DNA of 64,000 nt from Neotamlana nanhaiensis (GTDB lineage: Bacteria; Bacteroidota; Bacteroidia; Flavobacteriales; Flavobacteriaceae): NCBI RefSeq assembly GCF_000943555.1, contig NZ_JTDV01000015.1, positions 62,001 through 126,000 on the forward strand, written 5' to 3'. The notes beneath the pieces are model-generated. The model saw only the letters and a list, made by a program, of their open reading frames with translations, was not told the DNA's origin and did not search any database. This document shows, in pieces, positions 1 to 64,000 of this stretch. Position 1 is the stretch's first letter. Every line of letters begins with the position of its first letter. The position numbers were made by a program, and so were the translations under genes.

Positions 1-517
1 TTGATGGATACGCGTTAAGTAAGCTCCAATCGAATTTATAACCGTTGCCACCAGGAAGTTTACCCTTGGTGTCGAAAAGAAAGTAATTACAAACCACTTC
101 GTACGGCTCAATTTCATTGAAATTAAAGGTGTCGTTAACAGAAAAGACTTTTATTATTTCAACGTTGTTAGTTGTGAATAATTTAGTCGATTTTAGAATA
201 CTGCAATAGTACGGCGATTCATGACCGTGAAGCTGAACGGCTTGTAAGTTATAATCGGTTACCGTTTTTATTATGGTGCTAATTTCGGCGTTAACAAAAA
301 CACCTGTTTTCTTAATGCCTTCTGGTATGTTAGGAATGCTTTTTGCTTCGTAATTTCGTGGTGTTTTGTCGTAAAATATAAACCCAAGATAATCGGGTTG
401 CAATGCAGCAACTTGCTCGATGTTCTCTTGGTGTTTCATACCGCATATTTTAAGCTTAATCGAAGAGCTGTCGATTGTTTCGGGAGCTTGTTGCATTGTA
501 TTTGAAGTGTCTTTCAT
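1..517 (-). CDS. trpF: Phosphoribosylanthranilate isomerase TrpF (partial, 3' end outside window)
   Basis: Catalyses the Amadori rearrangement of phosphoribosylanthranilate to CdRP, the third step of tryptophan synthesis, in the cytoplasm. The reverse-strand frame starts at ATG 517 and stays open to base 1. About 22 residues in, the frame shows the family N-terminal signature KICGMK, whose Cys is catalytic. LQAVQLHGHE follows in the middle, and LFDTKG with GGNGYKFDW near the window edge matches the family's catalytic Asp and phosphate-binding loop. It is the last trp gene visible, 41 bp after trpC, so trpB and trpA probably lie beyond base 1. The roughly 20 residues before KICGMK are longer than usual, and a start at an inner Met (about base 496) is possible. 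Confidence 0.93.
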   Translation of the reverse strand, partial: MKDTSNTMQQAPETIDSSSIKLKICGMKHQENIEQVAALQPDYLGFIFYDKTPRNYEAKSIPNIPEGIKKTGVFVNAEISTIIKTVTDYNLQAVQLHGHESPYYCSILKSTKLFTTNNVEIIKVFSVNDTFNFNEIEPYEVVCNYFLFDTKGKLPGGNGYKFDWSLLNAYPS

Positions 518-558
518 TTACTGTGTGTTTAAATATAAGATCAGCTTTTCTGGACGAG

Positions 559-1341
559 TTAACTTAGACTTTTTATAAATTCCGTTGCACTTGATCCAGG
601 ATTATCGGTTTTCATAAAGTTTTCACCAATTAAAAAGCCTTGATAGCCGTAAGGTTGTAATTCTTTAATGGCTGCTATGTTGCTAATGCCACTTTCTGAT
701 ACTTTTACAAAATCGTCTGGAATTATTGTGCTTAAGGATTTACTGGTTTCTAGGCTAACTTCAAAGGTTTTTAAATTGCGGTTGTTTACACCGAGCATAT
801 CCAAACTTGGCATGATGGATTTGTGCAATTCGTCTTCGTTGTGAACTTCTAATAGCACATCTAAATTTAAGCTTTTAGCAAACTCTGAGAATTGTTTTAT
901 TTCTTCTCGGGTTAGAATGGCTGCAATGAGTAATATCACATCGGCACCGTATGCTTTGGCTTCTAAAATTTGGTATTCGTCAATGATGAATTCTTTACGA
1001 AGTAATGGTAAATTACAACTTGCTCTGGCGGTTAATAAATCGTCCAAAGAACCACCAAAGTATTTGCCGTCTGTTAATACCGACATGCCGCAAACGCCTG
1101 CATTTTCGTAACCTGTAGCGACATCTTGAACGTTTAAACCGTTGTTTATGACAGATTTTGATGGCGAACGACGTTTGTGTTCGGCAATTATTCCTGATTT
1201 GATGTTTCTTAAATTGTTAGCTAAAGAGGTGGTGTTTCTCGAAAATAAAACGGATTGTTCTAGTTGCGAGGTTGGTATTAAGGATTTTCTTAATGCTACT
1301 TCTTTGCGTTTATCAATTACTATTTTGTCTAGTATATTCAT
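559..1341 (-). CDS. trpC: Indole-3-glycerol-phosphate synthase
   Basis: Converts CdRP to indole-3-glycerol phosphate, the fourth step of tryptophan synthesis. The 260-residue length is normal for a monofunctional enzyme. The catalytic set is visible: AEHKRRSPSK at about 53-62 (Lys56), RKEF at 115-118 (Lys116), LLEVH at 163-167 (Glu166), VNNRNL at 185-190 and SESG at 215-218 for phosphate binding. It lies between trpD (78 bp upstream in transcription) and trpF (41 bp downstream), so it is transcribed from the trpE-side leader. The gap to trpD holds short direct and inverted repeats. TrpC and TrpF are separate proteins here, not fused as in Escherichia coli. Confidence 0.97.
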   Translation of the reverse strand: MNILDKIVIDKRKEVALRKSLIPTSQLEQSVLFSRNTTSLANNLRNIKSGIIAEHKRRSPSKSVINNGLNVQDVATGYENAGVCGMSVLTDGKYFGGSLDDLLTARASCNLPLLRKEFIIDEYQILEAKAYGADVILLIAAILTREEIKQFSEFAKSLNLDVLLEVHNEDELHKSIMPSLDMLGVNNRNLKTFEVSLETSKSLSTIIPDDFVKVSESGISNIAAIKELQPYGYQGFLIGENFMKTDNPGSSATEFIKSLS

Positions 1342-1346
1342 TATAT

Positions 1347-1415
1347 CAGTCTCAGTTGTCAGTCTCAGTAATCAGTTAAGTGGCGTTCTGCCTACTGTAA
1401 ATGTTAACTGAGACT
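1347..1415. repeat. Short direct and inverted repeats between trpD and trpC
   Basis: CAGTCTCAGT occurs twice in tandem (1347-1356 and 1360-1369, 3 bp apart). Its inverse ACTGAGACT lies at 1407-1415, so either direct copy could form a hairpin with it. The intervening bases contain no gene. It lies inside the trp operon and could be an RNA processing or stability element, or a decayed dispersed repeat; nothing in the sequence decides this. Confidence 0.5.
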
Positions 1416-1419
1416 AAAT

Positions 1420-2412
1420 TTATTTACTCAATTCAATCAATTTATCTAAACTTTGTTTTGCTTTCCCCGAGAATAAGGATTCTTTGGCTTTTTCAAAACC
1501 TGCTTGATGTGATATTTGTTCGGAGGTTGCAATGGCTAATCCTGCATTGGCGCAAACCACGTTATTTTGTGCTTCGGTGCCGTTTCCTGAAATAATATCT
1601 ACAAATATTTTTGCGGCATCGGCAATGGTATCGCCACCGTAAATGGCTTCTTGTGTTATGGTTTTTAATCCTAAATCTTCGGGTGAAAATAGTTTTTCGG
1701 TGTGGTTTGAAACGATTTTTGCTTTTCCTGTTAGCGATATTTCATCGTAACCATCAAGGGCGAAAACGATGTTGTAATTTTTATCGGTATTTTGATATAA
1801 AAAGCTATATAAACGTAATACTTCTAAATTAAAAACACCTAAAACTTGATTTTTTGGAAACGACGGATTTACCATAGGACCCAACATATTAAAAAAGGTT
1901 TTTACACCTAATTCACGACGAATTGGCGCTACATTTTTCATGGCTGGATGAAATAACGGCGCATGTAAAATACAAATACCTGCTTGATCGACACAGCGTT
2001 TAAGGAAATCTTCGTCATTAGAAAACTTTACACCCAAATGTTCCATAACATTTGATGAACCTGAAGTTGATGATACGCCGTAATTACCGTGCTTTGATAC
2101 GTTTACACCTGCGCCAGCAGTAATAAATGATGATAATGTTGAAATATTAAACGTGTTTTTGCCGTCGCCACCAGTTCCAACAATATCAATGGCGTTAAAA
2201 TCGCTTAAGTTAATAGGAACACAAAGCTCAAGTAGTGCTTCTCTAAAACCTAATAGCTCATCGATTGTGATACTGCGCATCATGTACACCGATAAAAAGC
2301 AAGCAATTTGGCTTTGGTTGTACATATCGTTTGATATGTTTACAATGATTTGTTTTGCCTCTTGTGTGGTAAGGGTTTCGTGGTTTATAAGTCTGTTTAG
2401 TGTGTCTTTCAT
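1420..2412 (-). CDS. trpD: Anthranilate phosphoribosyltransferase
   Basis: Transfers phosphoribose from PRPP to anthranilate, the second step of tryptophan synthesis. The 330-residue length fits the family. The PRPP-binding glycine loop GTGGDG is at 79-84, followed by KNTFNIST. KHGNYGVSS at 107-115 and SGSSNVMEHLG follow, then a helical domain with RRELGVKTFFNMLGP. It is a single-function protein, not fused to TrpG. The gene sits between trpG and trpC. The 92-bp gap to trpG contains two palindromic elements, while the gap to trpC is 78 bp. Control is expected through the leader upstream of trpE. Confidence 0.97.
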   Translation of the reverse strand: MKDTLNRLINHETLTTQEAKQIIVNISNDMYNQSQIACFLSVYMMRSITIDELLGFREALLELCVPINLSDFNAIDIVGTGGDGKNTFNISTLSSFITAGAGVNVSKHGNYGVSSTSGSSNVMEHLGVKFSNDEDFLKRCVDQAGICILHAPLFHPAMKNVAPIRRELGVKTFFNMLGPMVNPSFPKNQVLGVFNLEVLRLYSFLYQNTDKNYNIVFALDGYDEISLTGKAKIVSNHTEKLFSPEDLGLKTITQEAIYGGDTIADAAKIFVDIISGNGTEAQNNVVCANAGLAIATSEQISHQAGFEKAKESLFSGKAKQSLDKLIELSK

Positions 2413-2502
2413 GGCCTCTCCCTAACCCTCTCCAAAGGAGAGGGAATATGTTCTAAATTATTTATAATGTTTAGTAAGTCCCCTTTGGGGATTTAGGGGC
2501 TT
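2413..2502. repeat. Two adjacent palindromic repeat elements between trpG and trpD
   Basis: The gap contains CCCTCTCC-AAA-GGAGAGGG (about 2424-2443) and, 30 bases on, CCCCTTTGGGG with a further TTTAGGGGC extension (about 2480-2502). Both are C/G-rich islands in very AT-rich DNA and form strong hairpins without a poly-T tail, so they are not classic terminators. From general knowledge, elements of this look are scattered through flavobacterial intergenic regions; copy number in this genome cannot be judged from the window. Confidence 0.6.
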
Positions 2503-2504
2503 TT

Positions 2505-3071
2505 CTAATGCTTCACCCAATTCTCTAAAATCTTTTTTCCGCCTGGTGTTAAAACCGATTCGGGATGGTATTGTACACCGCGTACATCGTATGTTTTATG
2601 GCGTAAGGACATAATTTGTCCGTTTTCGTCAAACGAAGTGGCTTCTAAAGTTTCGGGTAAATTGGCGTTTACAACCCATGAGTGATAACGGCCAACTTCA
2701 ATATTTTTATCTAATCCATTAAAAATGTATTCGTCGTCTACACTTAGTGTTACGTTTGTTGCAACGCCGTGGTACACATCATCTAAATTTTTAAGCGAAC
2801 CACCAAAAACTTCACCTATGGCTTGTTGCCCTAAGCACACGCCCAAAATACTTTTTGTGGCAGCGTATTTTTCAATAATAGCTTTTAGTAAACCTGCCTC
2901 ATCTGGAATACCAGGACCTGGCGACAGTACAATTTTATCGAATGGTTCAACATCTTCAAGTTGTAATTTGTCGTTTCTAACAACGGTAACTTCACAGTTT
3001 AAATCTTCTAAATAATGTACAAGATTATAAGTGAAACTGTCGTAATTGTCTATTACTAATACTTTTTTCAT
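2505..3071 (-). CDS. trpG: Anthranilate synthase component II (glutamine amidotransferase)
   Basis: Supplies ammonia from glutamine to TrpE for anthranilate formation. The 188-residue class I glutamine amidotransferase shows the N-terminal VLVIDNYDSFTYNLVHY, an SPGPG oxyanion strand at 50-54, the nucleophile Cys79 in GVCLGQQAIGE, and the His168/Glu170 pair in YHPES. The same fold can serve para-aminobenzoate synthase (PabA). Its position between trpE and trpD argues for the tryptophan role, although a shared role with folate synthesis cannot be excluded. It is separated from trpE by 306 bp of repeat-like, non-coding DNA. Confidence 0.96.
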   Translation of the reverse strand: MKKVLVIDNYDSFTYNLVHYLEDLNCEVTVVRNDKLQLEDVEPFDKIVLSPGPGIPDEAGLLKAIIEKYAATKSILGVCLGQQAIGEVFGGSLKNLDDVYHGVATNVTLSVDDEYIFNGLDKNIEVGRYHSWVVNANLPETLEATSFDENGQIMSLRHKTYDVRGVQYHPESVLTPGGKKILENWVKH

Positions 3072-3377
3072 AGTTGCTATCCTGAACTTGATTCAGGATC
3101 TTATTTAAATTATCTTTTACTATTCTAAGTTCATTTTGTCTTGATACAAAACCCTTCGACTGCGCTCAGGATAGACCAAGCCAAAAATCAAATCAATCTA
3201 AGGAAATTCCTTCGGAACGTTCGCTTTGAAAACTTCATGCTTGAAGCTGTGCTTCGCAATTCCGTTTTTCGCTCTCTATTTCTGTAGATTGAACTTTCGA
3301 CTGTGTCGAAATTAGGGACTTGCTTTTTTCCTGCTTTTATTTCTTGTTCTATTCTAAAATTTCAATCTATCTAACAT
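3072..3377. repeat. Non-coding 306-bp gap between trpE and trpG made of repeat-like hairpins
   Basis: No plausible gene. Short palindromes are visible: CCTGAACTTGATTCAGG (about 3081-3097), the CCTTCGACTGCGCTCAGG type of element (about 3152-3170) and TTTCGACTGTGTCGAAA (about 3295-3311). There is also a GC-richer block around 3200-3280. The 3' edge has two CATCTAA-like heptamers (3368-3381) that supply the trpE stop codon. The first elements look like the dispersed intergenic repeats common in Flavobacteriaceae. The gap interrupts an operon that is otherwise spaced by less than 100 bp. Confidence 0.55.
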
Positions 3378-4784
3378 CTAAATTTCTTCTGCCAACTTTA
3401 TCGCTTTGTTTAGGGCGCCGAGTTTGTTGTAAACTTCTTGGGTTTCGCTGTTTTCGTTCGATTTAGAAACCATACCCGCACCAGCTTGCCAATTCAGTTT
3501 GTAATCTTTACTTAAAAAGGTACGAATCATGATAGCGTGATTAAAATTGCCATTAAAATCCATAAAACCTATAGCGCCACCATAATACCCGCGACTTGTT
3601 TTTTCGTATTTTTCAATTAACTGCATTGCCATGTGTTTTGGTGCACCACTTAGTGTGCCTGCTGGAAATGTGTCGGCAACAACTTGCATGGTTGAGGTGC
3701 TTTTATGTTTTTGACCAACCACTTTACTTACCAAGTGAATAACATGCGAGAAAAACTGAACTTCGCGGTAAGTTTCAACGTTTACGCTATTACCGTGTCG
3801 GCTTAAATCGTTTCTTGCTAAATCGACAAGCATGACGTGTTCGGCATTTTCTTTATCGTCGTTTTTTAGTTTTTCGGCTAAAATTTCATCTTGCTCGTAA
3901 TCGCCAGTTCTTTTGTAGGTTCCAGCAATGGGGTGAATTTCGGCTGCGCCATCACTAACAATAAGTTGCGCTTCGGGCGAACTACCAAATATTTTGAAAT
4001 CGCCATAATCGAAATAAAATAAATAGGGCGACGGATTTATACTTCGTAAGGCGCGGTATACATTAAAATCATCACCTGTAAACTCTTGAGAGAAACGGCG
4101 TGATAATACCAGTTGAAACACATCACCGCGTTGACAGTGTTTCTTTGCTAGTTTTACGTGTTCTTTAAATTCATCGTCGGTTAAATTAGATTCAATGTCA
4201 TTTTTTACATTAAAATTGAATGATGCAAAATTTTGAACATTAATAAGTTGATCGATTTCATGAATGTTATTATCCATGTTTTCATAACAATGCGCAAAAA
4301 TATAAGCTTCATTTTTAAAATGATTTATGGCTATAATATTCTTGTAAACTGCATAATACACATCTGGAATAGTTACAGAGTTTTCTTTTTTGCCAATCTC
4401 AATATCTTCAAAATAACGTACAGCATCGTAAGCGGTGTAACCAAAAATACCGTTATTTATAAATTGAAAATCTTCATCGGTTTCAACATCAAAAAGCTGT
4501 GTGAAATTATAAATCTCATCAACTACATTAACATCTTCCGTAATGTTTAAACTCGTATTACTTCCGTCAGGGAAAGTTTGAGAAATTACTTCGTTTTCAA
4601 TTTTTATCGAGGCAATTGGGTTAAAACATATATACGAAAAGTTCTTGTGATTACGGTGATAATCGCCACTTTCTAACAAAATACTGTTGGGGTATTTGTC
4701 GCGTATTTTATAGTAAACAGTAACAGGAGTTATGGTATCTGTTAATATTTTTTTGTAATGTGTATGTAATCTATGTTGTTTCAT
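3378..4784 (-). CDS. trpE: Anthranilate synthase component I
   Basis: Makes anthranilate from chorismate with TrpG, the first step of tryptophan synthesis. The 468 residues comprise an N-terminal Anth_synt_I_N region containing LLESGDYHRNHKNFS, probably part of the Trp feedback site, followed by a chorismate-binding domain. The latter carries GDVFQLVLSRRF, IAGTYKRTG, MLVDLARNDLSRHG and FPAGTLSGAPKHMA, all family hallmarks. TrpE is favoured over PabB by the trpGDCF neighbours and the Trp-codon leader 116 bp upstream. The stop codon is supplied by a heptamer repeat. Transcription is probably controlled by attenuation at 4825-4948. Confidence 0.96.
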   Translation of the reverse strand: MKQHRLHTHYKKILTDTITPVTVYYKIRDKYPNSILLESGDYHRNHKNFSYICFNPIASIKIENEVISQTFPDGSNTSLNITEDVNVVDEIYNFTQLFDVETDEDFQFINNGIFGYTAYDAVRYFEDIEIGKKENSVTIPDVYYAVYKNIIAINHFKNEAYIFAHCYENMDNNIHEIDQLINVQNFASFNFNVKNDIESNLTDDEFKEHVKLAKKHCQRGDVFQLVLSRRFSQEFTGDDFNVYRALRSINPSPYLFYFDYGDFKIFGSSPEAQLIVSDGAAEIHPIAGTYKRTGDYEQDEILAEKLKNDDKENAEHVMLVDLARNDLSRHGNSVNVETYREVQFFSHVIHLVSKVVGQKHKSTSTMQVVADTFPAGTLSGAPKHMAMQLIEKYEKTSRGYYGGAIGFMDFNGNFNHAIMIRTFLSKDYKLNWQAGAGMVSKSNENSETQEVYNKLGALNKAIKLAEEI

Positions 4785-4824
4785 TTAGTTTAAATTTTTA
4801 TTCTAAAAAATGAATTAGAACAAA

Positions 4825-4855
4825 GAAAAAAGGCCTGTCGTGAATGACAAGCCTT
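4825..4855 (-). terminator. trp attenuator (leader terminator)
   Basis: Read on the minus strand, AAGGCTTGTC (4855-4846), a 6-base loop (4845-4840) and GACAGGCCTT (4839-4830) make a 10-bp stem with one G.U pair, followed by five T. It lies 45 bases after the trpL stop and about 40 before trpE. The segment TTCACGA (complement of 4838-4844), in its loop and 3' arm, is exactly complementary to TCGTGAA (complement of 4891-4897) just after the leader peptide, giving an alternative antiterminator pairing of 7 bp. Confidence 0.88.
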
Positions 4856-4900
4856 GATTTATATTTTAATTAAATATACAAAGTAATTGCTTCACGAACG

Positions 4901-4948
4901 TTAGTTACGTAAACACCACCACCAAATATTATTTAATAAATTATTCAT
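4901..4948 (-). CDS. trpL: trp operon leader peptide (15 residues, three consecutive Trp)
   Basis: The minus strand from ATG 4948 to TAA 4901 encodes MNNLLNNIWWWCLRN. Three adjacent TGG codons (4924-4916) in so short a peptide, just upstream of trpE and followed by a terminator hairpin, are the signature of ribosome-mediated attenuation. Expected mechanism: when Trp-tRNA is scarce the ribosome stalls on the TGG run, the TCGTGAA segment at 4897-4891 stays free and pairs with the terminator strand, and trpE-F are transcribed. When Trp is plentiful the ribosome reaches TAA 4901 and covers that segment, so the terminator forms. The start lies only about 13-15 bases from the inferred transcription start, with no Shine-Dalgarno, as is common in Bacteroidota. 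Confidence 0.9.
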   Translation of the reverse strand: MNNLLNNIWWWCLRN

Positions 4949-4957
4949 TTTGTTACT

Positions 4958-4971
4958 TTTGATGCATCAAA
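4958..4971. promoter_or_regulatory. Perfect 14-bp palindrome at the trp transcription start
   Basis: TTTGATGCATCAAA is a perfect palindrome. On the minus strand its right arm overlaps the TTTG of the -7 box and its centre falls at the expected start site, a usual place for a repressor operator. No regulator gene is adjacent. It could equally be chance in AT-rich DNA, so an operator role is inference. Confidence 0.4.
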
Positions 4972-4999
4972 TATAAAAACGAAAAAAATATTACCCAAA
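4968..4999 (-). promoter_or_regulatory. Bacteroidota-type promoter of the trp operon
   Basis: On the minus strand, TTTG (complement of 4996-4999), a 20-bp spacer and TATATTTG (complement of 4968-4975) match the Bacteroidota housekeeping consensus TTTG / TAnnTTTG. The start would fall near 4961-4963, just before the trpL start codon at 4948. Confidence 0.75.
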
Positions 5000-5074
5000 A
5001 GTTTAAAACATTTTTTAATTAAAAGTTTGTTAAACTATTATAAAAACAGATTTCAGTTAATTATTTTTAAGGTT

Positions 5075-5608
5075 ATGAAACTAAAACTTATTTTTATTGT
5101 ATTTTTTGCATTAGCTAGTTGTAAGCAGGAAAGTAAAAAGGAAACCAATGTTAAAGAAATTTCTAAAGCTAAAGCGATAAAAACTAACAATGCACTTGAA
5201 ATTTACGATTTCAATGGTATCGAGCCATTTTTAAATATAAAGGACAATAAAACGTATGTGGTTAATTTTTGGGCAACATGGTGTGGGCCTTGTGTAAAAG
5301 AATTACCTCATTTTGAAGAACTTTATAAAAATTATAGAGATAAGAATGTAGAAGTTTTGTTAGTAAGTTTAGATTTTCCACACCAATACGATACAAAATT
5401 GAAGCCTTTTATTAAGGAACGTAAATTACAATCGAAAGTTTTGGTTTTAGACGATCCTGATATGAACACATGGATTCCTAAAGTAGACGAAAACTGGTCG
5501 GGCTCAATACCTGCTACAATAATTTACAATAAAAATGAACGCACTTTTTTTGAACAATCATTCACATATGAAGAATTAGAAGAACAACTACAACAATTTT
5601 TAAATTAA
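5075..5608 (+). CDS. TlpA/ResA-like thioredoxin-fold lipoprotein
   Basis: A 177-residue extracytoplasmic thiol-disulfide protein. ATG 5075 gives a lipoprotein signal (hydrophobic run, then LASC with Cys16 as lipidation site); an in-frame upstream ATG at 5027 would bury this signal and is rejected. Residues 65-75 carry WATWCGPC (Cys70, Cys73), followed by KELPHFEEL and VEVLLVSLDF, typical of TlpA/ResA proteins that reduce apo-cytochromes or other periplasmic proteins. SGSIPATIIYN near the end holds the cis-Pro. Six bases separate it from the next redoxin gene, so the two are probably co-transcribed. The natural partner is unknown. Confidence 0.88.
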   Translation: MKLKLIFIVFFALASCKQESKKETNVKEISKAKAIKTNNALEIYDFNGIEPFLNIKDNKTYVVNFWATWCGPCVKELPHFEELYKNYRDKNVEVLLVSLDFPHQYDTKLKPFIKERKLQSKVLVLDDPDMNTWIPKVDENWSGSIPATIIYNKNERTFFEQSFTYEELEEQLQQFLN

Positions 5609-5614
5609 AACAAA

Positions 5615-6244
5615 ATGAAAAAAACAACCACATTAATAGTCGCGGGATGTTTGGTGTTATTAGTTAGCGCCTTTGCCGTAAAAAAAATAGCCACTGCTGA
5701 AGGTTACAAAATTGGTGATATTGCCGAAAATTTTACTTTAAAAAACATTGATGGTAAAATGGTGTCTTTATCAGATTACGAAAATGAAAAAGGCGTTATT
5801 GTAACTTTTACATGCAATACATGTCCGTATGCTGTGGCCTATGAAGATAGAATTGTAGCTTTAGATAAAAAGTACGCGAAGCAAGGGTATCCAGTATTAG
5901 CTATTATGCCAAATGATACAAGTATAAAGCCGGATGATGATTTGAACGCAATGAAAAAAAGAGCCGATGAAAAAGGCTTTACTTTTCCTTATTTAATTGA
6001 TGAAAAACAGGACGTTTTTCCAAAATTTGGAGCCACAAAAACGCCTCATATTTTTATTTTAGATAGAACTGAAGTTGGCTTTGTAGTATCATACATTGGT
6101 GCTATAGATAATAATTACAAAAGTGCAGAAGCGGTAACAACAAAATATGTTGAAAATGCGGTTGATGCGCTAATAAAAGGAGAAGAAATAATAGAAAAAG
6201 AAACCAAAGCTATTGGTTGCTCTATTAAAGTAGCGAAAAACTAA
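5615..6244 (+). CDS. Thioredoxin/AhpC-TSA-like family protein
   Basis: A 209-residue redoxin. An N-terminal hydrophobic stretch (about 5-22) indicates export or membrane anchoring. GDIAENFTLKNIDGKMVSL at 34-52 is the usual AhpC/TSA lead-in. The active site TFTCNTCPYA (Cys67, Cys70) is the CNTCPYA variant found in a distinct subgroup of thioredoxin-fold proteins often annotated as thiol-disulfide isomerase or redoxin. KTPHIFILD around 148-156 holds the cis-Pro. It follows the TlpA-like lipoprotein by 6 bp, suggesting a shared envelope redox role. A hairpin terminator follows at 6272-6305. Confidence 0.85.
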   Translation: MKKTTTLIVAGCLVLLVSAFAVKKIATAEGYKIGDIAENFTLKNIDGKMVSLSDYENEKGVIVTFTCNTCPYAVAYEDRIVALDKKYAKQGYPVLAIMPNDTSIKPDDDLNAMKKRADEKGFTFPYLIDEKQDVFPKFGATKTPHIFILDRTEVGFVVSYIGAIDNNYKSAEAVTTKYVENAVDALIKGEEIIEKETKAIGCSIKVAKN

Positions 6245-6271
6245 ACACCCATTATTAGTTACTCAAAAATT

Positions 6272-6305
6272 AAAAATCTGAACATTTCATGCTTCAGATT
6301 TTTTT
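6272..6305 (+). terminator. Intrinsic terminator after the redoxin pair
   Basis: AAAAATCTGAA (6272-6282) pairs with TTCAGATTTTT (6293-6303) around a 10-base loop and runs into more T. Confidence 0.75.
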
Positions 6306-6352
6306 CATTATACAGCTTTTAATAATATTGTAATATAAATGTAATTAAAATT

Positions 6353-6667
6353 ATGGAAGATTTATCGCAAGACGAATGGCAAGAACAATTAGTGGACGAT
6401 GCTAATGCCGTAATATTAGATGTAAGAACTGATGCCGAGGTAGCCGATGGCATTATTCCTAACGCTATACATATTGATATTTATAAAGGGCAAGAATTTA
6501 TAAACGAAATAGAAAAACTCGATAAAAGTAAAAACTATTACGTGTATTGTCGTTCTGGAAATAGGAGCGGGCAAGCCTGCAAAATTATGGATGAGTTAGG
6601 TTTTGAAAACGCTTATAACTTAGAAGGCGGTATGCTGCAATGGACGGGTGATGTTGTAGATAAATAA
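6353..6667 (+). CDS. Rhodanese-like domain protein
   Basis: A single rhodanese domain of 104 residues with no signal peptide, so probably cytoplasmic. The active-site loop is intact: YCRSGNRSG with Cys66 as persulfide carrier, preceded by ILDVRTDAEVADGIIPNAIHID (DVR at 23-25). The end, NLEGGMLQWTG, is typical of small stand-alone rhodaneses of the PspE/GlpE kind. Substrate and sulfur donor are unknown. It has its own downstream terminator and a terminator upstream, so it is likely monocistronic. Its position next to thiol-disulfide genes is suggestive but not proof of a shared pathway. Confidence 0.9.
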   Translation: MEDLSQDEWQEQLVDDANAVILDVRTDAEVADGIIPNAIHIDIYKGQEFINEIEKLDKSKNYYVYCRSGNRSGQACKIMDELGFENAYNLEGGMLQWTGDVVDK

Positions 6668-6693
6668 AGACAAGAAAAACTTTTAATATTTAA

Positions 6694-6735
6694 GAATCTT
6701 TGGAGAATAATTAATTTAATTTCCAAAGATTTTTT
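6694..6735 (+). terminator. Intrinsic terminator after the rhodanese gene
   Basis: AATCTTTGGA (6695-6704) pairs with TCCAAAGATT (6722-6731) over a 17-base loop, followed by TTTTT. Confidence 0.7.
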
Positions 6736-6893
6736 GTTAAAACTAATTTCATCTTCTTTTTTAGTACTTTAACTTGTTTATTTTATTATAAACTTCAGTT
6801 TGTATAGTTTTGTATAAGAACTGTGTTATTAAATATCGATTACACAAATTTTTAGCAAAAAAATATTAATTCATTAATCCCCTCCTTTAAGTC

Positions 6894-7163
6894 ATGGAAA
6901 ATGGTTACGTAATTTTAGGTATTGTAGCTTTATTGTTTTTGAGTATGTATGGCTACTCGTATTGGTCTGTTTTTAAAGAGAAAATCATTCAAAAGAGAGC
7001 ACACGAAGAACAATTAAAAAAGCAAGAAATTAGGCGTCAACGTCGTCTAAAAAATCAAGCTTTAATTGACGCTAAAGTTAATGCTTTTAATAAACGTAAA
7101 GCCGAAATTAAGCATGAATTAAGTATGCTTAACCGCCTTAAAGAGCAACAAAAAGTTAGTTAA
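6894..7163 (+). CDS. Small single-pass membrane protein with basic helical tail
   Basis: An 89-residue protein I do not recognise. Residues 4-23 form one hydrophobic membrane segment; the rest is highly charged, rich in Lys/Arg/Glu/Gln, and predicted to be one long amphipathic or coiled-coil helix (EEQLKKQEIRRQRRLKN). This is a type I/III-like small membrane protein with a cytoplasmic basic tail. Terminators lie on both sides (6694-6735 and 7185-7216), so it is probably a single-gene unit. Coding potential is supported by the clean frame and the terminator directly after its stop. No function is assigned. Confidence 0.75.
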   Translation: MENGYVILGIVALLFLSMYGYSYWSVFKEKIIQKRAHEEQLKKQEIRRQRRLKNQALIDAKVNAFNKRKAEIKHELSMLNRLKEQQKVS

Positions 7164-7184
7164 TACTTCGTAATTTATATAATT

Positions 7185-7218
7185 TAAAGCCCATATTTTT
7201 ATGGGCTTTTCTTTTTTT
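7185..7218 (+). terminator. Intrinsic terminator
   Basis: AAAGCCCAT (7186-7194) and ATGGGCTTT (7201-7209) form a 9-bp stem with a 6-base loop of T/A, followed by a T-rich tail. Confidence 0.8.
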
Positions 7219-7267
7219 GTTAACTTCACAAATCAATCTTAATATTTTATAATAAAAACAAATTTAT

Positions 7268-8149
7268 ATGGCAAACATCGTTTGTTTTGGAGAAGTGTTG
7301 TGGGATGTTTTTCCTACGCATAAAAAAATTGGGGGAGCGCCTTTAAATGTGGCGTTACGACTAAATGCTTTCGGTAACTTGGTTAATATGATAAGTAGTG
7401 TTGGGAACGATAGCGATGGCAAACAAATAATAGATTATATTGAGGCTTCTGGTATTACCTCCAATTATATTCAAATTTCAGATGTTTACAAAACAAGCCA
7501 TGTAAATGTTGTATTAAATGCCCAAGGAGCGGCAAGTTATACCATAGATTTTCCGTGCGCTTGGGATGACATCAGTTTAAATAATGATGCCGTTGAAACA
7601 GTAAAATTGGCCGATGCATTTATTTTTGGAAGTTTAGTTACTCGAAATGATACATCCTATAAAACCTTAAATAACTTGCTTAAATATGCTAAATTTAAAG
7701 TGTTCGATGTTAATTTAAGACCACCACATTATACTATGACGCTTTTATTAGAGCTTATGGAAAAGGCCGATTTTATTAAATTTAACGATGAAGAGTTGCA
7801 AGAAATTTGTGAGTACTTTGGTTTTAAATCTTCAAATTTAGAAGCCCAAATAGCATTTATTACTAAAAAAACTAATACGTCTACAGTTTGTGTAACATTG
7901 GGAGGTGAAGGCGCTATCTATTTTGTTAATAATAAGTTTTACCGAAGTTTAGGGTATAAGGTAACGGTGCAGGATACCGTTGGTGCAGGCGATTCATTTT
8001 TAGCAACACTAATAAACGAAATACTTAACAACACAGCTCCTTTAAGTGCTATTAATAAAGCTTGTGCAGTAGGTGCTTTAGTGGCTTCAAAAGATGGTGC
8101 TAACCCTAAAATTACTTCAGCAGATATTGAATATTTAATGCGTAATTAA
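7268..8149 (+). CDS. PfkB-family sugar kinase (fructokinase-like)
   Basis: A 293-residue ribokinase/PfkB-family kinase that phosphorylates a sugar or sugar acid with ATP. It shows the N-terminal family motif around GGAPLNVALRLNAFG (22-36), VFDVNLRPPHY in the middle and the C-terminal signature DTVGAGDSF, with the anion-hole GAGD at 239-242 (Asp242 catalytic base). Overall it reads closest to fructokinases. The next two genes are a mannonate-type SDR and mannonate dehydratase, so phosphorylation of fructose or 2-keto-3-deoxygluconate is conceivable; the sequence does not settle the substrate. It follows a terminator, and a separate promoter is expected in 7219-7267. Confidence 0.85.
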   Translation: MANIVCFGEVLWDVFPTHKKIGGAPLNVALRLNAFGNLVNMISSVGNDSDGKQIIDYIEASGITSNYIQISDVYKTSHVNVVLNAQGAASYTIDFPCAWDDISLNNDAVETVKLADAFIFGSLVTRNDTSYKTLNNLLKYAKFKVFDVNLRPPHYTMTLLLELMEKADFIKFNDEELQEICEYFGFKSSNLEAQIAFITKKTNTSTVCVTLGGEGAIYFVNNKFYRSLGYKVTVQDTVGAGDSFLATLINEILNNTAPLSAINKACAVGALVASKDGANPKITSADIEYLMRN

Positions 8150-8252
8150 AAAAAGGAATAAAGGAATACAGTAATATTTTGTATTTCTATTTTTTATTAA
8201 AATTAAATGCAAGATATTAGTACAATAAAAATAATAAGACATAAAAACTAAA

Positions 8253-9065
8253 ATGAGTTTATTTAATTTAAATAATAAAGTAGCCTTAGTTACCGGAGGT
8301 GGTGGCGTTTTAGGAGGTAGTATGGCCGAATATTTATTACAACAAGGTGCCACCGTAATAATATTGCATTATAAGGAGCAAACTGTAACAGAAACTGTTG
8401 AACGCATGTCTGCAATTAGCACTAAAGTTGATGGTTTTGTATGTAATGTGGTCGAGAAAGAGAGCATGCAAACAACAGCCGATGCTATTGTTGAAAAATA
8501 TGGGCAGATTGATATCCTTATAAACGCAGCAGGAGGTAATATGCCAGGAGCAACCATTGGACCAGATCAATCGTTTTTCGATATCGATATGGGCGATTTT
8601 AAAAAGGTGGTCGATTTAAATCTTTTTGGCAGCATTATCCCATCTATTGTTTTTGGTAAACAAATGGCTAAACAGAAAAAGGGTGTTATTATAAATATAT
8701 CTTCAATGGCTTCAGAAAGAGCTATTACGCGAGTAGCAGGTTATTCTGCATCAAAAGCAGCAATCGATAATTACACCAAATGGTTATCGGTAGAGTTAGC
8801 TTTAAAATATGGTGACGGACTTCGGGTTAATGCCATAGCGCCTGGATTCTTTATTGGAAATCAGAATAGAAGATTACTTTTAAACGATGATGGAAGCTAT
8901 ACCACTAGAGGAAATACCATAATTAATAATACGCCTATGAAGCGTTTTGGTGATGCCGATGAGCTTCATGGTGCTTTACACTATTTATGTAGTGATGCAT
9001 CAAAATTTGTAACAGGTATTACCATTCCTGTTGATGGCGGATTTAGTGCGTTTAGCGGCGTTTAA
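8253..9065 (+). CDS. SDR-family oxidoreductase, probable D-mannonate oxidoreductase (fructuronate reductase)
   Basis: A 270-residue classical short-chain dehydrogenase. The cofactor loop TGGGGVLGG is at 14-22, NAAGG at 92-96, and the catalytic Ser151/152, Tyr165 and Lys169 (YSASK) are all present. VNAIAPGFF and the C-terminal TGITIPVDGGF are classic. It lies 19 bp before the mannonate dehydratase gene. From established knowledge, Bacteroidota often use an SDR instead of the longer UxuB to interconvert fructuronate and mannonate; that assignment rests on context and not on a substrate motif. A general 2-dehydro-3-deoxygluconate-type SDR is the main alternative. Confidence 0.82.
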   Translation: MSLFNLNNKVALVTGGGGVLGGSMAEYLLQQGATVIILHYKEQTVTETVERMSAISTKVDGFVCNVVEKESMQTTADAIVEKYGQIDILINAAGGNMPGATIGPDQSFFDIDMGDFKKVVDLNLFGSIIPSIVFGKQMAKQKKGVIINISSMASERAITRVAGYSASKAAIDNYTKWLSVELALKYGDGLRVNAIAPGFFIGNQNRRLLLNDDGSYTTRGNTIINNTPMKRFGDADELHGALHYLCSDASKFVTGITIPVDGGFSAFSGV

Positions 9066-9084
9066 TGCAACTTAAAAATTAAAA

Positions 9085-10242
9085 ATGAAAGAAACATTTA
9101 GATGGTTTGGTGTTACCGATCCAGTAAAATTAGCACACATAAAACAAGCTGGTGCAACAGGTGTTGTTACCGCATTACATCACATCGCTAACGGCGAAGT
9201 ATGGGAAGTTGAAGAAATAAATAAAGTTAAAACCGAAATCGAATCTTACGGTTTAGAGTGGACGTTTATTGAAAGTATTCCAATTCACGAAAATATAAAA
9301 TTACGCATTGGCGATTATAAGCAGCGCATCGAGAATTATAAACGAAGCTTAAAAAACGTTGCCGCCTGTGGTATAAAAAACGTGTGCTATAATTTTATGC
9401 CAGTTTTAGATTGGACTAGAACGCAACTGTTTTGGAAGCTCGAAGACGGTAGTACAGCTTTGCGTTTTGATAAGGTAGAAATGGCCGTGTTTGAAAAGTT
9501 TATTATGCAACGTGAAGGTGTTGAAAACGATTATACAACTGAAGTTTTAAAACAAGCCGAAAACGCTTTTAATAATATGTCGGCAGCAGAAAAACAACAG
9601 TTAGAAGATAATGTTTTAAAAGGCTTACCTGGTACGGTTGATGATTTAACAATTCCTGTGTTTAAAGATATGATTGCGCAATACGACAATTTAACGCATG
9701 CCGATTTAAAAGCGAACTTATCCTATTTTTTAAATGAAGTGATTCCTGTTTGTGAAGCTCATGGTATTGTTATGGCTATTCATCCAGATGATCCACCAAT
9801 GGATATTATGGGCTTACCAAGAATTATAAAATCTGAAGCCGATTTAGATGATTTAGTAAGTTTTGTTGATAGTCCAGCAAATGGTATCACATTTTGTACA
9901 GGCTCGTTAGGAGCAAATCCAGATAACGATTTACCAAAAATGATTAGAAAATTTGGTGATCGCATTCACTTTTTACATTTGCGTAACGTTAAACGCGAAG
10001 TTAATGGCAGTTTTTATGAAGATAACCACCTTGAAGGATCAACAGATATGTACGAGGTAGTAAAGGCTGTTGTTGAGGTAGAAAAACAGCGTAATGTGCA
10101 ATTGCCAATGCGACCAGATCACGGCCATCAAATGTTAAACGATTTAAATGATAACAACGCTTATGCAGGTTATACAGCTATTGGTAGACTTCGTGGGCTA
10201 GCAGAAATTCGTGGTTTGGCTTTAGGGGTTTCTAGGAGTTAA
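9085..10242 (+). CDS. uxuA: Mannonate dehydratase
   Basis: Dehydrates D-mannonate to 2-keto-3-deoxygluconate in glucuronate breakdown. At 385 residues the length fits UxuA. The start MKETFRWFGVTDPV, followed by LAHIKQAGATGVVTALHH, is highly characteristic of the family. CYNFMPVLDWTRT, MAIHPDDPP (metal-binding His), FCTGSLGANPDND, HFLHLRNV and MRPDHGH provide the metal and substrate residues expected in this TIM-barrel enzyme. It probably forms a unit with the upstream SDR. No uronate isomerase, aldolase or regulator is in the window, so the rest of the pathway must lie elsewhere. Confidence 0.95.
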   Translation: MKETFRWFGVTDPVKLAHIKQAGATGVVTALHHIANGEVWEVEEINKVKTEIESYGLEWTFIESIPIHENIKLRIGDYKQRIENYKRSLKNVAACGIKNVCYNFMPVLDWTRTQLFWKLEDGSTALRFDKVEMAVFEKFIMQREGVENDYTTEVLKQAENAFNNMSAAEKQQLEDNVLKGLPGTVDDLTIPVFKDMIAQYDNLTHADLKANLSYFLNEVIPVCEAHGIVMAIHPDDPPMDIMGLPRIIKSEADLDDLVSFVDSPANGITFCTGSLGANPDNDLPKMIRKFGDRIHFLHLRNVKREVNGSFYEDNHLEGSTDMYEVVKAVVEVEKQRNVQLPMRPDHGHQMLNDLNDNNAYAGYTAIGRLRGLAEIRGLALGVSRS

Positions 10243-10399
10243 ATTACACTTTAAATAGAAGTTATTTAGAACATGTAATCTTTTGTTTTTTGAATTATGA
10301 AAAGAACCGAACTGACTGATAATTAGGATTGATTTTTAGATTTTAGTTTCTTTTTTTACCTTACTTGATGTTTCATACCTTTAACTTTATTGTTATAAA

Positions 10400-12793
10400 A
10401 TGCCAAAGAAACTAAATAAGAAAATGCCATTCTGGTTTTGCTGTTTATTGCTTATAGTATGGGGTAGTACTGCACAAAATAAAAGCATCAATACCATTGA
10501 AAACGTTTACCTGCATACCGACCGCTCTACGTATTTTTTAGGAGAAGATTTATGGTACAAGGCTTACAATGTAAATGCTTTTACAGGTTTGTTAACAGAC
10601 CTCAGTAATGTGTTGTATGTAGAATTGATTTCTTCAGATTCCAAAATAATTTCAAGGCAAAAAATAAAGTTGGAAATGGGGTTGGGCCATGGCGATTTAA
10701 AGTTGACCGATTCCGTCGGTGTAAAATCGGGACACTATCAATTACGAGCCTATACGAATTGGAATAGGAATTTTGGAGACGACTTTATATTTACAAAAAA
10801 CATCGAGATAATCGATGTGTTCAAATCGCATTTTGGTTCTGAAACGGAAGAAAATTCAAATACTGAAGTACCAAAAGCTTCAGAGCAAATTAATAATACA
10901 TTTAAAATTGAGTTTTTCCCAGAAGGCGGTTCGTTGTTAAAAAATGTAGCGAGTGTTGTGGGGTTTAAGGCAGTTGATTTAATTGGTAACCCGATAGAAG
11001 TTAGCGGCGATATTTTTGATGCCAATAATCTGAAAATTGCATCTTTTTCAAGCGAACACGATGGCATGGGCAAGTTTCAAATACTACCATTACAAAATCA
11101 ACCATACTACGCTATTGCAAGAATAAATACAGGCGATGAACTGTTGCAAGAGTTACCAGAGGTACTTACGGAAGGGTATAAAATCAGCTATAAAAATTTT
11201 AAAGGTCGAAATATAATTGCTGTTAGTACTAACCAAGAAACATTGGGTAAAAACCCAAATAAAAATGTAAAAGTAGTATGTAAATTAAAAGGTGTTTCGT
11301 ACTTGGAAATTGCAAAAAAAGTAAATACTACCACAGCGTTAATTGAGTTGCCAGAAGATAAACTAAAAGCAGGCATCAATCAAATTACGTTGTACGATAG
11401 CGACTCCAAACCGCAAAGCGAACGTTTAGTGTATTTTGAAAAAGCAAACGATTTGAATGTAACTCTTGAAACCAATAAACAGAGCTACGAGCCCAATGAA
11501 AATGTAATAATAAATGTGTCCTCAAAGCAAAAAACGGGCAAACCCCAATCGGCAAGTTTTTCATTAAGCGTTACAGATATGAATGGAGAAGATGCCGAAC
11601 AAAATTACAGCTCAAACATTTGTTCATATTATTTAATGGAATCCGATGTTCGAGGCGAAATACACCAGCCTAACTATTATTTCAATCCTAAAAACCCCAA
11701 ACGATTAACGCATTTAGATAATTTACTGTTAACCCAGGGTTGGCGCGATTTTTTATGGAAATCGCAACCTAAGATTAACGACACTTTAGGGTACAAAGTT
11801 GAAAAAGGTATCACCATTTCGGGTAGGGTAGAACAGTTGTTTAGTAAAAACCCTATGGTAAACAATAATGTTACCTTAGGTTTAATAAATAAGAATGGTT
11901 TTAATGCGTTTAATACTACCACAGATTCTCTAGGCGAGTTTAAGTTTGAAAAATTAATATTTTCGAGCAAAACAGATGTGTTTTTAAGCACTAACAATCA
12001 AAAGGGAAAGCAAAAAGGCTTCTTGTATCTTAATAAAGAGGAGAAACCCTTGCAAGTTACATTTAAACTACCAGAATTAAATCCGTTAGAATCAACAACA
12101 GTCATAAATTATATGTATGGCAAATATATGGCTTTGGGTGTACCACCTGAAAATATTTTGGATGAGGTTGAAATAACAGCAAGTAAACGAGACGATTTAG
12201 ATTTTTTTTATGGAGCGGCCGATTATAAATACGTTCCAGATGTAGCAGATAAAAATCTATATTCAATTAGTGATATATTGGATAATGTTCCTGGGGTTTC
12301 TAATGGAAAAATTACTGGAGAGAATAAGCCTCCTATGTTTTTGATTGACACTTATGAAGGTGATGCTGCTTTTGTTTTGCCAAGTGAGGTTGAGCGAATA
12401 GAAGTGATTCGGCCCTCGGAAATGCTAATAGCGATTTATGGAGAAGAAGCATCACATGGTATTATTTCAATTATTACAAATGGTAAAAGTAGAAGCAATC
12501 AACCTAAAAAAGATTCTGTTCATTCTTTAAAACGGCAAATAGAAGGTTTTTACGAAGCCCGTAAATTTTACGAATCAACCAATAAAAATAGTTCAGAAGA
12601 AGATAATAAATTATTTGAAGCCAGAAATACCATTTATTGGAATCCGTATGTTCATCCAGATAAATTAGGTAAAGCCTCTGTAAATTATCATAACACAAAT
12701 ACAAAAACTAAAGTAAAAGTACAGCTAGAAGGTATAACAAGTAGCGGTATTCCTGTAGTTAAAAAAGTGTATTACAATATTGTTGAAGATTAG
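10400..12793 (+). CDS. MG2-domain protein with TonB plug-like C-terminal region (surface or periplasmic)
   Basis: A 797-residue exported protein (signal peptide to about residue 25, ending near STAQN). The first part, VYLHTDRSTYFLGEDLWYKAY followed by a beta-rich stretch, matches the macroglobulin MG2-type start seen in many Bacteroidota proteins of this length. A second MG-like block is at about 350-410, and a carboxypeptidase-like beta domain (GITISGRVEQ...) at about 470-570. Around 620-700, ISDILDNVPGV, PPMFLID and EVERIEVIRPSE then IISIIT resemble a TonB-receptor plug, but no 22-strand barrel follows. Role unknown; perhaps an adaptor for an outer-membrane transporter. It is monocistronic, with 157 bp before it. 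Confidence 0.8.
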   Translation: MPKKLNKKMPFWFCCLLLIVWGSTAQNKSINTIENVYLHTDRSTYFLGEDLWYKAYNVNAFTGLLTDLSNVLYVELISSDSKIISRQKIKLEMGLGHGDLKLTDSVGVKSGHYQLRAYTNWNRNFGDDFIFTKNIEIIDVFKSHFGSETEENSNTEVPKASEQINNTFKIEFFPEGGSLLKNVASVVGFKAVDLIGNPIEVSGDIFDANNLKIASFSSEHDGMGKFQILPLQNQPYYAIARINTGDELLQELPEVLTEGYKISYKNFKGRNIIAVSTNQETLGKNPNKNVKVVCKLKGVSYLEIAKKVNTTTALIELPEDKLKAGINQITLYDSDSKPQSERLVYFEKANDLNVTLETNKQSYEPNENVIINVSSKQKTGKPQSASFSLSVTDMNGEDAEQNYSSNICSYYLMESDVRGEIHQPNYYFNPKNPKRLTHLDNLLLTQGWRDFLWKSQPKINDTLGYKVEKGITISGRVEQLFSKNPMVNNNVTLGLINKNGFNAFNTTTDSLGEFKFEKLIFSSKTDVFLSTNNQKGKQKGFLYLNKEEKPLQVTFKLPELNPLESTTVINYMYGKYMALGVPPENILDEVEITASKRDDLDFFYGAADYKYVPDVADKNLYSISDILDNVPGVSNGKITGENKPPMFLIDTYEGDAAFVLPSEVERIEVIRPSEMLIAIYGEEASHGIISIITNGKSRSNQPKKDSVHSLKRQIEGFYEARKFYESTNKNSSEEDNKLFEARNTIYWNPYVHPDKLGKASVNYHNTNTKTKVKVQLEGITSSGIPVVKKVYYNIVED

Positions 12794-12879
12794 TTTTAAA
12801 ACCTGAGTTTTATTTAAAGTGTTTGATAGTTAGTGTTTTAGTAAGTGTTGTGGAACGAATTATATCATTTTCAAAGAGG

Positions 12880-12960
12880 TGCTCCTGAAAAATCTCATGA
12901 TGTCATTCAGAAGGAGGTAGGACTGAAGAATCTCTAATAGTGAGATTTCTTAGAACCTGT
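12880..12960. repeat. Degenerate dispersed repeat in the 12794-13055 gap
   Basis: The 262-bp gap between convergent genes has no credible gene. It contains TGTCATTCAGAAGGAGGTAG (12901-12920), then GACTGAAGAATCTC and an inverted GAGATTTCTT (AAGAATCTC 12927-12935 against 12942-12951). This resembles the TGTCATTC-GA-GAAGAATC element scattered through many Bacteroidota genomes. It may also serve as a hairpin between the converging transcripts. Confidence 0.45.
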
Positions 12961-13055
12961 AATAGCCATTATAATTCATATTATCGACATGTCAAGTTGC
13001 TAAATTTTAAATGCTTTTTATTTTTTGAAAATTGAATTATTAACCGAACACAGGT

Positions 13056-13970
13056 TTACAAAACCATATCACAATAAGGAATTACCGTTTCGTAACCTTT
13101 TGCTTCAAAATATTCGGTAGGATTTTCTTTTGATACCGCTAAAACAAAATCGCCGCCCCATGCTCCAAGACTTTTTACGCTACCAATAAAATCTTTAAAC
13201 AGAAGGGTTTTAACAGGTGTTTGGTTAGTAAGTTTAGCAATTATAGTTTCGTGTTGCTCAATTAAATCTTCAAAATCGGCAACGTTAGTACAATTTGCCA
13301 TGTTCCTAATTATGGAGTTAATTTCAGGAATGTTTAAGTTCGATTTGTTGGCGTTGTAGGTGGCAATGCCAATTCTACTATTCATTTTTTTGTTTAAATA
13401 CACAAAATACAACTGCGATTTAAACTCTGGATTAAACGTTATCCTGTTCACGCTAACCGCATCTTTAATTTTTTGATAAATAATAGGAGTGTCGTGTTGC
13501 GCACAAGCAATATCGTAGCCACTGCCACCGAAGGTATGGTTGAGTAATTTATAGGCATCCACTTCTGCCCATTGCGCGATATTATTTATCAAGGTTGATG
13601 AGGTGCCTAAACCCCAATGTCTTGGGAATGTAAGCTTGTTAATTACCTTAAAACCTCTAGCATCATTTAAAAAATCTGGATTTAATGTTTTCGCGGCTTT
13701 CAAAATTTGAATAACTCGTTTGGTAACTTCCTCTTGAGCTATTGAAGTATTTACGATGGATTGAATCGCGCCATCAACTACATTAAATGTGGCTTCAAAC
13801 CAAATATTTTCTTGCTCATCAAAACTTTGCCAAATAATAACTGGTTCAGTAAGGGGCTCTACCGTTAAATGCTGACCGTATGTTGTAGGAACAGCGAAAG
13901 CTAAAGCCTCATCAAGAACCACATACTCACCTGCAATAAAAAGTTTCCCGTTGCTGTAAAATTGTTTCAT
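13056..13970 (-). CDS. GYDIA-family GHMP kinase (mevalonate pathway kinase)
   Basis: A 304-residue GHMP-superfamily kinase. Family marks: an N-terminal NGKLFIAGEYVVLDE, the ATP loop WGLGTSST at about 119-126, and GGSGYDIACAQHDTP around 148-162, the GYDIA signature that names this Bacteroidota family. It directly follows HMG-CoA reductase with a 2-bp gap, so the two are translationally close and co-transcribed. By context it acts on mevalonate or phosphomevalonate in isoprenoid synthesis; which step it performs cannot be read from sequence. Length is shorter than most phosphomevalonate kinases. There is no sign of truncation: both the start motif and the C-terminal GAWGGDFVLAV are present. Confidence 0.85.
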   Translation of the reverse strand: MKQFYSNGKLFIAGEYVVLDEALAFAVPTTYGQHLTVEPLTEPVIIWQSFDEQENIWFEATFNVVDGAIQSIVNTSIAQEEVTKRVIQILKAAKTLNPDFLNDARGFKVINKLTFPRHWGLGTSSTLINNIAQWAEVDAYKLLNHTFGGSGYDIACAQHDTPIIYQKIKDAVSVNRITFNPEFKSQLYFVYLNKKMNSRIGIATYNANKSNLNIPEINSIIRNMANCTNVADFEDLIEQHETIIAKLTNQTPVKTLLFKDFIGSVKSLGAWGGDFVLAVSKENPTEYFEAKGYETVIPYCDMVL

Positions 13971-13972
13971 AA

Positions 13973-15292
13973 TTAAGCGTTAGAACGTAGATTTTCTATA
14001 GCAGAAACAACGGCGCTGTGCGACACGGTGTGTTTCTCGAAATGTTTGGTTAAAGTAGCTTTTTCGGCATCGGTAGCTTCAAACTGGTTTAAAATATTCA
14101 TCAGGTGCATTTTCATGTGGCCTTGCTGAATACCAGTAGTTGTAAGCGAGCGTAAGGCAGCAAAGTTTTGGGCTAAACCAGCAACAGCAACGATTTGCAT
14201 TAATTCTTTTGCCGATGGATTATTAAGCATTTCTAAGGCTAATTTTACTAATGGATGTAAACCTGTTAATCCGCCAACGGTTCCTAAAGCAAGCGGAATT
14301 TCCATCCAAAATGTAAATACATCATCTTCAATTTTGGCATGCGATAAACTACTATACGATCCATTTTTAGCAGCGTAAGCATGTACGCCAGCTTCAATGG
14401 CTCTAAAGTCGTTTCCTGTGGCCAACACGACAGCATCAATACCGTTCATAATCCCTTTATTGTGTGTTACGGCGCGGTACGGTTCTATTTCGGCAATCTT
14501 AACTGCTTGCACAAATTTTTCAGCGAAAGCTTTACCATTTATGTTTTTTTCGGTTAAATCGTCTACTTTACAGCTAACTTCGGCACGCACTACACAATCG
14601 GGAACGTAGTTTGAAAGTATGCTCATCACCACTTCAATATGCTTCTCTTTTTCGGTAAACGCTTCGTAGTTTAAAGCTTCGGCTTTTAAGGTTTTGGCGA
14701 ACTGCTCTAAACACGAATTTATAAAGTTAGCACCCATAGCATCTAGGGTTTCAAACTTTACATGTAGTTGGTAGTAGTTTTGTAAATCTTCAGTTTTATT
14801 ACGTAATTCAATATCCAAAATACCGCCACCACGCTTTTCCATGTTTTGAGTTATGCTTTTGGCATCGGTAAGAAATTTGTCTTTTATCGTTTCAAAAAAA
14901 GCATGTAAAACTTTAAAATCACCTTGAAATAAAAAGTGAACCTGACCTATTTTTGTAGTAGAAATGACTTCGGTTTTAAATCCGCCACGATCCATCCAAA
15001 ATTTAGCTGCTTTACTTGCTGCAGCTACCACCGAGCTTTCCTCAATGGCCATGGGTATGGTGTAAAGGGTGTTGTTTATTAAAAAGTTCGGTGCCACACC
15101 AAGCGGTAAATAATAGTTGGTTATGGTGTTTTCAATAAATTCGTCGTGTAATTGCTGTAGTTTTTCGTCGCTGTTCCAATATTGTTTTATTACTTGTTTG
15201 GCATTGTTGGTATTGGAAAAATAAGTGTTAACAATCCAATCAATTTTTTGCGATTTTGACAGTTTGGAAAAACCAGAAATAGATTTATTCAT
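13973..15292 (-). CDS. Hydroxymethylglutaryl-CoA reductase, class II type
   Basis: Reduces HMG-CoA to mevalonate (or runs the reverse reaction, hence the family name degradative). At 439 residues it lacks the membrane anchor of eukaryotic class I enzymes. IENTITNYYLPLGVAPNF, the AIEESSVVAAASKAAKFW block with catalytic Glu, LDAMGANFINSCLE, and HNKGIMNGIDAVVLATGNDFRA with catalytic Asp are all readable. LGTVGGLTGLHPL near 340 is also typical, and a His for the C-terminal flap is present (HTVSHSAVV). Together with the GYDIA kinase it indicates that this organism makes isoprenoids through mevalonate. The 151-bp region to the divergent peptidase should hold both promoters. Confidence 0.93.
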   Translation of the reverse strand: MNKSISGFSKLSKSQKIDWIVNTYFSNTNNAKQVIKQYWNSDEKLQQLHDEFIENTITNYYLPLGVAPNFLINNTLYTIPMAIEESSVVAAASKAAKFWMDRGGFKTEVISTTKIGQVHFLFQGDFKVLHAFFETIKDKFLTDAKSITQNMEKRGGGILDIELRNKTEDLQNYYQLHVKFETLDAMGANFINSCLEQFAKTLKAEALNYEAFTEKEKHIEVVMSILSNYVPDCVVRAEVSCKVDDLTEKNINGKAFAEKFVQAVKIAEIEPYRAVTHNKGIMNGIDAVVLATGNDFRAIEAGVHAYAAKNGSYSSLSHAKIEDDVFTFWMEIPLALGTVGGLTGLHPLVKLALEMLNNPSAKELMQIVAVAGLAQNFAALRSLTTTGIQQGHMKMHLMNILNQFEATDAEKATLTKHFEKHTVSHSAVVSAIENLRSNA

Positions 15293-15443
15293 AAGGTATT
15301 AAGTTGCAGCGCAAAGATAGTATTCTTCGTTTAGTTTTAATTATTTAAATTATGAAGCCTCTTATTAAAGTGTTAATGTTAACGGTTTTTTGCATAATTT
15401 TTAGTAAACTTGACCGCATTTTGAAAAATAAATATCATTTTTA

Positions 15444-17681
15444 ATGAAAAACTTAAAATTATCCTTTTGGATTTGCGTTTTTTTATCTTTAGTTACCATA
15501 GCGCAAACCAAAGAAATTACCCTTGAAGACATTTGGAGCAATGGCACTTTTAGAACAGAACGTATGGATGCGTTGCATTCTATGGCTAACGGACAACAAT
15601 ATTCGGTATTAGATTTTAATCGTGAAACACGAAGTACGTCAATAGATATTTACGATTATAAAACCCTTAAAAAGGTTGAAACTTTGGTGAGTTCGGCTAA
15701 TTTAGATGATATTTTATATTTTACAGATTACACCTTTAGTGAAGACGAGAGTAAAATTTTATTAGCAACCGAGCAAGAGTCGATTTATCGTCGTTCTACT
15801 TTAGGAAAATATTTTGTTTACGATGTAAAGACAAAAACGGTGCAAGCTGTTGCCGATTTTAAAATACAAGAACCAACGTTTTCACCTAACGGAAAATTTG
15901 TTGCTTACGGTCATGAAAACAATTTGTTTTATAAAAATTTAGAAACCGGTGAGGTTATCCAAATGACTACCGATGGTAAGAAAAATGAAATTATAAATGG
16001 AATTACCGATTGGGTTTACGAAGAGGAATTCAGCTTTGTGAGAGCCTTCGATTGGAATGCCGATAGTAATAAAATTGCTTTTATTAGGTTTGATGAAACC
16101 AACGTGCCTGAATTTTCTATGGATGTTTATGGAAGCGCGCTTTACCAAACGCAACAGGTTTTTAAGTATCCAAAAGCAGGTGAAGCCAATGCGGTAGTGT
16201 CGTTACACGTTTTCGATTTTGAAACAGGAACAACGCAGGAAGTTATGGTAGATAAATCGTATAGTGACTTCTATATACCAAGAATAAAATGGACGAACGA
16301 TGCCGACGTTTTAAGTGCGCAGTATATGAATCGTCACCAAAACGAGTTGGATTTATGGATGATAAATACGTCTAAAAACACATCTAATTTAGTTTTAGCT
16401 GAAACTGATAAGGCTTATGTTGATGTGACTTTCAACCTTACGTTTTTAAAAGATAATAGTTTTATCTGGACCAGTGAAAAGGATGGATACAATCACATTT
16501 ATCATTACGATAAAACAGGAAAACTAATCAATCAAGTTACTAAAGGAAACTGGGAAGTAACCGATTATTATGGTTACGACGAAAAGGCAAAAACTATTTT
16601 CTATCAATCTGTTGAAAACGGATCGATAAATCGCGATGTGTATTCTATAAAACTTAACGGAAGAAATAAAACACGATTAACAAAAAGCGAAGGTACCAAC
16701 AGTGCTGCCTTTAGTGCCGATTTTTCATACTTTATAAATACATTCTCAAGTGCAACTACACCACCTGAATATACATTAAATAGTGCGTCTTCTGGAAACC
16801 TAATTAAAAGTATTAAGGATAACGATGTGTTGTCACAAAGTTTAACAGATTATAAAACCTCGAATAAAGAGTTTAGCACCATTCATGTTAATGGTAACGA
16901 TTTAAATATGTGGATGATTAAACCTGCCGATTTTGATGAAAACAAGCAATATCCATTATTTATGTTTCAATATTCGGGTCCAGGTTCGCAACAAGTTGCA
17001 AATCGTTGGGGAAGTTCAAACGATTATTGGTATCAAATGTTAGCGCAAAAAGGTTACGTCATTGCTTGTGTGGATGGTCGTGGAACAGGTTTTAAAGGAG
17101 CTGAATTTAAAAAGGTAACCCAAAAAGAACTTGGAAAATACGAGGTTGAAGATCAAATTGAAGCAGCGAAACAATTAGGTGCTTTACCTTATATTGATGC
17201 GAGCCGTATTGGAATTTGGGGCTGGAGTTATGGCGGATTTATGAGTAGTAATGCTTTATTTAAAGGAAATGATGTCTTTAAAATGGCAATAGCCGTTGCA
17301 CCGGTAACAAGCTGGCGTTTTTACGATAGTATTTATACCGAGCGCTACATGACTACACCACAAGAAAACCCAACAGGTTATGACGAAAACTCACCAATAA
17401 ACCATGTTGATAAGCTTAAAGGTGATTTTCTTTTAGTGCACGGTACAGCCGATGATAATGTACACGTACAAAATACCATGCGTTTGGTTGAAGCTTTAGT
17501 GCAAGCCGATAAGCAGTTCGATTGGGCGATTTATACCGATAAAAACCACGGTATTTATGGTGGCAATACAAGACTGCATTTGTATAAAAAAATGACCAAC
17601 TTTATTGATGACAAGTTGGGCGATAAGCTTGAGGCTAATAAAGAAGACAAAACAAAAAACGAAATAAAAATAAAAGGATAA
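15444..17681 (+). CDS. Dipeptidyl peptidase IV (S9 family)
   Basis: A secreted serine exopeptidase of 745 residues, releasing X-Pro or X-Ala dipeptides. A signal peptide ends near residue 22 (TIAQT). The N-terminal half is the DPPIV beta-propeller, including DWVYEEEFSF, the Glu-pair motif that binds the free N terminus of substrates. The C-terminal alpha/beta hydrolase has Ser595 (GWSYGG), Asp670 (GTADDNVH) and His702 (NHGIYGG), with family-typical spacing. A POT transporter gene starts 5 bp after its stop and a second follows, so the run couples peptide trimming outside the cytoplasm to di/tripeptide uptake. The Lys-rich C-terminal tail (about 20 residues) is unusual. Confidence 0.94.
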   Translation: MKNLKLSFWICVFLSLVTIAQTKEITLEDIWSNGTFRTERMDALHSMANGQQYSVLDFNRETRSTSIDIYDYKTLKKVETLVSSANLDDILYFTDYTFSEDESKILLATEQESIYRRSTLGKYFVYDVKTKTVQAVADFKIQEPTFSPNGKFVAYGHENNLFYKNLETGEVIQMTTDGKKNEIINGITDWVYEEEFSFVRAFDWNADSNKIAFIRFDETNVPEFSMDVYGSALYQTQQVFKYPKAGEANAVVSLHVFDFETGTTQEVMVDKSYSDFYIPRIKWTNDADVLSAQYMNRHQNELDLWMINTSKNTSNLVLAETDKAYVDVTFNLTFLKDNSFIWTSEKDGYNHIYHYDKTGKLINQVTKGNWEVTDYYGYDEKAKTIFYQSVENGSINRDVYSIKLNGRNKTRLTKSEGTNSAAFSADFSYFINTFSSATTPPEYTLNSASSGNLIKSIKDNDVLSQSLTDYKTSNKEFSTIHVNGNDLNMWMIKPADFDENKQYPLFMFQYSGPGSQQVANRWGSSNDYWYQMLAQKGYVIACVDGRGTGFKGAEFKKVTQKELGKYEVEDQIEAAKQLGALPYIDASRIGIWGWSYGGFMSSNALFKGNDVFKMAIAVAPVTSWRFYDSIYTERYMTTPQENPTGYDENSPINHVDKLKGDFLLVHGTADDNVHVQNTMRLVEALVQADKQFDWAIYTDKNHGIYGGNTRLHLYKKMTNFIDDKLGDKLEANKEDKTKNEIKIKG

Positions 17682-17686
17682 TAAAT

Positions 17687-19192
17687 ATGTCTAAAACTAT
17701 ACTAACCAAAGAAGAACCTCAAATGTTTGGCCATCCAAAAGGCCTGTTTTACTTGTTTTTTGCCGAATTGTGGGAGCGATTCAGTTTCTACGGCATGCGT
17801 GCATTATTAACACTTTATATGGTTGAAGAAATTTTTAAAGCCATTGTAGAACGCGATGCTGCAACTGCAGTCGTTTACGCGTCTTACGGGTCGCTAGTGT
17901 ATGCTTCAACAGTTATAGGAGGGCAAATTTCCGATAAAATATTAGGTATGCGAAGCTCCATTTTTTTAGGAGGCGTGTTAATGGCTTTAGGGCATTTTGT
18001 TTTAGCTATTGAAAATAATATTGCATTCTTTTTGGCTTTGTCATTTATAATCGTTGGAAACGGATTTTTTAAACCAAATATCTCCACTTTTGTTGGCTCT
18101 TTATACGAAGATGGAGATGTGCGTAAAGATTCTGGTTTTACCATTTTCTATATGGGTATAAACATTGGTGGTTGGGTAGCGCCATTTTTATGTGGTTGGT
18201 TAGCCATGAAATATGGTTGGCATTACGGTTTTGGTTTAGCTGGAATTGGCATGTTAACAGGGTTAATTTTCTTTTGGAGTGGTATTAAAAAGAATGTATT
18301 TGGCGATAAAGGTTTACCACCAAGTGTTGAGGCTTACGAAAAGAAGATTTTAGGTATTCCGCAAAAAACATTCATTCCTATTGTGTCGTTTTTGTCGGCT
18401 CCAGTAATTGCTTATTTACTTTCGTCATGGCAAGATAATTATGTAAGTTTTATATTCAAATTTATAGGATTTGCAGTTCTAGCATATATCGTTTTTATAG
18501 TGGTTAAATTAGAAAGTAACGATGCTCGTAAAAAGTTACTTATGGCCGTTTTAATTACTTTTTTTATGACGCTTTTTTGGGGCTTTCACGAGCTTTCAGG
18601 AAGTGTAATTACTCTGTTTGCTTCTCGAAATGTAGATTTAGGTGGTATAATGAGTGCGAGCCAAACTAACGGGTTAAACTCAATGTTTATCGTAATATTA
18701 GCTATTCCAATGTCTTTACTTTGGGCATTTTTAGCAAAAAGAAATTTGAATCCTAGAACACCTTATAAATTTGGTTTCGGACTACTATTGGCGGGATTAA
18801 GTTTTTATATACTATCGATGAGTAGTGGTAGTGCCGACGAAAATGGTATGGTACCATTCGCTTATTTATTCATCATGTATTTTATTATTTCTATTGGTGA
18901 ATTATTTATGTCTCCTGTTGGTTTATCAAAAATTACCGATTTATCTCCAAAACACGTGGTTGCATTTATGATGGGGGTTTGGTTTTTATCGTCATCGTAT
19001 GCGTTTCAAATTGTTGGTTTTATTTCAGAACAATTAGCGGTAGAAAGTACCGATAGCAATGTAGGAGGTTTTGAAACCCTAACCATTTACACCGATGGAT
19101 TTTTACTAATAGCAAAATATGCACTTGGTGCAGGATTAATTGTAATAGTTACCTCGCCATTAATGAAAAAATTAATGGGTAACGTACACTAA
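17687..19192 (+). CDS. POT-family proton-coupled peptide transporter (first copy)
   Basis: A 501-residue inner-membrane symporter of the POT/PTR2 family that imports di- and tripeptides with protons. The N-terminal FAELWERFSFYGMRALLTLYM contains the ExxER-type motif (ELWERFSFYG) that couples proton binding. GGQISDKILGMR and GNGFFKPNISTFVG are the following family signatures, and SPVGLSKITDLSP near the C terminus is the second PTR motif. About 12-14 membrane segments are visible. It is co-transcribed with dipeptidyl peptidase IV (5-bp gap) and followed after 23 bp by a paralogue. It is more compact than the second copy, lacking its longer central loop. Confidence 0.94.
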   Translation: MSKTILTKEEPQMFGHPKGLFYLFFAELWERFSFYGMRALLTLYMVEEIFKAIVERDAATAVVYASYGSLVYASTVIGGQISDKILGMRSSIFLGGVLMALGHFVLAIENNIAFFLALSFIIVGNGFFKPNISTFVGSLYEDGDVRKDSGFTIFYMGINIGGWVAPFLCGWLAMKYGWHYGFGLAGIGMLTGLIFFWSGIKKNVFGDKGLPPSVEAYEKKILGIPQKTFIPIVSFLSAPVIAYLLSSWQDNYVSFIFKFIGFAVLAYIVFIVVKLESNDARKKLLMAVLITFFMTLFWGFHELSGSVITLFASRNVDLGGIMSASQTNGLNSMFIVILAIPMSLLWAFLAKRNLNPRTPYKFGFGLLLAGLSFYILSMSSGSADENGMVPFAYLFIMYFIISIGELFMSPVGLSKITDLSPKHVVAFMMGVWFLSSSYAFQIVGFISEQLAVESTDSNVGGFETLTIYTDGFLLIAKYALGAGLIVIVTSPLMKKLMGNVH

Positions 19193-19215
19193 AAGAACTA
19201 ACTTTTTAACTGATT

Positions 19216-20958
19216 ATGGCACAAAATTCAACCGATCAATTTTTTAAAAGCACCGTTTTAGGGCATCCGTCAGGACTATTTGTATTGTTTTTTACCGAAA
19301 TGTGGGAGCGTTTCTCGTATTATGGTATGCGCGCACTATTGGTATTATTTTTAACGGCTTCATTGTTTGATGAAGGTTGGGGTTGGCCACGAGAGCATGC
19401 CATGGCATTGTTTGGCTCTTATGTTGGTTTGGTTTATCTATCAACTATGATGGGTGGCTATTTTGCCGATAAAATTATAGGTTTTAGATACGCCGTTTTA
19501 GTAGGGGCACTTTTAATGACGCTTGGTCACGCATCAATGGCCATCGAGACACCTTGGTCAATTTATTTAGGTTTAGGATTGTTGGTTATTGGTAACGGAT
19601 TTTTTAAACCTAACATGACGTCAATTATATCCGAAATGTATAAGGATCGTCCTGAGAAAAAAGATGGCGCTTACACTATTTTTTATATGGGCGTTAATTC
19701 GGGAGCCTTCTTAGGAATTATTTTATGTGGCTATTTAGGTGAACAAGTAGGGTGGAGCTTAGGTTTTGGTTTAGCTGGAATTTTTATGCTTTTTGGATTG
19801 ATTCAGTTTTGGTTAGCTCAAAATATATTCGGAAACATTGGTTTAAAACCTAAAAAGGATGACGCGAATTCTATTGAAGCTCAAGATAACGATAAGCGTG
19901 TGCCATTTACATCATGGCAATTGGTGTTAATCTTTATTATGGTTGCATTAGGATTACTTTGGATTATCAATGCACCTGCAGCAATTATTTCCGAAGGAAA
20001 AATAAATATCTTTAGTTTTTTAGGCGATAACGGAAACAATATTGCGATTTTAACCGCTTTAGGGTTATTCCTTGTGTTATTAATTTATCGATTTACTCAA
20101 TATTCAAACATAACCAGAGATAGACTCATAGCCGTGGCATTTTTTGCCTTATTATCGGTGTTCTTCTGGGCTATTTTCGAGCAAGCTCCAGGGTCTTTAA
20201 CCATTTTTGCCAACGATTATACCGATAGATCTCTCGATGGAACTTCAGCAGATATTTTTAGAATAGTTAATACTTGTTTGGTGGTCGTGCCTTTAGGTAT
20301 TATTACTTGGGTGTTGATTTTACTATTTAAACAAACCTTTGCTAAGTATAAATGGGCAAATATTGTTTTAAGTTTAAGTTTTATAATCGTTTGGATTATT
20401 GCAATATGGATGTTAGTAAAACAATTTAATAGTGAAAATTTAGAAATTCCGGCGTCTTGGTTTGGAAGTTTAAATTCGCTTTATATTATAACGCTAGCAC
20501 CGTTGTTTTCAAAATGGTGGGAAAGTAAATACAATCCATCTGCTAATGTAAAATACGGTATTGGTATGTTTTTGCTAGCTTTAGGAATGGCCTGTGTTGC
20601 TTTTGGAGCAACAGGTATAGAACCTGGTGCAAAAACAGCTTCGGTGAGTATTATTTGGTTAATTTTAGTGTATTTATTCCATACTATGGGAGAACTTTGT
20701 ATTTCGCCAGTAGGCTTGTCTTACGTTAGTAAATTAGTACCAGCACGTATGATTGCTTTTATGTTTGGGGTGTGGTATCTGGCCGTAGCGATTGGTATGA
20801 AGGGCGCTGGTGTATTTGGTGAAAACGTAGATAAAATTGCCGACGAAAACGGTATTAGCTACTTTTTCTGGATGTTAACCATAGTTTCTATAGTTGTGGG
20901 TGTGGTATCTATTATTTTTCAGCCGATAATTAAAAAATTAATGCATGGTGTGCGTTAA
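19216..20958 (+). CDS. POT-family proton-coupled peptide transporter (second copy)
   Basis: A 580-residue paralogue of the preceding transporter. It has the same EMWERFSYYGMRALLVLF motif, GGYFADKIIGFR, GNGFFKPNMTSII and the C-terminal SPVGLSYVSKL signature. It is about 80 residues longer, mainly in the central cytoplasmic loop and the extra membrane pair (around 210-300), which carries an acidic/polar linker (KPKKDDANSIEAQDNDKR). Keeping two divergent copies after one peptidase suggests different substrate ranges. The unit ends at a hairpin terminator (20985-21011), so the three-gene run 15444-20958 looks like one transcript. Confidence 0.94.
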   Translation: MAQNSTDQFFKSTVLGHPSGLFVLFFTEMWERFSYYGMRALLVLFLTASLFDEGWGWPREHAMALFGSYVGLVYLSTMMGGYFADKIIGFRYAVLVGALLMTLGHASMAIETPWSIYLGLGLLVIGNGFFKPNMTSIISEMYKDRPEKKDGAYTIFYMGVNSGAFLGIILCGYLGEQVGWSLGFGLAGIFMLFGLIQFWLAQNIFGNIGLKPKKDDANSIEAQDNDKRVPFTSWQLVLIFIMVALGLLWIINAPAAIISEGKINIFSFLGDNGNNIAILTALGLFLVLLIYRFTQYSNITRDRLIAVAFFALLSVFFWAIFEQAPGSLTIFANDYTDRSLDGTSADIFRIVNTCLVVVPLGIITWVLILLFKQTFAKYKWANIVLSLSFIIVWIIAIWMLVKQFNSENLEIPASWFGSLNSLYIITLAPLFSKWWESKYNPSANVKYGIGMFLLALGMACVAFGATGIEPGAKTASVSIIWLILVYLFHTMGELCISPVGLSYVSKLVPARMIAFMFGVWYLAVAIGMKGAGVFGENVDKIADENGISYFFWMLTIVSIVVGVVSIIFQPIIKKLMHGVR

Positions 20959-20984
20959 TCGAAAAAATCACAAAAAATAAACTG

Positions 20985-21011
20985 AAATGCTCCTTTTAAG
21001 GGGCATTTTTT
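20985..21011 (+). terminator. Intrinsic terminator after the peptide-uptake run
   Basis: AAATGCTCC (20985-20993) pairs with GGGGCATTT (21000-21008, one G.U) around a 6-base loop, followed by TTT. Confidence 0.8.
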
Positions 21012-21046
21012 GTAAGTTCGGAACAACTTTTGAAACTAAGTAAACT

Positions 21047-21592
21047 ATGAAAAAGACAATTATTACAATTTTTGTTGCCATGTTCACGCTAATTGCTGCG
21101 GCACAAGAAATAAAGTGGGTGACTTTAAATGAGGCTTTAGAACTTCAAAAGACAACACCAAAAAAAATTATGATGGACGTGTATACCAACTGGTGCGGAC
21201 CATGTAAAATGTTAGATAAAAATACGTTTCAAAACGAAGATGTGGCGAACTATGTTAACGAACATTATTACGCTGTAAAGTTTAATGGTGAAGGAAATGA
21301 TGCCGTGAGTTACAAAGACAATAATTTTGCTAACCCAAATTACAATCCTGGAAATGCAAACCGTAGAAATTCACCACACGATTTTGCACGTTATCTTCAA
21401 ATTAGCGCATATCCAACCGTTGTGTTTTTCGATGAAAAAGGAGATGTAATAACGCCATTACGCGGTTATCAAACGCCAACGCAATTGGAGTTGTATTTAA
21501 AAATGTTTAAAAACGACGATCATAAAACCATCACTTCGCAGGAAGAGTTCAATACGTATTACAATAATTTTAATGCAGAATTTAAAGGCTAA
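21047..21592 (+). CDS. Exported thioredoxin-like protein (WCGPC)
   Basis: A 181-residue thioredoxin-fold protein with a signal peptide (to about residue 19, AAAQE). The active site is YTNWCGPCKMLDKNTF, with Cys at about 50 and 53. The DKNTF-type helix and an inserted stretch (NPNYNPGNANRRNSPHDFARYL) before SAYPTVVFFDEKGD are typical of DUF255-like or Thioredoxin_7 proteins. It is followed after 5 bp by a second secreted thioredoxin. Their joint role may be envelope thiol maintenance; substrates are unknown. It begins only 35 bp after the terminator of the transporter unit, so its promoter must overlap or be weak. Confidence 0.87.
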   Translation: MKKTIITIFVAMFTLIAAAQEIKWVTLNEALELQKTTPKKIMMDVYTNWCGPCKMLDKNTFQNEDVANYVNEHYYAVKFNGEGNDAVSYKDNNFANPNYNPGNANRRNSPHDFARYLQISAYPTVVFFDEKGDVITPLRGYQTPTQLELYLKMFKNDDHKTITSQEEFNTYYNNFNAEFKG

Positions 21593-21597
21593 AAGTT

Positions 21598-22068
21598 ATG
21601 AAGCATTTTTTGTTTTCCTGTTTATTTATCAGTGTGTTTTTTGTTAAGAGTAACGCACAAGAAGCATTAACTTGGCATACCGACATGGATAAGGCTTTTG
21701 AAATCGCAATAACCGAAAATAAACCATTAATGTTGTTTTTTACAGGTTCTGATTGGTGCGGTTGGTGTATCAGATTACAGAACGAAGTGTTTAAAACCAC
21801 CGATTTTAAAAACTGGGCGAATAATAATGTCGTTTTGGTAGAATTAGATTTTCCCAGACGTAAAAAACTAGAGCAAAAATTACAAGTTCAGAATTACCAA
21901 ATGCAACAAATATTTAATGTAACAGGGTATCCATCGGTGTTTTTTGCAAAGCCAAATAAAACAGTTGAAGGTAAGAAGAATTTAAGTAGTTTAGGTAAAA
22001 CAGGTTATGTGCGAGGTGGTGCTTCAAAATGGTTAGAAGTTGCCAATAATATTGTTGCTTCGAATTAA
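21598..22068 (+). CDS. Exported thioredoxin-like protein (WCGWC)
   Basis: A 156-residue protein, the second of a tandem pair. A signal peptide ends near residue 20 (KSNAQE). The redox motif is GSDWCGWCIRLQNEVF, a CGWC variant typical of Thioredoxin_7 proteins, and it retains VTGYPSVFFAKPNK with the cis-Pro. A KTGYVRGGASKWL end closes the domain. The different dipeptide between the cysteines compared with its neighbour (GP against GW) suggests different redox potentials and possibly a donor/acceptor relation. Its stop lies 6 bp from the convergent comEC gene end; no hairpin was seen between them. Confidence 0.86.
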   Translation: MKHFLFSCLFISVFFVKSNAQEALTWHTDMDKAFEIAITENKPLMLFFTGSDWCGWCIRLQNEVFKTTDFKNWANNNVVLVELDFPRRKKLEQKLQVQNYQMQQIFNVTGYPSVFFAKPNKTVEGKKNLSSLGKTGYVRGGASKWLEVANNIVASN

Positions 22069-22074
22069 AAGTAT

Positions 22075-24114
22075 CTAATAATTTATAATAAAAGCGCCCT
22101 TTTTACTGGTTTGGTGAAAAGGGATTTTTCTTTTTGTACAAACCCTTTCCCAATGCTCAATATAACTTTTGTAATTGCTACCATCGGCAATAATGTGTTG
22201 CGGATTTAACGTGTCAATCAATCGGTTTAAATTAATTTTTGGTGATTGTCGTAATAATACATAATTGGGTTTAATCGACTTAAAATTATAAATTCCTGAG
22301 CTATCAATTACTAAAAGAGAGCTGTCATTAAGCTGATAATAGACTTTTAAAGTCTCAGTTTTTTCATTGTTAATGTGATTGCCAATGCGATAATCTTTTA
22401 TAATCTTGGTTTTTGTTTGTTCAATACTATCTAAATCGGACGCAATAGTAATGTTATTGTTTGCGGTGTTTCCGATAAGGCTATAACGACTTTTATGAAA
22501 CACTATAAATTCGTTTGAAGGTTTATTTATATCGGTGTAAAAAAATGCTAACTGAAAAACTAAAACAGCGATTAAGAATAATCTAACACTTGAATAATTC
22601 TTTTTTATGCAAAACCTAACGAAAGCAACGATTAAAAAATAACTTGTTAGCATGTAAAGCAAGCTAAACGGAATGGCTTTAAACAGAAAAGCTTCTTGTT
22701 GAGAAATCCACTCCACAAAATGATTCATAAAACTAATTGTATAGCCAAAAGTTGTTGCTAAAAATTGCGGTAAAATATTCAAACAAGCTAAAACAATAAC
22801 CAAAACACCTAAACCTAAAATGATTCCCAGAATAGGAATGATGACTAAATTTGAAATAAAAAACAACCCTGGAAATTGATGAAAATAGAATAAACTTATG
22901 GGAATAATACCAAATTGAGCCGATACGGTAACCGTAAAAGTATGCCAGTATTTATCTAAAAACCAATTTTTGGGTTGCCACAATTTGTATAAAATCGGAT
23001 CGATGGTTACAATAGTAAAAACCGCCAAATAACTGAGTTGAAAGCCAACATCAAACAAAAACATAGGTTTTACCAACAAGATAAAAAACATCGATATAGC
23101 CAAGGTGTTGTAAATGTTGGTCGGTCGCTTTAAATTCATCGCAATGGCTACAATACTAAACATGGTAACGGCTCTTGTTACCGAAGCCGACAAACCTGCA
23201 ATAACCGCAAAACTCCAAAGGATACAAACAATCAAAACAGTTTTAAAGAATTTTCCGTTTTTAAAGCGTTCTAACGGATTTAATGCGACATTCAAAATGA
23301 TTAAAATAATGCCCACATGTAAACCAGAAACCGCCAAAATATGTATGGCGCCCGCATTTGTATAATTTGAATAAACGCTTTCGCGGATGTCTTGCCGTTG
23401 CCCTAAAAGCAAAGCGTTAATTATGGCTAATTCGTCATTGGAAAAATGATATTTTTCAAGTTTGTTATTAATGAAGTTCCTAATGTTGTTTGCAATACCT
23501 AAAAGACTGGTATTTTTTGAATCAACCTTTAAAATAGCATCATGCGTCGTGAATATTTGATGATAGATGTATTGCTTTTCTAAATAGTTTTTGTAATCAA
23601 ATTGATACGGATTTAAAGGATGAATTAAATCTTTTAACTGTGCTTTGGTTATAGCATTATCATCAACTGTTAAACCTGTTTTTGTACTATCTTTTTCAAT
23701 GTTTAAAAGTGTTTTTCCTGAAACATTAGTGTTATCAATCTTTAAAAGATCAACCACATATTTATTGTAATAATTCCCTGGTTTTAAGACTTCTTTTACA
23801 CGGAAATGTATGGTTTTATAGTCACTGTCTTCTAAAGCAATATTTTTGCTGTAATGATCATTAAAGTTCTTTTGATTATGAAAGTTTACGGTAAGTATGC
23901 CCAAAGAAATCATCGTTACATACGTAAAAACTCCAAACCAAACAGAAGGATTAAACTTGTGCTTATTTGTAAAATAACTTATTGCTAAAAATGATAAAAA
24001 TAGGGAAGAAGTTATTAGAGAAACGTTGTTTGGAATATTTGAAAAATACCCAATTACGATTCCAACAATTAGGCAAGCGGTAAGTTTTATAATGGTAAAA
24101 TTTAGAAGCTTCAT
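22075..24114 (-). CDS. comEC: ComEC/Rec2-family DNA uptake channel protein
   Basis: A 679-residue inner-membrane protein of the competence channel family, predicted to pass single-stranded DNA into the cytoplasm. An N-terminal membrane cluster with a DUF4131-like soluble part (about 70-200) is followed by the Competence domain. NALLLGQRQDI and AGAIHILAVSGLHVGIILIIL (about 230-275) are the hallmark motifs, and LSYLAVFTI lies further on. As usual in Bacteroidota it lacks a full metallo-beta-lactamase domain; the short C-terminal part ends with HIIADGSNY...HQTSKKGAFII. It is last in the surE-lpxB-NlpC run. Whether this strain is naturally competent is not shown by this gene alone. Confidence 0.92.
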   Translation of the reverse strand: MKLLNFTIIKLTACLIVGIVIGYFSNIPNNVSLITSSLFLSFLAISYFTNKHKFNPSVWFGVFTYVTMISLGILTVNFHNQKNFNDHYSKNIALEDSDYKTIHFRVKEVLKPGNYYNKYVVDLLKIDNTNVSGKTLLNIEKDSTKTGLTVDDNAITKAQLKDLIHPLNPYQFDYKNYLEKQYIYHQIFTTHDAILKVDSKNTSLLGIANNIRNFINNKLEKYHFSNDELAIINALLLGQRQDIRESVYSNYTNAGAIHILAVSGLHVGIILIILNVALNPLERFKNGKFFKTVLIVCILWSFAVIAGLSASVTRAVTMFSIVAIAMNLKRPTNIYNTLAISMFFILLVKPMFLFDVGFQLSYLAVFTIVTIDPILYKLWQPKNWFLDKYWHTFTVTVSAQFGIIPISLFYFHQFPGLFFISNLVIIPILGIILGLGVLVIVLACLNILPQFLATTFGYTISFMNHFVEWISQQEAFLFKAIPFSLLYMLTSYFLIVAFVRFCIKKNYSSVRLFLIAVLVFQLAFFYTDINKPSNEFIVFHKSRYSLIGNTANNNITIASDLDSIEQTKTKIIKDYRIGNHINNEKTETLKVYYQLNDSSLLVIDSSGIYNFKSIKPNYVLLRQSPKINLNRLIDTLNPQHIIADGSNYKSYIEHWERVCTKRKIPFHQTSKKGAFIINY

Positions 24115-24140
24115 AATAGTTTCTAAATATAATAAATATC

Positions 24141-24647
24141 TTACAATACGCGGCGTGCTTCAACAAAAGCATTTAACCAATAGGTTTCGTTAAGTCCTGA
24201 AACAATAACGCCTTTGCTGGTTGTAGAGTGAATAAATTTAATGTCGTTATCTCTTATGTCAACAATTAAACCAACATGATTTATGGCATTTCTACGACTT
24301 TTCCCTGTTTTAAAAAATAGTAAATCGCCTTTATGCACCTCTTTAAGTTTAAGTTTGTTGCCACGTTTGGCCATATCTCGAGAAATTCGAGGAAGAATAA
24401 CATCGTAAGCGCTAAACGCCGTGTAAACTAAACCAGAACAGTCCATGCCTTTTTTTGTTGTGCCGCCCCATTTGTATTTTACACCTTTAAACTGTTGGGC
24501 GTAATCAATGATGTAATCGGCTTTAGATTTTGATGTGTTTTTTCTATCAATAACAGTAGTTTTTGAAGATTTACTTTTTGTGCCTTTTGAAGATTTACAA
24601 CTACCAAAAGCCACAATAAGCATTAGTAAAAACACAATTTTTTTCAT
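24141..24647 (-). CDS. NlpC/P60 (C40) peptidase lipoprotein
   Basis: A 168-residue cell-wall endopeptidase cutting peptide stems of murein. The lipoprotein signal ends in AFGSC (Cys17), so it is probably anchored to the outer membrane. The catalytic Cys70 lies in GMDCSGLVYTAF and His124 in NAINHVGLIVD, with the third polar residue in FIHSTTSKGV. A Ser/Lys/Thr-rich linker (about 18-45) follows the lipid anchor. The gene lies 8 bp after lpxB and 26 bp before comEC in an envelope-themed run. It resembles the E. coli Spr/MepS class in layout. Confidence 0.92.
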   Translation of the reverse strand: MKKIVFLLMLIVAFGSCKSSKGTKSKSSKTTVIDRKNTSKSKADYIIDYAQQFKGVKYKWGGTTKKGMDCSGLVYTAFSAYDVILPRISRDMAKRGNKLKLKEVHKGDLLFFKTGKSRRNAINHVGLIVDIRDNDIKFIHSTTSKGVIVSGLNETYWLNAFVEARRVL

Positions 24648-24655
24648 AAGTTATT

Positions 24656-25768
24656 TTAGTTTTGGGCACTTTTATAAATTAATTCAGCCGTTTTTTTACT
24701 GGCACCTTTTCCGCCTAATCTTTTTTCTAATTCAAAGTAATTTAAAAACATGGTTTTGCGGTTTTCGGCTTCTAAAATTTTATCTAGTTCTTGCTGTAAA
24801 CGTTTTTTATTGAAATCGTTTTGAATTAGTTCGATAACCACCTCTTTATCCATAACCAAATTCACTAACGAAATAAATTTTAAAGTAATAATACGTTTGG
24901 CAATTTGGTACGAAATGTTGCTGCCTTTATAACAAACTACTTGCGGTACTTTAAACAAGGCTGTTTCTAAAGTTGCTGTGCCAGAGGTTACCAATGCCGC
25001 TGTGGAAATGCTTAGTAAATCGTAAGTTTTATTGTCGATAAATTTTACGTTATTCGATGTTATAAACGTTTGGTAAAAACTAAATTCCTGACTTGGTGCA
25101 CCAGCAATTACGAATTGATAATCGGGGTAATCATCAACCAAACTCAGCATTACCGAAAGCATTTTGGTTATTTCTTGCTTACGGCTTCCAGGTAATAGGG
25201 CTATTATAGGTTTGTCGCCTAAGTTGTTTTCGGCTCTAAATGTGCTATCTTTTACTTGAGTTCTATCAGCAATCGCATCAATTAATGGATGGCCAACAAA
25301 ATGCACATCGTAATCATATTTTTTATAGAAATCTTCAACAAACGGCAAAATAACATACATGGCATCGATATCGCGTTTTATGTCGAAAACACGTTTTGCA
25401 CGTGATGCCCAAACTTGCGGAGAAATATAGTAATTGGTTTTAAAACCTGCTTGTTTAGCCCATTTGGCAATACGTAAATTAAAACCAGAATTATCAATAA
25501 AAACAATAACATCGGGTTTAAATTCAGCAATATCTTTTTTGCAAAATCTTATAAGTTTAAAAATTTTATTGAGGTTTAAAATGACTTCAATAAACCCCAT
25601 AAAAGCACGCTCTTTATAGTGTTTAACTAAAGTGCCGCCTACATTTTGCATAGCATCGCCACCCCAAAACCTAATATTAGCATCAGTATCAACGTTGTAC
25701 AATGCTTTCATAAGGTTGGCACCGTGTAAATCGCCCGAAGCTTCACCTGCAAGAATGTAATATTTCAT
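24656..25768 (-). CDS. lpxB: Lipid-A-disaccharide synthase
   Basis: Joins UDP-2,3-diacylglucosamine and lipid X to form the lipid A disaccharide at the inner membrane. The 370 residues fit the family. It starts with YILAGEASGDLHGANLM, the LpxB signature. IDNSGFNLRIAKWAK, YISPQVWASR, VGHPLID, ALLPGSRKQEI and SGTATLETALF follow in the expected order and include the GT-B UDP-sugar site. The preceding small membrane protein gene ends 13 bp upstream and surE comes before that, a neighbourhood I know from other Flavobacteriaceae. It shows that the organism makes lipid A. Confidence 0.96.
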   Translation of the reverse strand: MKYYILAGEASGDLHGANLMKALYNVDTDANIRFWGGDAMQNVGGTLVKHYKERAFMGFIEVILNLNKIFKLIRFCKKDIAEFKPDVIVFIDNSGFNLRIAKWAKQAGFKTNYYISPQVWASRAKRVFDIKRDIDAMYVILPFVEDFYKKYDYDVHFVGHPLIDAIADRTQVKDSTFRAENNLGDKPIIALLPGSRKQEITKMLSVMLSLVDDYPDYQFVIAGAPSQEFSFYQTFITSNNVKFIDNKTYDLLSISTAALVTSGTATLETALFKVPQVVCYKGSNISYQIAKRIITLKFISLVNLVMDKEVVIELIQNDFNKKRLQQELDKILEAENRKTMFLNYFELEKRLGGKGASKKTAELIYKSAQN

Positions 25769-25781
25769 TTAAAAACTTCTA

Positions 25782-26066
25782 CTAAAATAATTTAAAAACA
25801 AAAGTAAATACGGCCAAAATTACGGTTATTAAAAGTACGCCTCGCGCTCTGTAATCTTGTCGTTTTCTTATAAAAACAAAAAAGGCAATAAGGTTTAAAA
25901 TGGCTCCTAAACTTATAAGTTTTCCTAAAAAGCCTTCACTAATTGCAGCTTTAATTACCGTTGTAAAATCGTCGCCACCACCTAAAAGTGTTGCAGCTAA
26001 AAATAAGCCAATGGCGTTTGCAATTAAGCCAACTATAATGCCTATAAAAACGTCTTTTTTAATCAT
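25782..26066 (-). CDS. Small membrane protein (three segments), function unknown
   Basis: A 94-residue hydrophobic protein with about three membrane segments (about 7-28, 47-67, 75-93) and a short charged loop containing RKRQDYRARG. Its start overlaps the surE end by 8 bp, so translation is probably coupled, and lpxB follows after 13 bp. The fixed position between surE and lpxB supports it being a true gene. No motif gives a function, and I do not assign one. A link to lipid A or envelope synthesis is only suggested by neighbours. Confidence 0.8.
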   Translation of the reverse strand: MIKKDVFIGIIVGLIANAIGLFLAATLLGGGDDFTTVIKAAISEGFLGKLISLGAILNLIAFFVFIRKRQDYRARGVLLITVILAVFTFVFKLF

Positions 26067-26835
26067 TTAAATTCCAGTTTTTTATGTCGTTTATAAAGTG
26101 GTGAGCTGTTAAATCGAATTGTGTGGGAACAATAGAAACGTAGTGGTTTTCTAGCGCCCATTCATCGGTATCTTCACCGCCATCTAAATTTACAAATTTT
26201 CCTGTTAGCCAGTAGTAATCTTTTCCTTGAGGTGTTTGGCGTTTATCGAATTCTTCTACCCAATTAGCACGCGCTTGTCGAGACACTTTAATGCCTTTAA
26301 TAGCTTCTTTGTTAAGGTTAGGAATATTCACATTAAGTACAATACCTTCGGGTAAACCATGCTTTAAAACATGTTCTGCAATAGTTTTTACATAAGGTTT
26401 CGAAGGCTCAAAATTAGCATCGTGACCATAATCTAATAGTGAAAAACCAATAGCTGGAATCCCTTCAATACCAGCCTCAATAGCAGCACTCATGGTACCA
26501 GAATAAATCACATTAATAGAAGCGTTAGAGCCATGATTAATACCCGAAACACACAGGTCGGGCGTTCGGTTTAAAATTTCTCTTATGGCAATTTTTACAC
26601 AATCGGCAGGTGTACCAGAACAGCTATATTCAGTTTGCGGGCCGTTGTCAATTTTTACAGGATCGGCAAACAGTGTAGAGTACAGTGTAATAGCATGCCC
26701 CATGCCACTTTGTGGGCTATCCGGAGCAACTACAACAACGTCGCCAAGTTGGTTCATTACCTCAATTAAGGTGCGAATTCCTGGGGCGTTTATGCCATCA
26801 TCATTGGTTACTAAAATTAAAGGTTTTTCTGCCAT
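26059..26835 (-). CDS. surE: 5'/3'-nucleotidase SurE
   Basis: A 258-residue metal-dependent phosphatase acting on nucleoside monophosphates, associated with stationary-phase survival. LVTNDDGINAPGI (Asn11, Asp12, Asp13) forms the metal site. PDSPQSGMGHAITL, YSCSGTPADCV and SGINHGSNASINVIYSGTMSAA complete the conserved core. It is the first gene of the minus-strand run to comEC, and the promoter should lie in 26836-27000, shared with the divergent protease gene. Length is normal and nothing is missing. Confidence 0.96.
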   Translation of the reverse strand: MAEKPLILVTNDDGINAPGIRTLIEVMNQLGDVVVVAPDSPQSGMGHAITLYSTLFADPVKIDNGPQTEYSCSGTPADCVKIAIREILNRTPDLCVSGINHGSNASINVIYSGTMSAAIEAGIEGIPAIGFSLLDYGHDANFEPSKPYVKTIAEHVLKHGLPEGIVLNVNIPNLNKEAIKGIKVSRQARANWVEEFDKRQTPQGKDYYWLTGKFVNLDGGEDTDEWALENHYVSIVPTQFDLTAHHFINDIKNWNLND

Positions 26836-27000
26836 ATCTTGCTTTTAATTTCTATGTGCTAAAATACATAAATTACGTATCAAACAGCCAAATTAAGGCG
26901 TTTAACAAAAAATTAGTAGCATTTGTTTATTGTGGCACACTTTTTTCTACTATTTTAGTAAAAATAATGTCGTGCTTTTTAGAGCAATTAAATTAAATAG

Positions 27001-29151
27001 ATGAGAAAAATTATGAAAAGGAATTATAAAGCAATGCTTTTGGTGTTGCTATTGGCATTTGCATCTTGCAGCTTCACTACCAAAAAATTTGATAACCCAG
27101 ACAAAGACAAATTATTAATACAAATTATAACTTTTGTTTTAGAGCAAGGACATTTCGATCCTATTCAGTTTGATGATGAATTTTCGGAAGATTTTTTCGA
27201 AGATTATATCGCCGTTACCGATCCGTTTAAACGTTATTTTTATCAATCGGATATCAATGAATTTGAGAAATTTAAGTTAACTATCGATGATCAACTTAAA
27301 GCTACGGATATTACATTTTTCAACGTTGTTAATCAGCGTACTTTGCAACGCATTGCGGAGGCAAAAGAGATTTATAAGTCGGTTTTAGCAGAACCTTTTG
27401 ATTATTCCATTAAGGAATCATATGATACGGATACCGAAAAAGTAGGTTTTCCAAAAAATAAAAAGGAAATGTACGATCGTTGGAGAAAGCAATTAAAGTT
27501 TTCTTCTATTTCAAATTATGTAGATATTAAAACAGAAGAAAAGCAGAAAAAGGAAAAAGATGCATCGTATACCATGAAAACCGATGCCGAAATTGAAAAA
27601 GAAGCTAGAGAAGCTACTCTAAAATCACTCAATATTATTTTTGAAGATTACATAGATGATCAAACACGCGAAGATTGGTTTGCTATTTATGTAAACACCA
27701 TTGTTGAAGAATTCGATCCGCATACTTATTATTTAGCTCCTAAAAACAAAGAAGATTTCGACCAACGTATGTCGGGAAAATTAGAAGGTATTGGGGCGCG
27801 TTTACAAAAACGTATGGATTATATTAAAGTAGTAGAATTAATTTCTGGTGGACCTGCATGGAAAGGCGAAGAACTTGAAGTTGAAGATGTTATTTTAAAA
27901 GTAAAACAAGAAGACGAAGAAACACCTGTAGATATTGTTGGTATGCGTATTAACGATGCTATAAATTATATTAAAGGGCCAAAAGGCACCAAGGTGACCC
28001 TAACAGTTAAAAAAGTTGATGGAACCATTAAAGACATTACAATTACCCGTGATATTGTTGAGATATTAGATACTTATGCAAAAGCATCGGTGGTAGAAAA
28101 AGATGGTAAAAAGTTTGGAGTAATTAATTTACCCGCATTTTACGTCGATTTTCAAGATTATAAAAATATTAATGCGGCAAAAGATGTTAAAGCTGAAATA
28201 GAGCATTTAAAAGCCGAAGGAATGGAAGGTTTAGTGCTCGATTTACGAAACAATGGTGGTGGGTCGTTACCAACGGTGGTCGATATGGCAGGTTTGTTTA
28301 TAAAAGATGGCCCTATTGTACAAGTGCGTTCTACTGGTGAGGCTAAAGAAGTACTTAAAGATAGAGATAAATCTATTTCTTGGGATGGGCCTTTAGTTAT
28401 TTTGGTAAACGAAATTTCGGCATCAGCTTCCGAAATTATGTCGGCAGCAATGCAAGATTATAAACGCGCTATTATTATTGGTAGTAAACAAACCTACGGA
28501 AAAGGAACGGTGCAAAATGTTATGAATTTAAATAATATGTTGCGTAATAATAATGCTGGCGATTTAGGAGCCTTAGCCTTAACAACTCAAAAATATTACC
28601 GTATTAATGGTGGTTCGGTTCAGTTAGAAGGTGTAAAAAGCGATGTTACTGTTCCAGGACGTTTTAGTTATATAAATGTAGGTGAAAAAGATAAAGATAA
28701 CCCATTACCTTGGGATGAAATTGATCCAGCTATTTATACACCTTGGGATCATTATTTCGATTACGATACTACTGTTGCAAAAAGTAAAGCGCGCATGAGT
28801 AATAACGAGCAAATTAAGCTTATTGATGAAAATGCGAAATGGGTAAAAAATAAAATTGATGAAACCGTAGTGTCTTTAAATTACGATGAGTATGTGAAGC
28901 AAAATGAAGAAAATGAAGCCGAATCGAAGCAGTTTGATGCGATTGATGATTATACTTCAAATTTAAAGTTTTATTCAACAACCTACGAAAAATCGTTGTT
29001 TGAAACCGATTCAACAGATTTAAAAGAAAAACGCGAACGCTGGCATAAAAGCTTAACTAAAGATGTTTATATTGAAGAAGCATTAAACGTGTTAGAAGAT
29101 TTAAAAACGGCATATCCAATTAAAAAGGTAGCTTCAGCTGTAAAAGAGTAA
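27001..29151 (+). CDS. Tail-specific (carboxy-terminal processing) protease, S41 family
   Basis: A 716-residue periplasmic protease of the Prc/Tsp type. The signal ends in LAFASCS, a probable lipobox, making it a lipoprotein. The N-terminal helical part is typical of long Tsp proteins. A PDZ domain lies around 235-340 (YIKVVELISGGPAWKG, INDAINYIKGPKGTKVTL), then the S41 core. LDLRNNGGGSLP, the SASASE stretch at 473-478 with the catalytic Ser, and GSKQTYGKGTVQ with the catalytic Lys are all present. The C-terminal DUF3340-like tail is charged. It may trim or degrade envelope proteins. A permease gene follows after 6 bp. The upstream ATG at 27001 is used here; ATG 27013 is an equal alternative. 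Confidence 0.93.
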   Translation: MRKIMKRNYKAMLLVLLLAFASCSFTTKKFDNPDKDKLLIQIITFVLEQGHFDPIQFDDEFSEDFFEDYIAVTDPFKRYFYQSDINEFEKFKLTIDDQLKATDITFFNVVNQRTLQRIAEAKEIYKSVLAEPFDYSIKESYDTDTEKVGFPKNKKEMYDRWRKQLKFSSISNYVDIKTEEKQKKEKDASYTMKTDAEIEKEAREATLKSLNIIFEDYIDDQTREDWFAIYVNTIVEEFDPHTYYLAPKNKEDFDQRMSGKLEGIGARLQKRMDYIKVVELISGGPAWKGEELEVEDVILKVKQEDEETPVDIVGMRINDAINYIKGPKGTKVTLTVKKVDGTIKDITITRDIVEILDTYAKASVVEKDGKKFGVINLPAFYVDFQDYKNINAAKDVKAEIEHLKAEGMEGLVLDLRNNGGGSLPTVVDMAGLFIKDGPIVQVRSTGEAKEVLKDRDKSISWDGPLVILVNEISASASEIMSAAMQDYKRAIIIGSKQTYGKGTVQNVMNLNNMLRNNNAGDLGALALTTQKYYRINGGSVQLEGVKSDVTVPGRFSYINVGEKDKDNPLPWDEIDPAIYTPWDHYFDYDTTVAKSKARMSNNEQIKLIDENAKWVKNKIDETVVSLNYDEYVKQNEENEAESKQFDAIDDYTSNLKFYSTTYEKSLFETDSTDLKEKRERWHKSLTKDVYIEEALNVLEDLKTAYPIKKVASAVKE

Positions 29152-29157
29152 GTTTTT

Positions 29158-30252
29158 ATGGCAGAACCATCAAACTCATTAAAACAATTAGCGCTCCAAA
29201 AGTTTAAAAGGAACTTTTGGGGCGTTTTTTGCTTCATTTATATCATTATTGTTGGTTTAGTTTCGGTGTTTGCTTATGCTTTAGCTCCCGATAATTCACA
29301 ATATGCTAACCAAATGCATTTGGCTATCCACTCTAAAAAGCCTGGGTTTACCGTGCAAATGCTTACCATTCCATCAGAATTAAAAGTGGAACAAAATGTG
29401 TTTGATAAGTTGTTTTTTGGAAAAATAAACGCCAATACCGAAGTACCTATTTTAAAATATAGCATTGAAAATAATAATTTAGTTTACACCGAATACACTT
29501 CCGATGGTTTATTAGGAACAGAAAAAACACTCAATTTAAACGTATTTTCAAATAATAAAGCTGAAGAATTTATAAGTGAAAAAACCTTTGTTTTAGGAAC
29601 CGATAAATATGGTAGAGATTTATTAAGTAGAGTACTTGTTGGCGCAAGAATTTCATTTTTTATTGGTTTTGTTGCTGTTTTTATCTCACTAGTAATAGGC
29701 ATTTTTATGGGAAGTTTGGCGGGGTATTTTGGAGGTAAAATTGATTCCGCAATTATGTGGATAATAAATGTAACATGGTCTATACCAACATTACTTTTGG
29801 TAATTGCAATTACCTTAGCTTTAGGAAAAGGCTTTTGGCAGGTTTTTATTGCTGTGGGATTAACTATGTGGGTAGAAGTGGCTCGCGTGGTACGCGGACA
29901 AATAATTTCGGTTAAAGAAATGCAATATGTAACTGCTGCGAAGGCTTTAGGTTACAATCATTATAGAATTATCACGAAGCACATACTACCTAATATTATG
30001 GCGCCAGTAATTGTAATTTCGGCGGCTAATTTTGCTTCAGCTATTTTAATTGAAAGCGGCCTAAGCTTTTTGGGTATTGGAGCACAACCGCCTATGTCTA
30101 GTTGGGGCGCCATGATTAAAGATCATTACAACTACATTATCCTTGGTAAACCTTATTTAGCCGTAATTCCAGGATTGTGCATAATGAGTTTAGTAATGGC
30201 CTTTATGCTTATTGGTAATGCTCTTCGTGATGCTTTGGATGTAAAGGGGTAA
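29158..30252 (+). CDS. OppC/DppC-type ABC transporter permease
   Basis: A 364-residue inner-membrane permease of the peptide/nickel ABC class. An N-terminal segment (about 20-42) anchors a long extracytoplasmic loop. The BPD_transp_1 core then starts at about 155 with FVLGTDKYGRDLLSRVLVGAR, the OppC hallmark. The EAA-type motif VTAAKALGYNHYRIITKHILPNI follows, and then ESGLSFLGIGAQPP. No ATPase or binding-protein gene is adjacent; instead it trails a protease. The matching OppB-type permease begins at 63628, more than 33 kb away, so the subunits are encoded separately. The substrate is unknown. Confidence 0.92.
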   Translation: MAEPSNSLKQLALQKFKRNFWGVFCFIYIIIVGLVSVFAYALAPDNSQYANQMHLAIHSKKPGFTVQMLTIPSELKVEQNVFDKLFFGKINANTEVPILKYSIENNNLVYTEYTSDGLLGTEKTLNLNVFSNNKAEEFISEKTFVLGTDKYGRDLLSRVLVGARISFFIGFVAVFISLVIGIFMGSLAGYFGGKIDSAIMWIINVTWSIPTLLLVIAITLALGKGFWQVFIAVGLTMWVEVARVVRGQIISVKEMQYVTAAKALGYNHYRIITKHILPNIMAPVIVISAANFASAILIESGLSFLGIGAQPPMSSWGAMIKDHYNYIILGKPYLAVIPGLCIMSLVMAFMLIGNALRDALDVKG

Positions 30253-30255
30253 ATT

Positions 30256-30281
30256 TTAAAAAGTAAAAATTTACTTTTTAA
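30256..30281. terminator. Bidirectional hairpin between convergent genes
   Basis: TTAAAAAGTAAA (30256-30267) and TTTACTTTTTAA (30270-30281) form a 12-bp perfect stem with T-rich ends on both strands. It serves the permease gene (+) and overlaps the stop region of the small coiled-coil gene (-). The stem is A/T-only except for two pairs, so it is weak. Confidence 0.55.
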
Positions 30282-30705
30282 ACGCCATAATCTCTACCTT
30301 TTTTATAGCATCGATTTGGTTTTTTAATTCGCTATTTTTTTTCAGCATTTTAAAAATATCGGTACCAATTAAAGTACTCGGTTGGTTTACTTCAATATTG
30401 CAAGTTTTTAATTTGTCTTTTAAATCTTTGTTGTTTATTATTAATTGATTTAAACTTTTTTCTTGTAACGATAGTTGAGCAGATAAGTCCGTTACTGTTT
30501 GGTCTACTTCTTTTTTATAGTGTACTAATGAGTCTCGAAGACGCAGTGCATTTTCGTCGTTTGTTTTTATAACTACGCCTAAAATGTTTATTTCGGTGGC
30601 GTTTGTTAGGGCATTTTCAAACTGACTTTTAAATAAAAATAATGCAATTAATGCAACGAGCGCCCAAATAAGGGTTTTATACGGGAAATTAGATTTGTCT
30701 GACAT
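30271..30705 (-). CDS. Membrane-anchored coiled-coil protein, function unknown
   Basis: A 144-residue protein I do not recognise. One membrane segment near the N terminus (about 9-24) is followed by a beta-like short stretch (INILGVVIKTND) and then a long heptad-patterned region (about 55-110) rich in Leu, Lys and Gln, consistent with a coiled coil. A further short coil closes the protein. It lies 77 bp after the FAD oxidoreductase, so it may be the last gene of that cluster or an independent gene. Nothing links it by sequence to a known immunity or structural protein. Confidence 0.7.
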   Translation of the reverse strand: MSDKSNFPYKTLIWALVALIALFLFKSQFENALTNATEINILGVVIKTNDENALRLRDSLVHYKKEVDQTVTDLSAQLSLQEKSLNQLIINNKDLKDKLKTCNIEVNQPSTLIGTDIFKMLKKNSELKNQIDAIKKVEIMAFKK

Positions 30706-30782
30706 GATTCTAGTTTTTATGTTGATTTGTTAGTTGAATTAAAATAAACTTACAATTTAAAACCTCTAAAATAGAAATATTT

Positions 30783-32399
30783 TTAAGTTATTAAATCCTC
30801 ATTTTGGGGATTTATAGGATGGATAACAGGTTCATCTGCGGCTAATTTTGTTTCATATAAAAAGTCGTTAGCAAAAAAGTGAAGCATTTCTGGGCTTAGT
30901 AGTTTTTTTCGTTGGGCTTTCCAATTATTTACCGTGTCATTTCCGTACATGTAGTTTACCAGTCCGTTATATGCCCAATTACTGCCTTTTCCCCAGTGTT
31001 GTGTAAATTTGATGTTGTTTTGTTTTAAAACTTCAATAATTCGGGTGCAGTACGCTTCAAAACTCATTATTTTTCGTGTTTTTTTCCAGAGAACACCATC
31101 AATTTCGAGCATGCAAGTAACCGGGAACTTTGTAAAACCTAAGGTCGCTTTGGTTTGTTTTACAAATCGCATTGCAAAAATACCAGGTATTGGCCCTTCT
31201 TTGGTGGTTAAATCGCATAATAGTTTTAATGCTTTTGATGAGTCGGTATAATCAATGCCTACCGAACAAGCAAAAGCACCACCTTGGTATGGCGCATCCC
31301 AAAATATTTCGGGTAAGGTACCTGTTAAATCCTCATCAACTTTTGGTAAAATAGATTTTTCCAACCGTTTTATTAACCACGGAATACTCTTTGGCCAGTT
31401 TTCGGCCATTTTTGTAAATAAATGAATCAAATCCATGTATAACGATTGTTTAATTATGGGAAACGGATCTTTATAATCGTTTTTATACGCGTTTTTATAC
31501 ATAAGTTCTACCACATATTCTGGTTCATCGCTGTATTGATTTATAAATACTTTGTAATGGTATGGTGTTTTGCCAAATCCGTCGGGTGTGGTTTCTTCGG
31601 GGATTTTAAAAGGTGAATTTTTAAAGTCTAATGTATCGGCAAGTTGTAATGCAACATTTTTGTCTATTTTCCTAACGTAGCGATTTAGTAAAAATCGGGG
31701 TTCGGCTTCAATAACAACGCCATGAATAAATCCGAAGCTACCTAAACCAACCAAAGCGGCATAAAACATGGCATCGTCTCGAATTATTTTTTTTGAAATT
31801 GATTGTGCAAACGCATCATTTAATCCTGCTTTACTTTCGGGTTCAATATAAACGTTGTCTTCAATATTTGGCCCAGTAATTAAATGCAAACCAACTACAT
31901 AATCTTGCACAGAACCTACTTGAAAAGCCGAACCATGAACCCCCGTTGATATACAACCAGCAATAGTTTGCCCGTTACTAGCACCCGATGTTTTTAGTGA
32001 TTTTCCGTGAGATGATAGCACCTCAGAAATTCGTTTTATGGTTGTGCCACATTGAAAAAGGAATAGGTTTTCGGCTTTAAATGTGGTGTCACTATGTAAA
32101 TTTTCGGGTTGTATAGGCATATGAATATTCATAAAGCCATTGTAATGCATACAATCTTTATGATGCGCAATGTGATTTAAAGACCATGCCGAACCGTAAG
32201 CACGAAAGCCTTGGTTGGCATTAAAAGTTTCCTTAATTAAACGCTGAATTTCTACAACCGCATCGTTATATCTATCTATTTTTTTGGGGATTATACCATC
32301 GCCTTCTAACTCGGTAATGTAAAGTTTTTTTAATTTGAAAGGCCCGTTATTATGTAAGGTGTCCCAGTGTTTTAAATGGTGAGTTTTTGTTGTTGCCAT
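30783..32399 (-). CDS. FAD-binding oxidoreductase of the VAO/ALO family
   Basis: A 538-residue flavoprotein. The PCMH-type FAD domain is visible from about 50 to 220: FRAYGSAWSLNHIA, LFLFQCGTTIKRISEVL, and SLKTSGASNGQTIAGCISTG followed by VHGS, whose His is a possible covalent FAD site. The C-terminal half resembles sugar-lactone or cholesterol-oxidase-like members (HWGKGSNWAYNGLVNYMYG near the end). No signal peptide is present. It starts 4 bp after the small lipoprotein gene and belongs to the minus-strand cluster with the CHAT/hydrolase protein. The substrate is unknown; aldonolactone, polyol and sterol oxidases share this architecture. Confidence 0.82.
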   Translation of the reverse strand: MATTKTHHLKHWDTLHNNGPFKLKKLYITELEGDGIIPKKIDRYNDAVVEIQRLIKETFNANQGFRAYGSAWSLNHIAHHKDCMHYNGFMNIHMPIQPENLHSDTTFKAENLFLFQCGTTIKRISEVLSSHGKSLKTSGASNGQTIAGCISTGVHGSAFQVGSVQDYVVGLHLITGPNIEDNVYIEPESKAGLNDAFAQSISKKIIRDDAMFYAALVGLGSFGFIHGVVIEAEPRFLLNRYVRKIDKNVALQLADTLDFKNSPFKIPEETTPDGFGKTPYHYKVFINQYSDEPEYVVELMYKNAYKNDYKDPFPIIKQSLYMDLIHLFTKMAENWPKSIPWLIKRLEKSILPKVDEDLTGTLPEIFWDAPYQGGAFACSVGIDYTDSSKALKLLCDLTTKEGPIPGIFAMRFVKQTKATLGFTKFPVTCMLEIDGVLWKKTRKIMSFEAYCTRIIEVLKQNNIKFTQHWGKGSNWAYNGLVNYMYGNDTVNNWKAQRKKLLSPEMLHFFANDFLYETKLAADEPVIHPINPQNEDLIT

Positions 32400-32403
32400 A
32401 ATA

Positions 32404-32754
32404 TTAATTTGTAGGTTTCATGCATACGTATTTAACTTTAAGCTTGCGTTTTTTTCCAAATGAAAATACACTTAAAAGGGAACCGCCAAAGGTGTTTTTA
32501 AATTCTACGGTATGTAGTTTTCCCGATTTGCAAGCCTCGGTTTCTTTTATTAAATAGGTGAAGTCTTTTGATACTACATCAATTTTAATAACGGTATCGA
32601 GTTCTACAACTTCCATACCCCGATAATAATCATCGCGCGATAATAACGGGTCGGGTTGATAAGCACCATTTATACTTCTTAAACGTACTGAATAGCACGA
32701 ACTAAGCAATAAACTGATGATAATTAATGTGAAGATTTTAATTGAATTTTTCAT
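32404..32754 (-). CDS. Small lipoprotein, function unknown
   Basis: A 116-residue protein with a clear lipoprotein signal: hydrophobic segment, then LLLSSC with Cys19. The mature part (about 98 residues) is beta-rich with no recognised motif; two further Cys are present (ACKSGK and the C-terminal VCMKP). It lies between the L,D-transpeptidase-like protein (21 bp) and the FAD oxidoreductase (4 bp), so it is part of the same transcript. It is the only cluster member with an export signal. An envelope partner or immunity role is conceivable by position only. Confidence 0.75.
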   Translation of the reverse strand: MKNSIKIFTLIIISLLLSSCYSVRLRSINGAYQPDPLLSRDDYYRGMEVVELDTVIKIDVVSKDFTYLIKETEACKSGKLHTVEFKNTFGGSLLSVFSFGKKRKLKVKYVCMKPTN

Positions 32755-32775
32755 GGGGTTTGGTTTTTTATGGTT

Positions 32776-34008
32776 TTAAACCGATTGAAGCTTCGCGAAA
32801 ATTTTTGAAGCATAATCGCTTCCAAACTCCGAAGATAAATCGAGTGATTCCTCACGACCTAGCGTGTAATATAGCGTTGTAACTTGCGGTGGTGCGTAAC
32901 AAAGCACCAAATCGGTAAATACATTGTAGGCGCCTTTAGTTTGTTTTTTTGAATTGGTTAAACCGCCGTAGCTTGTTGATGCGAAACTGGAGCAGTCTTG
33001 CAAATCGTTGTTATGGTTTATATAGCTTTTTCCAGCAATTACTTGGCATCCGGCCGAAAAATTGGAGCTACCTACACCTGTCCAATGTATGTTTATGCCT
33101 GGGTTTACTTGAAGCCCTTTTAACCGACCTTGGCTATCGGTTACTTTTAAATCGTTATTGGTTAGTGAATTATCGTTGTCCCAATCGCGAAGTATCATTA
33201 CGCCCTTGGGATTTTCTGGTTTTAAAGCACGATAAATTTTACTTTCGTTTGTTATTTTGTGCCAACCAAATCTATACCTGTGTTGTCCTTCAATTAAAAA
33301 GGCTTCATCGTTTCGTTGCGCCATGTTAACACTTGGGTCTGTTGAGCCCCAAAATGTAAAAACCATACCGTTTATTAATAAAAAGAAAACATCATCATTG
33401 TTGCGTCGTGTTGTACTTGTAGTTTGATTTCTACGGACGCCAATTAAATGGATTTTATCTGGGCTAAAATCCCAATCTTGTGGTTTTAAAGTAGCATAGG
33501 TGTTGTTAAGCGTGTTTAATTCACTTAAAATAGGTCCAGGATTTGCCGAATAATGTTGTTTCGCTTTGTTTAATAAATTTATCCAACGGGTATACTCTGG
33601 CGTTGGATTATTTTTAAAATTGCCCCAAACCGATGTAATTCCATTGGTTTTCCATCTATTTATATGTTCCATAGTTCCCGAACCTACAATGCCATCGGGT
33701 ACCATATCGCTAACATGTTCAATGGTGCGAACATATTCTTGAAATAGTCGTACTGCAGCCTGCGTTACATAACCAAAAACTCCATTAAAATCGTTGCGAG
33801 GCATAAAACCTGCATCAAACAAAAATTGTTGCAATTCTAAAACCGGGTTGCCATCTACTGTTCTAAACGATCGCCATTTGGTACGGTCGTCGTCGCGAAA
33901 CGATACTTTACCAACTAAAATGCCATCCATATGGTATGGTTTTAAGTAAGTTTCTCTACTCGAGGGGCGTTTGCCCGCATCGCAGCTTCCTAAGTATAAT
34001 GTGGCCAT
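32776..34008 (-). CDS. Peptidoglycan-binding domain protein with L,D-transpeptidase-like C-terminal domain
   Basis: A 410-residue protein without a signal peptide. Residues about 55-118 form a PG_binding_1-like domain (LELQQFLFDAGF, NDFNGVFGYVTQAAVRLFQEY, DGIVGSGTMEHI). The C-terminal part (about 180-400) is beta-rich and contains INIHWTGVGSSNFSAGCQVI with His308, Ser318 and Cys321. This spacing resembles the H...SxGC active site of YkuD/L,D-transpeptidase folds and of some phage-type wall proteins. It follows the 1806-residue CHAT protein by 6 bp. Wall binding without a Sec signal implies either another export route or use after lysis. Catalysis is inferred from one motif. Confidence 0.72.
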   Translation of the reverse strand: MATLYLGSCDAGKRPSSRETYLKPYHMDGILVGKVSFRDDDRTKWRSFRTVDGNPVLELQQFLFDAGFMPRNDFNGVFGYVTQAAVRLFQEYVRTIEHVSDMVPDGIVGSGTMEHINRWKTNGITSVWGNFKNNPTPEYTRWINLLNKAKQHYSANPGPILSELNTLNNTYATLKPQDWDFSPDKIHLIGVRRNQTTSTTRRNNDDVFFLLINGMVFTFWGSTDPSVNMAQRNDEAFLIEGQHRYRFGWHKITNESKIYRALKPENPKGVMILRDWDNDNSLTNNDLKVTDSQGRLKGLQVNPGINIHWTGVGSSNFSAGCQVIAGKSYINHNNDLQDCSSFASTSYGGLTNSKKQTKGAYNVFTDLVLCYAPPQVTTLYYTLGREESLDLSSEFGSDYASKIFAKLQSV

Positions 34009-34014
34009 GGCGTG

Positions 34015-37000
34015 TTATTTAATTTTCTTATTTAATTCTTCTAAAATAAACTCTAAACTCGCCTTAACTTGTTCGCTCTTAGTGTAGTTTAAAAGGAAAT
34101 TTATTTGTTCAATTTCAACTTTTATATATCTTGGACTGTATAGTAGATTAAAAATTTCTTTATACCATTTTAGTATAATTTGGTCGAGTTGTGCTTTATT
34201 ATTGTTTGAAAGCATCAGGCGCGCATAACTAATTTCGGTCATTCCAAACAGTACCGAAATATCAACATCAGCTTTATCAAAATCGTCTAAACGTTGGTAG
34301 TATTCTTCAAGGAATTTATCTAAACTGGCAATTTTACTAAACGCTCGGTTTTGGCTTAGTAAATCCATTAAAGTGAATTCGGTTTTTAAGGTTTCAAAAT
34401 CGGAGTTTTCAGGAAATAATTGGCTGTTTATTAAGGCATCTTTAAAGGTGTTTGTGCCTTTACGATGCTCTAAACAATAGGCAATAAACACCATATTTGA
34501 AAAGGCATCGAGGTATTTGCCATCGTATTTGTCTTTCGAAATATTTAATGCTTGCTCATAAAGTTTATAAGCTTCAAACAAATGCTGTAGTTCCTCCGTC
34601 TTATCAAAATAAGGCGCAGTTTGTTTGTAAGCGTTGGCTACAATATTTAGCCTCGTGGTATTTCTTCCGGCTAAGGTTAATAATTTTATTTCTGAAATAT
34701 ATTCATTTATATACGCCGATATTTTACTATCCCCTTTTTTAAGATTTAAATCGACTATTTTATTTTTAAGAATAACCGATTGTACCAAACAATATTGCTC
34801 TAAGGCTTTAATGGAGAAGTTGCCATTATCGAAAACAAAAAGCTCTTTATATTTTTCGTAAGCAAGATCGGAATGTCCTAATTCATCATAAATTAAGGCT
34901 TCTTTTTCTAAAACAGTGGCATCAATTAAGTTAGATTCTTGAGTTTTATCTAAAATATCGTTTAGTTTGTCAATAGCGGCATCGTTGGTTACATTTTTAT
35001 CGCGAACGGCAATGAGTAAATTATCTAAATCGGTGTAAGCCTGTGAGGCAATAATGTACTTTTGATTATTTTTTTTCGATTTGCTACTGTTTCTAAATTT
35101 ATAGTATTGATTGCCATAGCATTGATATGCGCCCCAAGTATTCGATCCAGAATGGTTGTTATGGCAAGCCATTCGCGCTTTTTGTACCGCATCGCCAAAG
35201 TTGTAACCTTCAAACATTTTTTTGTAAAAGGTTTCGGCAAAAGTTCTTGCGGCAGCATCATCAACGGGCCAACCCGTAATAATTATGGCTTTTACGCCCA
35301 TTTCAATAAGTTGTGTGCCAATATTTGCGGCTAGTTTAAATCGGTTTTTGCTATAACTATCATCTTCGGCATCTAAAACACCCGAAAAACAACAGTTTAT
35401 AAAAATAAATTCTGGAACATAGCCAATTTGGTTTATTACAGCCGGATCGATGCAAAGTCCGTTACCAATAGCAATACCAACATTTTCGTCTTCAGGGTTA
35501 TACACGCCATGTCCAGCAAAATGCATGATTTTATAGGGCTTGCTAAATAGCTCCATCATAATATGTTTTGCGTTGGAATTTATTAATGGGTTTACGCGAT
35601 AAGCTTCTTTTTTAAACTTGTAAATTACCCAAATAGCTTCTTCTTTAGCGGCAGGTAATGGTAATAATCCAGGTGTGTTATAAATAGGGTCGCCAACTAC
35701 AAAAACATCATGGTTGTTTAACGAAACGGGCGTGTTTGGGCTACCATCTTGAGTGATTAATTGTCTAATAAACCCAGTATTTACCGAAGCTGGTTTGTCG
35801 GTAGTGGTGCTGTCGAACAACAATTCCCAAGGTATTTGCGCTGCGTATTTATCGAGTTTTAAAATAACGTTATTTTGATCTCTAAAAATGTTTTTAAAAT
35901 CGTTTGGAATGAGCATTTCGAATAAGGTTTTCGATAAGCGCTCGTCCCAAACATAAGTGGTAGACATTTCTTCTAACAGATATAAAATTTTAGATAGTTT
36001 TATGCCTATTTTTTCTTCGTCTACACGGGCCAATTTATTTGATGAGAAATATTTAAACCCATTTATTTTTGAAGATTTTGTTGTATCTATAATACTGCCG
36101 ATGTGTAAATTGTACCACCAATTGTAGTCGTTGTTTCTAAACTGATTGCGTTTTTTGGCACCAGCACGCCTTACAATATTGGGTTGTAAATTGAAGGCCA
36201 CCCGATTGTCTGATTCCTGTAATCGGTATAAACTTAAATAGGCTTCACTAGATACTGATTCGTAATAATTTATAAACTCAATATCTTTAATTTGTTTTAA
36301 GCCTTCGCCAGTTTCCTTAATTTGTTTATTAGCTTTCGCAACACCAAGTAAAATTCCTTTTACAGAGTCTTCCACAGGCAATTTACCGTAACCAATGGCC
36401 ATTAAAACAAACGAAATTCCAGTGGCATATTCTTTTGCTTCAGGTAACGTATAATTGTCGCGCATAAACATAGCGTATTTTAAAACAGCTTGCTTAACCG
36501 ATTTTGAGAGTAGGAATGGTGTAACGGTATCGGCATTACCTAAACCACAAACTATGGCGCCCTTTGGTTGTGTTTTTAAATTGAAGAATACTTCGCTTTC
36601 GCCAATTTTTCCAGGATAATAGCCAATATTCATACGTTGTGAAAGGCGATCATCAAGATATTTGTCAAGTGCTTTTTCCGAGCTTAAAATTAAATCCATA
36701 AAGAAATGCCCAACCATAACGGGGTAGAAGGCCACTTTTAAATCGGCATGTACAACACGAACGTTAAAACTATCTACTTCTGGTTCAACTTCTTTTTTAA
36801 TGTCGAAAATTCCGCTTAATACTGCGGCTTCGTTGTAAATTGGTTCTGGAGTTTCATAAACTTCGGTTATTATTTCACCACTGCGCATTCCAGAACGATC
36901 GTTACTTAATAGGTTAGTGCTACCAGTGTTTAAAATTTCGGAAACACCTTTAAAAATATAAGTTTCGTTTGCTAAATCGCCATGAGATGTATGGCTGTAA

Positions 37001-39435
37001 AAGATTTTTTGAGAATTAAGAAGTTGTTTTGGTATTCCAGTTTCCCAAGTTACACTACCATCGCCATGTGAGGTTGCTTCGTAAACTAATTTTTTGTTTT
37101 TCGATAAGAAGCGGTTTTTAAATTTATAATCGAAAACAGTTTCTTTGGCAAGCCCGCAAACGTAATAAACATTATTTAAATCTTTGGGTTGTAAATTATT
37201 AGTGAATGCTATAATTTTTTCGCGATAGGCTTTAAAATGGGCTAATTCTTCTTTAAAATCGTCGGGATTGGGCATGTGTTTTAAATCGGTAATGTCATTT
37301 AAGTTTTTCCAAAATTTTGGATCCCAAAACGGACGGTTTTCACTTTCCTCGATGGGTAAAAGTTCGAAAACACCTGGGTATTTCCAGAAAATTTTAAGTA
37401 AATCGGCACGGTCGTTTTTTATATCGATGGCGGCCAGTTGTTTTACTCTGCGACTATGGCCAGTTAGTACTTCCATAATAAGGTACGAGCCCAACCATGG
37501 CGTACCAAGCATTACAAATTTATTGAAGGTATTTAGTTTAAAATTTCCCCAAACCTCGGGAAAATCCATTATTAATTGGCGTACCACTAAACCACCCATG
37601 GAATGCGCCACAATATGCGTTTTTATATTTTTAGTTTTTAAAACTTCCTCAAGTTCTTTTTTTAGATTTTTTGCGGCTTCAGTTAACGATTTTCGCCAAT
37701 CGAATTCAAAGGTTATAACGTCGTATTCGTTTTGTAAATGTTCGGCAAAATCGTTGTAAAAGTCTTTAATAACTCCATTAGCTTTAACTTTAGGTTTATT
37801 AATTTTTAAATTATCAACAATGCCACCATCAAATATTTTTTTCATATTAACCCATTGGTGCTCATTGTTTTGAGATAACGACGATCCCATAATTCCAGGA
37901 ATTACAATAACAACATCTTTGGTAATATCTTTAACTTTATAGGAAACACCATCCATAGAAAAAGTATTGAGTAACACACCGCGGTTTCCTTGTGTGTACA
38001 AACTTTTAGTAAATAATGACGACGGATTATCGCTGCTTGCTTTTAAGGCGTCTATAACAGCATTGCTGGAATTGTTGGCCGAAAAGTAGTTGAAATGGCT
38101 GGTGTTACCACCTTTTGCTAAAAATTTGTACATGCCGTTTGTGCGTGTTACACCGTGCATCATACGGTTAGTATCTACAACCAAATCGTTGGCGCCTTGA
38201 TAAAATAAATTCGCTAAAATTACTTTTAAGGAGTGTAAGTTTAAACCAGAAATATCGGAATCGCCTGCAATAGTATACAGTTCGCTTTCTACAGTTGTTG
38301 CCGAAATATTCATCATTTTTTGAAATAATGATTCGGGCATCATACTATTTAAACCAGGTAAAACTTCGGGGTTATCTTTGTGACTAATAATATCTAATAG
38401 GAAGGCTTTTAGGCTGTGGTAAAACGGATTTGTAATACCAAAAGCCATAGATGCTGCGTTTAAAATTAGGTTGAAATAATGGTCTGTGCGTCTTGATAAA
38501 ATTGTAGTACCCGATGCGGGGGCAGCAACTCTAACTACTTTGTTTACTTTTAGTTTTTTGGTTTTGGCTAGTCTGTTAATTTCGGCCATTAATTCCCTAT
38601 TAGTCTTTTCTTCAGGAGTTTTTAAAATGGCAATTTCGCTGTCGTGAAAACCGGTAACCTGATTACGATAATCGCATTTTGCTAAAATATCTGCTACCAA
38701 GCCGCCTCGGGAATGACTTATAATATCGATAGTGCAGTTTTTGGGACAGTCGTTTAAAAAATCTAAGGCATTTTGCAACGGACTTACAGAAAGGGTATGA
38801 TGCTCTAAAGCCCAAATTCTATCGCCATAAAGCTCAACCAAATTTTGCCATGCGCCATTGTTACTGTTTAGTTTTTGAAAGGCATCAAAGGTTGTAGATA
38901 AAGTGCCGTGAATAAATAATAAATGTGTTTTAGTATCAACTTCTTTTTGGTTAAACTTTATTTTATTGAAATTTTTATCTAATTGAAATAGCCCAATTTT
39001 TGGTTGAATTTTTTTATCGTAAGCCTCAGCCAAGGCCAACAAGGTCTTTTCTTTTAGCTTGTTAACTTTATCTGGAGTAAATACACTAAAAACTTTAACG
39101 ATAGCACGATTAATGAAACCGCGATTATTTTCGGAAGTGATGTGGATATTAAAAATATAGTCTTCTTCGGCTAAAGCCCGCTGACTTTGAGTTTTTTTGT
39201 CGTAAATATCTTGAACATCTTCTGGATGCCCAATCCATTCGGTATTATCAGAAAATTGAAGAGCAATTAAGTCGTTTTCTTCTAATTCAACGGTTTGTTC
39301 CTTGTTTTCAGACCGTGTTGTAGAAACTTCAATGTAACTTTTTAGCTTAAAATTTTGTTGAAGTGTTTCGGGAATTTTAAAGTCAATATTGTCAACTTCA
39401 ATTTTATGTCCTTTTACTTTAGCTGTTTTGGTCAT
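34015..39435 (-). CDS. Giant CHAT-domain protein with two alpha/beta-hydrolase modules
   Basis: An 1806-residue multidomain protein without a signal peptide. From residue 1: a short beta-rich region; hydrolase module one (LLFIHGTLS at 172-180, Ser242 in SHSRGG, RVAAPASGT near 302); hydrolase module two, LCAT/lipase-like (VIPGIMGSSL at 511-520, Ser612 in AHSMGG, GDGSV at 791-795 and a following His as probable triad partners). A region at about 890-1060 with KGAIVCGLG resembles the N-terminal domain of leucyl aminopeptidases. The CHAT caspase-like domain at about 1195-1450 has His1309 (HFAGHG) and Cys1348/1349 (NCCFSG). A helical repeat tail runs to the end. ATG 39435 is preferred; an in-frame ATG at 39492 would add 19 unlikely residues. 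It is the first gene of the cluster. Function unknown. Confidence 0.85.
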   Translation of the reverse strand: MTKTAKVKGHKIEVDNIDFKIPETLQQNFKLKSYIEVSTTRSENKEQTVELEENDLIALQFSDNTEWIGHPEDVQDIYDKKTQSQRALAEEDYIFNIHITSENNRGFINRAIVKVFSVFTPDKVNKLKEKTLLALAEAYDKKIQPKIGLFQLDKNFNKIKFNQKEVDTKTHLLFIHGTLSTTFDAFQKLNSNNGAWQNLVELYGDRIWALEHHTLSVSPLQNALDFLNDCPKNCTIDIISHSRGGLVADILAKCDYRNQVTGFHDSEIAILKTPEEKTNRELMAEINRLAKTKKLKVNKVVRVAAPASGTTILSRRTDHYFNLILNAASMAFGITNPFYHSLKAFLLDIISHKDNPEVLPGLNSMMPESLFQKMMNISATTVESELYTIAGDSDISGLNLHSLKVILANLFYQGANDLVVDTNRMMHGVTRTNGMYKFLAKGGNTSHFNYFSANNSSNAVIDALKASSDNPSSLFTKSLYTQGNRGVLLNTFSMDGVSYKVKDITKDVVIVIPGIMGSSLSQNNEHQWVNMKKIFDGGIVDNLKINKPKVKANGVIKDFYNDFAEHLQNEYDVITFEFDWRKSLTEAAKNLKKELEEVLKTKNIKTHIVAHSMGGLVVRQLIMDFPEVWGNFKLNTFNKFVMLGTPWLGSYLIMEVLTGHSRRVKQLAAIDIKNDRADLLKIFWKYPGVFELLPIEESENRPFWDPKFWKNLNDITDLKHMPNPDDFKEELAHFKAYREKIIAFTNNLQPKDLNNVYYVCGLAKETVFDYKFKNRFLSKNKKLVYEATSHGDGSVTWETGIPKQLLNSQKIFYSHTSHGDLANETYIFKGVSEILNTGSTNLLSNDRSGMRSGEIITEVYETPEPIYNEAAVLSGIFDIKKEVEPEVDSFNVRVVHADLKVAFYPVMVGHFFMDLILSSEKALDKYLDDRLSQRMNIGYYPGKIGESEVFFNLKTQPKGAIVCGLGNADTVTPFLLSKSVKQAVLKYAMFMRDNYTLPEAKEYATGISFVLMAIGYGKLPVEDSVKGILLGVAKANKQIKETGEGLKQIKDIEFINYYESVSSEAYLSLYRLQESDNRVAFNLQPNIVRRAGAKKRNQFRNNDYNWWYNLHIGSIIDTTKSSKINGFKYFSSNKLARVDEEKIGIKLSKILYLLEEMSTTYVWDERLSKTLFEMLIPNDFKNIFRDQNNVILKLDKYAAQIPWELLFDSTTTDKPASVNTGFIRQLITQDGSPNTPVSLNNHDVFVVGDPIYNTPGLLPLPAAKEEAIWVIYKFKKEAYRVNPLINSNAKHIMMELFSKPYKIMHFAGHGVYNPEDENVGIAIGNGLCIDPAVINQIGYVPEFIFINCCFSGVLDAEDDSYSKNRFKLAANIGTQLIEMGVKAIIITGWPVDDAAARTFAETFYKKMFEGYNFGDAVQKARMACHNNHSGSNTWGAYQCYGNQYYKFRNSSKSKKNNQKYIIASQAYTDLDNLLIAVRDKNVTNDAAIDKLNDILDKTQESNLIDATVLEKEALIYDELGHSDLAYEKYKELFVFDNGNFSIKALEQYCLVQSVILKNKIVDLNLKKGDSKISAYINEYISEIKLLTLAGRNTTRLNIVANAYKQTAPYFDKTEELQHLFEAYKLYEQALNISKDKYDGKYLDAFSNMVFIAYCLEHRKGTNTFKDALINSQLFPENSDFETLKTEFTLMDLLSQNRAFSKIASLDKFLEEYYQRLDDFDKADVDISVLFGMTEISYARLMLSNNNKAQLDQIILKWYKEIFNLLYSPRYIKVEIEQINFLLNYTKSEQVKASLEFILEELNKKIK

Positions 39436-39768
39436 GGTATATATTTTTAAAATGAAAAAGAATATCTCTATTCGTTTTAATTCTAAAAACACGTACTTAA
39501 AACCATCAAATCACACAAAAACCATCAATTAACTATAGCCTAATCTTGTTACAAATACAATTTGAAACATTAAGGAACAGAACCTGCTTTATTAGAATTA
39601 AAATTGATTTTTAGGCCTAAACCTAAAACTATTACGTAGAATTGAGGGGAATTATATTGTGGGAGATGTTATAAAAATACAAAAAATACTTAACAATCAG
39701 TTATTTATATGATTGAAACTTTAAGGAAAAAATAAAATTTAGAAGAAATATTGATGAAAATAGAATTT
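39436..39768. other. Non-coding 333-bp gap, expected promoter region of the CHAT cluster
   Basis: No gene or strong hairpin seen. The DNA is very AT-rich. A short palindrome AGGCCTAAACCT lies near 39612-39623. No match to TTTG/TAnnTTTG with good spacing could be fixed on the minus strand, so the cluster promoter remains unplaced. Confidence 0.4.
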
Positions 39769-39990
39769 TTAAGGTACAGGGTCGTAACCCGAATCACCCC
39801 AAGGATGGCATTTACCAATGCGTTTTAGGGCGAGCCAACCACCTTTAAATAAGCCGTGTTTTGTTAATGCTTTTTTTGCGTAATGAGAACAAGTTGGTTG
39901 AAATCTACAGGTTGCAGGTAGTAAAGGTGACAAAAACATTTGATAAACCTTTATTAAAAATAAAAATGGTGCAATAAGTAGTTTTTTCAT
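39769..39990 (-). CDS. yidD: Membrane protein insertion efficiency factor YidD
   Basis: A 73-residue peripheral membrane protein that aids YidC/SecYEG insertion. The family core [19 protein letters not shown] and [13 protein letters not shown]-like end ([15 protein letters not shown]) are both present. An amphipathic N-terminal helix (about 1-22) would attach it to the inner face of the membrane. It is not next to rnpA or yidC as in many other phyla but precedes nothing obvious; cysS lies 85 bp further on the same strand. Length and motifs are complete. Confidence 0.95.
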
Positions 39991-40075
39991 GATTTGTAAA
40001 CCAGAACTTGTTTCAGGTTTTCATTATTTTTAGTTTGTGCGATACAGAAACCTGTTCAAGATAATAAGTAAAGCT

Positions 40076-41557
40076 CTAATTCACCGAAAAGGTTGTGCCG
40101 TCTTTTCCATCTTTTAATTGAATACCTGCTGATGCTAACTCATCTCGAATTTTATCCGATAATGCAAAATCTTTATTGGCTCTAGCTTCTTGACGTAAAT
40201 TAATTAACACATCAACAGCAGCCGAAAGTTTATCGGTACCCGAGTTGGTTTCGCTTTCTTTTAATAATCCTAAAACATCGAAAACAAAAGCATTTACACT
40301 TGTTTTTAAAGTGTTTAAATCGGTTTCGGTTAAGGATTGGCTACCTTCGTTTACCTGATTAATATACTTTGCTGCTTCAAATAAATTAGCGATTAAAATA
40401 GGAGTGTTAAAATCGTCGTTCATGGCATCATAACATTTTTGAAGCCATGTGTCAATATTAATTGTTGAGCTTGCTGAAGCGGTTAATTTTGGTAACAACG
40501 ATAAAGCTTCCATTAAACGGTTATAGCCTTTTTCGCTGGCTTTTAAGCCTTCATCGGTTAAATCTAAAACACTTCGGTACGACGATTGCGCCATAAAAAA
40601 TCGAATAACGCTAGGTGAGTAGGCTTTACTCATTTTGTCGTTATTGCCAGATAATAATTCATGCGGATTTATGGTATTGCCCGTACTTTTCGACATACGT
40701 TGCCCGTTAAGCTCAAGCATATTGGCGTGCATCCAGTAGTTTACTGGCGATTTGCCAATAGCCGCTTCATTCTGCGCAATTTCACACTCATGATGCGGGA
40801 ATTTTAAATCCATACCACCACCATGAATATCGAATGTTTCTCCTAAATATTTGGTACTCATTGCGGTACATTCAAGATGCCAACCCGGGAAACCATCGCC
40901 CCATGGCGAAGGCCAACGCATAATGTGTTGTGGTTCGGCTTTCTTCCAAAGGGCAAAATCTTGCGGATTCTTTTTATCACTTTGGCCATCAAGCGTACGT
41001 GTGTTGTGAATTAAGTCTTCTAATTTTCGCTTACTTAATTTACCGTATTCGCTAGTTTCGTTAAACTTGTGTACATCAAAATATACCGAGCCGTTTACTT
41101 CGTAGGCAAATCCGTTTTCAATAATTTTACTAATTAATTCAATTTGCTCAATAATATGGCCCGTGGCTGTAGGCTCAATACTTGGTGGTAAAAAGTTTAA
41201 GGTGTTTAAAATATTATGAAAATCTACGGTATAGCGTTGCACTACTTCCATAGGTTCAATTTGTTCTAAACGTGCTTTTTTTGTTATTTTATCTTCACCA
41301 ACATCGGCATCGTTTTCTAAGTGGCCGGCATCGGTAATGTTACGCACATAACGTACTTTGTAACCTAAATGTTTTAGGTAACGAAAAATAACATCAAACG
41401 ACATAAACGTGCGCACATTGCCTAAATGCACATTGCTATAAACCGTTGGTCCACAAACATACATGCCTACATAACCTTCGTTTATAGGTTTAAAAACTTC
41501 CTTTTCTCCAGTAAGAGAATTATATATTTTTATTTGCTGATGCTGGTAAAGTTGCAT
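40076..41557 (-). CDS. cysS: Cysteine--tRNA ligase
   Basis: Charges tRNA-Cys. The 493-residue class I synthetase shows [18 protein letters not shown], with the zinc-binding Cys and the HIGH-like HLGN motif. WHLECTAMS holds the second zinc Cys and [13 protein letters not shown] the His/Glu ligands. The KMSKS loop appears as [11 protein letters not shown]. The C-terminal DALR-type and anticodon domains follow, ending with [30 protein letters not shown]. The gene is upstream of yidD and downstream of folE on the same strand, each with about 85-113 bp gaps, so they may be separate transcripts. Confidence 0.97.
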
Positions 41558-41670
41558 TTTATGTATGTTGTTAGGATGTTGGGTTGTTAAGTTATGGATT
41601 TGTTGATGTTTTTATAATGGGTATTTATTAGTTATTATAAATAATCAAATTAGCATCAACACACCAACTT

Positions 41671-42348
41671 TTAAAATTTAGTGTCTAATTGAATATAGTC
41701 TAAAAACTCTCGACGCACGGTTTTATCTTTAAATTTTCCGCCAAATTCTGAAGTTACGGTACTACTTTCTATATCGCGAATACCACGAGAATTAACACAT
41801 AAATGTTTTGCATCAATAACACAAGCCACATCTTGAGTGTTTAAAACTTCTTGTAATTCTTTTACAATTTGAATGGTTAAGCGCTCTTGTACTTGCGGAC
41901 GCTTAGCGAAATAATCAACAATGCGATTCATTTTAGATAAACCAACAACGTTTCCGTTTGAAATGTACGCAATATGAGCTCTACCAACAATTGGCAATAA
42001 ATGATGCTCGCAAGTAGAGTATAAGGTGATGTTTTTTTCAACTAACATTTCGCCATATTTATACTTGTTGTCAAAAGTTGAAGCACTAGGCTTTTTTTTA
42101 GGGTCTAGGCCTCCAAAAATTTCTTTAACAAACATTTTTGCGACACGGTTTGGTGTGCCACTAAGGCTATCGTCGGTTAAATCTAGTCCAAGCGTTTCCA
42201 TAATATGGCGCACATCGTCCTTTATAATTTCAATTTTTTCTTCGTTGGATAGCTTAAAAGCATCTAACCGAAGCGGGGTGTTTGATGAAGTTCCAATGTG
42301 GTCTTCTCCTAAGGCATCATGTTCGTCAATGTTATTGTCAATTTTCAT
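41671..42348 (-). CDS. folE: GTP cyclohydrolase I
   Basis: Opens GTP to 7,8-dihydroneopterin triphosphate, the first step of folate (and pterin) synthesis. The 225 residues cover the family core. DPKKKPS, STCEHHLLPIVGRAHIAYI with zinc and catalytic Cys/His residues, GLSKMNRIVDYFAKRPQVQERLT and CVIDAKHLCVNSRGI are all present. The first 30 or so residues are a polar extension. It complements folP at 60244-61074, although the two are unlinked. ATG 42348 is chosen because the extension is open and no in-frame internal start lies nearer the core. Confidence 0.96.
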   Translation of the reverse strand: MKIDNNIDEHDALGEDHIGTSSNTPLRLDAFKLSNEEKIEIIKDDVRHIMETLGLDLTDDSLSGTPNRVAKMFVKEIFGGLDPKKKPSASTFDNKYKYGEMLVEKNITLYSTCEHHLLPIVGRAHIAYISNGNVVGLSKMNRIVDYFAKRPQVQERLTIQIVKELQEVLNTQDVACVIDAKHLCVNSRGIRDIESSTVTSEFGGKFKDKTVRREFLDYIQLDTKF

Positions 42349-42459
42349 CAGGTGTAATTTTAGTCTGCAAAGATAAACATTTCCGTTTTTTTCAATTTAT
42401 TCTTAACAAACAATTATTTTAATAATATTATAAATGTTTTTTATGTTATTTTTTGAATA

Positions 42460-42491
42460 AAAAAGCCTGAATTTAAACGAATTCAGGCTTA
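42460..42491 (-). terminator. Intrinsic terminator of the OmpP1/FadL gene
   Basis: On the minus strand, AAGCCTGAATT, a 6-base loop and AATTCAGGCTT form an 11-bp perfect stem followed by TTTT. It lies about 25 bp after the porin stop codon. Confidence 0.85.
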
Positions 42492-42514
42492 GATATTACT
42501 TGATGTGTTTTTTT

Positions 42515-44038
42515 CTAAAGATTAAAGGCCAATGATAAAGTTAAATTAGAGTTTTTTCTATCAATTGAAGCGGTGTCAATTAAACCTACATTGTAAAGTG
42601 GTGTTAAGTATGAACGCTGTGCTTGGTCGTAAGTTAAATCGAGCTTAGTGTTACCAAAACTAATACCAAGACCTAGTGAAAACCCTTCTAAATCGCCAAC
42701 GGTTTCGCCGTCTTCATATGGGCTTTCTTCAAAGCGGTAACCACCTCTAAAACTAAATTGTTTATGTCGTAACTCGCCACCAAATCTGTAAGTTGAAGCG
42801 CTGGTATAGGTGTTGGTAATAACCTCGTTTTGGCTCTGATAGAAAGCATCATCTGTTGGTCCAAACTCCATTTTGCTGTAATCTTTATTTGAGTAATCGA
42901 AACTAATTAAACCACGATTTCCAAAAATGTAGGCTAAACTACCCGAAACTTTTGATGGTGTTTTGAGTTTGTAACGTGGGTAAACGTTAATAATATCAGA
43001 GATAAAAATAATATCTGCTTCTCGTGGATTGTTAGAGTTAACATATTGCGTAGTTTCTTCATCTATTGTAAACCAAGTGGGGGAATCGTAAGTTACACCA
43101 ATACGTAGCTCTGGGGTAATTTTATAGATACCTCCAATTTGGAACGAAAAGCCATTTCCTTGGGTTGATAAGGTGTTGTCGAAATCTATTTCTGTTATAC
43201 TACCACCGTTTGAATTGTCTTCAAGTAATGATGTGGTTTTATCATAATTAATAAAATGCGAGTTAAGGTTAATGCCTAAATATAAGTTGTCTTCGTATTG
43301 TGTAGCGAAATTGAATGAAATTTTACCGTTGTAACCAGAAGCAGTATATAAATAATCGTGAAAAAAGTTACCTAAACCTACATTTGCAGTATAGAATGTG
43401 TTTTCATCATTATTTTCATCATCGGCATCTAAAATACCAGCTTGATATCCTAAAAAAGCTTGTTGAGTTCCATAACCTAAAATGTCACCTATTTCTTTAT
43501 AGTCATTTTCTATTAATTGATCATACTGTCTAATATCTGCTAGTCTTACTCCATTGGCATAATCATAAAAAAAACTAGCAATAGAATTGCTGAACTCTCC
43601 ATCATCATTAGTATTTAAACCTATAGCATTCCAGTTTTCATTAAAATCATTGGTTTTATCGTAAGCAATAGATAGCGCCAATTTTTTCCAAGGTGAATTA
43701 TTTCTAGTTGTAAAAACAAAAGCGGCACCACCTTGATTAACATCGAAAGTAGAGTTGTTTGTTTTTACAGTGTTTCCAAAATAACTGGTGTTATTTTTTG
43801 TGTCTAAATTAGACAGTGTAAACGAAATATAGCTTTGGTTAAAAACAGCCGAACTAGCTGGGTTTATGCTAACAGCACTTAAATCGCCGCCTAAGGCACC
43901 AAAAGCACCGCTTAAAGCTCTAAAACGTGCGCTTCCTTGAATTTCGCTTTGCGAGTAACGTAGGGCGTCTGATATTTCTTGGGCATAACTAAAAGCCATA
44001 GAGAGCATAGCTATGGCTAGTAAACTTAACTTTTTCAT
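42515..44038 (-). CDS. OmpP1/FadL-family outer membrane protein
   Basis: A 507-residue outer membrane beta-barrel for hydrophobic compounds such as fatty acids. A signal peptide ends at FSYAQE. The family start EISDALRYSQSEIQGSARFRAL then GAFGALGGDLSAVSINPAS matches the N-terminal hatch with its NPA motif. The remainder is alternating beta-strands with many aromatic girdle residues, ending in the terminal strand NSNLTLSLAFNL. The preceding gene (44065-45141) encodes a lipoprotein 26 bp away, so co-transcription is plausible. The ligand cannot be predicted from this sequence. Confidence 0.92.
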   Translation of the reverse strand: MKKLSLLAIAMLSMAFSYAQEISDALRYSQSEIQGSARFRALSGAFGALGGDLSAVSINPASSAVFNQSYISFTLSNLDTKNNTSYFGNTVKTNNSTFDVNQGGAAFVFTTRNNSPWKKLALSIAYDKTNDFNENWNAIGLNTNDDGEFSNSIASFFYDYANGVRLADIRQYDQLIENDYKEIGDILGYGTQQAFLGYQAGILDADDENNDENTFYTANVGLGNFFHDYLYTASGYNGKISFNFATQYEDNLYLGINLNSHFINYDKTTSLLEDNSNGGSITEIDFDNTLSTQGNGFSFQIGGIYKITPELRIGVTYDSPTWFTIDEETTQYVNSNNPREADIIFISDIINVYPRYKLKTPSKVSGSLAYIFGNRGLISFDYSNKDYSKMEFGPTDDAFYQSQNEVITNTYTSASTYRFGGELRHKQFSFRGGYRFEESPYEDGETVGDLEGFSLGLGISFGNTKLDLTYDQAQRSYLTPLYNVGLIDTASIDRKNSNLTLSLAFNL

Positions 44039-44064
44039 ATAATGTTTTTCAATTTTTAATATTC

Positions 44065-45141
44065 TTAACCGCGTCTTCTGCTTCCTCCAGATGATGATCT
44101 GCTTGAGCTACCAGAAGATCTACTAGAACTACCAGATGATCGCATACTTGAGCTCGACGACGATCTAGAGCTTGAACTTGGTGTATAACTTCGTGAAGAA
44201 TTTGAAGGTTGTGAGGTTGAACGGCGGTTATACGAACTATTTGAAGTTGTTCCTGTACGATTTACAGTGCTAGTGCTTCTTCGAGTTGTTGACGATGAAC
44301 GTGATGTTGAGTTTGATACTGGCGTTCTGCTGGTGGTTCTTCTAACGGTAGAAGTACCACTGGAATTTCTCGAAGCCGATACGTTGTTACTGTTTATACT
44401 GCTTCTTCTAGTTGTGCTATTGTATTTTGAGGTTGCGCTTCTAGAAGTTGATGCACTTCTTCGGCTAGTAGTGTTTACATTGTTTGAAGCATAATAGCCA
44501 CTTCTTCGTGTAGCACTGTACGAAGCTCTTCTACCTGTATATGCATTTGTATAATATCTGTTTCCATAATATGGGCGGTTATAGGCATAGCCCCAAGTGT
44601 TGTAGCCCCAGCCACCATAAAAGTACGGGTCATAATAACCATATCCCCAATTGTTCCAGCCCCAGCTATTCCAACCGTAATTCCAGCGTGGGTTCCAAGC
44701 CCAACGGTTGTATCTCCAGTCGTTCCAACCCCAATTGTTCCAACCAAAACCAGCATTCCAGCCCCAGTTGTTCCAACCATTATCAATATAGTTTATGGTA
44801 ACGTTATCGGTTGTTTGTCCCCAGCCACCATAGCCTTCATAATTGTTGGCAATGCTATCATTTTCAACTAAATTATCACTTTCATAAGCATCAATATCTG
44901 TAAAAATTTCACCATTAGCATATAAACCTTCCGATTCTATGGCTTTTGTTTTAAAGTAATTTTCGTAGTAATTACTATTGGTGTTATTGTTTTCTGGTAC
45001 TTCAACAATAGCTTCTTCATATTGGGTGTGCGTATTTGTATTGCCATAAATACCATCGTTGTCCCCACCAACATATTGGTACGAACCACAAGAAACCAGT
45101 GCAAATAATAAACCGAAAAGGCCTATTTTTGACAGATTCAT
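44065..45141 (-). CDS. Low-complexity lipoprotein: Trp/Asn/Tyr/Gly-rich middle, Ser/Arg-rich tail
   Basis: A lipoprotein of about 358 residues (LFALVSC lipobox), using ATG 45141; an in-frame upstream ATG at 45192 would push the signal inward. It has three parts. The first is an acidic polar region of about 100 residues. The second is a middle block dominated by repeated GWNNWGWN-type units, very rich in Trp, Asn, Gly and Tyr. The last is a roughly 150-residue Ser/Arg/Thr tail ending SSGGSRRRG. Such composition suggests a surface or matrix protein that binds polyanions or glycans. The reverse strand opens spurious frames because of the bias. It precedes the porin gene by 26 bp. Function unknown. 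Confidence 0.75.
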   Translation of the reverse strand: MNLSKIGLFGLLFALVSCGSYQYVGGDNDGIYGNTNTHTQYEEAIVEVPENNNTNSNYYENYFKTKAIESEGLYANGEIFTDIDAYESDNLVENDSIANNYEGYGGWGQTTDNVTINYIDNGWNNWGWNAGFGWNNWGWNDWRYNRWAWNPRWNYGWNSWGWNNWGYGYYDPYFYGGWGYNTWGYAYNRPYYGNRYYTNAYTGRRASYSATRRSGYYASNNVNTTSRRSASTSRSATSKYNSTTRRSSINSNNVSASRNSSGTSTVRRTTSRTPVSNSTSRSSSTTRRSTSTVNRTGTTSNSSYNRRSTSQPSNSSRSYTPSSSSRSSSSSSMRSSGSSSRSSGSSSRSSSGGSRRRG

Positions 45142-45184
45142 TTTTATGTAGTTTGTAAATTGCATAACTCTTTCTTTTTTATTG

Positions 45185-45212
45185 TTGAACATAACAAAAA
45201 TAGTTAGTTTTG
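45185..45212 (+). promoter_or_regulatory. Possible promoter of proS
   Basis: TTG at 45185-45187, a 17-bp spacer and TAGTTTTG at 45205-45212 fit TAnnTTTG. The spacer is a little short, and the divergent gene's promoter must share this region. Confidence 0.45.
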
Positions 45213-45265
45213 CTGAACTATTTTTTTATTTAACATAATCACAACTTTTGTGCCAAATTATAGAT

Positions 45266-46744
45266 ATGAGTAAAAAACTTACCACCAGAGCAGAAGATTA
45301 TTCGAAATGGTATAACGAATTGGTTGTAAAAGCCGATTTAGCCGAAAACTCCGCGGTTAGAGGATGTATGGTAATTAAGCCATATGGTTATGCGATTTGG
45401 GAAAAAATGCAGGCCGAATTAGATAGAATGTTTAAAGAAACAGGACATCAAAATGCCTATTTTCCTTTATTTGTTCCGAAAAGTTTATTTGAAGCCGAAG
45501 AGAAAAATGCTGAAGGTTTCGCAAAGGAATGTGCTGTTGTAACACATTATAGATTACAAAATGATCCGGATAAACCAGGTAAGTTACGTGTAGATCCAAA
45601 TGCAAAATTAGAAGAAGAGTTAGTTGTAAGACCAACAAGTGAAGCTATTATTTGGAATACGTACAGAAATTGGATTCAATCCTACCGCGATTTACCTATT
45701 TTGGTAAACCAATGGGCAAACGTAGTACGTTGGGAAATGCGTACGCGTTTATTTTTACGTACAGCAGAGTTTTTATGGCAAGAAGGGCATACTGCTCATG
45801 AAACGAAAGCAGAAGCTATTGCAGAAGCAGAACAAATGAATAATGTTTATGCGACTTTTGTTGAAAATTTTATGGCCATTCCTGTTATTCAAGGATTAAA
45901 AACAGAAAGTGAACGCTTTGCTGGTGCCGAAGAAACCTATTGTATTGAAGCTTTAATGCAAGATGGTAAAGCATTACAAGCAGGGACATCGCACTTTTTA
46001 GGACAAAATTTTGCAAAAGCATTCGACGTTAAATTTGCGAATAAAGAAGGTAAGCAAGATTATGTTTGGGCAACCTCTTGGGGCGTTTCTACACGTTTAA
46101 TGGGGGCGCTTATTATGACGCATAGTGATGATAACGGATTGGTATTGCCTCCAAATTTAGCACCAAACCAAGTGGTTATTGTGCCAATATATAGAAGCGA
46201 GGAGCAATTAGATGCGATTACTGAAGTGGTAAACGGTATAATAAAAGATCTACGAGGTAAAAATATTTCAGTTAAATACGATAACAGAGATACGCTTCGT
46301 CCAGGAGCAAAATTTGCACAACATGAATTGCAAGGTGTACCATTAAGAATTGCAATTGGCGCAAGAGATTTAGAAAACGGAACAGTAGAACTTGCACGCA
46401 GAGATACTTTAACCAAAGAAGTTGTTGCTTTAGATGGTTTAATAGATAAGGTTGAAGGTTTAATGACAGAGATTCAAGAATCTTTATTCAAAAAGGCCTT
46501 AGATTTCAGAAATACGCACATTACTAAGGTAGATACTTTTGAAGATTTTAAAACAACCCTAGAAACTAAAACAGGCTTTATCTCGGCACACTGGGATGGT
46601 ACAGCAGAAACCGAAGATAAAATTAAAGAGTTAACAAAAGCAACAATTAGATGCATGCCTTTAGAGTACGAGGAAGAAGTAGGGGTTTGTGTGTACTCTG
46701 GAAACCCATCAAAACGTAGGGTTTTATTTGCAAAAGCATATTAA
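45266..46744 (+). CDS. proS: Proline--tRNA ligase (archaeal/eukaryotic-type)
   Basis: Charges tRNA-Pro. The 492 residues from ATG 45266 ([20 protein letters not shown]) are the short ProS type without the INS editing insertion. An upstream in-frame ATG at 45248 would add six residues. Class II motifs are visible: [96 protein letters not shown] lies further on. The C-terminal zinc/extension domain is present ([32 protein letters not shown]), ending in Tyr as is usual. tRNA-Glu follows with its own promoter. Confidence 0.96.
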
Positions 46745-46777
46745 TTCAAAATTTTTTCAAAAAAAATTAAATAAGTG

Positions 46778-46807
46778 TTGTAGCATTCAAAAAGAGTTGT
46801 ATATTTG
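46778..46807 (+). promoter_or_regulatory. Bacteroidota-type promoter for tRNA-Glu
   Basis: TTG at 46778-46780, a 19-bp spacer and TATATTTG at 46800-46807 match the consensus. The expected start is near 46813, about 45 bases before the tRNA. It may also drive rpsT. Confidence 0.75.
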
Positions 46808-46858
46808 CATCCGCAATCACGAATTGCATAGTTCATTAAATAATGAAACAAGCTTAAT

Positions 46859-46930
46859 GGCCCGTTCGTCTATCGGCTAGGACGCCAGGTTTTCATCCTG
46901 GTAAGAGGGGTTCGATTCCCCTACGGGCTA
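46859..46930 (+). tRNA. tRNA-Glu (anticodon TTC)
   Basis: A full cloverleaf can be drawn. The acceptor GGCCCGT pairs with ACGGGCT (one G.U) with A73. The D arm includes the GGCTAGGA segment. The anticodon stem CCAGG/CCTGG encloses loop TTTTCAT with anticodon TTC. The T arm GAGGGG-TTCGATT-CCCCT carries the invariant TTCGA. The CCA end is not encoded. It lies between proS and rpsT. Confidence 0.97.
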
Positions 46931-46963
46931 CAATTTTTTAAAGAAAAAAATAGTTATAATAAA

Positions 46964-47215
46964 ATGGCAAATCATAAGTCAGCATTAAAGAGAATTAGAA
47001 GCAACGAAGCGAAGCGTGTTATTAACAAATATCAGCACAAAACGACTCGTAATGCTATGAAGAGATTACGTGAGTTAACTGACAAGAAAGAAGCTGAAGC
47101 TTTATTTCCTTCTGTGGTTTCTATGTTAGATAAATTAGCTAAGAAAAACATTATACATGCAAACAAAGCTGCAAACCTTAAATCTGGTTTAGCTAAGCAT
47201 GTAGCTTCTCTATAA
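46964..47215 (+). CDS. rpsT: 30S ribosomal protein S20
   Basis: An 83-residue 16S rRNA-binding protein. It begins MANHKSALKRIRSNEAKRVINKYQHKTTRNAM, the S20 signature rich in Lys/Arg, and ends NIIHANKAANLKSGLAKHVASL. Its three-helix layout and length are normal. It lies 33 bp after tRNA-Glu and may be read from the same promoter. A strong intrinsic terminator follows at 47236-47268, so tRNA-Glu and rpsT form a natural transcription unit. Confidence 0.98.
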   Translation: MANHKSALKRIRSNEAKRVINKYQHKTTRNAMKRLRELTDKKEAEALFPSVVSMLDKLAKKNIIHANKAANLKSGLAKHVASL

Positions 47216-47235
47216 GAGTAAGGTTTTAAGTAAAT

Positions 47236-47268
47236 AAAAAAGTCCCTCATTTCTGAGGGACTTTTTTA
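47236..47268 (+). terminator. Intrinsic terminator of rpsT
   Basis: AAAAAGTCCCTCA pairs with TGAGGGACTTTTT around a 4-base loop (TTTC), followed by T. A very strong hairpin. Confidence 0.95.
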
Positions 47269-47384
47269 TTTGTATAAATATTGCATTTGAACTTGATAAA
47301 TGTTTATTGAACGAAAACTTTGAGCTCGGTAATTGAAATAAATTACATTTATAATATGGTTGGTATTATAATAAATAACGAAAC

Positions 47385-49291
47385 TTGATAAACTTTAATG
47401 CTATTGTTTTAACGTTTTTTCTTTTGTATGGTCAAATGTTTATAGGTCATGCCCAAAGCAAAAAGGTATTAAATAAATTGAACGATGCTAATCTTAACGC
47501 GGTATTTTGCTCTACCGATGGGGCAAAACATTTTACAGTAAACGAGGTTCAGTCTTATGTATTAGAAAATATTGGAGTATCCGAAAACGAGTATATAGAA
47601 CAAATACTCATTTGTACTTCTCAAGGTAATATGCTTAGCGTTAGTTACCCATCTAATAATCCAATAATAAAACCGAATGCGAACTTAATACTACCAACTT
47701 ATTTGATATAGCTATAAATTCTGAAAAAGAAATCTATGTAAATGGAGGTTCGTTTTATAAAGTTGAGGATAATTGTGATTTATTTTACTTTAATTATTCG
47801 TTTTGGCAAGGAAATGCACTTTCTTTCGATGATTTAGATAATTTATATCTAGGTTTTGGTAACGATTCTAAGGTTAGAAAAGCTAAAATTTCCCCTAATT
47901 ATGAAATATCAAGTACCACATGGCACGATTTTCAATTTGGAACCTCTGGTGGTGATTTTGTTCTTTTAAATGAAAAAATGTACGTAGATTGGAACTTAAA
48001 CCGAAATAATTATAGGCTTTATGAAGTTACTGTTAATGCAAATAGAGATTACATTTCACATATAGATTTGGGACAAATTCCTTCAGAAACTTATGGTCTA
48101 GCATCAGAACTAGGGAAACTTTATGGTGTAACACCAACCAAGTTGTACGAAATTAATTTGACCGATTTTTCCTTTTTAGATATAGTTGAAAATCCATCTT
48201 CAGACGATTTATGGTTTGGAGCCACTGGATTACATGAAGCTGTAAATTTTAAGTTGATTACATATAATTCTATTTTTGATGCTGAACAAGATATTAATCA
48301 GTTAGAGCCGCAAGAATCGTTTACGGTTAATGATACACATACACGAACCTTATTTGTTAAAATAATAAATAATCAAACTGGCAATTATACTTTGGTTAAA
48401 GTAAATTTAAATGTTTATTCTTACCCTAATGTAAACCCTCCTCTAGATCTCATTTCGTGTTATTCGGTGAAGGATGGTTTAAACAAGTTTAATTTAAATG
48501 AGGTGTCGGTTCAAATGCAAAAAAATATTAGCGATAATTTGGTGTTTAATTATTTTACTTCTGACCCTGAAATGGTTGTAAATTCTATGCCATTACCTAG
48601 TTTGTATCAATCAACCAGGTTGGTTGAGAGAATTTTTGTTTCAGTAGAAAATACCCTTTCTGGTTGTACAAGTTATTTTAAATTTAACCTTGTAAACATA
48701 AGTATTCCTAGTTTGGTTGCTATGTCTTCGTACAACAACCCTTTATTTCTAGATAAGTGTTATATTGATCGAAATAATTTAGGATATTTTCAATTGGATG
48801 AAATAGCTAATGATGTCATTTTAATTACCGATGAGCACCAATTGTTTTTTTATTCAAGTTTCTTTGATGCTGAAAATAATGTCAATCCCTTAGACAGTAC
48901 TTATTATTTAAATGAAGATTTAAAAGAGATTTTTGTAAAAGTTGTTAATGAAGCGGGCTGTTATGAGATAACCAACTTTTTTTTAAGTATGGATTGTATT
49001 GATAATAATTATTCTTTAATTAATTTAAAGTTTCCAAAATTTTTTACGCCTAATAATGATGGTATAAATGATTCTTGGAATATTAGTGGTGTTTCAAAAA
49101 AAGTACAACAAGAATCTTTAGTTGTTATTTTTAATCGATATGGAAAAAAAATGGCTTCATTCAACCCATATAACAGCAACGGATGGGATGGTACTTACCG
49201 AGGGAAACAGTTGCCAAATTCCGATTATTGGTTTAGTTTCAGTACAAGTTCTGGTTATTCAACAAACGGTCATTTTACTTTAAAACGTTAG
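47385..49291 (+). pseudogene. T9SS type B surface protein, interrupted by a frameshift
   Basis: Two frames read as one protein. The first (TTG 47385 to TAG 47711) has a signal peptide (to about residue 24, GHAQS). The second is open from 47660 to 49291, continuing with the LFDIAINSEKEIYVNGGSFY type of text into ATG 47978 and beyond. The switch must lie between 47660 and 47708, most simply one lost base near 47675-47690. The C terminus, FFTPNNDGINDSW, then FNRYGKKMASF and GWDGTYRGKQLPNSDYWF, is the gliding-motility-associated CHU_C sorting domain for type IX secretion. The middle is beta-rich. No ATG fits the signal frame, and an in-frame stop lies just upstream (47376). It could be a pseudogene, a sequencing error or programmed -1 slippage. 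Confidence 0.8.
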
Positions 49292-49307
49292 TTTTTATAA
49301 TCTTTTA

Positions 49308-49342
49308 TCAAAAAAAAGCCTCAACAAAATAGTTAAGGCTTA
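49308..49342 (-). terminator. Intrinsic terminator of rho
   Basis: On the minus strand, AAGCCTTAAC (from 49341), a 6-base loop and GTTGAGGCTT form a 10-bp stem with one G.U pair, followed by T6. It lies about 28 bp after the rho stop codon, between the convergent genes. Confidence 0.85.
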
Positions 49343-49369
49343 ATTTATATATCAATACGTTTGTTTTAA

Positions 49370-50989
49370 TTATCCATTCATGGAAATTAAAAACTCTTCA
49401 TTATTTCTCGTTTGTTTAACGCGTTCGTTAATAAATTCCATAGCCTCAACAGGATTCATATCGGCTAGGTACTTACGCATTACCCACATTCGTTGTATGG
49501 TGTTGTCATCTAACAATAAATCGTCGCGACGTGTACTTGAAGATGTTAAATCGATAGCAGGGAAAATTCTACGGTTCGATATTTTTCTATCCAACTGTAG
49601 CTCCATGTTACCAGTTCCTTTAAATTCTTCAAAAATAACTTCATCCATTTTAGAGCCAGTTTCGGTAAGTGCCGTAGCAATAATGGTTAACGAACCACCA
49701 TTTTCAATATTTCTGGCAGCGCCAAAAAAGCGTTTTGGCCTGTGTAATGCATTGGCATCAACACCACCACTTAAAATTTTACCTGAAGCTGGTTGCACGG
49801 TGTTATAAGCTCTGGCTAAACGCGTAATAGAATCTAAAAGAATTACTACATCATGACCACACTCTACTAAGCGTTTTGCTTTTTCTAAAACAATATCGGC
49901 AATTTTTACATGTTCATGAGCTTCTTTATCGAAAGTTGAAGCAATTACCTCGCCACGTACGTTACGTTGCATGTCGGTAACTTCTTCAGGGCGTTCATCA
50001 ATAAGTAAAATCATTTGGTAAACCTCAGGATGGTTTGCTGCAATAGCATTAGCAACATCCTTTAGGAGCATAGTTTTACCTGTTTTAGGTTGCGATACAA
50101 TCATACCACGTTGCCCTTTACCTATTGGCGAAAACAAATCCATAATTCGAGTAGAAATGGTACTTTGTTTTTCGGCAATATTAAATTTTTCTTTTGGGAA
50201 AAGCGGCGTTAAATGCTCGAACGATACACGATCTCTAACCACTTCTGGCTTTTGTCCGTTTATACGGTTTACTTTAATAAGCGGAAAATATTTCTCGCCT
50301 TCTTTTGGTGGGCGTACATTTCCTAACACCGTATCACCTTTTTTAAGTCCGAATAATCGAATTTGCGATTGCGATACATAAATATCGTCTGGTGATGATA
50401 AATAGTTATAATCCGATGAACGTAAAAAACCGTAACCATCTTGCATAATATCTAAAACACCTTCGCTTTCAATAATGGCATCAAATTCAAAATCTGGCTC
50501 GCGATAACGGTTTCGGTTATCTTTATTGCCTTTATCAACATGGTTATTACCATTATTTTTCTGGTTTTTATGCTGATTTTTATTTTGCTGATGGTTGTTG
50601 TTATTATTTCTTTGATTTGATTTTTGCTGATTTTGGTTATTATCGTTCTGATTGTTTTGTTTTTTATCAGAAGTATTCTTTTCAGCAGTATTTTTTTGTG
50701 GCGCCTTGCTCTTATCCTCACTTTTATTTTGTGGAGTGTTTTTCGCTGGTTTTTGTATGCGTTGCCTAGGCTTTTTTGTTTCTGGAGTAGGTTTTTCTTT
50801 AGTTTCAGAAGCTTCAACTTCAGTTGTAACAGCTTCTTTTACAGCTTTAGGATCGGCTGCTTGTTGGTCAAGGATTTGATATACTAAATCTAATTTCTTT
50901 AACGAACGATACTTTGGAATACTTAGTTTTTTTGCTATTTCTTGTAACTCAGTAAGTTTTTTTTCTTTTAATTGTGAAATTTCAAACAT
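49370..50989 (-). CDS. rho: Transcription termination factor Rho with long low-complexity insertion
   Basis: A 539-residue hexameric RNA helicase that ends transcription. A Rho_N-like start ([22 protein letters not shown], about 1-45) is followed by a disordered region of about 110 residues (about 60-170) rich in Asn, Gln and Lys with long N/Q runs. The RNA-binding cold-shock-like domain comes next ([14 protein letters not shown]). The ATPase core has the P-loop [40 protein letters not shown] and the Q/R-loop region [23 protein letters not shown]. Such insertions are known in Bacteroidota Rho and may affect condensate formation. The core is intact. It has its own terminator. Confidence 0.96.
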
Positions 50990-51173
50990 TGATATATAAA
51001 TGAATATGTATTTTATAAGAATTTGCTATTCTGTAGAATGAATTATTTATTTCTTCTGAAGAATTAACCGTTTGTTTTTACGGTTGTTGTGAATTATTAC
51101 TGCAATTATACAACTTTATTTTAATTTTTAATATAATTTCTGTTATTTTTGCGGTCAAGTTTTAAAAAAATAC

Positions 51174-51584
51174 ATGTTACAACGCATTCAAACTATTTAT
51201 CTTTTATGTGCCGCTGGAGTTTCGGCAGGCTTAATTTTTGTGTTCAATTTATGGGTTACAAATAACGAAGATGTAGTTTATGCAACCGATAATTTACTGT
51301 TTTTAGGCCTGTTTTTAGGTTCGGCGTTGTTATCGGTTATTTCTATAATTATGTTTAAAAATAGGAAGTCTCAATTTATGTTGGGGCGACTTAACATCAT
51401 ATTAAACTTTATTTTACTAGGATTTTTCGTGTATCAATCACTAACTGTATCTGGAGAAACGGCGGTTTCTGAGAAAGGTATTGGGATGCTTCTTCCTATT
51501 GTTTCTATCGTGTTTGTGGCTTTAGCTAATAAAGCTATTAAAAAGGATGAAGATCTTGTAAAATCTGTTGATCGATTACGATAA
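51174..51584 (+). CDS. DUF4293-family membrane protein
   Basis: A 136-residue integral membrane protein with four predicted segments (about 5-27, 44-62, 70-90, 100-122). MLQRIQTIYLL at the start and a following hydrophobic stretch, with KNRKSQFMLGRLNIILN in the middle, match the DUF4293 family known mainly from Bacteroidota. The C-terminal AIKKDEDLVKSVDRLR is also typical. No function is known. It diverges from rho across a 184-bp region, a neighbourhood seen in related genomes to my knowledge. A strong terminator follows (51612-51646). Confidence 0.88.
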   Translation: MLQRIQTIYLLCAAGVSAGLIFVFNLWVTNNEDVVYATDNLLFLGLFLGSALLSVISIIMFKNRKSQFMLGRLNIILNFILLGFFVYQSLTVSGETAVSEKGIGMLLPIVSIVFVALANKAIKKDEDLVKSVDRLR

Positions 51585-51611
51585 ACCTAACATCTTAGTA
51601 GTATTAGTGCG

Positions 51612-51646
51612 AAAAAAGCCCGAAGTTTTAACTTTGGGCTTTTTTA
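51612..51646 (+). terminator. Intrinsic terminator after the DUF4293 gene
   Basis: AAAAAAGCCCGAAGT and ACTTTGGGCTTTTTT form a 15-bp stem with one G.U pair and a 4-base loop (TTTA), followed by ATTTT. Confidence 0.9.
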
Positions 51647-51803
51647 TTTTACGGGTGTTTTTATAAAATTTAGGGTGTTTTTCCTCTTGAAATGTATCGC
51701 CTTTTAAAAGATCTTTGTAATCACTTCTTCCCAAGATTTTTCATAATAAGGCGTTAACCGAAAAGCCTGTATTTAAACGAGTAGGTACTAAATTAAATGT
51801 ATT

Positions 51804-52754
51804 ATGGCAGTTTCAAACTATAATCCAGGGCAAGAATTATCATCTATCGATTTCCGATCTATGATTGGAGGTCCTTTAACCGCAGTTGTAGAGGCCCAAG
51901 CCCAAGCGGCGCTTTCAACCGTAGGTTTTATTAAAAGTGTCGGTTTCGAGCAAGATTCCGAAGATCCCACAACAGGCGAAATTACTCCAGGAGGACCTGT
52001 TTATGTTCAGTTTAAATATCCAAAACAAGTGGCACCTTATATTCCTGCTAAAAATGGAATTATTGATGCGGTTAACCTTGGCGGAAGTGTAAGTGATGCC
52101 GACTCTATTGTTAGTGTTGTAATAACCACATCGTCGGGTACAGGTGGCAATGTTGTGGCTTCTGTAAACGGAGATAATGGAATAGATTTAACTTTACAAA
52201 GTGGCGGAGAAGGCTACTCGGACGATGATACTATTACCGTAACATATAATAGTACAGCAGACCCTTCGACAGTTGAAACGGCTGAGGCTAGTTTATCAAC
52301 ACGAGATGAAGCTGCTGTTCCAGCTGTTTACGACGAAATGAAACTTGAAGTGCCTTTGTTAACCATGGTGCCAATTCCTTTTATTCGTATTGATGAGGCT
52401 ACCATCGATTTTAATGCTAAAATTAATTCGATGGAATATCGTAATGTGGCCTCAGAATTTAAAGCATCGAGCAGTTTTGCCATGAAAAATACCGTAAAGG
52501 GTAGTGTTTCGGCAGGAACAGGAGGTTTAACTTCGTTATTTGCTAAAGGCAGTGCTAAATCTAGCTTTACTAACTCTGTGAGTTTTAAGGTAAATGCTTC
52601 GTATAAGAGAACTTCGCGTGCTGGTAGTAAGGTTGAAAAAACCTATCAGTTAGGAGTAAATGTTAAAGCGAGTCAAGATGAAATGCCTGGTGGCATGGAA
52701 AAGATTTTAAATATTCTTGAAGAATCTATTGTGGGCTTACCTGCAAACCAATAA
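51804..52754 (+). CDS. DUF2589-family protein with beta-rich insert
   Basis: A 316-residue protein with no signal. The N-terminal block LSSIDFRSMIGGPLTAVVEAQAQAA (about 12-36) and STVGFIKSVGF are the DUF2589 hallmark. The C-terminal half (about 180-316), with LEVPLLTMVPIPFIRIDEATIDFNAKI and MPGGMEKILNILEES, completes the family. Between them lies a Gly/Ser/Thr/Asp-rich beta insert of about 90 residues (about 82-172) with SGGEGYSDDDTITVTY, a pattern seen in phage or surface structural proteins. It heads a three-gene run (gaps 11 and 15 bp). Function of the family is unknown. A self-assembling role fits the composition but is inference. Confidence 0.82.
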   Translation: MAVSNYNPGQELSSIDFRSMIGGPLTAVVEAQAQAALSTVGFIKSVGFEQDSEDPTTGEITPGGPVYVQFKYPKQVAPYIPAKNGIIDAVNLGGSVSDADSIVSVVITTSSGTGGNVVASVNGDNGIDLTLQSGGEGYSDDDTITVTYNSTADPSTVETAEASLSTRDEAAVPAVYDEMKLEVPLLTMVPIPFIRIDEATIDFNAKINSMEYRNVASEFKASSSFAMKNTVKGSVSAGTGGLTSLFAKGSAKSSFTNSVSFKVNASYKRTSRAGSKVEKTYQLGVNVKASQDEMPGGMEKILNILEESIVGLPANQ

Positions 52755-52765
52755 CCTATTTTATT

Positions 52766-53449
52766 ATGCCACTTTTAAAAGATTATTTAGGGTCTTTAGT
52801 GTCTGGAATAAACCAAGCGCGCGCCATGGCCGATGTAGAGTCGGCTAAAATTGCCGAAGCGTATGCTGCCAATTCTATATTAAAAAATTTTTCGGTGCCC
52901 CGATTTAAGGCTTCTAATATAGAATTGGATATTCCTATTGCTATTGATGAGTTAAATGAAGTTGAAGAAAAAAATTATCAGCCTATCGATAATAAAAGTT
53001 TCAATTCGTTTGCATACAATGTGTTTAAAGATGTTTTGAAGGTTGATAGTTTTGGACGAAAACAATCCGATTTACTTAGAAAACGCATCGCCGCCGATAC
53101 CGATGTTTTAGAAAAAGATTTAAAAGCGAAGGAGGATATCCAAAAATCGTTAAATAAATATGCCACTGGTTTAACACGTTTTTTTGTGGCATCAACCAAT
53201 AGTGATAATAAAGAAATTCAGCGTAAACTTATAGCGCAATTGCAAGAATCGTTAATTTCTAAAATTCAAGCGCCTAAAAAAACCATCGATATGGATAACA
53301 CAAAGGTGTTAGTACAGTCGCATCAGCTTAAAGAAATTCCGCCAGAAAATATTGTTCGTATAAAAATGACTTTAGTTGAAGAAGGCATGGAATGGCAAAC
53401 TATTGAGCGTGATAATGGTGAGGTTGAAACTAAGTTATTACCAGAATAG
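52766..53449 (+). CDS. DUF2589-associated protein, function unknown
   Basis: A 227-residue soluble protein without signal. It opens with KDYLGSLVSGINQARAMADVESAKIAEAYAANSILKNFSVPRF, a helix-rich stretch followed by an ELDIPIAIDEL strand. This arrangement (helical head, then a strand like the DUF2589 MVPIPFIRIDEATIDF segment) suggests remote kinship with its upstream neighbour. The middle is helical and charged (RKRIAADTDVLEKDLKAKEDIQKSL), and the end contains VRIKMTLVEEGMEWQ. It lies 11 bp after the DUF2589 gene and 15 bp before the third gene, so the three probably form one unit. No enzymatic motif is visible. Confidence 0.78.
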   Translation: MPLLKDYLGSLVSGINQARAMADVESAKIAEAYAANSILKNFSVPRFKASNIELDIPIAIDELNEVEEKNYQPIDNKSFNSFAYNVFKDVLKVDSFGRKQSDLLRKRIAADTDVLEKDLKAKEDIQKSLNKYATGLTRFFVASTNSDNKEIQRKLIAQLQESLISKIQAPKKTIDMDNTKVLVQSHQLKEIPPENIVRIKMTLVEEGMEWQTIERDNGEVETKLLPE

Positions 53450-53464
53450 AACGCCTGTTTTATC

Positions 53465-54010
53465 GTGAAAAAGTCATCTTTATATATCATAAATCAGTTA
53501 AAACCTAAATTAATGGAGCTTCCTAAACTGGTAAGTGCAATTCAGCAAAAAAAGTTTAGCTCTATTGATACGTTGTTTACATGGCTTGAAACAACAGAGG
53601 ACACTTTAAAAACTTTAAATTACACACAATGTGCCGAAGTTTCTGGTTTACGCGCCCAATTAGCACAACAAAAGTTTGTTTTAAACGGAAAACCCAACGA
53701 ACGTAAAAAACGACAAATAAGTAAGGCCTTAGAAATAATACATCCAGCTCAAGAGGTGGTTTCTCAAATTATTTTGCCTTTGGAAGAGAAAATTGAACAG
53801 GCGCGAGGGTTACTAAAACAAATATTAAATGTGGCTATGAGCTTAGGTATTTTACCCGAAGCAACACCGCAAGATTTTAATAGTTACGTGTATAATGTTT
53901 GGGGTATTTTGGTAGCGCACGAACAGTTACGAAATGGCATGAATAACGTTAAGGCTTTAATTGGGATGGCCGATGGTATTCAAATTCTAGCCGAAGAAAT
54001 TGAAATGTAA
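53465..54010 (+). CDS. All-helical protein of the DUF2589 cluster, function unknown
   Basis: A 181-residue protein I do not recognise. It is predominantly helical, with a basic segment (NGKPNERKKRQISKALEII) and no Cys-pair, nucleotide-binding or membrane motif. It starts with GTG 53465 (MKKSSLYIINQLKPKLMELPKLV); the first in-frame ATG, at about 53513, is later and would cost 16 residues. Its gap to the upstream gene is 15 bp, and its stop is 3 bp from the end of the convergent phosphoesterase gene. It is likely co-expressed with the two preceding proteins and may be a partner or chaperone, by position only. Confidence 0.7.
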   Translation: MKKSSLYIINQLKPKLMELPKLVSAIQQKKFSSIDTLFTWLETTEDTLKTLNYTQCAEVSGLRAQLAQQKFVLNGKPNERKKRQISKALEIIHPAQEVVSQIILPLEEKIEQARGLLKQILNVAMSLGILPEATPQDFNSYVYNVWGILVAHEQLRNGMNNVKALIGMADGIQILAEEIEM

Positions 54011-54013
54011 GGC

Positions 54014-54505
54014 CTATTTTTTAAACTCAATAACTTCAAGGTTGTCAATTTTTTTGCCATCAATAGTAAAACGAAGCATAGTGCGAACTTTATGAAAGCC
54101 GTGTTTACCAACCGCACCGGGATTCATGTGTATTAAATTTAATTTTTTATCGGGCATAACTTTTAAAATATGCGAGTGCCCGCAAATAAACAACCGTGGC
54201 GGGTTTTGCCTAATTTCGGAAATCGTTCTAACATTGTATTTAGGCGGATAACCACCAATATGCGTTATCCAAACATCAACATCTTCGCATAAAAAGCGGT
54301 TATGTTCTGGAAATTCTACGCGAACGCTAGCATCATCAATATTGCCATAAACACCTCGTAAAGGTTTAAGGGCTTTTATGGCATCGGTTACTTTTAAATC
54401 GCCAATATCTCCGGCGTGCCAAACTTCATCAGCTTGTTTTACGTATTTTAAAATGTCGTTGTCAATATGGCCGTGTGTATCAGAAAGGAGGAGGATTTTT
54501 TTCAT
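54014..54505 (-). CDS. YfcE/MJ0936-like metallophosphoesterase
   Basis: A 163-residue calcineurin-like phosphodiesterase. Metal-binding motifs are ILLLSDTHGHID (Asp8, His10), VWHAGDIGDL, GVYGNID (with Asn), ITHIGG and FICGHSHI in the expected order. Such proteins cleave phosphodiesters such as cyclic nucleotides or bis(p-nitrophenyl) phosphate in vitro. Their natural substrates are mostly unknown. Length is standard for the family. It converges with the DUF2589 cluster (3-bp gap) with no terminator between them, so antisense overlap of transcripts is likely. Confidence 0.9.
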   Translation of the reverse strand: MKKILLLSDTHGHIDNDILKYVKQADEVWHAGDIGDLKVTDAIKALKPLRGVYGNIDDASVRVEFPEHNRFLCEDVDVWITHIGGYPPKYNVRTISEIRQNPPRLFICGHSHILKVMPDKKLNLIHMNPGAVGKHGFHKVRTMLRFTIDGKKIDNLEVIEFKK

Positions 54506-54620
54506 CTATAATTTAAAAATTTTTCTGGCAAATTTTTGATAATATTTTGATAAACCAATCTTATTAGTTCTATATTTATTCCTAATGAATTCAAATATTG
54601 AGCTAATATCCTTAACTAAT

Positions 54621-55283
54621 ATGATAAAAAAAATAACATTTTTAATTTTTATTACTTCAATGGCCTGCGTAATGGCTCAAGACAAGAATTTTGAAGACGG
54701 ATTTATTGTAACGACGAATAGCGATACGCTTTATGGGAAAATAAAAAAAGATAAAAAGTCTGTTATGAGTAAAAAGATTTATTTCGCAAAAAACGGAGGA
54801 GATTCTGGGGTGGAATTTTTTAAACCATCTAGTTTAAAGGGATTTAGTCTTTCAGATGAAAATTATGTTTCGGTTGATTTTAATAATACGAAAAATGGTA
54901 AAAAAATAGCATCAAAAAGGTTTGCTCAGGTTTTGGTAAATAAAGAGGTAAGTCTTTATAAAGTTGATTTAGATGCTTCTGAAATAAATTATGAATACGA
55001 ATCTCCAGCTTATTATGGGTATGTACTAAAGATGGATTCCAGCTTTTATTCATTAACGCAAGAAGAAGTTATAAGTAACAGAACGGAAAAAGGAATTTCG
55101 TTTAAAAGTGGTTTGCCATATCATGCCAATAAAAAGTATACTACCATACGAAAATATTATATCGGAATTTTGAAATATGCTTTTTTAAATTGTTCGAGAA
55201 TTAGTACACAAATAAACAATTTAAAGTTTGCAGATAAATCAATGATTAAATTGATATATGATTACAATAAATGTATGAAATAA
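54621..55283 (+). CDS. Secreted protein, function unknown
   Basis: A 220-residue exported protein. ATG 54621 gives a signal peptide (KKITFLIFITSMACVMAQD, cleaved near residue 20); an in-frame ATG at 54585 would add 12 polar residues before it. The mature part resembles the Bacteroidota family that begins DGFIVTTNSDTLYGKIKK, found as exported beta-rich proteins of unknown role. Its Lys-rich composition and FKPSSLKGFSLSDENYV fit that group. It ends with KFADKSMIKLIYDYNKCMK. There is no operon partner; truA starts 136 bp later. Confidence 0.72.
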   Translation: MIKKITFLIFITSMACVMAQDKNFEDGFIVTTNSDTLYGKIKKDKKSVMSKKIYFAKNGGDSGVEFFKPSSLKGFSLSDENYVSVDFNNTKNGKKIASKRFAQVLVNKEVSLYKVDLDASEINYEYESPAYYGYVLKMDSSFYSLTQEEVISNRTEKGISFKSGLPYHANKKYTTIRKYYIGILKYAFLNCSRISTQINNLKFADKSMIKLIYDYNKCMK

Positions 55284-55419
55284 TGTATTCTCTCAATGCG
55301 GTTAATGTCTATTCTTAAGTATGTTCATAAAATCTTTTTAATATAGAATTAAGATTATCGCTTTCGCAGAAACTACAAAACTATCTATATTTGTTGTTTA
55401 ATAAAAGAAGCAATTAAGA

Positions 55420-56160
55420 TTGAGGTATTTTTTAGAACTTTCGTATAACGGTACAGCGTATCATGGTTGGCAAAATCAACCAAATGCTATTAGCGTACAG
55501 GAAGTTATTGAAAAAGCATTATCCACCTTGTTAAATACCAAAACAAGTATTGTTGGTGCAGGACGAACCGATGCAGGTGTTCATGCTAAACAAATGTTTG
55601 CGCATTTTGAAACAGAGCATCCTGTAACTAGGAATTTGGTATATAAGTTAAACTCTTTTTTACCTAAAGATGTCGCTATTCACGATTTATTTGAAGTTAA
55701 TACCGAAGCGCATGCACGTTTTGATGCTTTAAGCAGAACTTATTTGTATAGAATTGCCACTAAAAAAAATGTATTTAATTTTAATAATGCCTATTTTGTA
55801 AATCAGGAATTAGATTTAGGTAAAATGAATGAAGCCTCGCAAATCCTATTTCAGTACACCGATTTTCAATGTTTTTCTAAAACCAATACCGATGTAAAAA
55901 CATTTAATTGTAAAATAATGCAAGCGGAGTGGCGAAAGGTGGAAGACGAAATTCATTTTACTGTAAAAGCCGATCGGTTTTTAAGAAATATGGTTCGTGC
56001 CATAGTAGGTACCATGGTAAACATTGGTTTAGGTAAAATTGAGGTAGACGCGTTACATAATATAATTCAATCTAAAAGTAGAAGTGAAGCAGGGTTTTCG
56101 GTACCAGCTCATGGCTTATATTTAACTAATATTGCATATCCAGAGGAGATAAAAATATAA
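55420..56160 (+). CDS. truA: tRNA pseudouridine(38-40) synthase
   Basis: Isomerises uridines 38-40 in the anticodon arm of tRNAs. The 246 residues start at TTG 55420 (MRYFLELSYNGTAYHGWQ), which matches the family N terminus exactly, and no ATG fits. The catalytic Asp lies in GAGRTDAGVHA. LNSFLPKDVAI, ARFDALSRTYLYRI, and RFLRNMVRAIVGTMVNIG complete the fold. The stop overlaps the ABC exporter start by 1 nt (TAATG), so translation is coupled. The non-ATG start may keep expression low. Confidence 0.97.
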   Translation: MRYFLELSYNGTAYHGWQNQPNAISVQEVIEKALSTLLNTKTSIVGAGRTDAGVHAKQMFAHFETEHPVTRNLVYKLNSFLPKDVAIHDLFEVNTEAHARFDALSRTYLYRIATKKNVFNFNNAYFVNQELDLGKMNEASQILFQYTDFQCFSKTNTDVKTFNCKIMQAEWRKVEDEIHFTVKADRFLRNMVRAIVGTMVNIGLGKIEVDALHNIIQSKSRSEAGFSVPAHGLYLTNIAYPEEIKI

Positions 56161-57926
56161 TGAGTGAAACAAAAGATACATTTTTCGATTTTAAATTGTT
56201 TAAAAGGCTATTTAAGTTTATTAAGCCTTACAAACTCGTATTTTTTAGCTTAATAATTTGTGTTGTTTTATTAGCTGGCTTAAGTGCCGCAATACCTAAA
56301 CTTACAGAGTTTGCGATTGACGATAGTATGACCAATAAAAACCCAAAGGACTTTGTGTTTTACGTGACGCTTATGTTTGCGGCGTTAATTTTACAAACGA
56401 TTTTCCAGTTGTTATTTATGTATTACGCGTCGTGGTTGGGACAAAATTTGGTGAAAGATGTTCGTATAAACCTATTCGATCATTTACTTAGTTTTAAAAT
56501 GAAGTATTACGATAATTCTTCGGTTGGTGTTTTAATTACGCGCGCAGTAACCGATATGGAACGTATCGCCGATATTTTTGGTCAAGGTTTATTTATGATT
56601 TTTAGAGATCTTTTAACCATGACGGTGGTTTTTGGAGTGATGCTGTACACCAATGTAAAGCTGAGTTTAATTGTTTTAATAATGCTGCCAGTACTTTTAT
56701 ATGCTACCAGAATTTTTCAGAAGTATATGAAAAAAGCATTTGAAGAAGTACGTACCGAGGTTTCTAATTTAAATTCCTTTGTACAAGAACGCATTACAGG
56801 TATGAAAATTTTACAGTTGTTTACTCGTGAAACAATTGAGCACAAAAACTTTAAAACCATTAACGAACGCCATAAAAAAGGTTGGTTAAAAACGGTTTGG
56901 TATAACTCGTTTTTCTTTCCGATTGCCGAATTATCGGCTTCAATCACTGTTGGTTTAGTGGCTTGGTATGGTGGTTTAAATGTGGTGTTAAGCGATACAG
57001 TATCCCAAGGTGTTTTGGTGTCGTTTATTATGTTTATACCAATGTTGTTTAGTCCGTTACGCCAAATAGCCGATAAGTTTAATACGTTACAAATGGGTAT
57101 GGTTGCCGCAACGCGAGTGTTTAAAGTTTTAGATACTACTTCACATATTGATGATTCCGGAAACCAAATAGCAACGTCACTTAAAGGAGATATCAATTTT
57201 AATAAGGTGCATTTTAGTTATGTTGAAGACGAAGAGGTGCTAAAAGGTATATCTTTTAATGTGAATGCTGGTGAAACTATAGCTATTGTTGGTGCTACAG
57301 GCGCTGGGAAATCGACCATAATCAATTTATTAAATCGTTTTTATGAAATTAAAGGTGGCGATATTTTGGTTGATGGAACCAATATAAACCAATACACTTT
57401 GGCTTCATTAAGAAATCAAATTGCTGTGGTTTTACAGGATGTGTTTTTATTTGCTGATACTATTTTGAATAATATCACACTAAATCACCCTGAAATTTCT
57501 GAAGAAACGGTAGTTGAAGCAGCCAAAGCTATTGGTGTTCATGAGTTTATATCGAGCTTACCAAATGGATATCATTATAATGTAAAAGAACGCGGCGTGA
57601 TGCTTTCCTCTGGGCAACGACAGCTTATTTCGTTTTTACGAGCTTATGTTACAAATCCTAGTATTTTGGTTTTAGATGAAGCGACTTCATCCGTCGATTC
57701 GTATTCAGAACAACTCATACAGAATGCTACCGATAAAATAACCAAAGGCAGAACTTCAATTGTTATTGCTCACCGACTAGCAACCGTTAAAAAGGCCGAT
57801 AAAATTATTGTAATGGATGCTGGTGAAATTGTAGAACAAGGCACACACGACGAATTGCTTAAAAAAGAAAACGGTTACTATAAAAACTTGTATGAGGTAC
57901 AGTTTTTACAAGAAAAAGTAGCCTAA
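56160..57926 (+). CDS. ABC-type exporter, MsbA/multidrug-like (permease-ATPase fusion)
   Basis: A 588-residue half-transporter. Six membrane segments (about 25-325) are followed by a nucleotide-binding domain with Walker A GATGAGKST, the Q-loop ...AVVLQDVFLF, signature LSSGQRQL, Walker B ILVLDEATSS and the H-loop VIAHRLATV. It would work as a homodimer exporting lipid or drug; the MsbA function is likely in Bacteroidota but is not provable here. It is translationally coupled to truA. Its 3' end overlaps the convergent DUF3667 gene by 4 bp. Confidence 0.92.
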   Translation: MSETKDTFFDFKLFKRLFKFIKPYKLVFFSLIICVVLLAGLSAAIPKLTEFAIDDSMTNKNPKDFVFYVTLMFAALILQTIFQLLFMYYASWLGQNLVKDVRINLFDHLLSFKMKYYDNSSVGVLITRAVTDMERIADIFGQGLFMIFRDLLTMTVVFGVMLYTNVKLSLIVLIMLPVLLYATRIFQKYMKKAFEEVRTEVSNLNSFVQERITGMKILQLFTRETIEHKNFKTINERHKKGWLKTVWYNSFFFPIAELSASITVGLVAWYGGLNVVLSDTVSQGVLVSFIMFIPMLFSPLRQIADKFNTLQMGMVAATRVFKVLDTTSHIDDSGNQIATSLKGDINFNKVHFSYVEDEEVLKGISFNVNAGETIAIVGATGAGKSTIINLLNRFYEIKGGDILVDGTNINQYTLASLRNQIAVVLQDVFLFADTILNNITLNHPEISEETVVEAAKAIGVHEFISSLPNGYHYNVKERGVMLSSGQRQLISFLRAYVTNPSILVLDEATSSVDSYSEQLIQNATDKITKGRTSIVIAHRLATVKKADKIIVMDAGEIVEQGTHDELLKKENGYYKNLYEVQFLQEKVA

Positions 57927-58711
57927 TTTTTAGGGATGAAATCTTGAACAGATAGATCTCCTGTTATAAATAGCAGCCCCAAAGTTAATACTGATATTCC
58001 TATATAGCCTATAAAAACAAGGAATAAAAATACGGGTATGCGCCATACCAAAGATTTTTTAGTGTCTCCCGAATTTTTGTAAGACACGTAAAGGCAAAAC
58101 CCAATCATTATAACAATATATAAAACAGCGGTGTCAATATAAAATTGAGGGCTAATTAATAGAGCGAAAAAGGCATAAACAGTTGTAATAATACTGAAAC
58201 AAGTAAGCGAATAAGTCGCAATTACCGCATGCTCAGGAAAGTTGTATTGTTTTTTATTGAACACCACAAAACTAGAACATGCTATAATTGGAATATAGAA
58301 AAAATAGATAAAAGAACTATATTCCATAGTTGCTTCCATAATTTTTTGAGTACCAGCACCACCAGAACTTGTTTGTGCATAACCAATGGCCCCAAAATCA
58401 ATATATTTCCAAGCGACTTTTTTCATTAAAAACATGATTATTCCGGATAGAGTTAACGAAATAGCCAGTAAACTTACAGGGTCTAAATATTTTTTTCGAA
58501 GCCCAGAGATATAACCGCCACAAACCGCTTGCGGTTTAATTATTATGTCTTTTAGGGTTGCTAAAAGTGTATTGTCCAGATTAAAATAGCGTTCAAAAAA
58601 ATCGAAGATTAAGCTTTTTACAGTGATTCTTTTTCTAATAACTTTTGCACCACAATCTGGACAAAAACTATAATCGGTTCTTAGGTTGTTATTACAGTTT
58701 TTGCAAGTCAT
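57923..58711 (-). CDS. DUF3667-family membrane protein with N-terminal zinc ribbon
   Basis: A 262-residue protein. The N-terminal zinc ribbon has two CxxC pairs (CKNCNNNLRTDYSFCPDCG, Cys3, 6, 17, 20). A short amphipathic region (KSLIFDFFERYFNLDNTLLATLKDII) and GGYISGLRKKYLDPVSLLAISL then match DUF3667, and four to five membrane segments follow. The function is unknown. It is 5 bp after cdaA, so it belongs to the folP-lipoprotein-cdaA transcript, and it ends 4 bp inside the convergent exporter gene. Confidence 0.87.
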   Translation of the reverse strand: MTCKNCNNNLRTDYSFCPDCGAKVIRKRITVKSLIFDFFERYFNLDNTLLATLKDIIIKPQAVCGGYISGLRKKYLDPVSLLAISLTLSGIIMFLMKKVAWKYIDFGAIGYAQTSSGGAGTQKIMEATMEYSSFIYFFYIPIIACSSFVVFNKKQYNFPEHAVIATYSLTCFSIITTVYAFFALLISPQFYIDTAVLYIVIMIGFCLYVSYKNSGDTKKSLVWRIPVFLFLVFIGYIGISVLTLGLLFITGDLSVQDFIPKN

Positions 58712-58716
58712 TTAGT

Positions 58717-59508
58717 TTAATTTAAATCTTTTTTAATAAGGGAGTTAAGTTCGTTAGTGTCTTCGTAAATAACAAATTCACCATCTTTAAAATACGAAAT
58801 TTGTCCCGTTTCTTCACTTACAACCAGCGCTAAAGCATCTGTTTTTTCGCTTACCCCAATGGCTGCTCTATGGCGCAAACCAAAGCGTTGCGGTATGTTT
58901 TTTTCGTTATTAACTGGTAAAATTACGCGGGTTGCTTTTACAATATTGTTACTGACTATAATAGCGCCATCGTGTAACGGGCTATTCTTAAAAAAGATAC
59001 TTTCTATTATAGGTTGCGTTACTTTTATATTCATTTCATCGCCAGAAGAGGATAAAAAATCGAGGTTGTTATTGCGTTCAAAAACAATTAAAGCTCCCGT
59101 TTTAGACATGCTCATTTTATTACAAGCAGAAATTATGGCATCGACATCTGTGATGTTTTCGTCTTCGGTTTTTAAAAAGCTAAAGGGTTTTAAAAATTGC
59201 TTTCGTCGGTTAATGTTTGTAGAACCAACCATGAGTAAAAATTTCCTTATTTCGGGTTGAAAAACAACGATAAGCGCAATAATACCAACCTTAATAAAAC
59301 CTCCAAAAATACTGGTAAGCAGTTGCATGTTTAAAAACTCGGTAAGTTTCCAAACCAAGTAAATAATAATGATACCAATAAAGATATTGATAGCCACTGT
59401 ACCTTTAATAAGTTTGTATATGTAATAGAGTAGTAGGGCAACTAAAATTACATCGATAACATCTACAACGCTAAATTTTAAAATGTCTTTAAAAATCTCC
59501 AAAAGCAA
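58717..59508 (-). CDS. cdaA: Diadenylate cyclase CdaA
   Basis: Makes the second messenger cyclic di-AMP from two ATP at the membrane. The 263 residues comprise three N-terminal membrane segments (about 15-75) and a DisA_N domain (about 90-245). The active-site motifs are NSPLHDGAIIV (DGA) and GLRHRAAIGVS (RHR), and both are intact. GALIVFER and the preceding FLKPFSFLKT fit the family. It sits downstream of folP and a lipoprotein. c-di-AMP would be expected to control potassium or osmolyte balance. No phosphodiesterase or receptor gene is in the window. Confidence 0.95.
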   Translation of the reverse strand: MLLEIFKDILKFSVVDVIDVILVALLLYYIYKLIKGTVAINIFIGIIIIYLVWKLTEFLNMQLLTSIFGGFIKVGIIALIVVFQPEIRKFLLMVGSTNINRRKQFLKPFSFLKTEDENITDVDAIISACNKMSMSKTGALIVFERNNNLDFLSSSGDEMNIKVTQPIIESIFFKNSPLHDGAIIVSNNIVKATRVILPVNNEKNIPQRFGLRHRAAIGVSEKTDALALVVSEETGQISYFKDGEFVIYEDTNELNSLIKKDLN

Positions 59509-59542
59509 TAGGTTTTAGGTAAATTTAATAAAAATGAAGTAA

Positions 59543-60217
59543 TCAATTTATAAATTCGGTATTCGATATTTTAAGATGATTAATTTGATTGTTTTCAATA
59601 AGCGCTTTGTATTTGATATACTCTTGAAATGTTAGATTTTTTGAAAACCGCAGGGAAATTACAGCGTTTTTATTAAAAATGGTATTCAAGTTGTTTATGA
59701 AATCGCTTTCGGTGGTTTCAATTATAAAAGGTTTTTTTTCAGGATTAATGATGAAGATTTTTCCGTTATCATCAAAAAAGATGTTTTTAGTAGTCACTTG
59801 AAAATCTAGTGGTAAATTTTGGATTGTTAATTCTTTTTTATCTTGATAAAAGGTGTTGGTGAATTCAATAAACCCTAAATTGTTTCTACTAATATCATTA
59901 CAGGTGAAGTAATTTTTAGCTTTATTGTTTTTATGGCTCGCATTGGCCTTTTTTTCTTGAAGGAATTTTATTCGAGGAATAACTTGTTGTAATGTTAAAC
60001 GTTTATCAATATTTACCAGCCAATTTGTGGTGCCTATTAAATTTTTACGGTTGAGCAGAACACTGTCTTTTTGTGTTTCATCGTAAAAAATATATGCCGC
60101 CGAAACATCTTTAACATCATATATCTCGGAATGATTTATTTCTGGTAATTGTACCGTTTTTTCATTTCCGCAGGAAAAAAATAAAATACCAATTAAGAGT
60201 GAAAAAATATATTTCAT
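59543..60217 (-). CDS. Lipoprotein, function unknown
   Basis: A 224-residue exported protein. ATG 60217 (MKYIFSLLIGILFFSCGNEK) gives a lipoprotein signal with Cys at about 16. An in-frame ATG 60229 lies inside the heptamer array and would add four residues (MLDV). The mature part carries DVKDVSAAYIFYDETQKDSV, an alternation of short helices and strands with no known motif, ending NHLKISNTEFIN. It lies between folP and cdaA (34 bp gap to the latter). Its position in the cdaA unit is the only functional hint. Confidence 0.78.
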   Translation of the reverse strand: MKYIFSLLIGILFFSCGNEKTVQLPEINHSEIYDVKDVSAAYIFYDETQKDSVLLNRKNLIGTTNWLVNIDKRLTLQQVIPRIKFLQEKKANASHKNNKAKNYFTCNDISRNNLGFIEFTNTFYQDKKELTIQNLPLDFQVTTKNIFFDDNGKIFIINPEKKPFIIETTESDFINNLNTIFNKNAVISLRFSKNLTFQEYIKYKALIENNQINHLKISNTEFIN

Positions 60218-60219
60218 AA

Positions 60220-60261
60220 CATCTAACATCTAACATCTAACATCTAACATCTAACATCTAA
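60220..60261. repeat. Six-copy 7-bp tandem repeat CATCTAA between folP and the lipoprotein gene
   Basis: Six perfect heptamers (60220-60261; minus strand TTAGATG) fill the whole junction. The folP stop codon at 60244 (TAG) comes from a unit, and each unit carries both ATG and TAG on the minus strand. A change of one unit shifts the frame by 7 bases. Related two-unit copies supply the trpE stop at 3368-3381. Confidence 0.9.
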
Positions 60262-61074
60262 AGCTTCAACCAATTTCACGCATTCAACGGCTTCTTTTAC
60301 ATCGTGAACACGTAATATTTTAGCACCTTTTTGTAAGGCTATGGTGTTTAAAACGGATGTGCCATTTAGTGCTTCTTTTGGAGTAATATTTAGTTTTTTA
60401 TAAATCATCGATTTTCTAGAAACACCTGCAAGCAAAGGTTTTTCAATCATTTTAAATAACTCCATTTTGTTTAAAAGCTCATAATTCTGCTCCAAGGTTT
60501 TAGCAAAACCAAATCCTGGATCTATAATAATATCTTTAATTCCAAGCGTTTTTGCTAATGCTAATCTTTCAGAAAAATAAAATAGAATATCTTTAACCAA
60601 ATCGTTGTAAGTAGTTTGTTGTTGCATGGTTTTTGGTGTTCCGCGCATGTGCATCATAATATACGGTACATGCAAATCGGCAACACATTGTAGCATGTTC
60701 TCATCTAATTTTCCTGCCGAAATATCGTTTATAATGGCTGCACCAGCTTCAATACTTTGTTTTGCAACTTCGCTTCTAAAGGTGTCTATAGATAGTAAGG
60801 CTTCAGGAAACGATTTTAAAATTGACTTAATAATGGGAATAATTCGGTTTAATTCTTCGGTTTCGCTTACATGGTCGGCATTAGGGCGTGAACTATAGGC
60901 GCCTAAATCTATAAAAGTTGCGCCATTGTTTAGCATGTTTTCAACATGATTTAAAATGTCTTTTTCATTTTTATGCTTACCACCATCAAAAAAAGAATCT
61001 GGAGTTAGGTTTAAAATACCCATAACTTTTGGTGTTGATAAATCGATGAGGTTTCCTTTACAATTAATTGTCAT
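60244..61074 (-). CDS. folP: Dihydropteroate synthase
   Basis: Joins 6-hydroxymethyl-dihydropterin pyrophosphate with p-aminobenzoate in folate synthesis; target of sulfonamides. The 276 residues carry MGILNLTPDSFFDGG, DLGAYSSRPNADHVSE, SIDTFRSEVA, INDISAGK, MMHMRGTP, IIDPGFGFAKT and GVSRKS. All substrate motifs are intact. The last residues (about ALDVRC) are encoded by the heptamer array, so the C-terminal end depends on repeat number. It is the first gene of the folP-cdaA run. The 104-bp region to the divergent DUF1599 gene should hold both promoters. Confidence 0.96.
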   Translation of the reverse strand: MTINCKGNLIDLSTPKVMGILNLTPDSFFDGGKHKNEKDILNHVENMLNNGATFIDLGAYSSRPNADHVSETEELNRIIPIIKSILKSFPEALLSIDTFRSEVAKQSIEAGAAIINDISAGKLDENMLQCVADLHVPYIMMHMRGTPKTMQQQTTYNDLVKDILFYFSERLALAKTLGIKDIIIDPGFGFAKTLEQNYELLNKMELFKMIEKPLLAGVSRKSMIYKKLNITPKEALNGTSVLNTIALQKGAKILRVHDVKEAVECVKLVEALDVRC

Positions 61075-61178
61075 TCATACCGTTTTGAGGGTTGTTTGTA
61101 CTTCGTTGAAAAACTTTAAAGCTTCAACTTTGTACTTTAAACTATTTAGGCGAAATTTACGCAAAATTCGATTTATTT

Positions 61179-61715
61179 ATGCAAGAAACCTCAAAACAAT
61201 ACGATGCTGTAATAGAAACTTGTAAAAGTTTATTTGTAAAAAAAATGAGTGATTATGGTAGTGCGTGGCGTATTTTGCGTTTGCCATCGCTTACCGATCA
61301 AATTTTTATAAAAGCACAACGTATTCGAGGGTTGCAAGAAAATGATGTAAGAAAGGTAGATGAAGGCGAAGTAAGCGAGTTTATAGGCATTATAAATTAT
61401 TGCATTATGGCCTTAATTCAAATTGAAAAAGGTGTTGTAGATCAACCCGATTTAAGCACCGAAGAGGCAACAGAATTATACGAAAAGCAAGTCGCCATTA
61501 CCAAGAAGTTAATGGAAGATAAAAATCACGATTACGGTGAAGCTTGGCGCGATATGCGCGTAAGCAGCTTAACCGATTTAATTTTACAGAAATTACTTCG
61601 TGTAAAAACCATTGAAAACAACAAAGGAAAAACCTTGGTTAGTGAAGGTATTGATGCCAATTACCAGGATATGATTAATTATTCGGTTTTTGCTTTGATT
61701 CATCTAAAGGAGTAA
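61179..61715 (+). CDS. DUF1599-family protein
   Basis: A 178-residue protein made of two similar halves: VIETCKSLFVKKMSDYGSAWRILRLPSLTDQIFIKAQRIR and VAITKKLMEDKNHDYGEAWRDMRVSSLTDLILQKLLRVKTI. Each half contains a DYG.AWR.{3}PSLTD-type motif, the DUF1599 signature, and each is a short helical unit resembling an all-alpha nucleotide pyrophosphatase fold. The duplication is visible by eye. The enzymatic role is unknown. In many Bacteroidota this gene directly precedes the BT_3928-type gene, but here a four-helix-bundle gene lies between. Confidence 0.9.
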   Translation: MQETSKQYDAVIETCKSLFVKKMSDYGSAWRILRLPSLTDQIFIKAQRIRGLQENDVRKVDEGEVSEFIGIINYCIMALIQIEKGVVDQPDLSTEEATELYEKQVAITKKLMEDKNHDYGEAWRDMRVSSLTDLILQKLLRVKTIENNKGKTLVSEGIDANYQDMINYSVFALIHLKE

Positions 61716-61764
61716 AATACCAACATTATAAAACCCAAATTCCAAAATTAATATCTAAAAACAA

Positions 61765-62112
61765 TTGACTACTAAAACCTTTAATCTTGAAGAACGTACT
61801 TTCGAATTTGCTCGAGATTGTCGGTTTTTGTTTAAAAAGATAACAAAGTCGATTTCTAATATTGAGGATGGAAAACAATTAATTAGATCATCAGGCTCGG
61901 TAGGAGCAAATTATATTGAAGCTAATGAAAAGTTAGGAGCAAAAGATTTAAAATTTAGGTTAAAAATAGCGAGAAAAGAAGCAAAAGAAAGCGTGTATTG
62001 GTTGAAACTTTTAAAAGTAATGAATGAAGAATTTAAAACTGAAATCACAGCCTTAGAAATTGAAGCCAACGAGTTACGAAAAATATTATCAGCAATAATT
62101 AATAAAGTTTAA
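61765..62112 (+). CDS. Four-helix-bundle (S23/23S rRNA IVS-type) protein
   Basis: A 115-residue protein of the family once found in intervening sequences of 23S rRNA genes. NLEERTFEFARDCRFLFKKI at 6-25, IRSSGSVGANYIEANEKLGAKDLKFRLKIARKEAKESVYWLKLL in the centre and ELRKILSAIINK at the end give four amphipathic helices. It starts with TTG 61765 and no ATG fits. The family is frequent as stray genes in Bacteroidota. Around it the sequence AAATTCCAA (left) and TTGGAATTT (right, three times) occur, suggesting insertion into the DUF1599-BT_3928 unit. Confidence 0.9.
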   Translation: MTTKTFNLEERTFEFARDCRFLFKKITKSISNIEDGKQLIRSSGSVGANYIEANEKLGAKDLKFRLKIARKEAKESVYWLKLLKVMNEEFKTEITALEIEANELRKILSAIINKV

Positions 62113-62125
62113 TTCATGTATGTTA

Positions 62126-62173
62126 TTGGAATTTAGTTCAACTTGGAGTTTGGAATTTTAAAAATTGGAATTT
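62126..62173. repeat. Three TTGGAATTT copies downstream of the four-helix-bundle gene
   Basis: TTGGAATTT at 62126-62134, 62150-62158 and 62165-62173. The inverse, AAATTCCAA, lies at 61737-61745 on the other side of the gene, giving a longer inverted match (AAATTCCAAA with TTTGGAATTT at 62149-62158) that frames the inserted block. Confidence 0.65.
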
Positions 62174-62245
62174 AATTTCAAAGTGTTAAACTAGAACTTA
62201 GTAATTGAGAACGGTATACATTCAAATAGAAACAAACATAAAATA

Positions 62246-63565
62246 GTGAAAGTCATAGTATCAATCAGTAGAATATTTGTAGGTGTTTTATTCATCATAT
62301 CCGGATTAATAAAATTAAACGACCCACTTGGGTTTTCGTATAAATTACAAGAATATTTTAGTCCAGATGTGCTTAATTTACCATTTTTAGAACCGTACGC
62401 ACTCATGATTTCGGTAGTTGTTGTGGTTTTCGAGGTGGTTTTAGGTGTGTTTTTACTAATTGGTTACAAACCCAAATTTACAGTTTGGAGTCTCTTATTA
62501 ATGATTGTGTTTTTTACATTTTTAACCTTTTATTCGGCGTATTTCGAGAAGGTAAAAGACTGTGGCTGTTTTGGCGATGCCTTAAAATTAACACCTTGGG
62601 AAAGCTTTACAAAAGATTTAGTTTTACTGGTATTGATATTAATTTTATTTATCGGTAAAAAATACATAAACCCCATATTTGGAAGGTTAGCCGTTACGGT
62701 AATAGCTTTATTAAGTTTTATTCTATCCTTGTGGTTTGGGTACCATGTGTTAATGCATTTACCAGCAAAAGATTTTAGAGCTTATAAAATAGGAGCCAAT
62801 ATAACCGAAGGTATGAGTGTGCCAGATGATGCGCCAAAAGCCGAAACAGAATATTACTGGAAATTTAATGTCAATGGTGAAGAAAAAATAATCACTACCA
62901 TGGGGTCCTATCCATCGGTTGAAGGTGAGTTTATTGGAGTTGAAACAAAAGTAATTAAAGAAGGTTACCAACCACCAATTTATGATTTTTCAATTGAAAC
63001 AGAAGACGAAGACTTAACCACACAATTTCTATCTGAAGAAAATTTAATAGTGGTTATCTCGTATAGTTTAGAGAAAATTGAACGTGAAGGCGCTTTAAAA
63101 TTGAAAGCATTACAGGATAAAGCAAGAGCAAATCGATACCAAATTATAGGTTTAACAGCTTCAGGAGAAGAAACTAAACAGCAAATAAATAAACTATATA
63201 ATTTAGATTTTACTTGGTATTTATGCGACGAAAAAGCTCTGAAAACAGTAGTACGATCGAATCCTGGAATTATAGAACTTGACGCCGGAACTGTAAAACA
63301 AAAAGTACACTGGAATGATGTTGAAAGTTTAGAGTTGCCTAAAGTTGAAAGGAAATCAGAGCCATTAAAAGTAGAACAAGAAATATTATACCTAATTGAT
63401 AATAAGGTGTCAAGTAAGGCAGAAGTAGATAGTTTAAAAAAAGATAATATAGAAGCGATTCGTGTTTTTCATGACAACAAAAAAGCTACAGATTCAATAT
63501 CCAAATTATATGGTAAAGATTATGGAGGCATTGTTATAATTGAACTAAAAAAAGATAGTTTATAA
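62246..63565 (+). CDS. BT_3928-type membrane protein with DoxX-like region
   Basis: A 439-residue protein with four to five N-terminal membrane segments. GLIKLNDPLGFSYKLQEYFSPDVLNLPFLE (about 20-50), then ending in YFEKVKDCGCFGDALKLTPWESF, match the DoxX-like BT_3928 family known only from Bacteroidota. The soluble C-terminal half (about 180-439) is beta/alpha and may be thioredoxin-like. It starts with GTG 62246 (MKVIVSISRIFVGVL) and has no better ATG. In relatives it is followed by tpiA, whereas here an OppB-type permease follows across a heptamer array. Function unknown. Confidence 0.86.
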   Translation: MKVIVSISRIFVGVLFIISGLIKLNDPLGFSYKLQEYFSPDVLNLPFLEPYALMISVVVVVFEVVLGVFLLIGYKPKFTVWSLLLMIVFFTFLTFYSAYFEKVKDCGCFGDALKLTPWESFTKDLVLLVLILILFIGKKYINPIFGRLAVTVIALLSFILSLWFGYHVLMHLPAKDFRAYKIGANITEGMSVPDDAPKAETEYYWKFNVNGEEKIITTMGSYPSVEGEFIGVETKVIKEGYQPPIYDFSIETEDEDLTTQFLSEENLIVVISYSLEKIEREGALKLKALQDKARANRYQIIGLTASGEETKQQINKLYNLDFTWYLCDEKALKTVVRSNPGIIELDAGTVKQKVHWNDVESLELPKVERKSEPLKVEQEILYLIDNKVSSKAEVDSLKKDNIEAIRVFHDNKKATDSISKLYGKDYGGIVIIELKKDSL

Positions 63566-63626
63566 ACAATAAACAATAAACAATAAACAATAAACAACAA
63601 ACAACAAACAACAAACAACTAACAAC
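63564..63626. repeat. Nine-copy 7-bp tandem repeat AAACAAT/AAACAAC
   Basis: Four AAACAAT, then four AAACAAC, then one TAACAAC. It begins one base inside the BT_3928-type gene stop codon and ends one base before the CTG that begins the OppB-type gene, filling the whole junction. Total length 63 bp. Confidence 0.9.
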
Positions 63627-63627
63627 A

Positions 63628-64000
63628 CTGATAACCTACCTTTTAAATAAAACCACATACGCAATACTCACCTTATTTGGTGTGGTAACCGTGATATTCT
63701 TTTTATTTAACGTATTACCAGGCGATCCTGCGCAAATGATGCTGGGGCAAAATGAAGACAGTGAACAACTAGCTTTAGTAAAACAAAAATACGGTTTCGA
63801 CAAGCCCATAACAACGCAGTATTTTTATTATTTAAACGATTTATCACCAGTATCGTTTCATTCAAAAAGCAATCAAGATTATACCTTTTTAACAGAAGGA
63901 AAGTACAATGCAGCAAAATTATTCTCAATAGGAAATACCACAGTTGCACTAAAGTTCCCATATTTACGCGAATCGTTTACCAAACAAGGTAAAAAAGTTA
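63628..64000 (+). CDS. OppB/DppB-type ABC transporter permease (partial, 3' end outside window)
   Basis: A frame open from the repeat array to the window end. Read from CTG 63628 it gives an N-terminal membrane segment (LFGVVTVIFFLFNVLPGDPA), the OppB signature with the GDPA turn, then MMLGQNEDSEQLALVKQKYGFDKPITTQYFYYL, all expected. No ATG, GTG or TTG lies between the upstream stop (63577) and the membrane segment. The first in-frame GTG codons fall inside that segment, so CTG 63628 (or, less likely, ATA 63583) must start it. Its likely partner is the OppC-type permease at 29158. Confidence 0.85.
   Translation, partial: MITYLLNKTTYAILTLFGVVTVIFFLFNVLPGDPAQMMLGQNEDSEQLALVKQKYGFDKPITTQYFYYLNDLSPVSFHSKSNQDYTFLTEGKYNAAKLFSIGNTTVALKFPYLRESFTKQGKKV

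What the first reader, a model, noticed from the sequence alone, without database searches (positions are those of the whole stretch)
34015..39435. 1806-residue fusion of two lipase-like modules, a leucyl-aminopeptidase-like domain and a CHAT caspase-like domain
Two separate Ser nucleophile motifs (SHSRGG at 242, AHSMGG at 612) and a His/Cys pair (1309, 1348/1349) are all intact and the helical tail could sense a partner. A protein that could cut lipids (or esters) and proteins is an unusual combination, and it carries no export signal. Caspase-like CHAT proteins in other bacteria act in cell-death or defence pathways, so a suicide or anti-phage role is worth testing.
Basis: partly seen in the sequence, partly recalled or inferred. 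Interest (0 to 1): 0.85.

Follow-up and report, generated by a model that had tools for sequence, protein, structure and literature searches.

The report
Sensor-gated protease carrying two lipases
A bacterium carries one giant protein that joins two fat-cutting enzymes, a caspase-like protein-cutter and two probable signal-sensing modules; its relatives are patchily spread and often sit beside immune-type genes, so it is probably a self-destruct or anti-virus device of an unusual build.

Summary
Window 34015-39435 (minus strand) encodes 1806 aa: two lipase-fold hydrolases (the second closest to lysosomal phospholipase A2), a macrodomain-fold module, a CHAT (separase-like) protease and an ASK1-like TPR tail. 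The "leucyl-aminopeptidase-like" part resembles only the non-catalytic M17 N-domain. Both Ser-Asp-His sets and the CHAT His/Cys are intact in 71 of 72 full-length members.

It is not housekeeping: 10 of 199 genomes of its family, 5 of 395 of its phylum and 2 of 4 of its genus carry it; at the site in the two genus members without it, the four-gene cassette is missing between conserved flanks. Metacaspase genes lie near 15 of 80 relatives and TIR genes near 9, one ThsB-like and 3 bp downstream. In the window's family the partner is a leaderless endolysin-like protein, found in 7 of 199 genomes, all carriers.

Best reading: a sensor-gated protease-lipase effector of self-destruction or defence. 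Death, defence and the signal are inferred. The window genome shows no TIR_2 match, so this is not Thoeris. A new variant of known caspase/hydrolase conflict systems.

The parts
34015..39435 (-). 1806-aa hydrolase-hydrolase-macro-CHAT-TPR polyprotein
37996..38940 (-). lipase-like alpha/beta-hydrolase 1 (about residues 166-480; DUF7379)
   Evidence: Pfam DUF7379 2.2e-37, 53 of 53 rows of A2; fold: lin2722 Z 17.2, T1-type lipases about Z 16
38710..38712 (-). Ser242 codon, nucleophile of hydrolase 1
   Evidence: S in 72 of 72, codon TCC
38185..38187 (-). Asp417 codon, probable acid of hydrolase 1
   Evidence: D in 72 of 72
38095..38097 (-). His447 codon, probable base of hydrolase 1
   Evidence: H in 72 of 72
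36886..37923 (-). LCAT/phospholipase-A2-like alpha/beta-hydrolase 2 (about residues 505-850)
   Evidence: Pfam LCAT 2.8e-14, 52 of 53 rows of A2; fold: lysosomal phospholipase A2 Z 27.2, 297 residues, rmsd 2.9
37600..37602 (-). Ser612 codon, nucleophile of hydrolase 2
   Evidence: S in 71 of 72, Gly in L074; this motif was also one of the two scan patterns
37060..37062 (-). Asp792 codon, probable acid of hydrolase 2
   Evidence: D in 72 of 72
36982..36984 (-). His818 codon, probable base of hydrolase 2
   Evidence: H in 72 of 72
36217..36777 (-). macrodomain-fold / M17-N-like module (about residues 887-1073), probable sensor, not a peptidase
   Evidence: macroH2A1.1 Z 16.7, leucyl aminopeptidase N-domain Z 15.9; Pfam M17_N in 3 of 53 rows of A3
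35101..35940 (-). CHAT caspase-like protease domain (about residues 1166-1445)
   Evidence: Pfam CHAT 5e-19, 53 of 53 rows of A3; separase Z 21.8, Craspase TPR-CHAT Z 19.1
35509..35511 (-). His1309 codon of the CHAT dyad
   Evidence: H in 72 of 72
35389..35391 (-). Cys1349 codon, the likely CHAT nucleophile
   Evidence: C in 72 of 72, while neighbouring Cys1348 is Ala in one (L056)
34018..35052 (-). TPR-S / ASK1-like helical tail (about residues 1462-1806), among the fastest-evolving parts
   Evidence: TPR-S E 3.8e-4, below cut-off, in the window protein but in 48 of 53 rows of A3 at E <= 0.001; ASK1 5ulm Z 18.8, 267 residues, rmsd 3.8; low pairwise identity
32776..34008 (-). PG410: leaderless 410-aa peptidoglycan-binding, endolysin-like partner, ATG 6 bp after the stop of the big gene
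   Evidence: PG_binding_1 1e-6; PHROG: unknown family 1.3e-7, endolysin 1.7e-5 and 3.1e-5; 7 of 199 family genomes, all among the 10 with the big gene
32404..32754 (-). 116-aa probable lipoprotein of the cassette
   Evidence: same place in three genomes; hydrophobic N-terminus; lipobox-like Cys by eye
30783..32399 (-). 538-aa FAD-binding oxidoreductase of the cassette, probably a passenger
   Evidence: FAD_binding_4 1.3e-6; in 23 of 199 family genomes at E <= 1e-60, 17 of them without the big gene

Best explanation
It is a cytosolic, normally silent executioner of a self-destruct/defence (biological-conflict) system. A trigger reaches the sensor half (macrodomain-like module and ASK1-like TPR-S tail; probably a nucleotide or NAD-derived signal, or a partner protein). 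This activates the CHAT protease, which cuts itself and/or partner proteins. Release unleashes the two lipase-like hydrolases on the cell's own membrane. In the window's clade the damaged membrane lets the leaderless, endolysin-like PG410 reach the cell wall, so the cell lyses. In other bacteria the same core is wired to a TIR NADase upstream in the pathway or a metacaspase downstream of it. Shown: module order, predicted folds, intact catalytic residues, patchy block-like inheritance, co-occurrence with PG410, TIR and metacaspase neighbours of relatives. Inferred: activation by a signal, protease-before-lipase order, lysis, defence.
For: All eight catalytic residues kept in 71 of 72 members. 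Macro, CHAT and ASK1-like folds and a phospholipase-like fold. Tail evolves fast (mean pairwise identity 0.24 for TPR-S and 0.18 for the last part, against 0.36-0.44 for hydrolases, macro-like module and CHAT). Patchy: 10 of 199, 5 of 395, 2 of 4 genomes, the window's own included; four-gene cassette absent at the site in two sister species with conserved flanks. PG410 in 7 of 199 family genomes and 3 of 395 phylum genomes, all carriers, Fisher p 5e-11 for the family sample, relatedness ignored, even when unlinked (G039, G190, G368). Metacaspases within 1.5 kb in 15 of 80 loci against 3 hits in the 4.6-times larger far flank; TIR 10 hits in 9 loci against 2. ThsB-like TIR (3.8e-22) 3 bp downstream in Aquimarina. 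Precedents: caspase plus alpha/beta-hydrolase in VMAP systems (PMC7159879); N7-cADPR activates a caspase-like protease and His-ADPR a macro effector in Thoeris (stated in PMC12847820).
Against: No TIR_2 match in the window's own genome. On the tree the TIR and metacaspase neighbours lie outside the window's clade. Ligand binding by the macro-like module is untested, and by sequence it is nearer to M17_N, not known to me as a messenger receptor. No good PADLOC hit among five window proteins. In six Aequorivita-type loci plus G039, and in three of four Algoriphagus, the gene shares its neighbours with the others, as an ordinary inherited gene would. No phage among 50,697 records has it, and only 8 of 72,556 plasmids do at E <= 1e-20. 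Beyond caspase (11 of 93) and a SAVED_TIR model (3 of 93), the defence models shown (25 of 66) hit only one or two of 93 neighbours each.
Confidence: 0.5

Rival explanations
1. A controlled lysis or stress-response machine that is not about phages: for example developmental or quorum-linked autolysis, DNA release or envelope-damage response, using the same sensor-protease-lipase-endolysin chain.
For: Lipases plus a leaderless endolysin-like partner fit lysis as such; stable place in some genera; no good PADLOC match among five window proteins.
Against: Patchy distribution and cassette-like presence/absence; TIR/ThsB-like and metacaspase company elsewhere; plasmid copy by restriction-modification genes.
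Confidence: 0.25
2. A Thoeris-like system proper: an ADP-ribose-type messenger from a TIR NADase binds the macro-like module and switches on the CHAT protease and lipases.
For: TIR neighbours in 9 of 80 loci against 2 far hits, ThsB-like TIR 3 bp downstream in L051; DUF4062 beside L101, a family reported to be TIR-like NADases (PMC13174449, start of abstract and passages); partners in L077 and L039 with TPR-S and a TIR-type PADLOC match.
Against: No TIR_2 match in the window genome; 71 of the 80 loci have no TIR hit within 1.5 kb, though some flanks are short; ligand binding untested.
Confidence: 0.25
3. An effector delivered into rival cells by a type VI or extracellular contractile injection system.
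For: Phospholipase (Tle4-like, Z 22.1) plus peptidoglycan enzyme is a classic effector pair (recalled); an eCIS_core protein lies 294 bp downstream in L041; one of 93 neighbours is Tle1-like, by its sequence probably the one beside L110.
Against: The window genome and its genus mate G173 have no eCIS_core match; 6 of 10 carriers against 5 of 20 non-carriers that I picked, p 0.11. 1806 aa with two sensor-like modules is unlike a payload (judgement). Type VI genes and immunity genes were not searched for.
Confidence: 0.1
4. A housekeeping enzyme of lipid or protein turnover, or a degenerate fusion without activity.
For: Found on genome contigs, one full copy in each of the 10 family carriers.
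Against: Rare and patchy; all eight catalytic residues kept in 71 of 72.
Confidence: 0.04

Closest known systems
VMAP MoxR-vWA ternary conflict systems (Kaur et al. 2020, PMC7159879)
   Same: Caspase-superfamily protease always paired with an alpha/beta-hydrolase
   Different: There the hydrolase is a neighbouring gene and MoxR, vWA and VMAP genes are the core; here everything is one polypeptide and none of seven scanned neighbours is MoxR or vWA
Thoeris type IV and type II (as described in PMC12847820)
   Same: TIR-made ADP-ribose signals switch on a caspase-like protease or a macro-domain effector; some relatives here sit beside TIR/ThsB-like genes
   Different: No TIR_2 match in the window genome; the effector here adds two lipase-like hydrolases and a TPR-S tail
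Craspase TPR-CHAT (Csx29) and SAVED-CHAT of type III CRISPR
   Same: CHAT fold: Craspase and Csx29 chains Z 16.8-19.1; SAVED-CHAT 8tl0 Z 18.7 but rmsd 12.2
   Different: No SAVED match in Pfam and only a weak PADLOC one over the CHAT part; the TPR part lies behind, not before, the CHAT domain; lipases added. CRISPR loci were not searched for
EACC2/EACC1 caspase systems (PMC8195603, passages)
   Same: Constant caspase with variable sensor/effector domains, macro domains included
   Different: No such domain was listed by Pfam (whether Pfam holds the model was not checked); architecture here is constant over several phyla
Lysosomal phospholipase A2 / LCAT
   Same: Fold of hydrolase 2 and conserved Ser, Asp, His
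   Different: Cytosolic part of a multi-enzyme protein; substrate unknown
TPR-S / ASK1 (MAP3K5) central regulatory region
   Same: C-terminal tail fold, Z 18.8; TPR-S in 48 of 53 rows
   Different: No kinase; ligand unknown. The proposal that TPR-S senses NAD-derived signals is recalled from Burroughs and Aravind 2020, which is not held

Membership tests
CHAT protease family (PF12770) | Pfam match above the curated cut-off | tested here: met
   5e-19, 69.3 bits against 24
CHAT protease family (PF12770) | conserved His and Cys dyad | tested here: met
   H1309 and C1349 in 72 of 72
CHAT protease family (PF12770) | proteolytic activity | not testable with these tools
   needs an assay
LCAT / group XV phospholipase A2-like hydrolases | fold and conserved Ser, Asp, His | tested here: met
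   Pfam 2.8e-14; Z 27.2; S612 71/72, D792 72/72, H818 72/72; geometry not measured
TPR-S (PF20308) | Pfam match above the cut-off | tested here: inconclusive
   window protein 21.4 bits against 27.6; 48 of 53 rows at E <= 0.001
Macrodomain, ADP-ribose binding | macro fold | tested here: met
   macroH2A1.1 Z 16.7, 169 residues, rmsd 2.8
Macrodomain, ADP-ribose binding | binds ADP-ribose or a derivative | not testable with these tools
   no binding or docking run
M17 leucyl aminopeptidase | M17 catalytic domain with metal ligands | tested here: not met
   no Pfam match to the catalytic domain at E <= 0.1; only the N-domain is resembled
Thoeris | TIR (ThsB) gene in the system | tested here: not met
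   no TIR_2 match in the window genome at E <= 0.001 (one TIR model only); met in some relatives
Thoeris | effector gated by an ADP-ribose-type messenger | not testable with these tools
   needs biochemistry
VMAP ternary system | adjacent MoxR and vWA genes | tested here: not met
   seven neighbouring genes between 27001 and 41557 scanned, none matches
Type III CRISPR SAVED-CHAT | SAVED domain | tested here: inconclusive
   PADLOC SAVED_CHAT only at E 0.055, over the CHAT part; no SAVED match in Pfam
eCIS or T6SS effector | secretion system in the genome | tested here: inconclusive
   no eCIS_core match in the window genome; T6SS not searched

The most novel reading that the evidence does not exclude
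A complete bacterial execution chain in one transferable cassette: a signal-gated CHAT protease physically fused to two phospholipase-like enzymes breaches the membrane from inside and thereby admits a leaderless endolysin-like partner to the cell wall. It would be an immune counterpart of the phage holin-endolysin pair, with the same core plugged into TIR (Thoeris-like), metacaspase or other triggers in different phyla.
Probability: 0.22. Interest if true: 0.85.

Novelty: new variant of a known kind. Interest (0 to 1): 0.63.

Why it matters
In the bacterial immune systems that I know, caspase-like proteases act through separate effectors. A protein that carries protease, two lipases and two sensor-like modules in one chain, conserved over several phyla and present or absent as a cassette, would show a direct protease-to-membrane death route. 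It gives a test bed with clear active-site mutants, and a specific partner (PG410) whose role, cell-wall attack or protease substrate, can be tested at once.

Tried and rejected
Leucyl-aminopeptidase activity: rejected, only the non-catalytic macro-like N-domain is there. C1348 as nucleophile: C1349 preferred, since one relative has Ala at 1348 and none varies at 1349. FAD oxidoreductase as a functional partner: not supported, 23 of 199 family genomes carry it, 17 without the big gene, unlike PG410. eCIS delivery: weak. Phage carriage: none in 50,697 phage records; six IMG/VR hits match only hydrolase 2, query residues 494-882. Extra trypsin-like domain in the G096 homologue: motif by eye only, no trypsin match in Pfam and Deg-type PDB matches at E 0.72 or worse. 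Foreign base composition: cassette GC 0.355 against 0.340 for the window, uninformative.

The metacaspase and TIR profiles were built from near neighbours, which favours near hits; one search finds Peptidase_C14 in 13 and TIR_2 in 7 of 93 near proteins with curated models but has no far control. Flanks are uneven: 62 of 80 loci have more than 800 bp upstream, 75 downstream. In one search, 18 of the 80 loci were dropped as shorter than 1550 aa, many on short contigs; 62 plus 9 family homologues plus the window make the 72 rows. For A2 and A3, 52 of the 62 relatives were used with the window. For A4, I gave 93 of the 129 neighbours that one search listed, of 220 eligible. Loci are not independent: on starred branches the tree needs at least 4 label changes for metacaspase and 3 for TIR (quick method, short fragments such as L099, L106 and L112 not in it). 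PG410 and the FAD gene were not searched genome-wide in G580 and G581. Papers: PMC7159879 section 9 read and passages; PMC8195603, PMC12847820 and PMC13174449 passages only, besides the listings; PMC11204291 abstract and outline; Burroughs and Aravind 2020 not held, recalled only. No paper describing this exact architecture was seen in the listings, which cover open-licence papers and show only the top rows.

Full report
What is there. The gene runs on the minus strand from 39435 to 34015 and encodes 1806 aa without interruption. The nearest homologues start at the same residue. Pfam finds DUF7379 (2.2e-37) and LCAT (2.8e-14) in the N-terminal half, CHAT (5e-19) in the C-terminal half and a sub-threshold TPR-S (3.8e-4) in the tail. 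AlphaFold2 models from alignments of 53 sequences gave mean pLDDT 85.4 for residues 1-885 and 84.3 for 880-1806.

Folds. Residues 505-837 match lysosomal phospholipase A2 (Z 27.2, 297 residues, rmsd 2.9) and LCAT, and also Tle4 (Z 22.1); residues 168-470 match lin2722 (Z 17.2) and T1-type lipases (about Z 16). Residues 887-1073 match macrodomains (macroH2A1.1 Z 16.7) and the N-terminal domain of leucyl aminopeptidase (Z 15.9); the CHAT region matches separase (Z 21.8, rmsd 3.9), Craspase TPR-CHAT (Z 19.1, rmsd 3.8) and SAVED-CHAT (Z 18.7, but rmsd 12.2); residues 1462-1806 match the ASK1 central regulatory region (Z 18.8, 267 residues, rmsd 3.8). Helical repeats give high Z easily, but an independent sequence family, TPR-S, matches 48 of 53 rows of A3; in the window protein that hit lies at 1582-1639, inside the same tail. 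M17_N matches 3 of 53.

Catalytic residues. In 72 full-length members, the window protein included: S242 72, D417 72, H447 72; S612 71, D792 72, H818 72; H1309 72, C1348 71, C1349 72. All eight (with C1349) stand together in 71 of 72; the exception, L074, has Gly at 612. C1349 is the likely nucleophile. The assignment of D417/H447 and D792/H818 to the triads rests on conservation and on the usual order in alpha/beta-hydrolases (recalled), not on measured distances. Mean pairwise identity is 0.44 for CHAT, 0.39 and 0.36 for the hydrolases, 0.36 for the macro-like module, 0.24 for TPR-S, 0.18 for the last part of the tail, and also low, 0.22-0.23, for the N-terminal extension and the linker. The tail thus evolves fast; the macro-like module is as conserved as the hydrolases.

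Distribution (each count includes the window's own genome). 10 of 199 genomes of the family at E <= 1e-10, 5 of 395 of the phylum at E <= 1e-30, 2 of 4 of the genus. In the two genus members without it, cysS and the genes from 30271 (one) or 29158 (the other) downwards keep their order, the four genes from 30783 to 39435 are missing at that site, and another 234-aa gene lies there. Relatives reach Bacteroidota, Pseudomonadota, Nitrospirota, Actinomycetota, Planctomycetota, Thermodesulfobacteriota and, as fragments, Acidobacteria. Plasmids: 8 of 72,556 records, one next to a restriction-modification locus with a recombinase. Phages: 0 of 50,697.

Neighbours. In 80 loci with 207 kb of near flank (up to 1.5 kb) and 945 kb of far flank, metacaspase hits are 15 near and 3 far; TIR hits 10 near (9 loci) and 2 far, both in L100; TPR-S partner proteins 3 near and 0 far (binomial p 3e-9 and 2e-6 for the first two, ignoring relatedness and the bias named under Tried and rejected). 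Two of the ten near TIR hits are on the opposite strand (L099, L111), as is one of the 15 metacaspases (L112). Pfam C14 confirmed the three metacaspases tested and lists C14 in 13 of 93 near proteins. TIR domains were confirmed in four genes of three loci, and the one in L051 matches ThsB at 3.8e-22. Partners with TPR-S: L077 and L039 (each with a TIR-type PADLOC match) and L101, fused to a patatin phospholipase. On the tree the metacaspase and TIR labels fall mostly among Pseudomonadota, with one Actinomycetota (L093), one Nitrospirota (L053) and one Bacteroidota (L051, TIR). The window's clade has neither, and its genome has no TIR_2 match.

The window's own partner. PG410 (32776-34008) starts 6 bp after the big gene's stop. 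It has a peptidoglycan-binding domain (1e-6; spore cortex-lytic enzyme 4e-4) and weak endolysin profile matches, no hydrophobic leader, and an invariant INIHW...SAGCQVIAGKSY-type stretch that recalls L,D-transpeptidases (by eye, not tested). In the family sample it is in 7 of 199 genomes, all 7 among the 10 carriers, none among 189 non-carriers (p 5e-11). In the phylum sample 3 of 395, all carriers. In G039, G190 and G368 it is unlinked yet present. Among 39 searched carrier genomes from the genome-contig scan (40 asked, one not held), 8 have it, including a Granulosicoccus (Gammaproteobacteria) where it lies 198 bp away on the other strand. So PG410 seems to need the big gene, but the big gene does not need PG410; beside L045, whose genome lacks PG410, a VanY-type endolysin-like gene stands upstream. 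The FAD oxidoreductase shows no such bond.

Mechanism. Known pieces: caspase domains in VMAP systems always come with a neighbouring alpha/beta-hydrolase (PMC7159879); systems with a constant caspase and variable domains, macro domains included, were proposed to work by auto-proteolysis (PMC8195603); TIR products switch on a caspase-like protease or a macro effector in Thoeris (PMC12847820; PMC11204291 abstract). I therefore infer a sensor-gated protease whose activation frees two membrane-attacking lipases, with lysis completed by PG410. The ADP-ribose-type signal is the likeliest for the TIR-linked relatives and only one option for the window's clade.

Verdict. Real, intact, patchy and unusual. 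I file it as a CHAT-protease conflict effector of new architecture, not as Thoeris, VMAP or M17. Interest is fairly high, but function rests on context.

Noticed in passing
L026:3-1772 and L008 (homologue in G096): This homologue has roughly 400 extra C-terminal residues with a GDSGAAL motif that looks trypsin-like, possibly a further protease in the same chain; no trypsin match in Pfam, PDB Deg-type matches only at E 0.7.
   Followed up: partly
L023:12314-14557 (G168): A KAP-family P-loop NTPase (1.3e-34) follows the big gene on the same strand, a type of gene often seen in conflict systems (recalled).
   Followed up: no
L118:2693-5938 and L116:4187-7471 (Paracoccus plasmids): Large (1081-1094 aa) same-strand proteins directly upstream of the big gene, one overlapping it; the L118 one has no Pfam match at E <= 0.01.
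   Followed up: no
L061:9587-15211 (Azotobacter chroococcum): A second, diverged copy of the big gene (1874 aa) about 2 kb downstream of the first.
   Followed up: no
L087:7923-9278: A clostripain-family (C11) protease stands directly upstream of the big gene in a Geobacter relative, where others have a metacaspase.
   Followed up: no
window 39769-39990, minus strand: A 73-aa YidD-like ORF (named by eye) lies between cysS and the big gene.
   Followed up: no
window 37996-38940, minus strand: PF24096 (DUF7379), found in 53 of 53 rows of A2, looks like an alpha/beta-hydrolase domain with conserved Ser, Asp and His in this family.
   Followed up: partly
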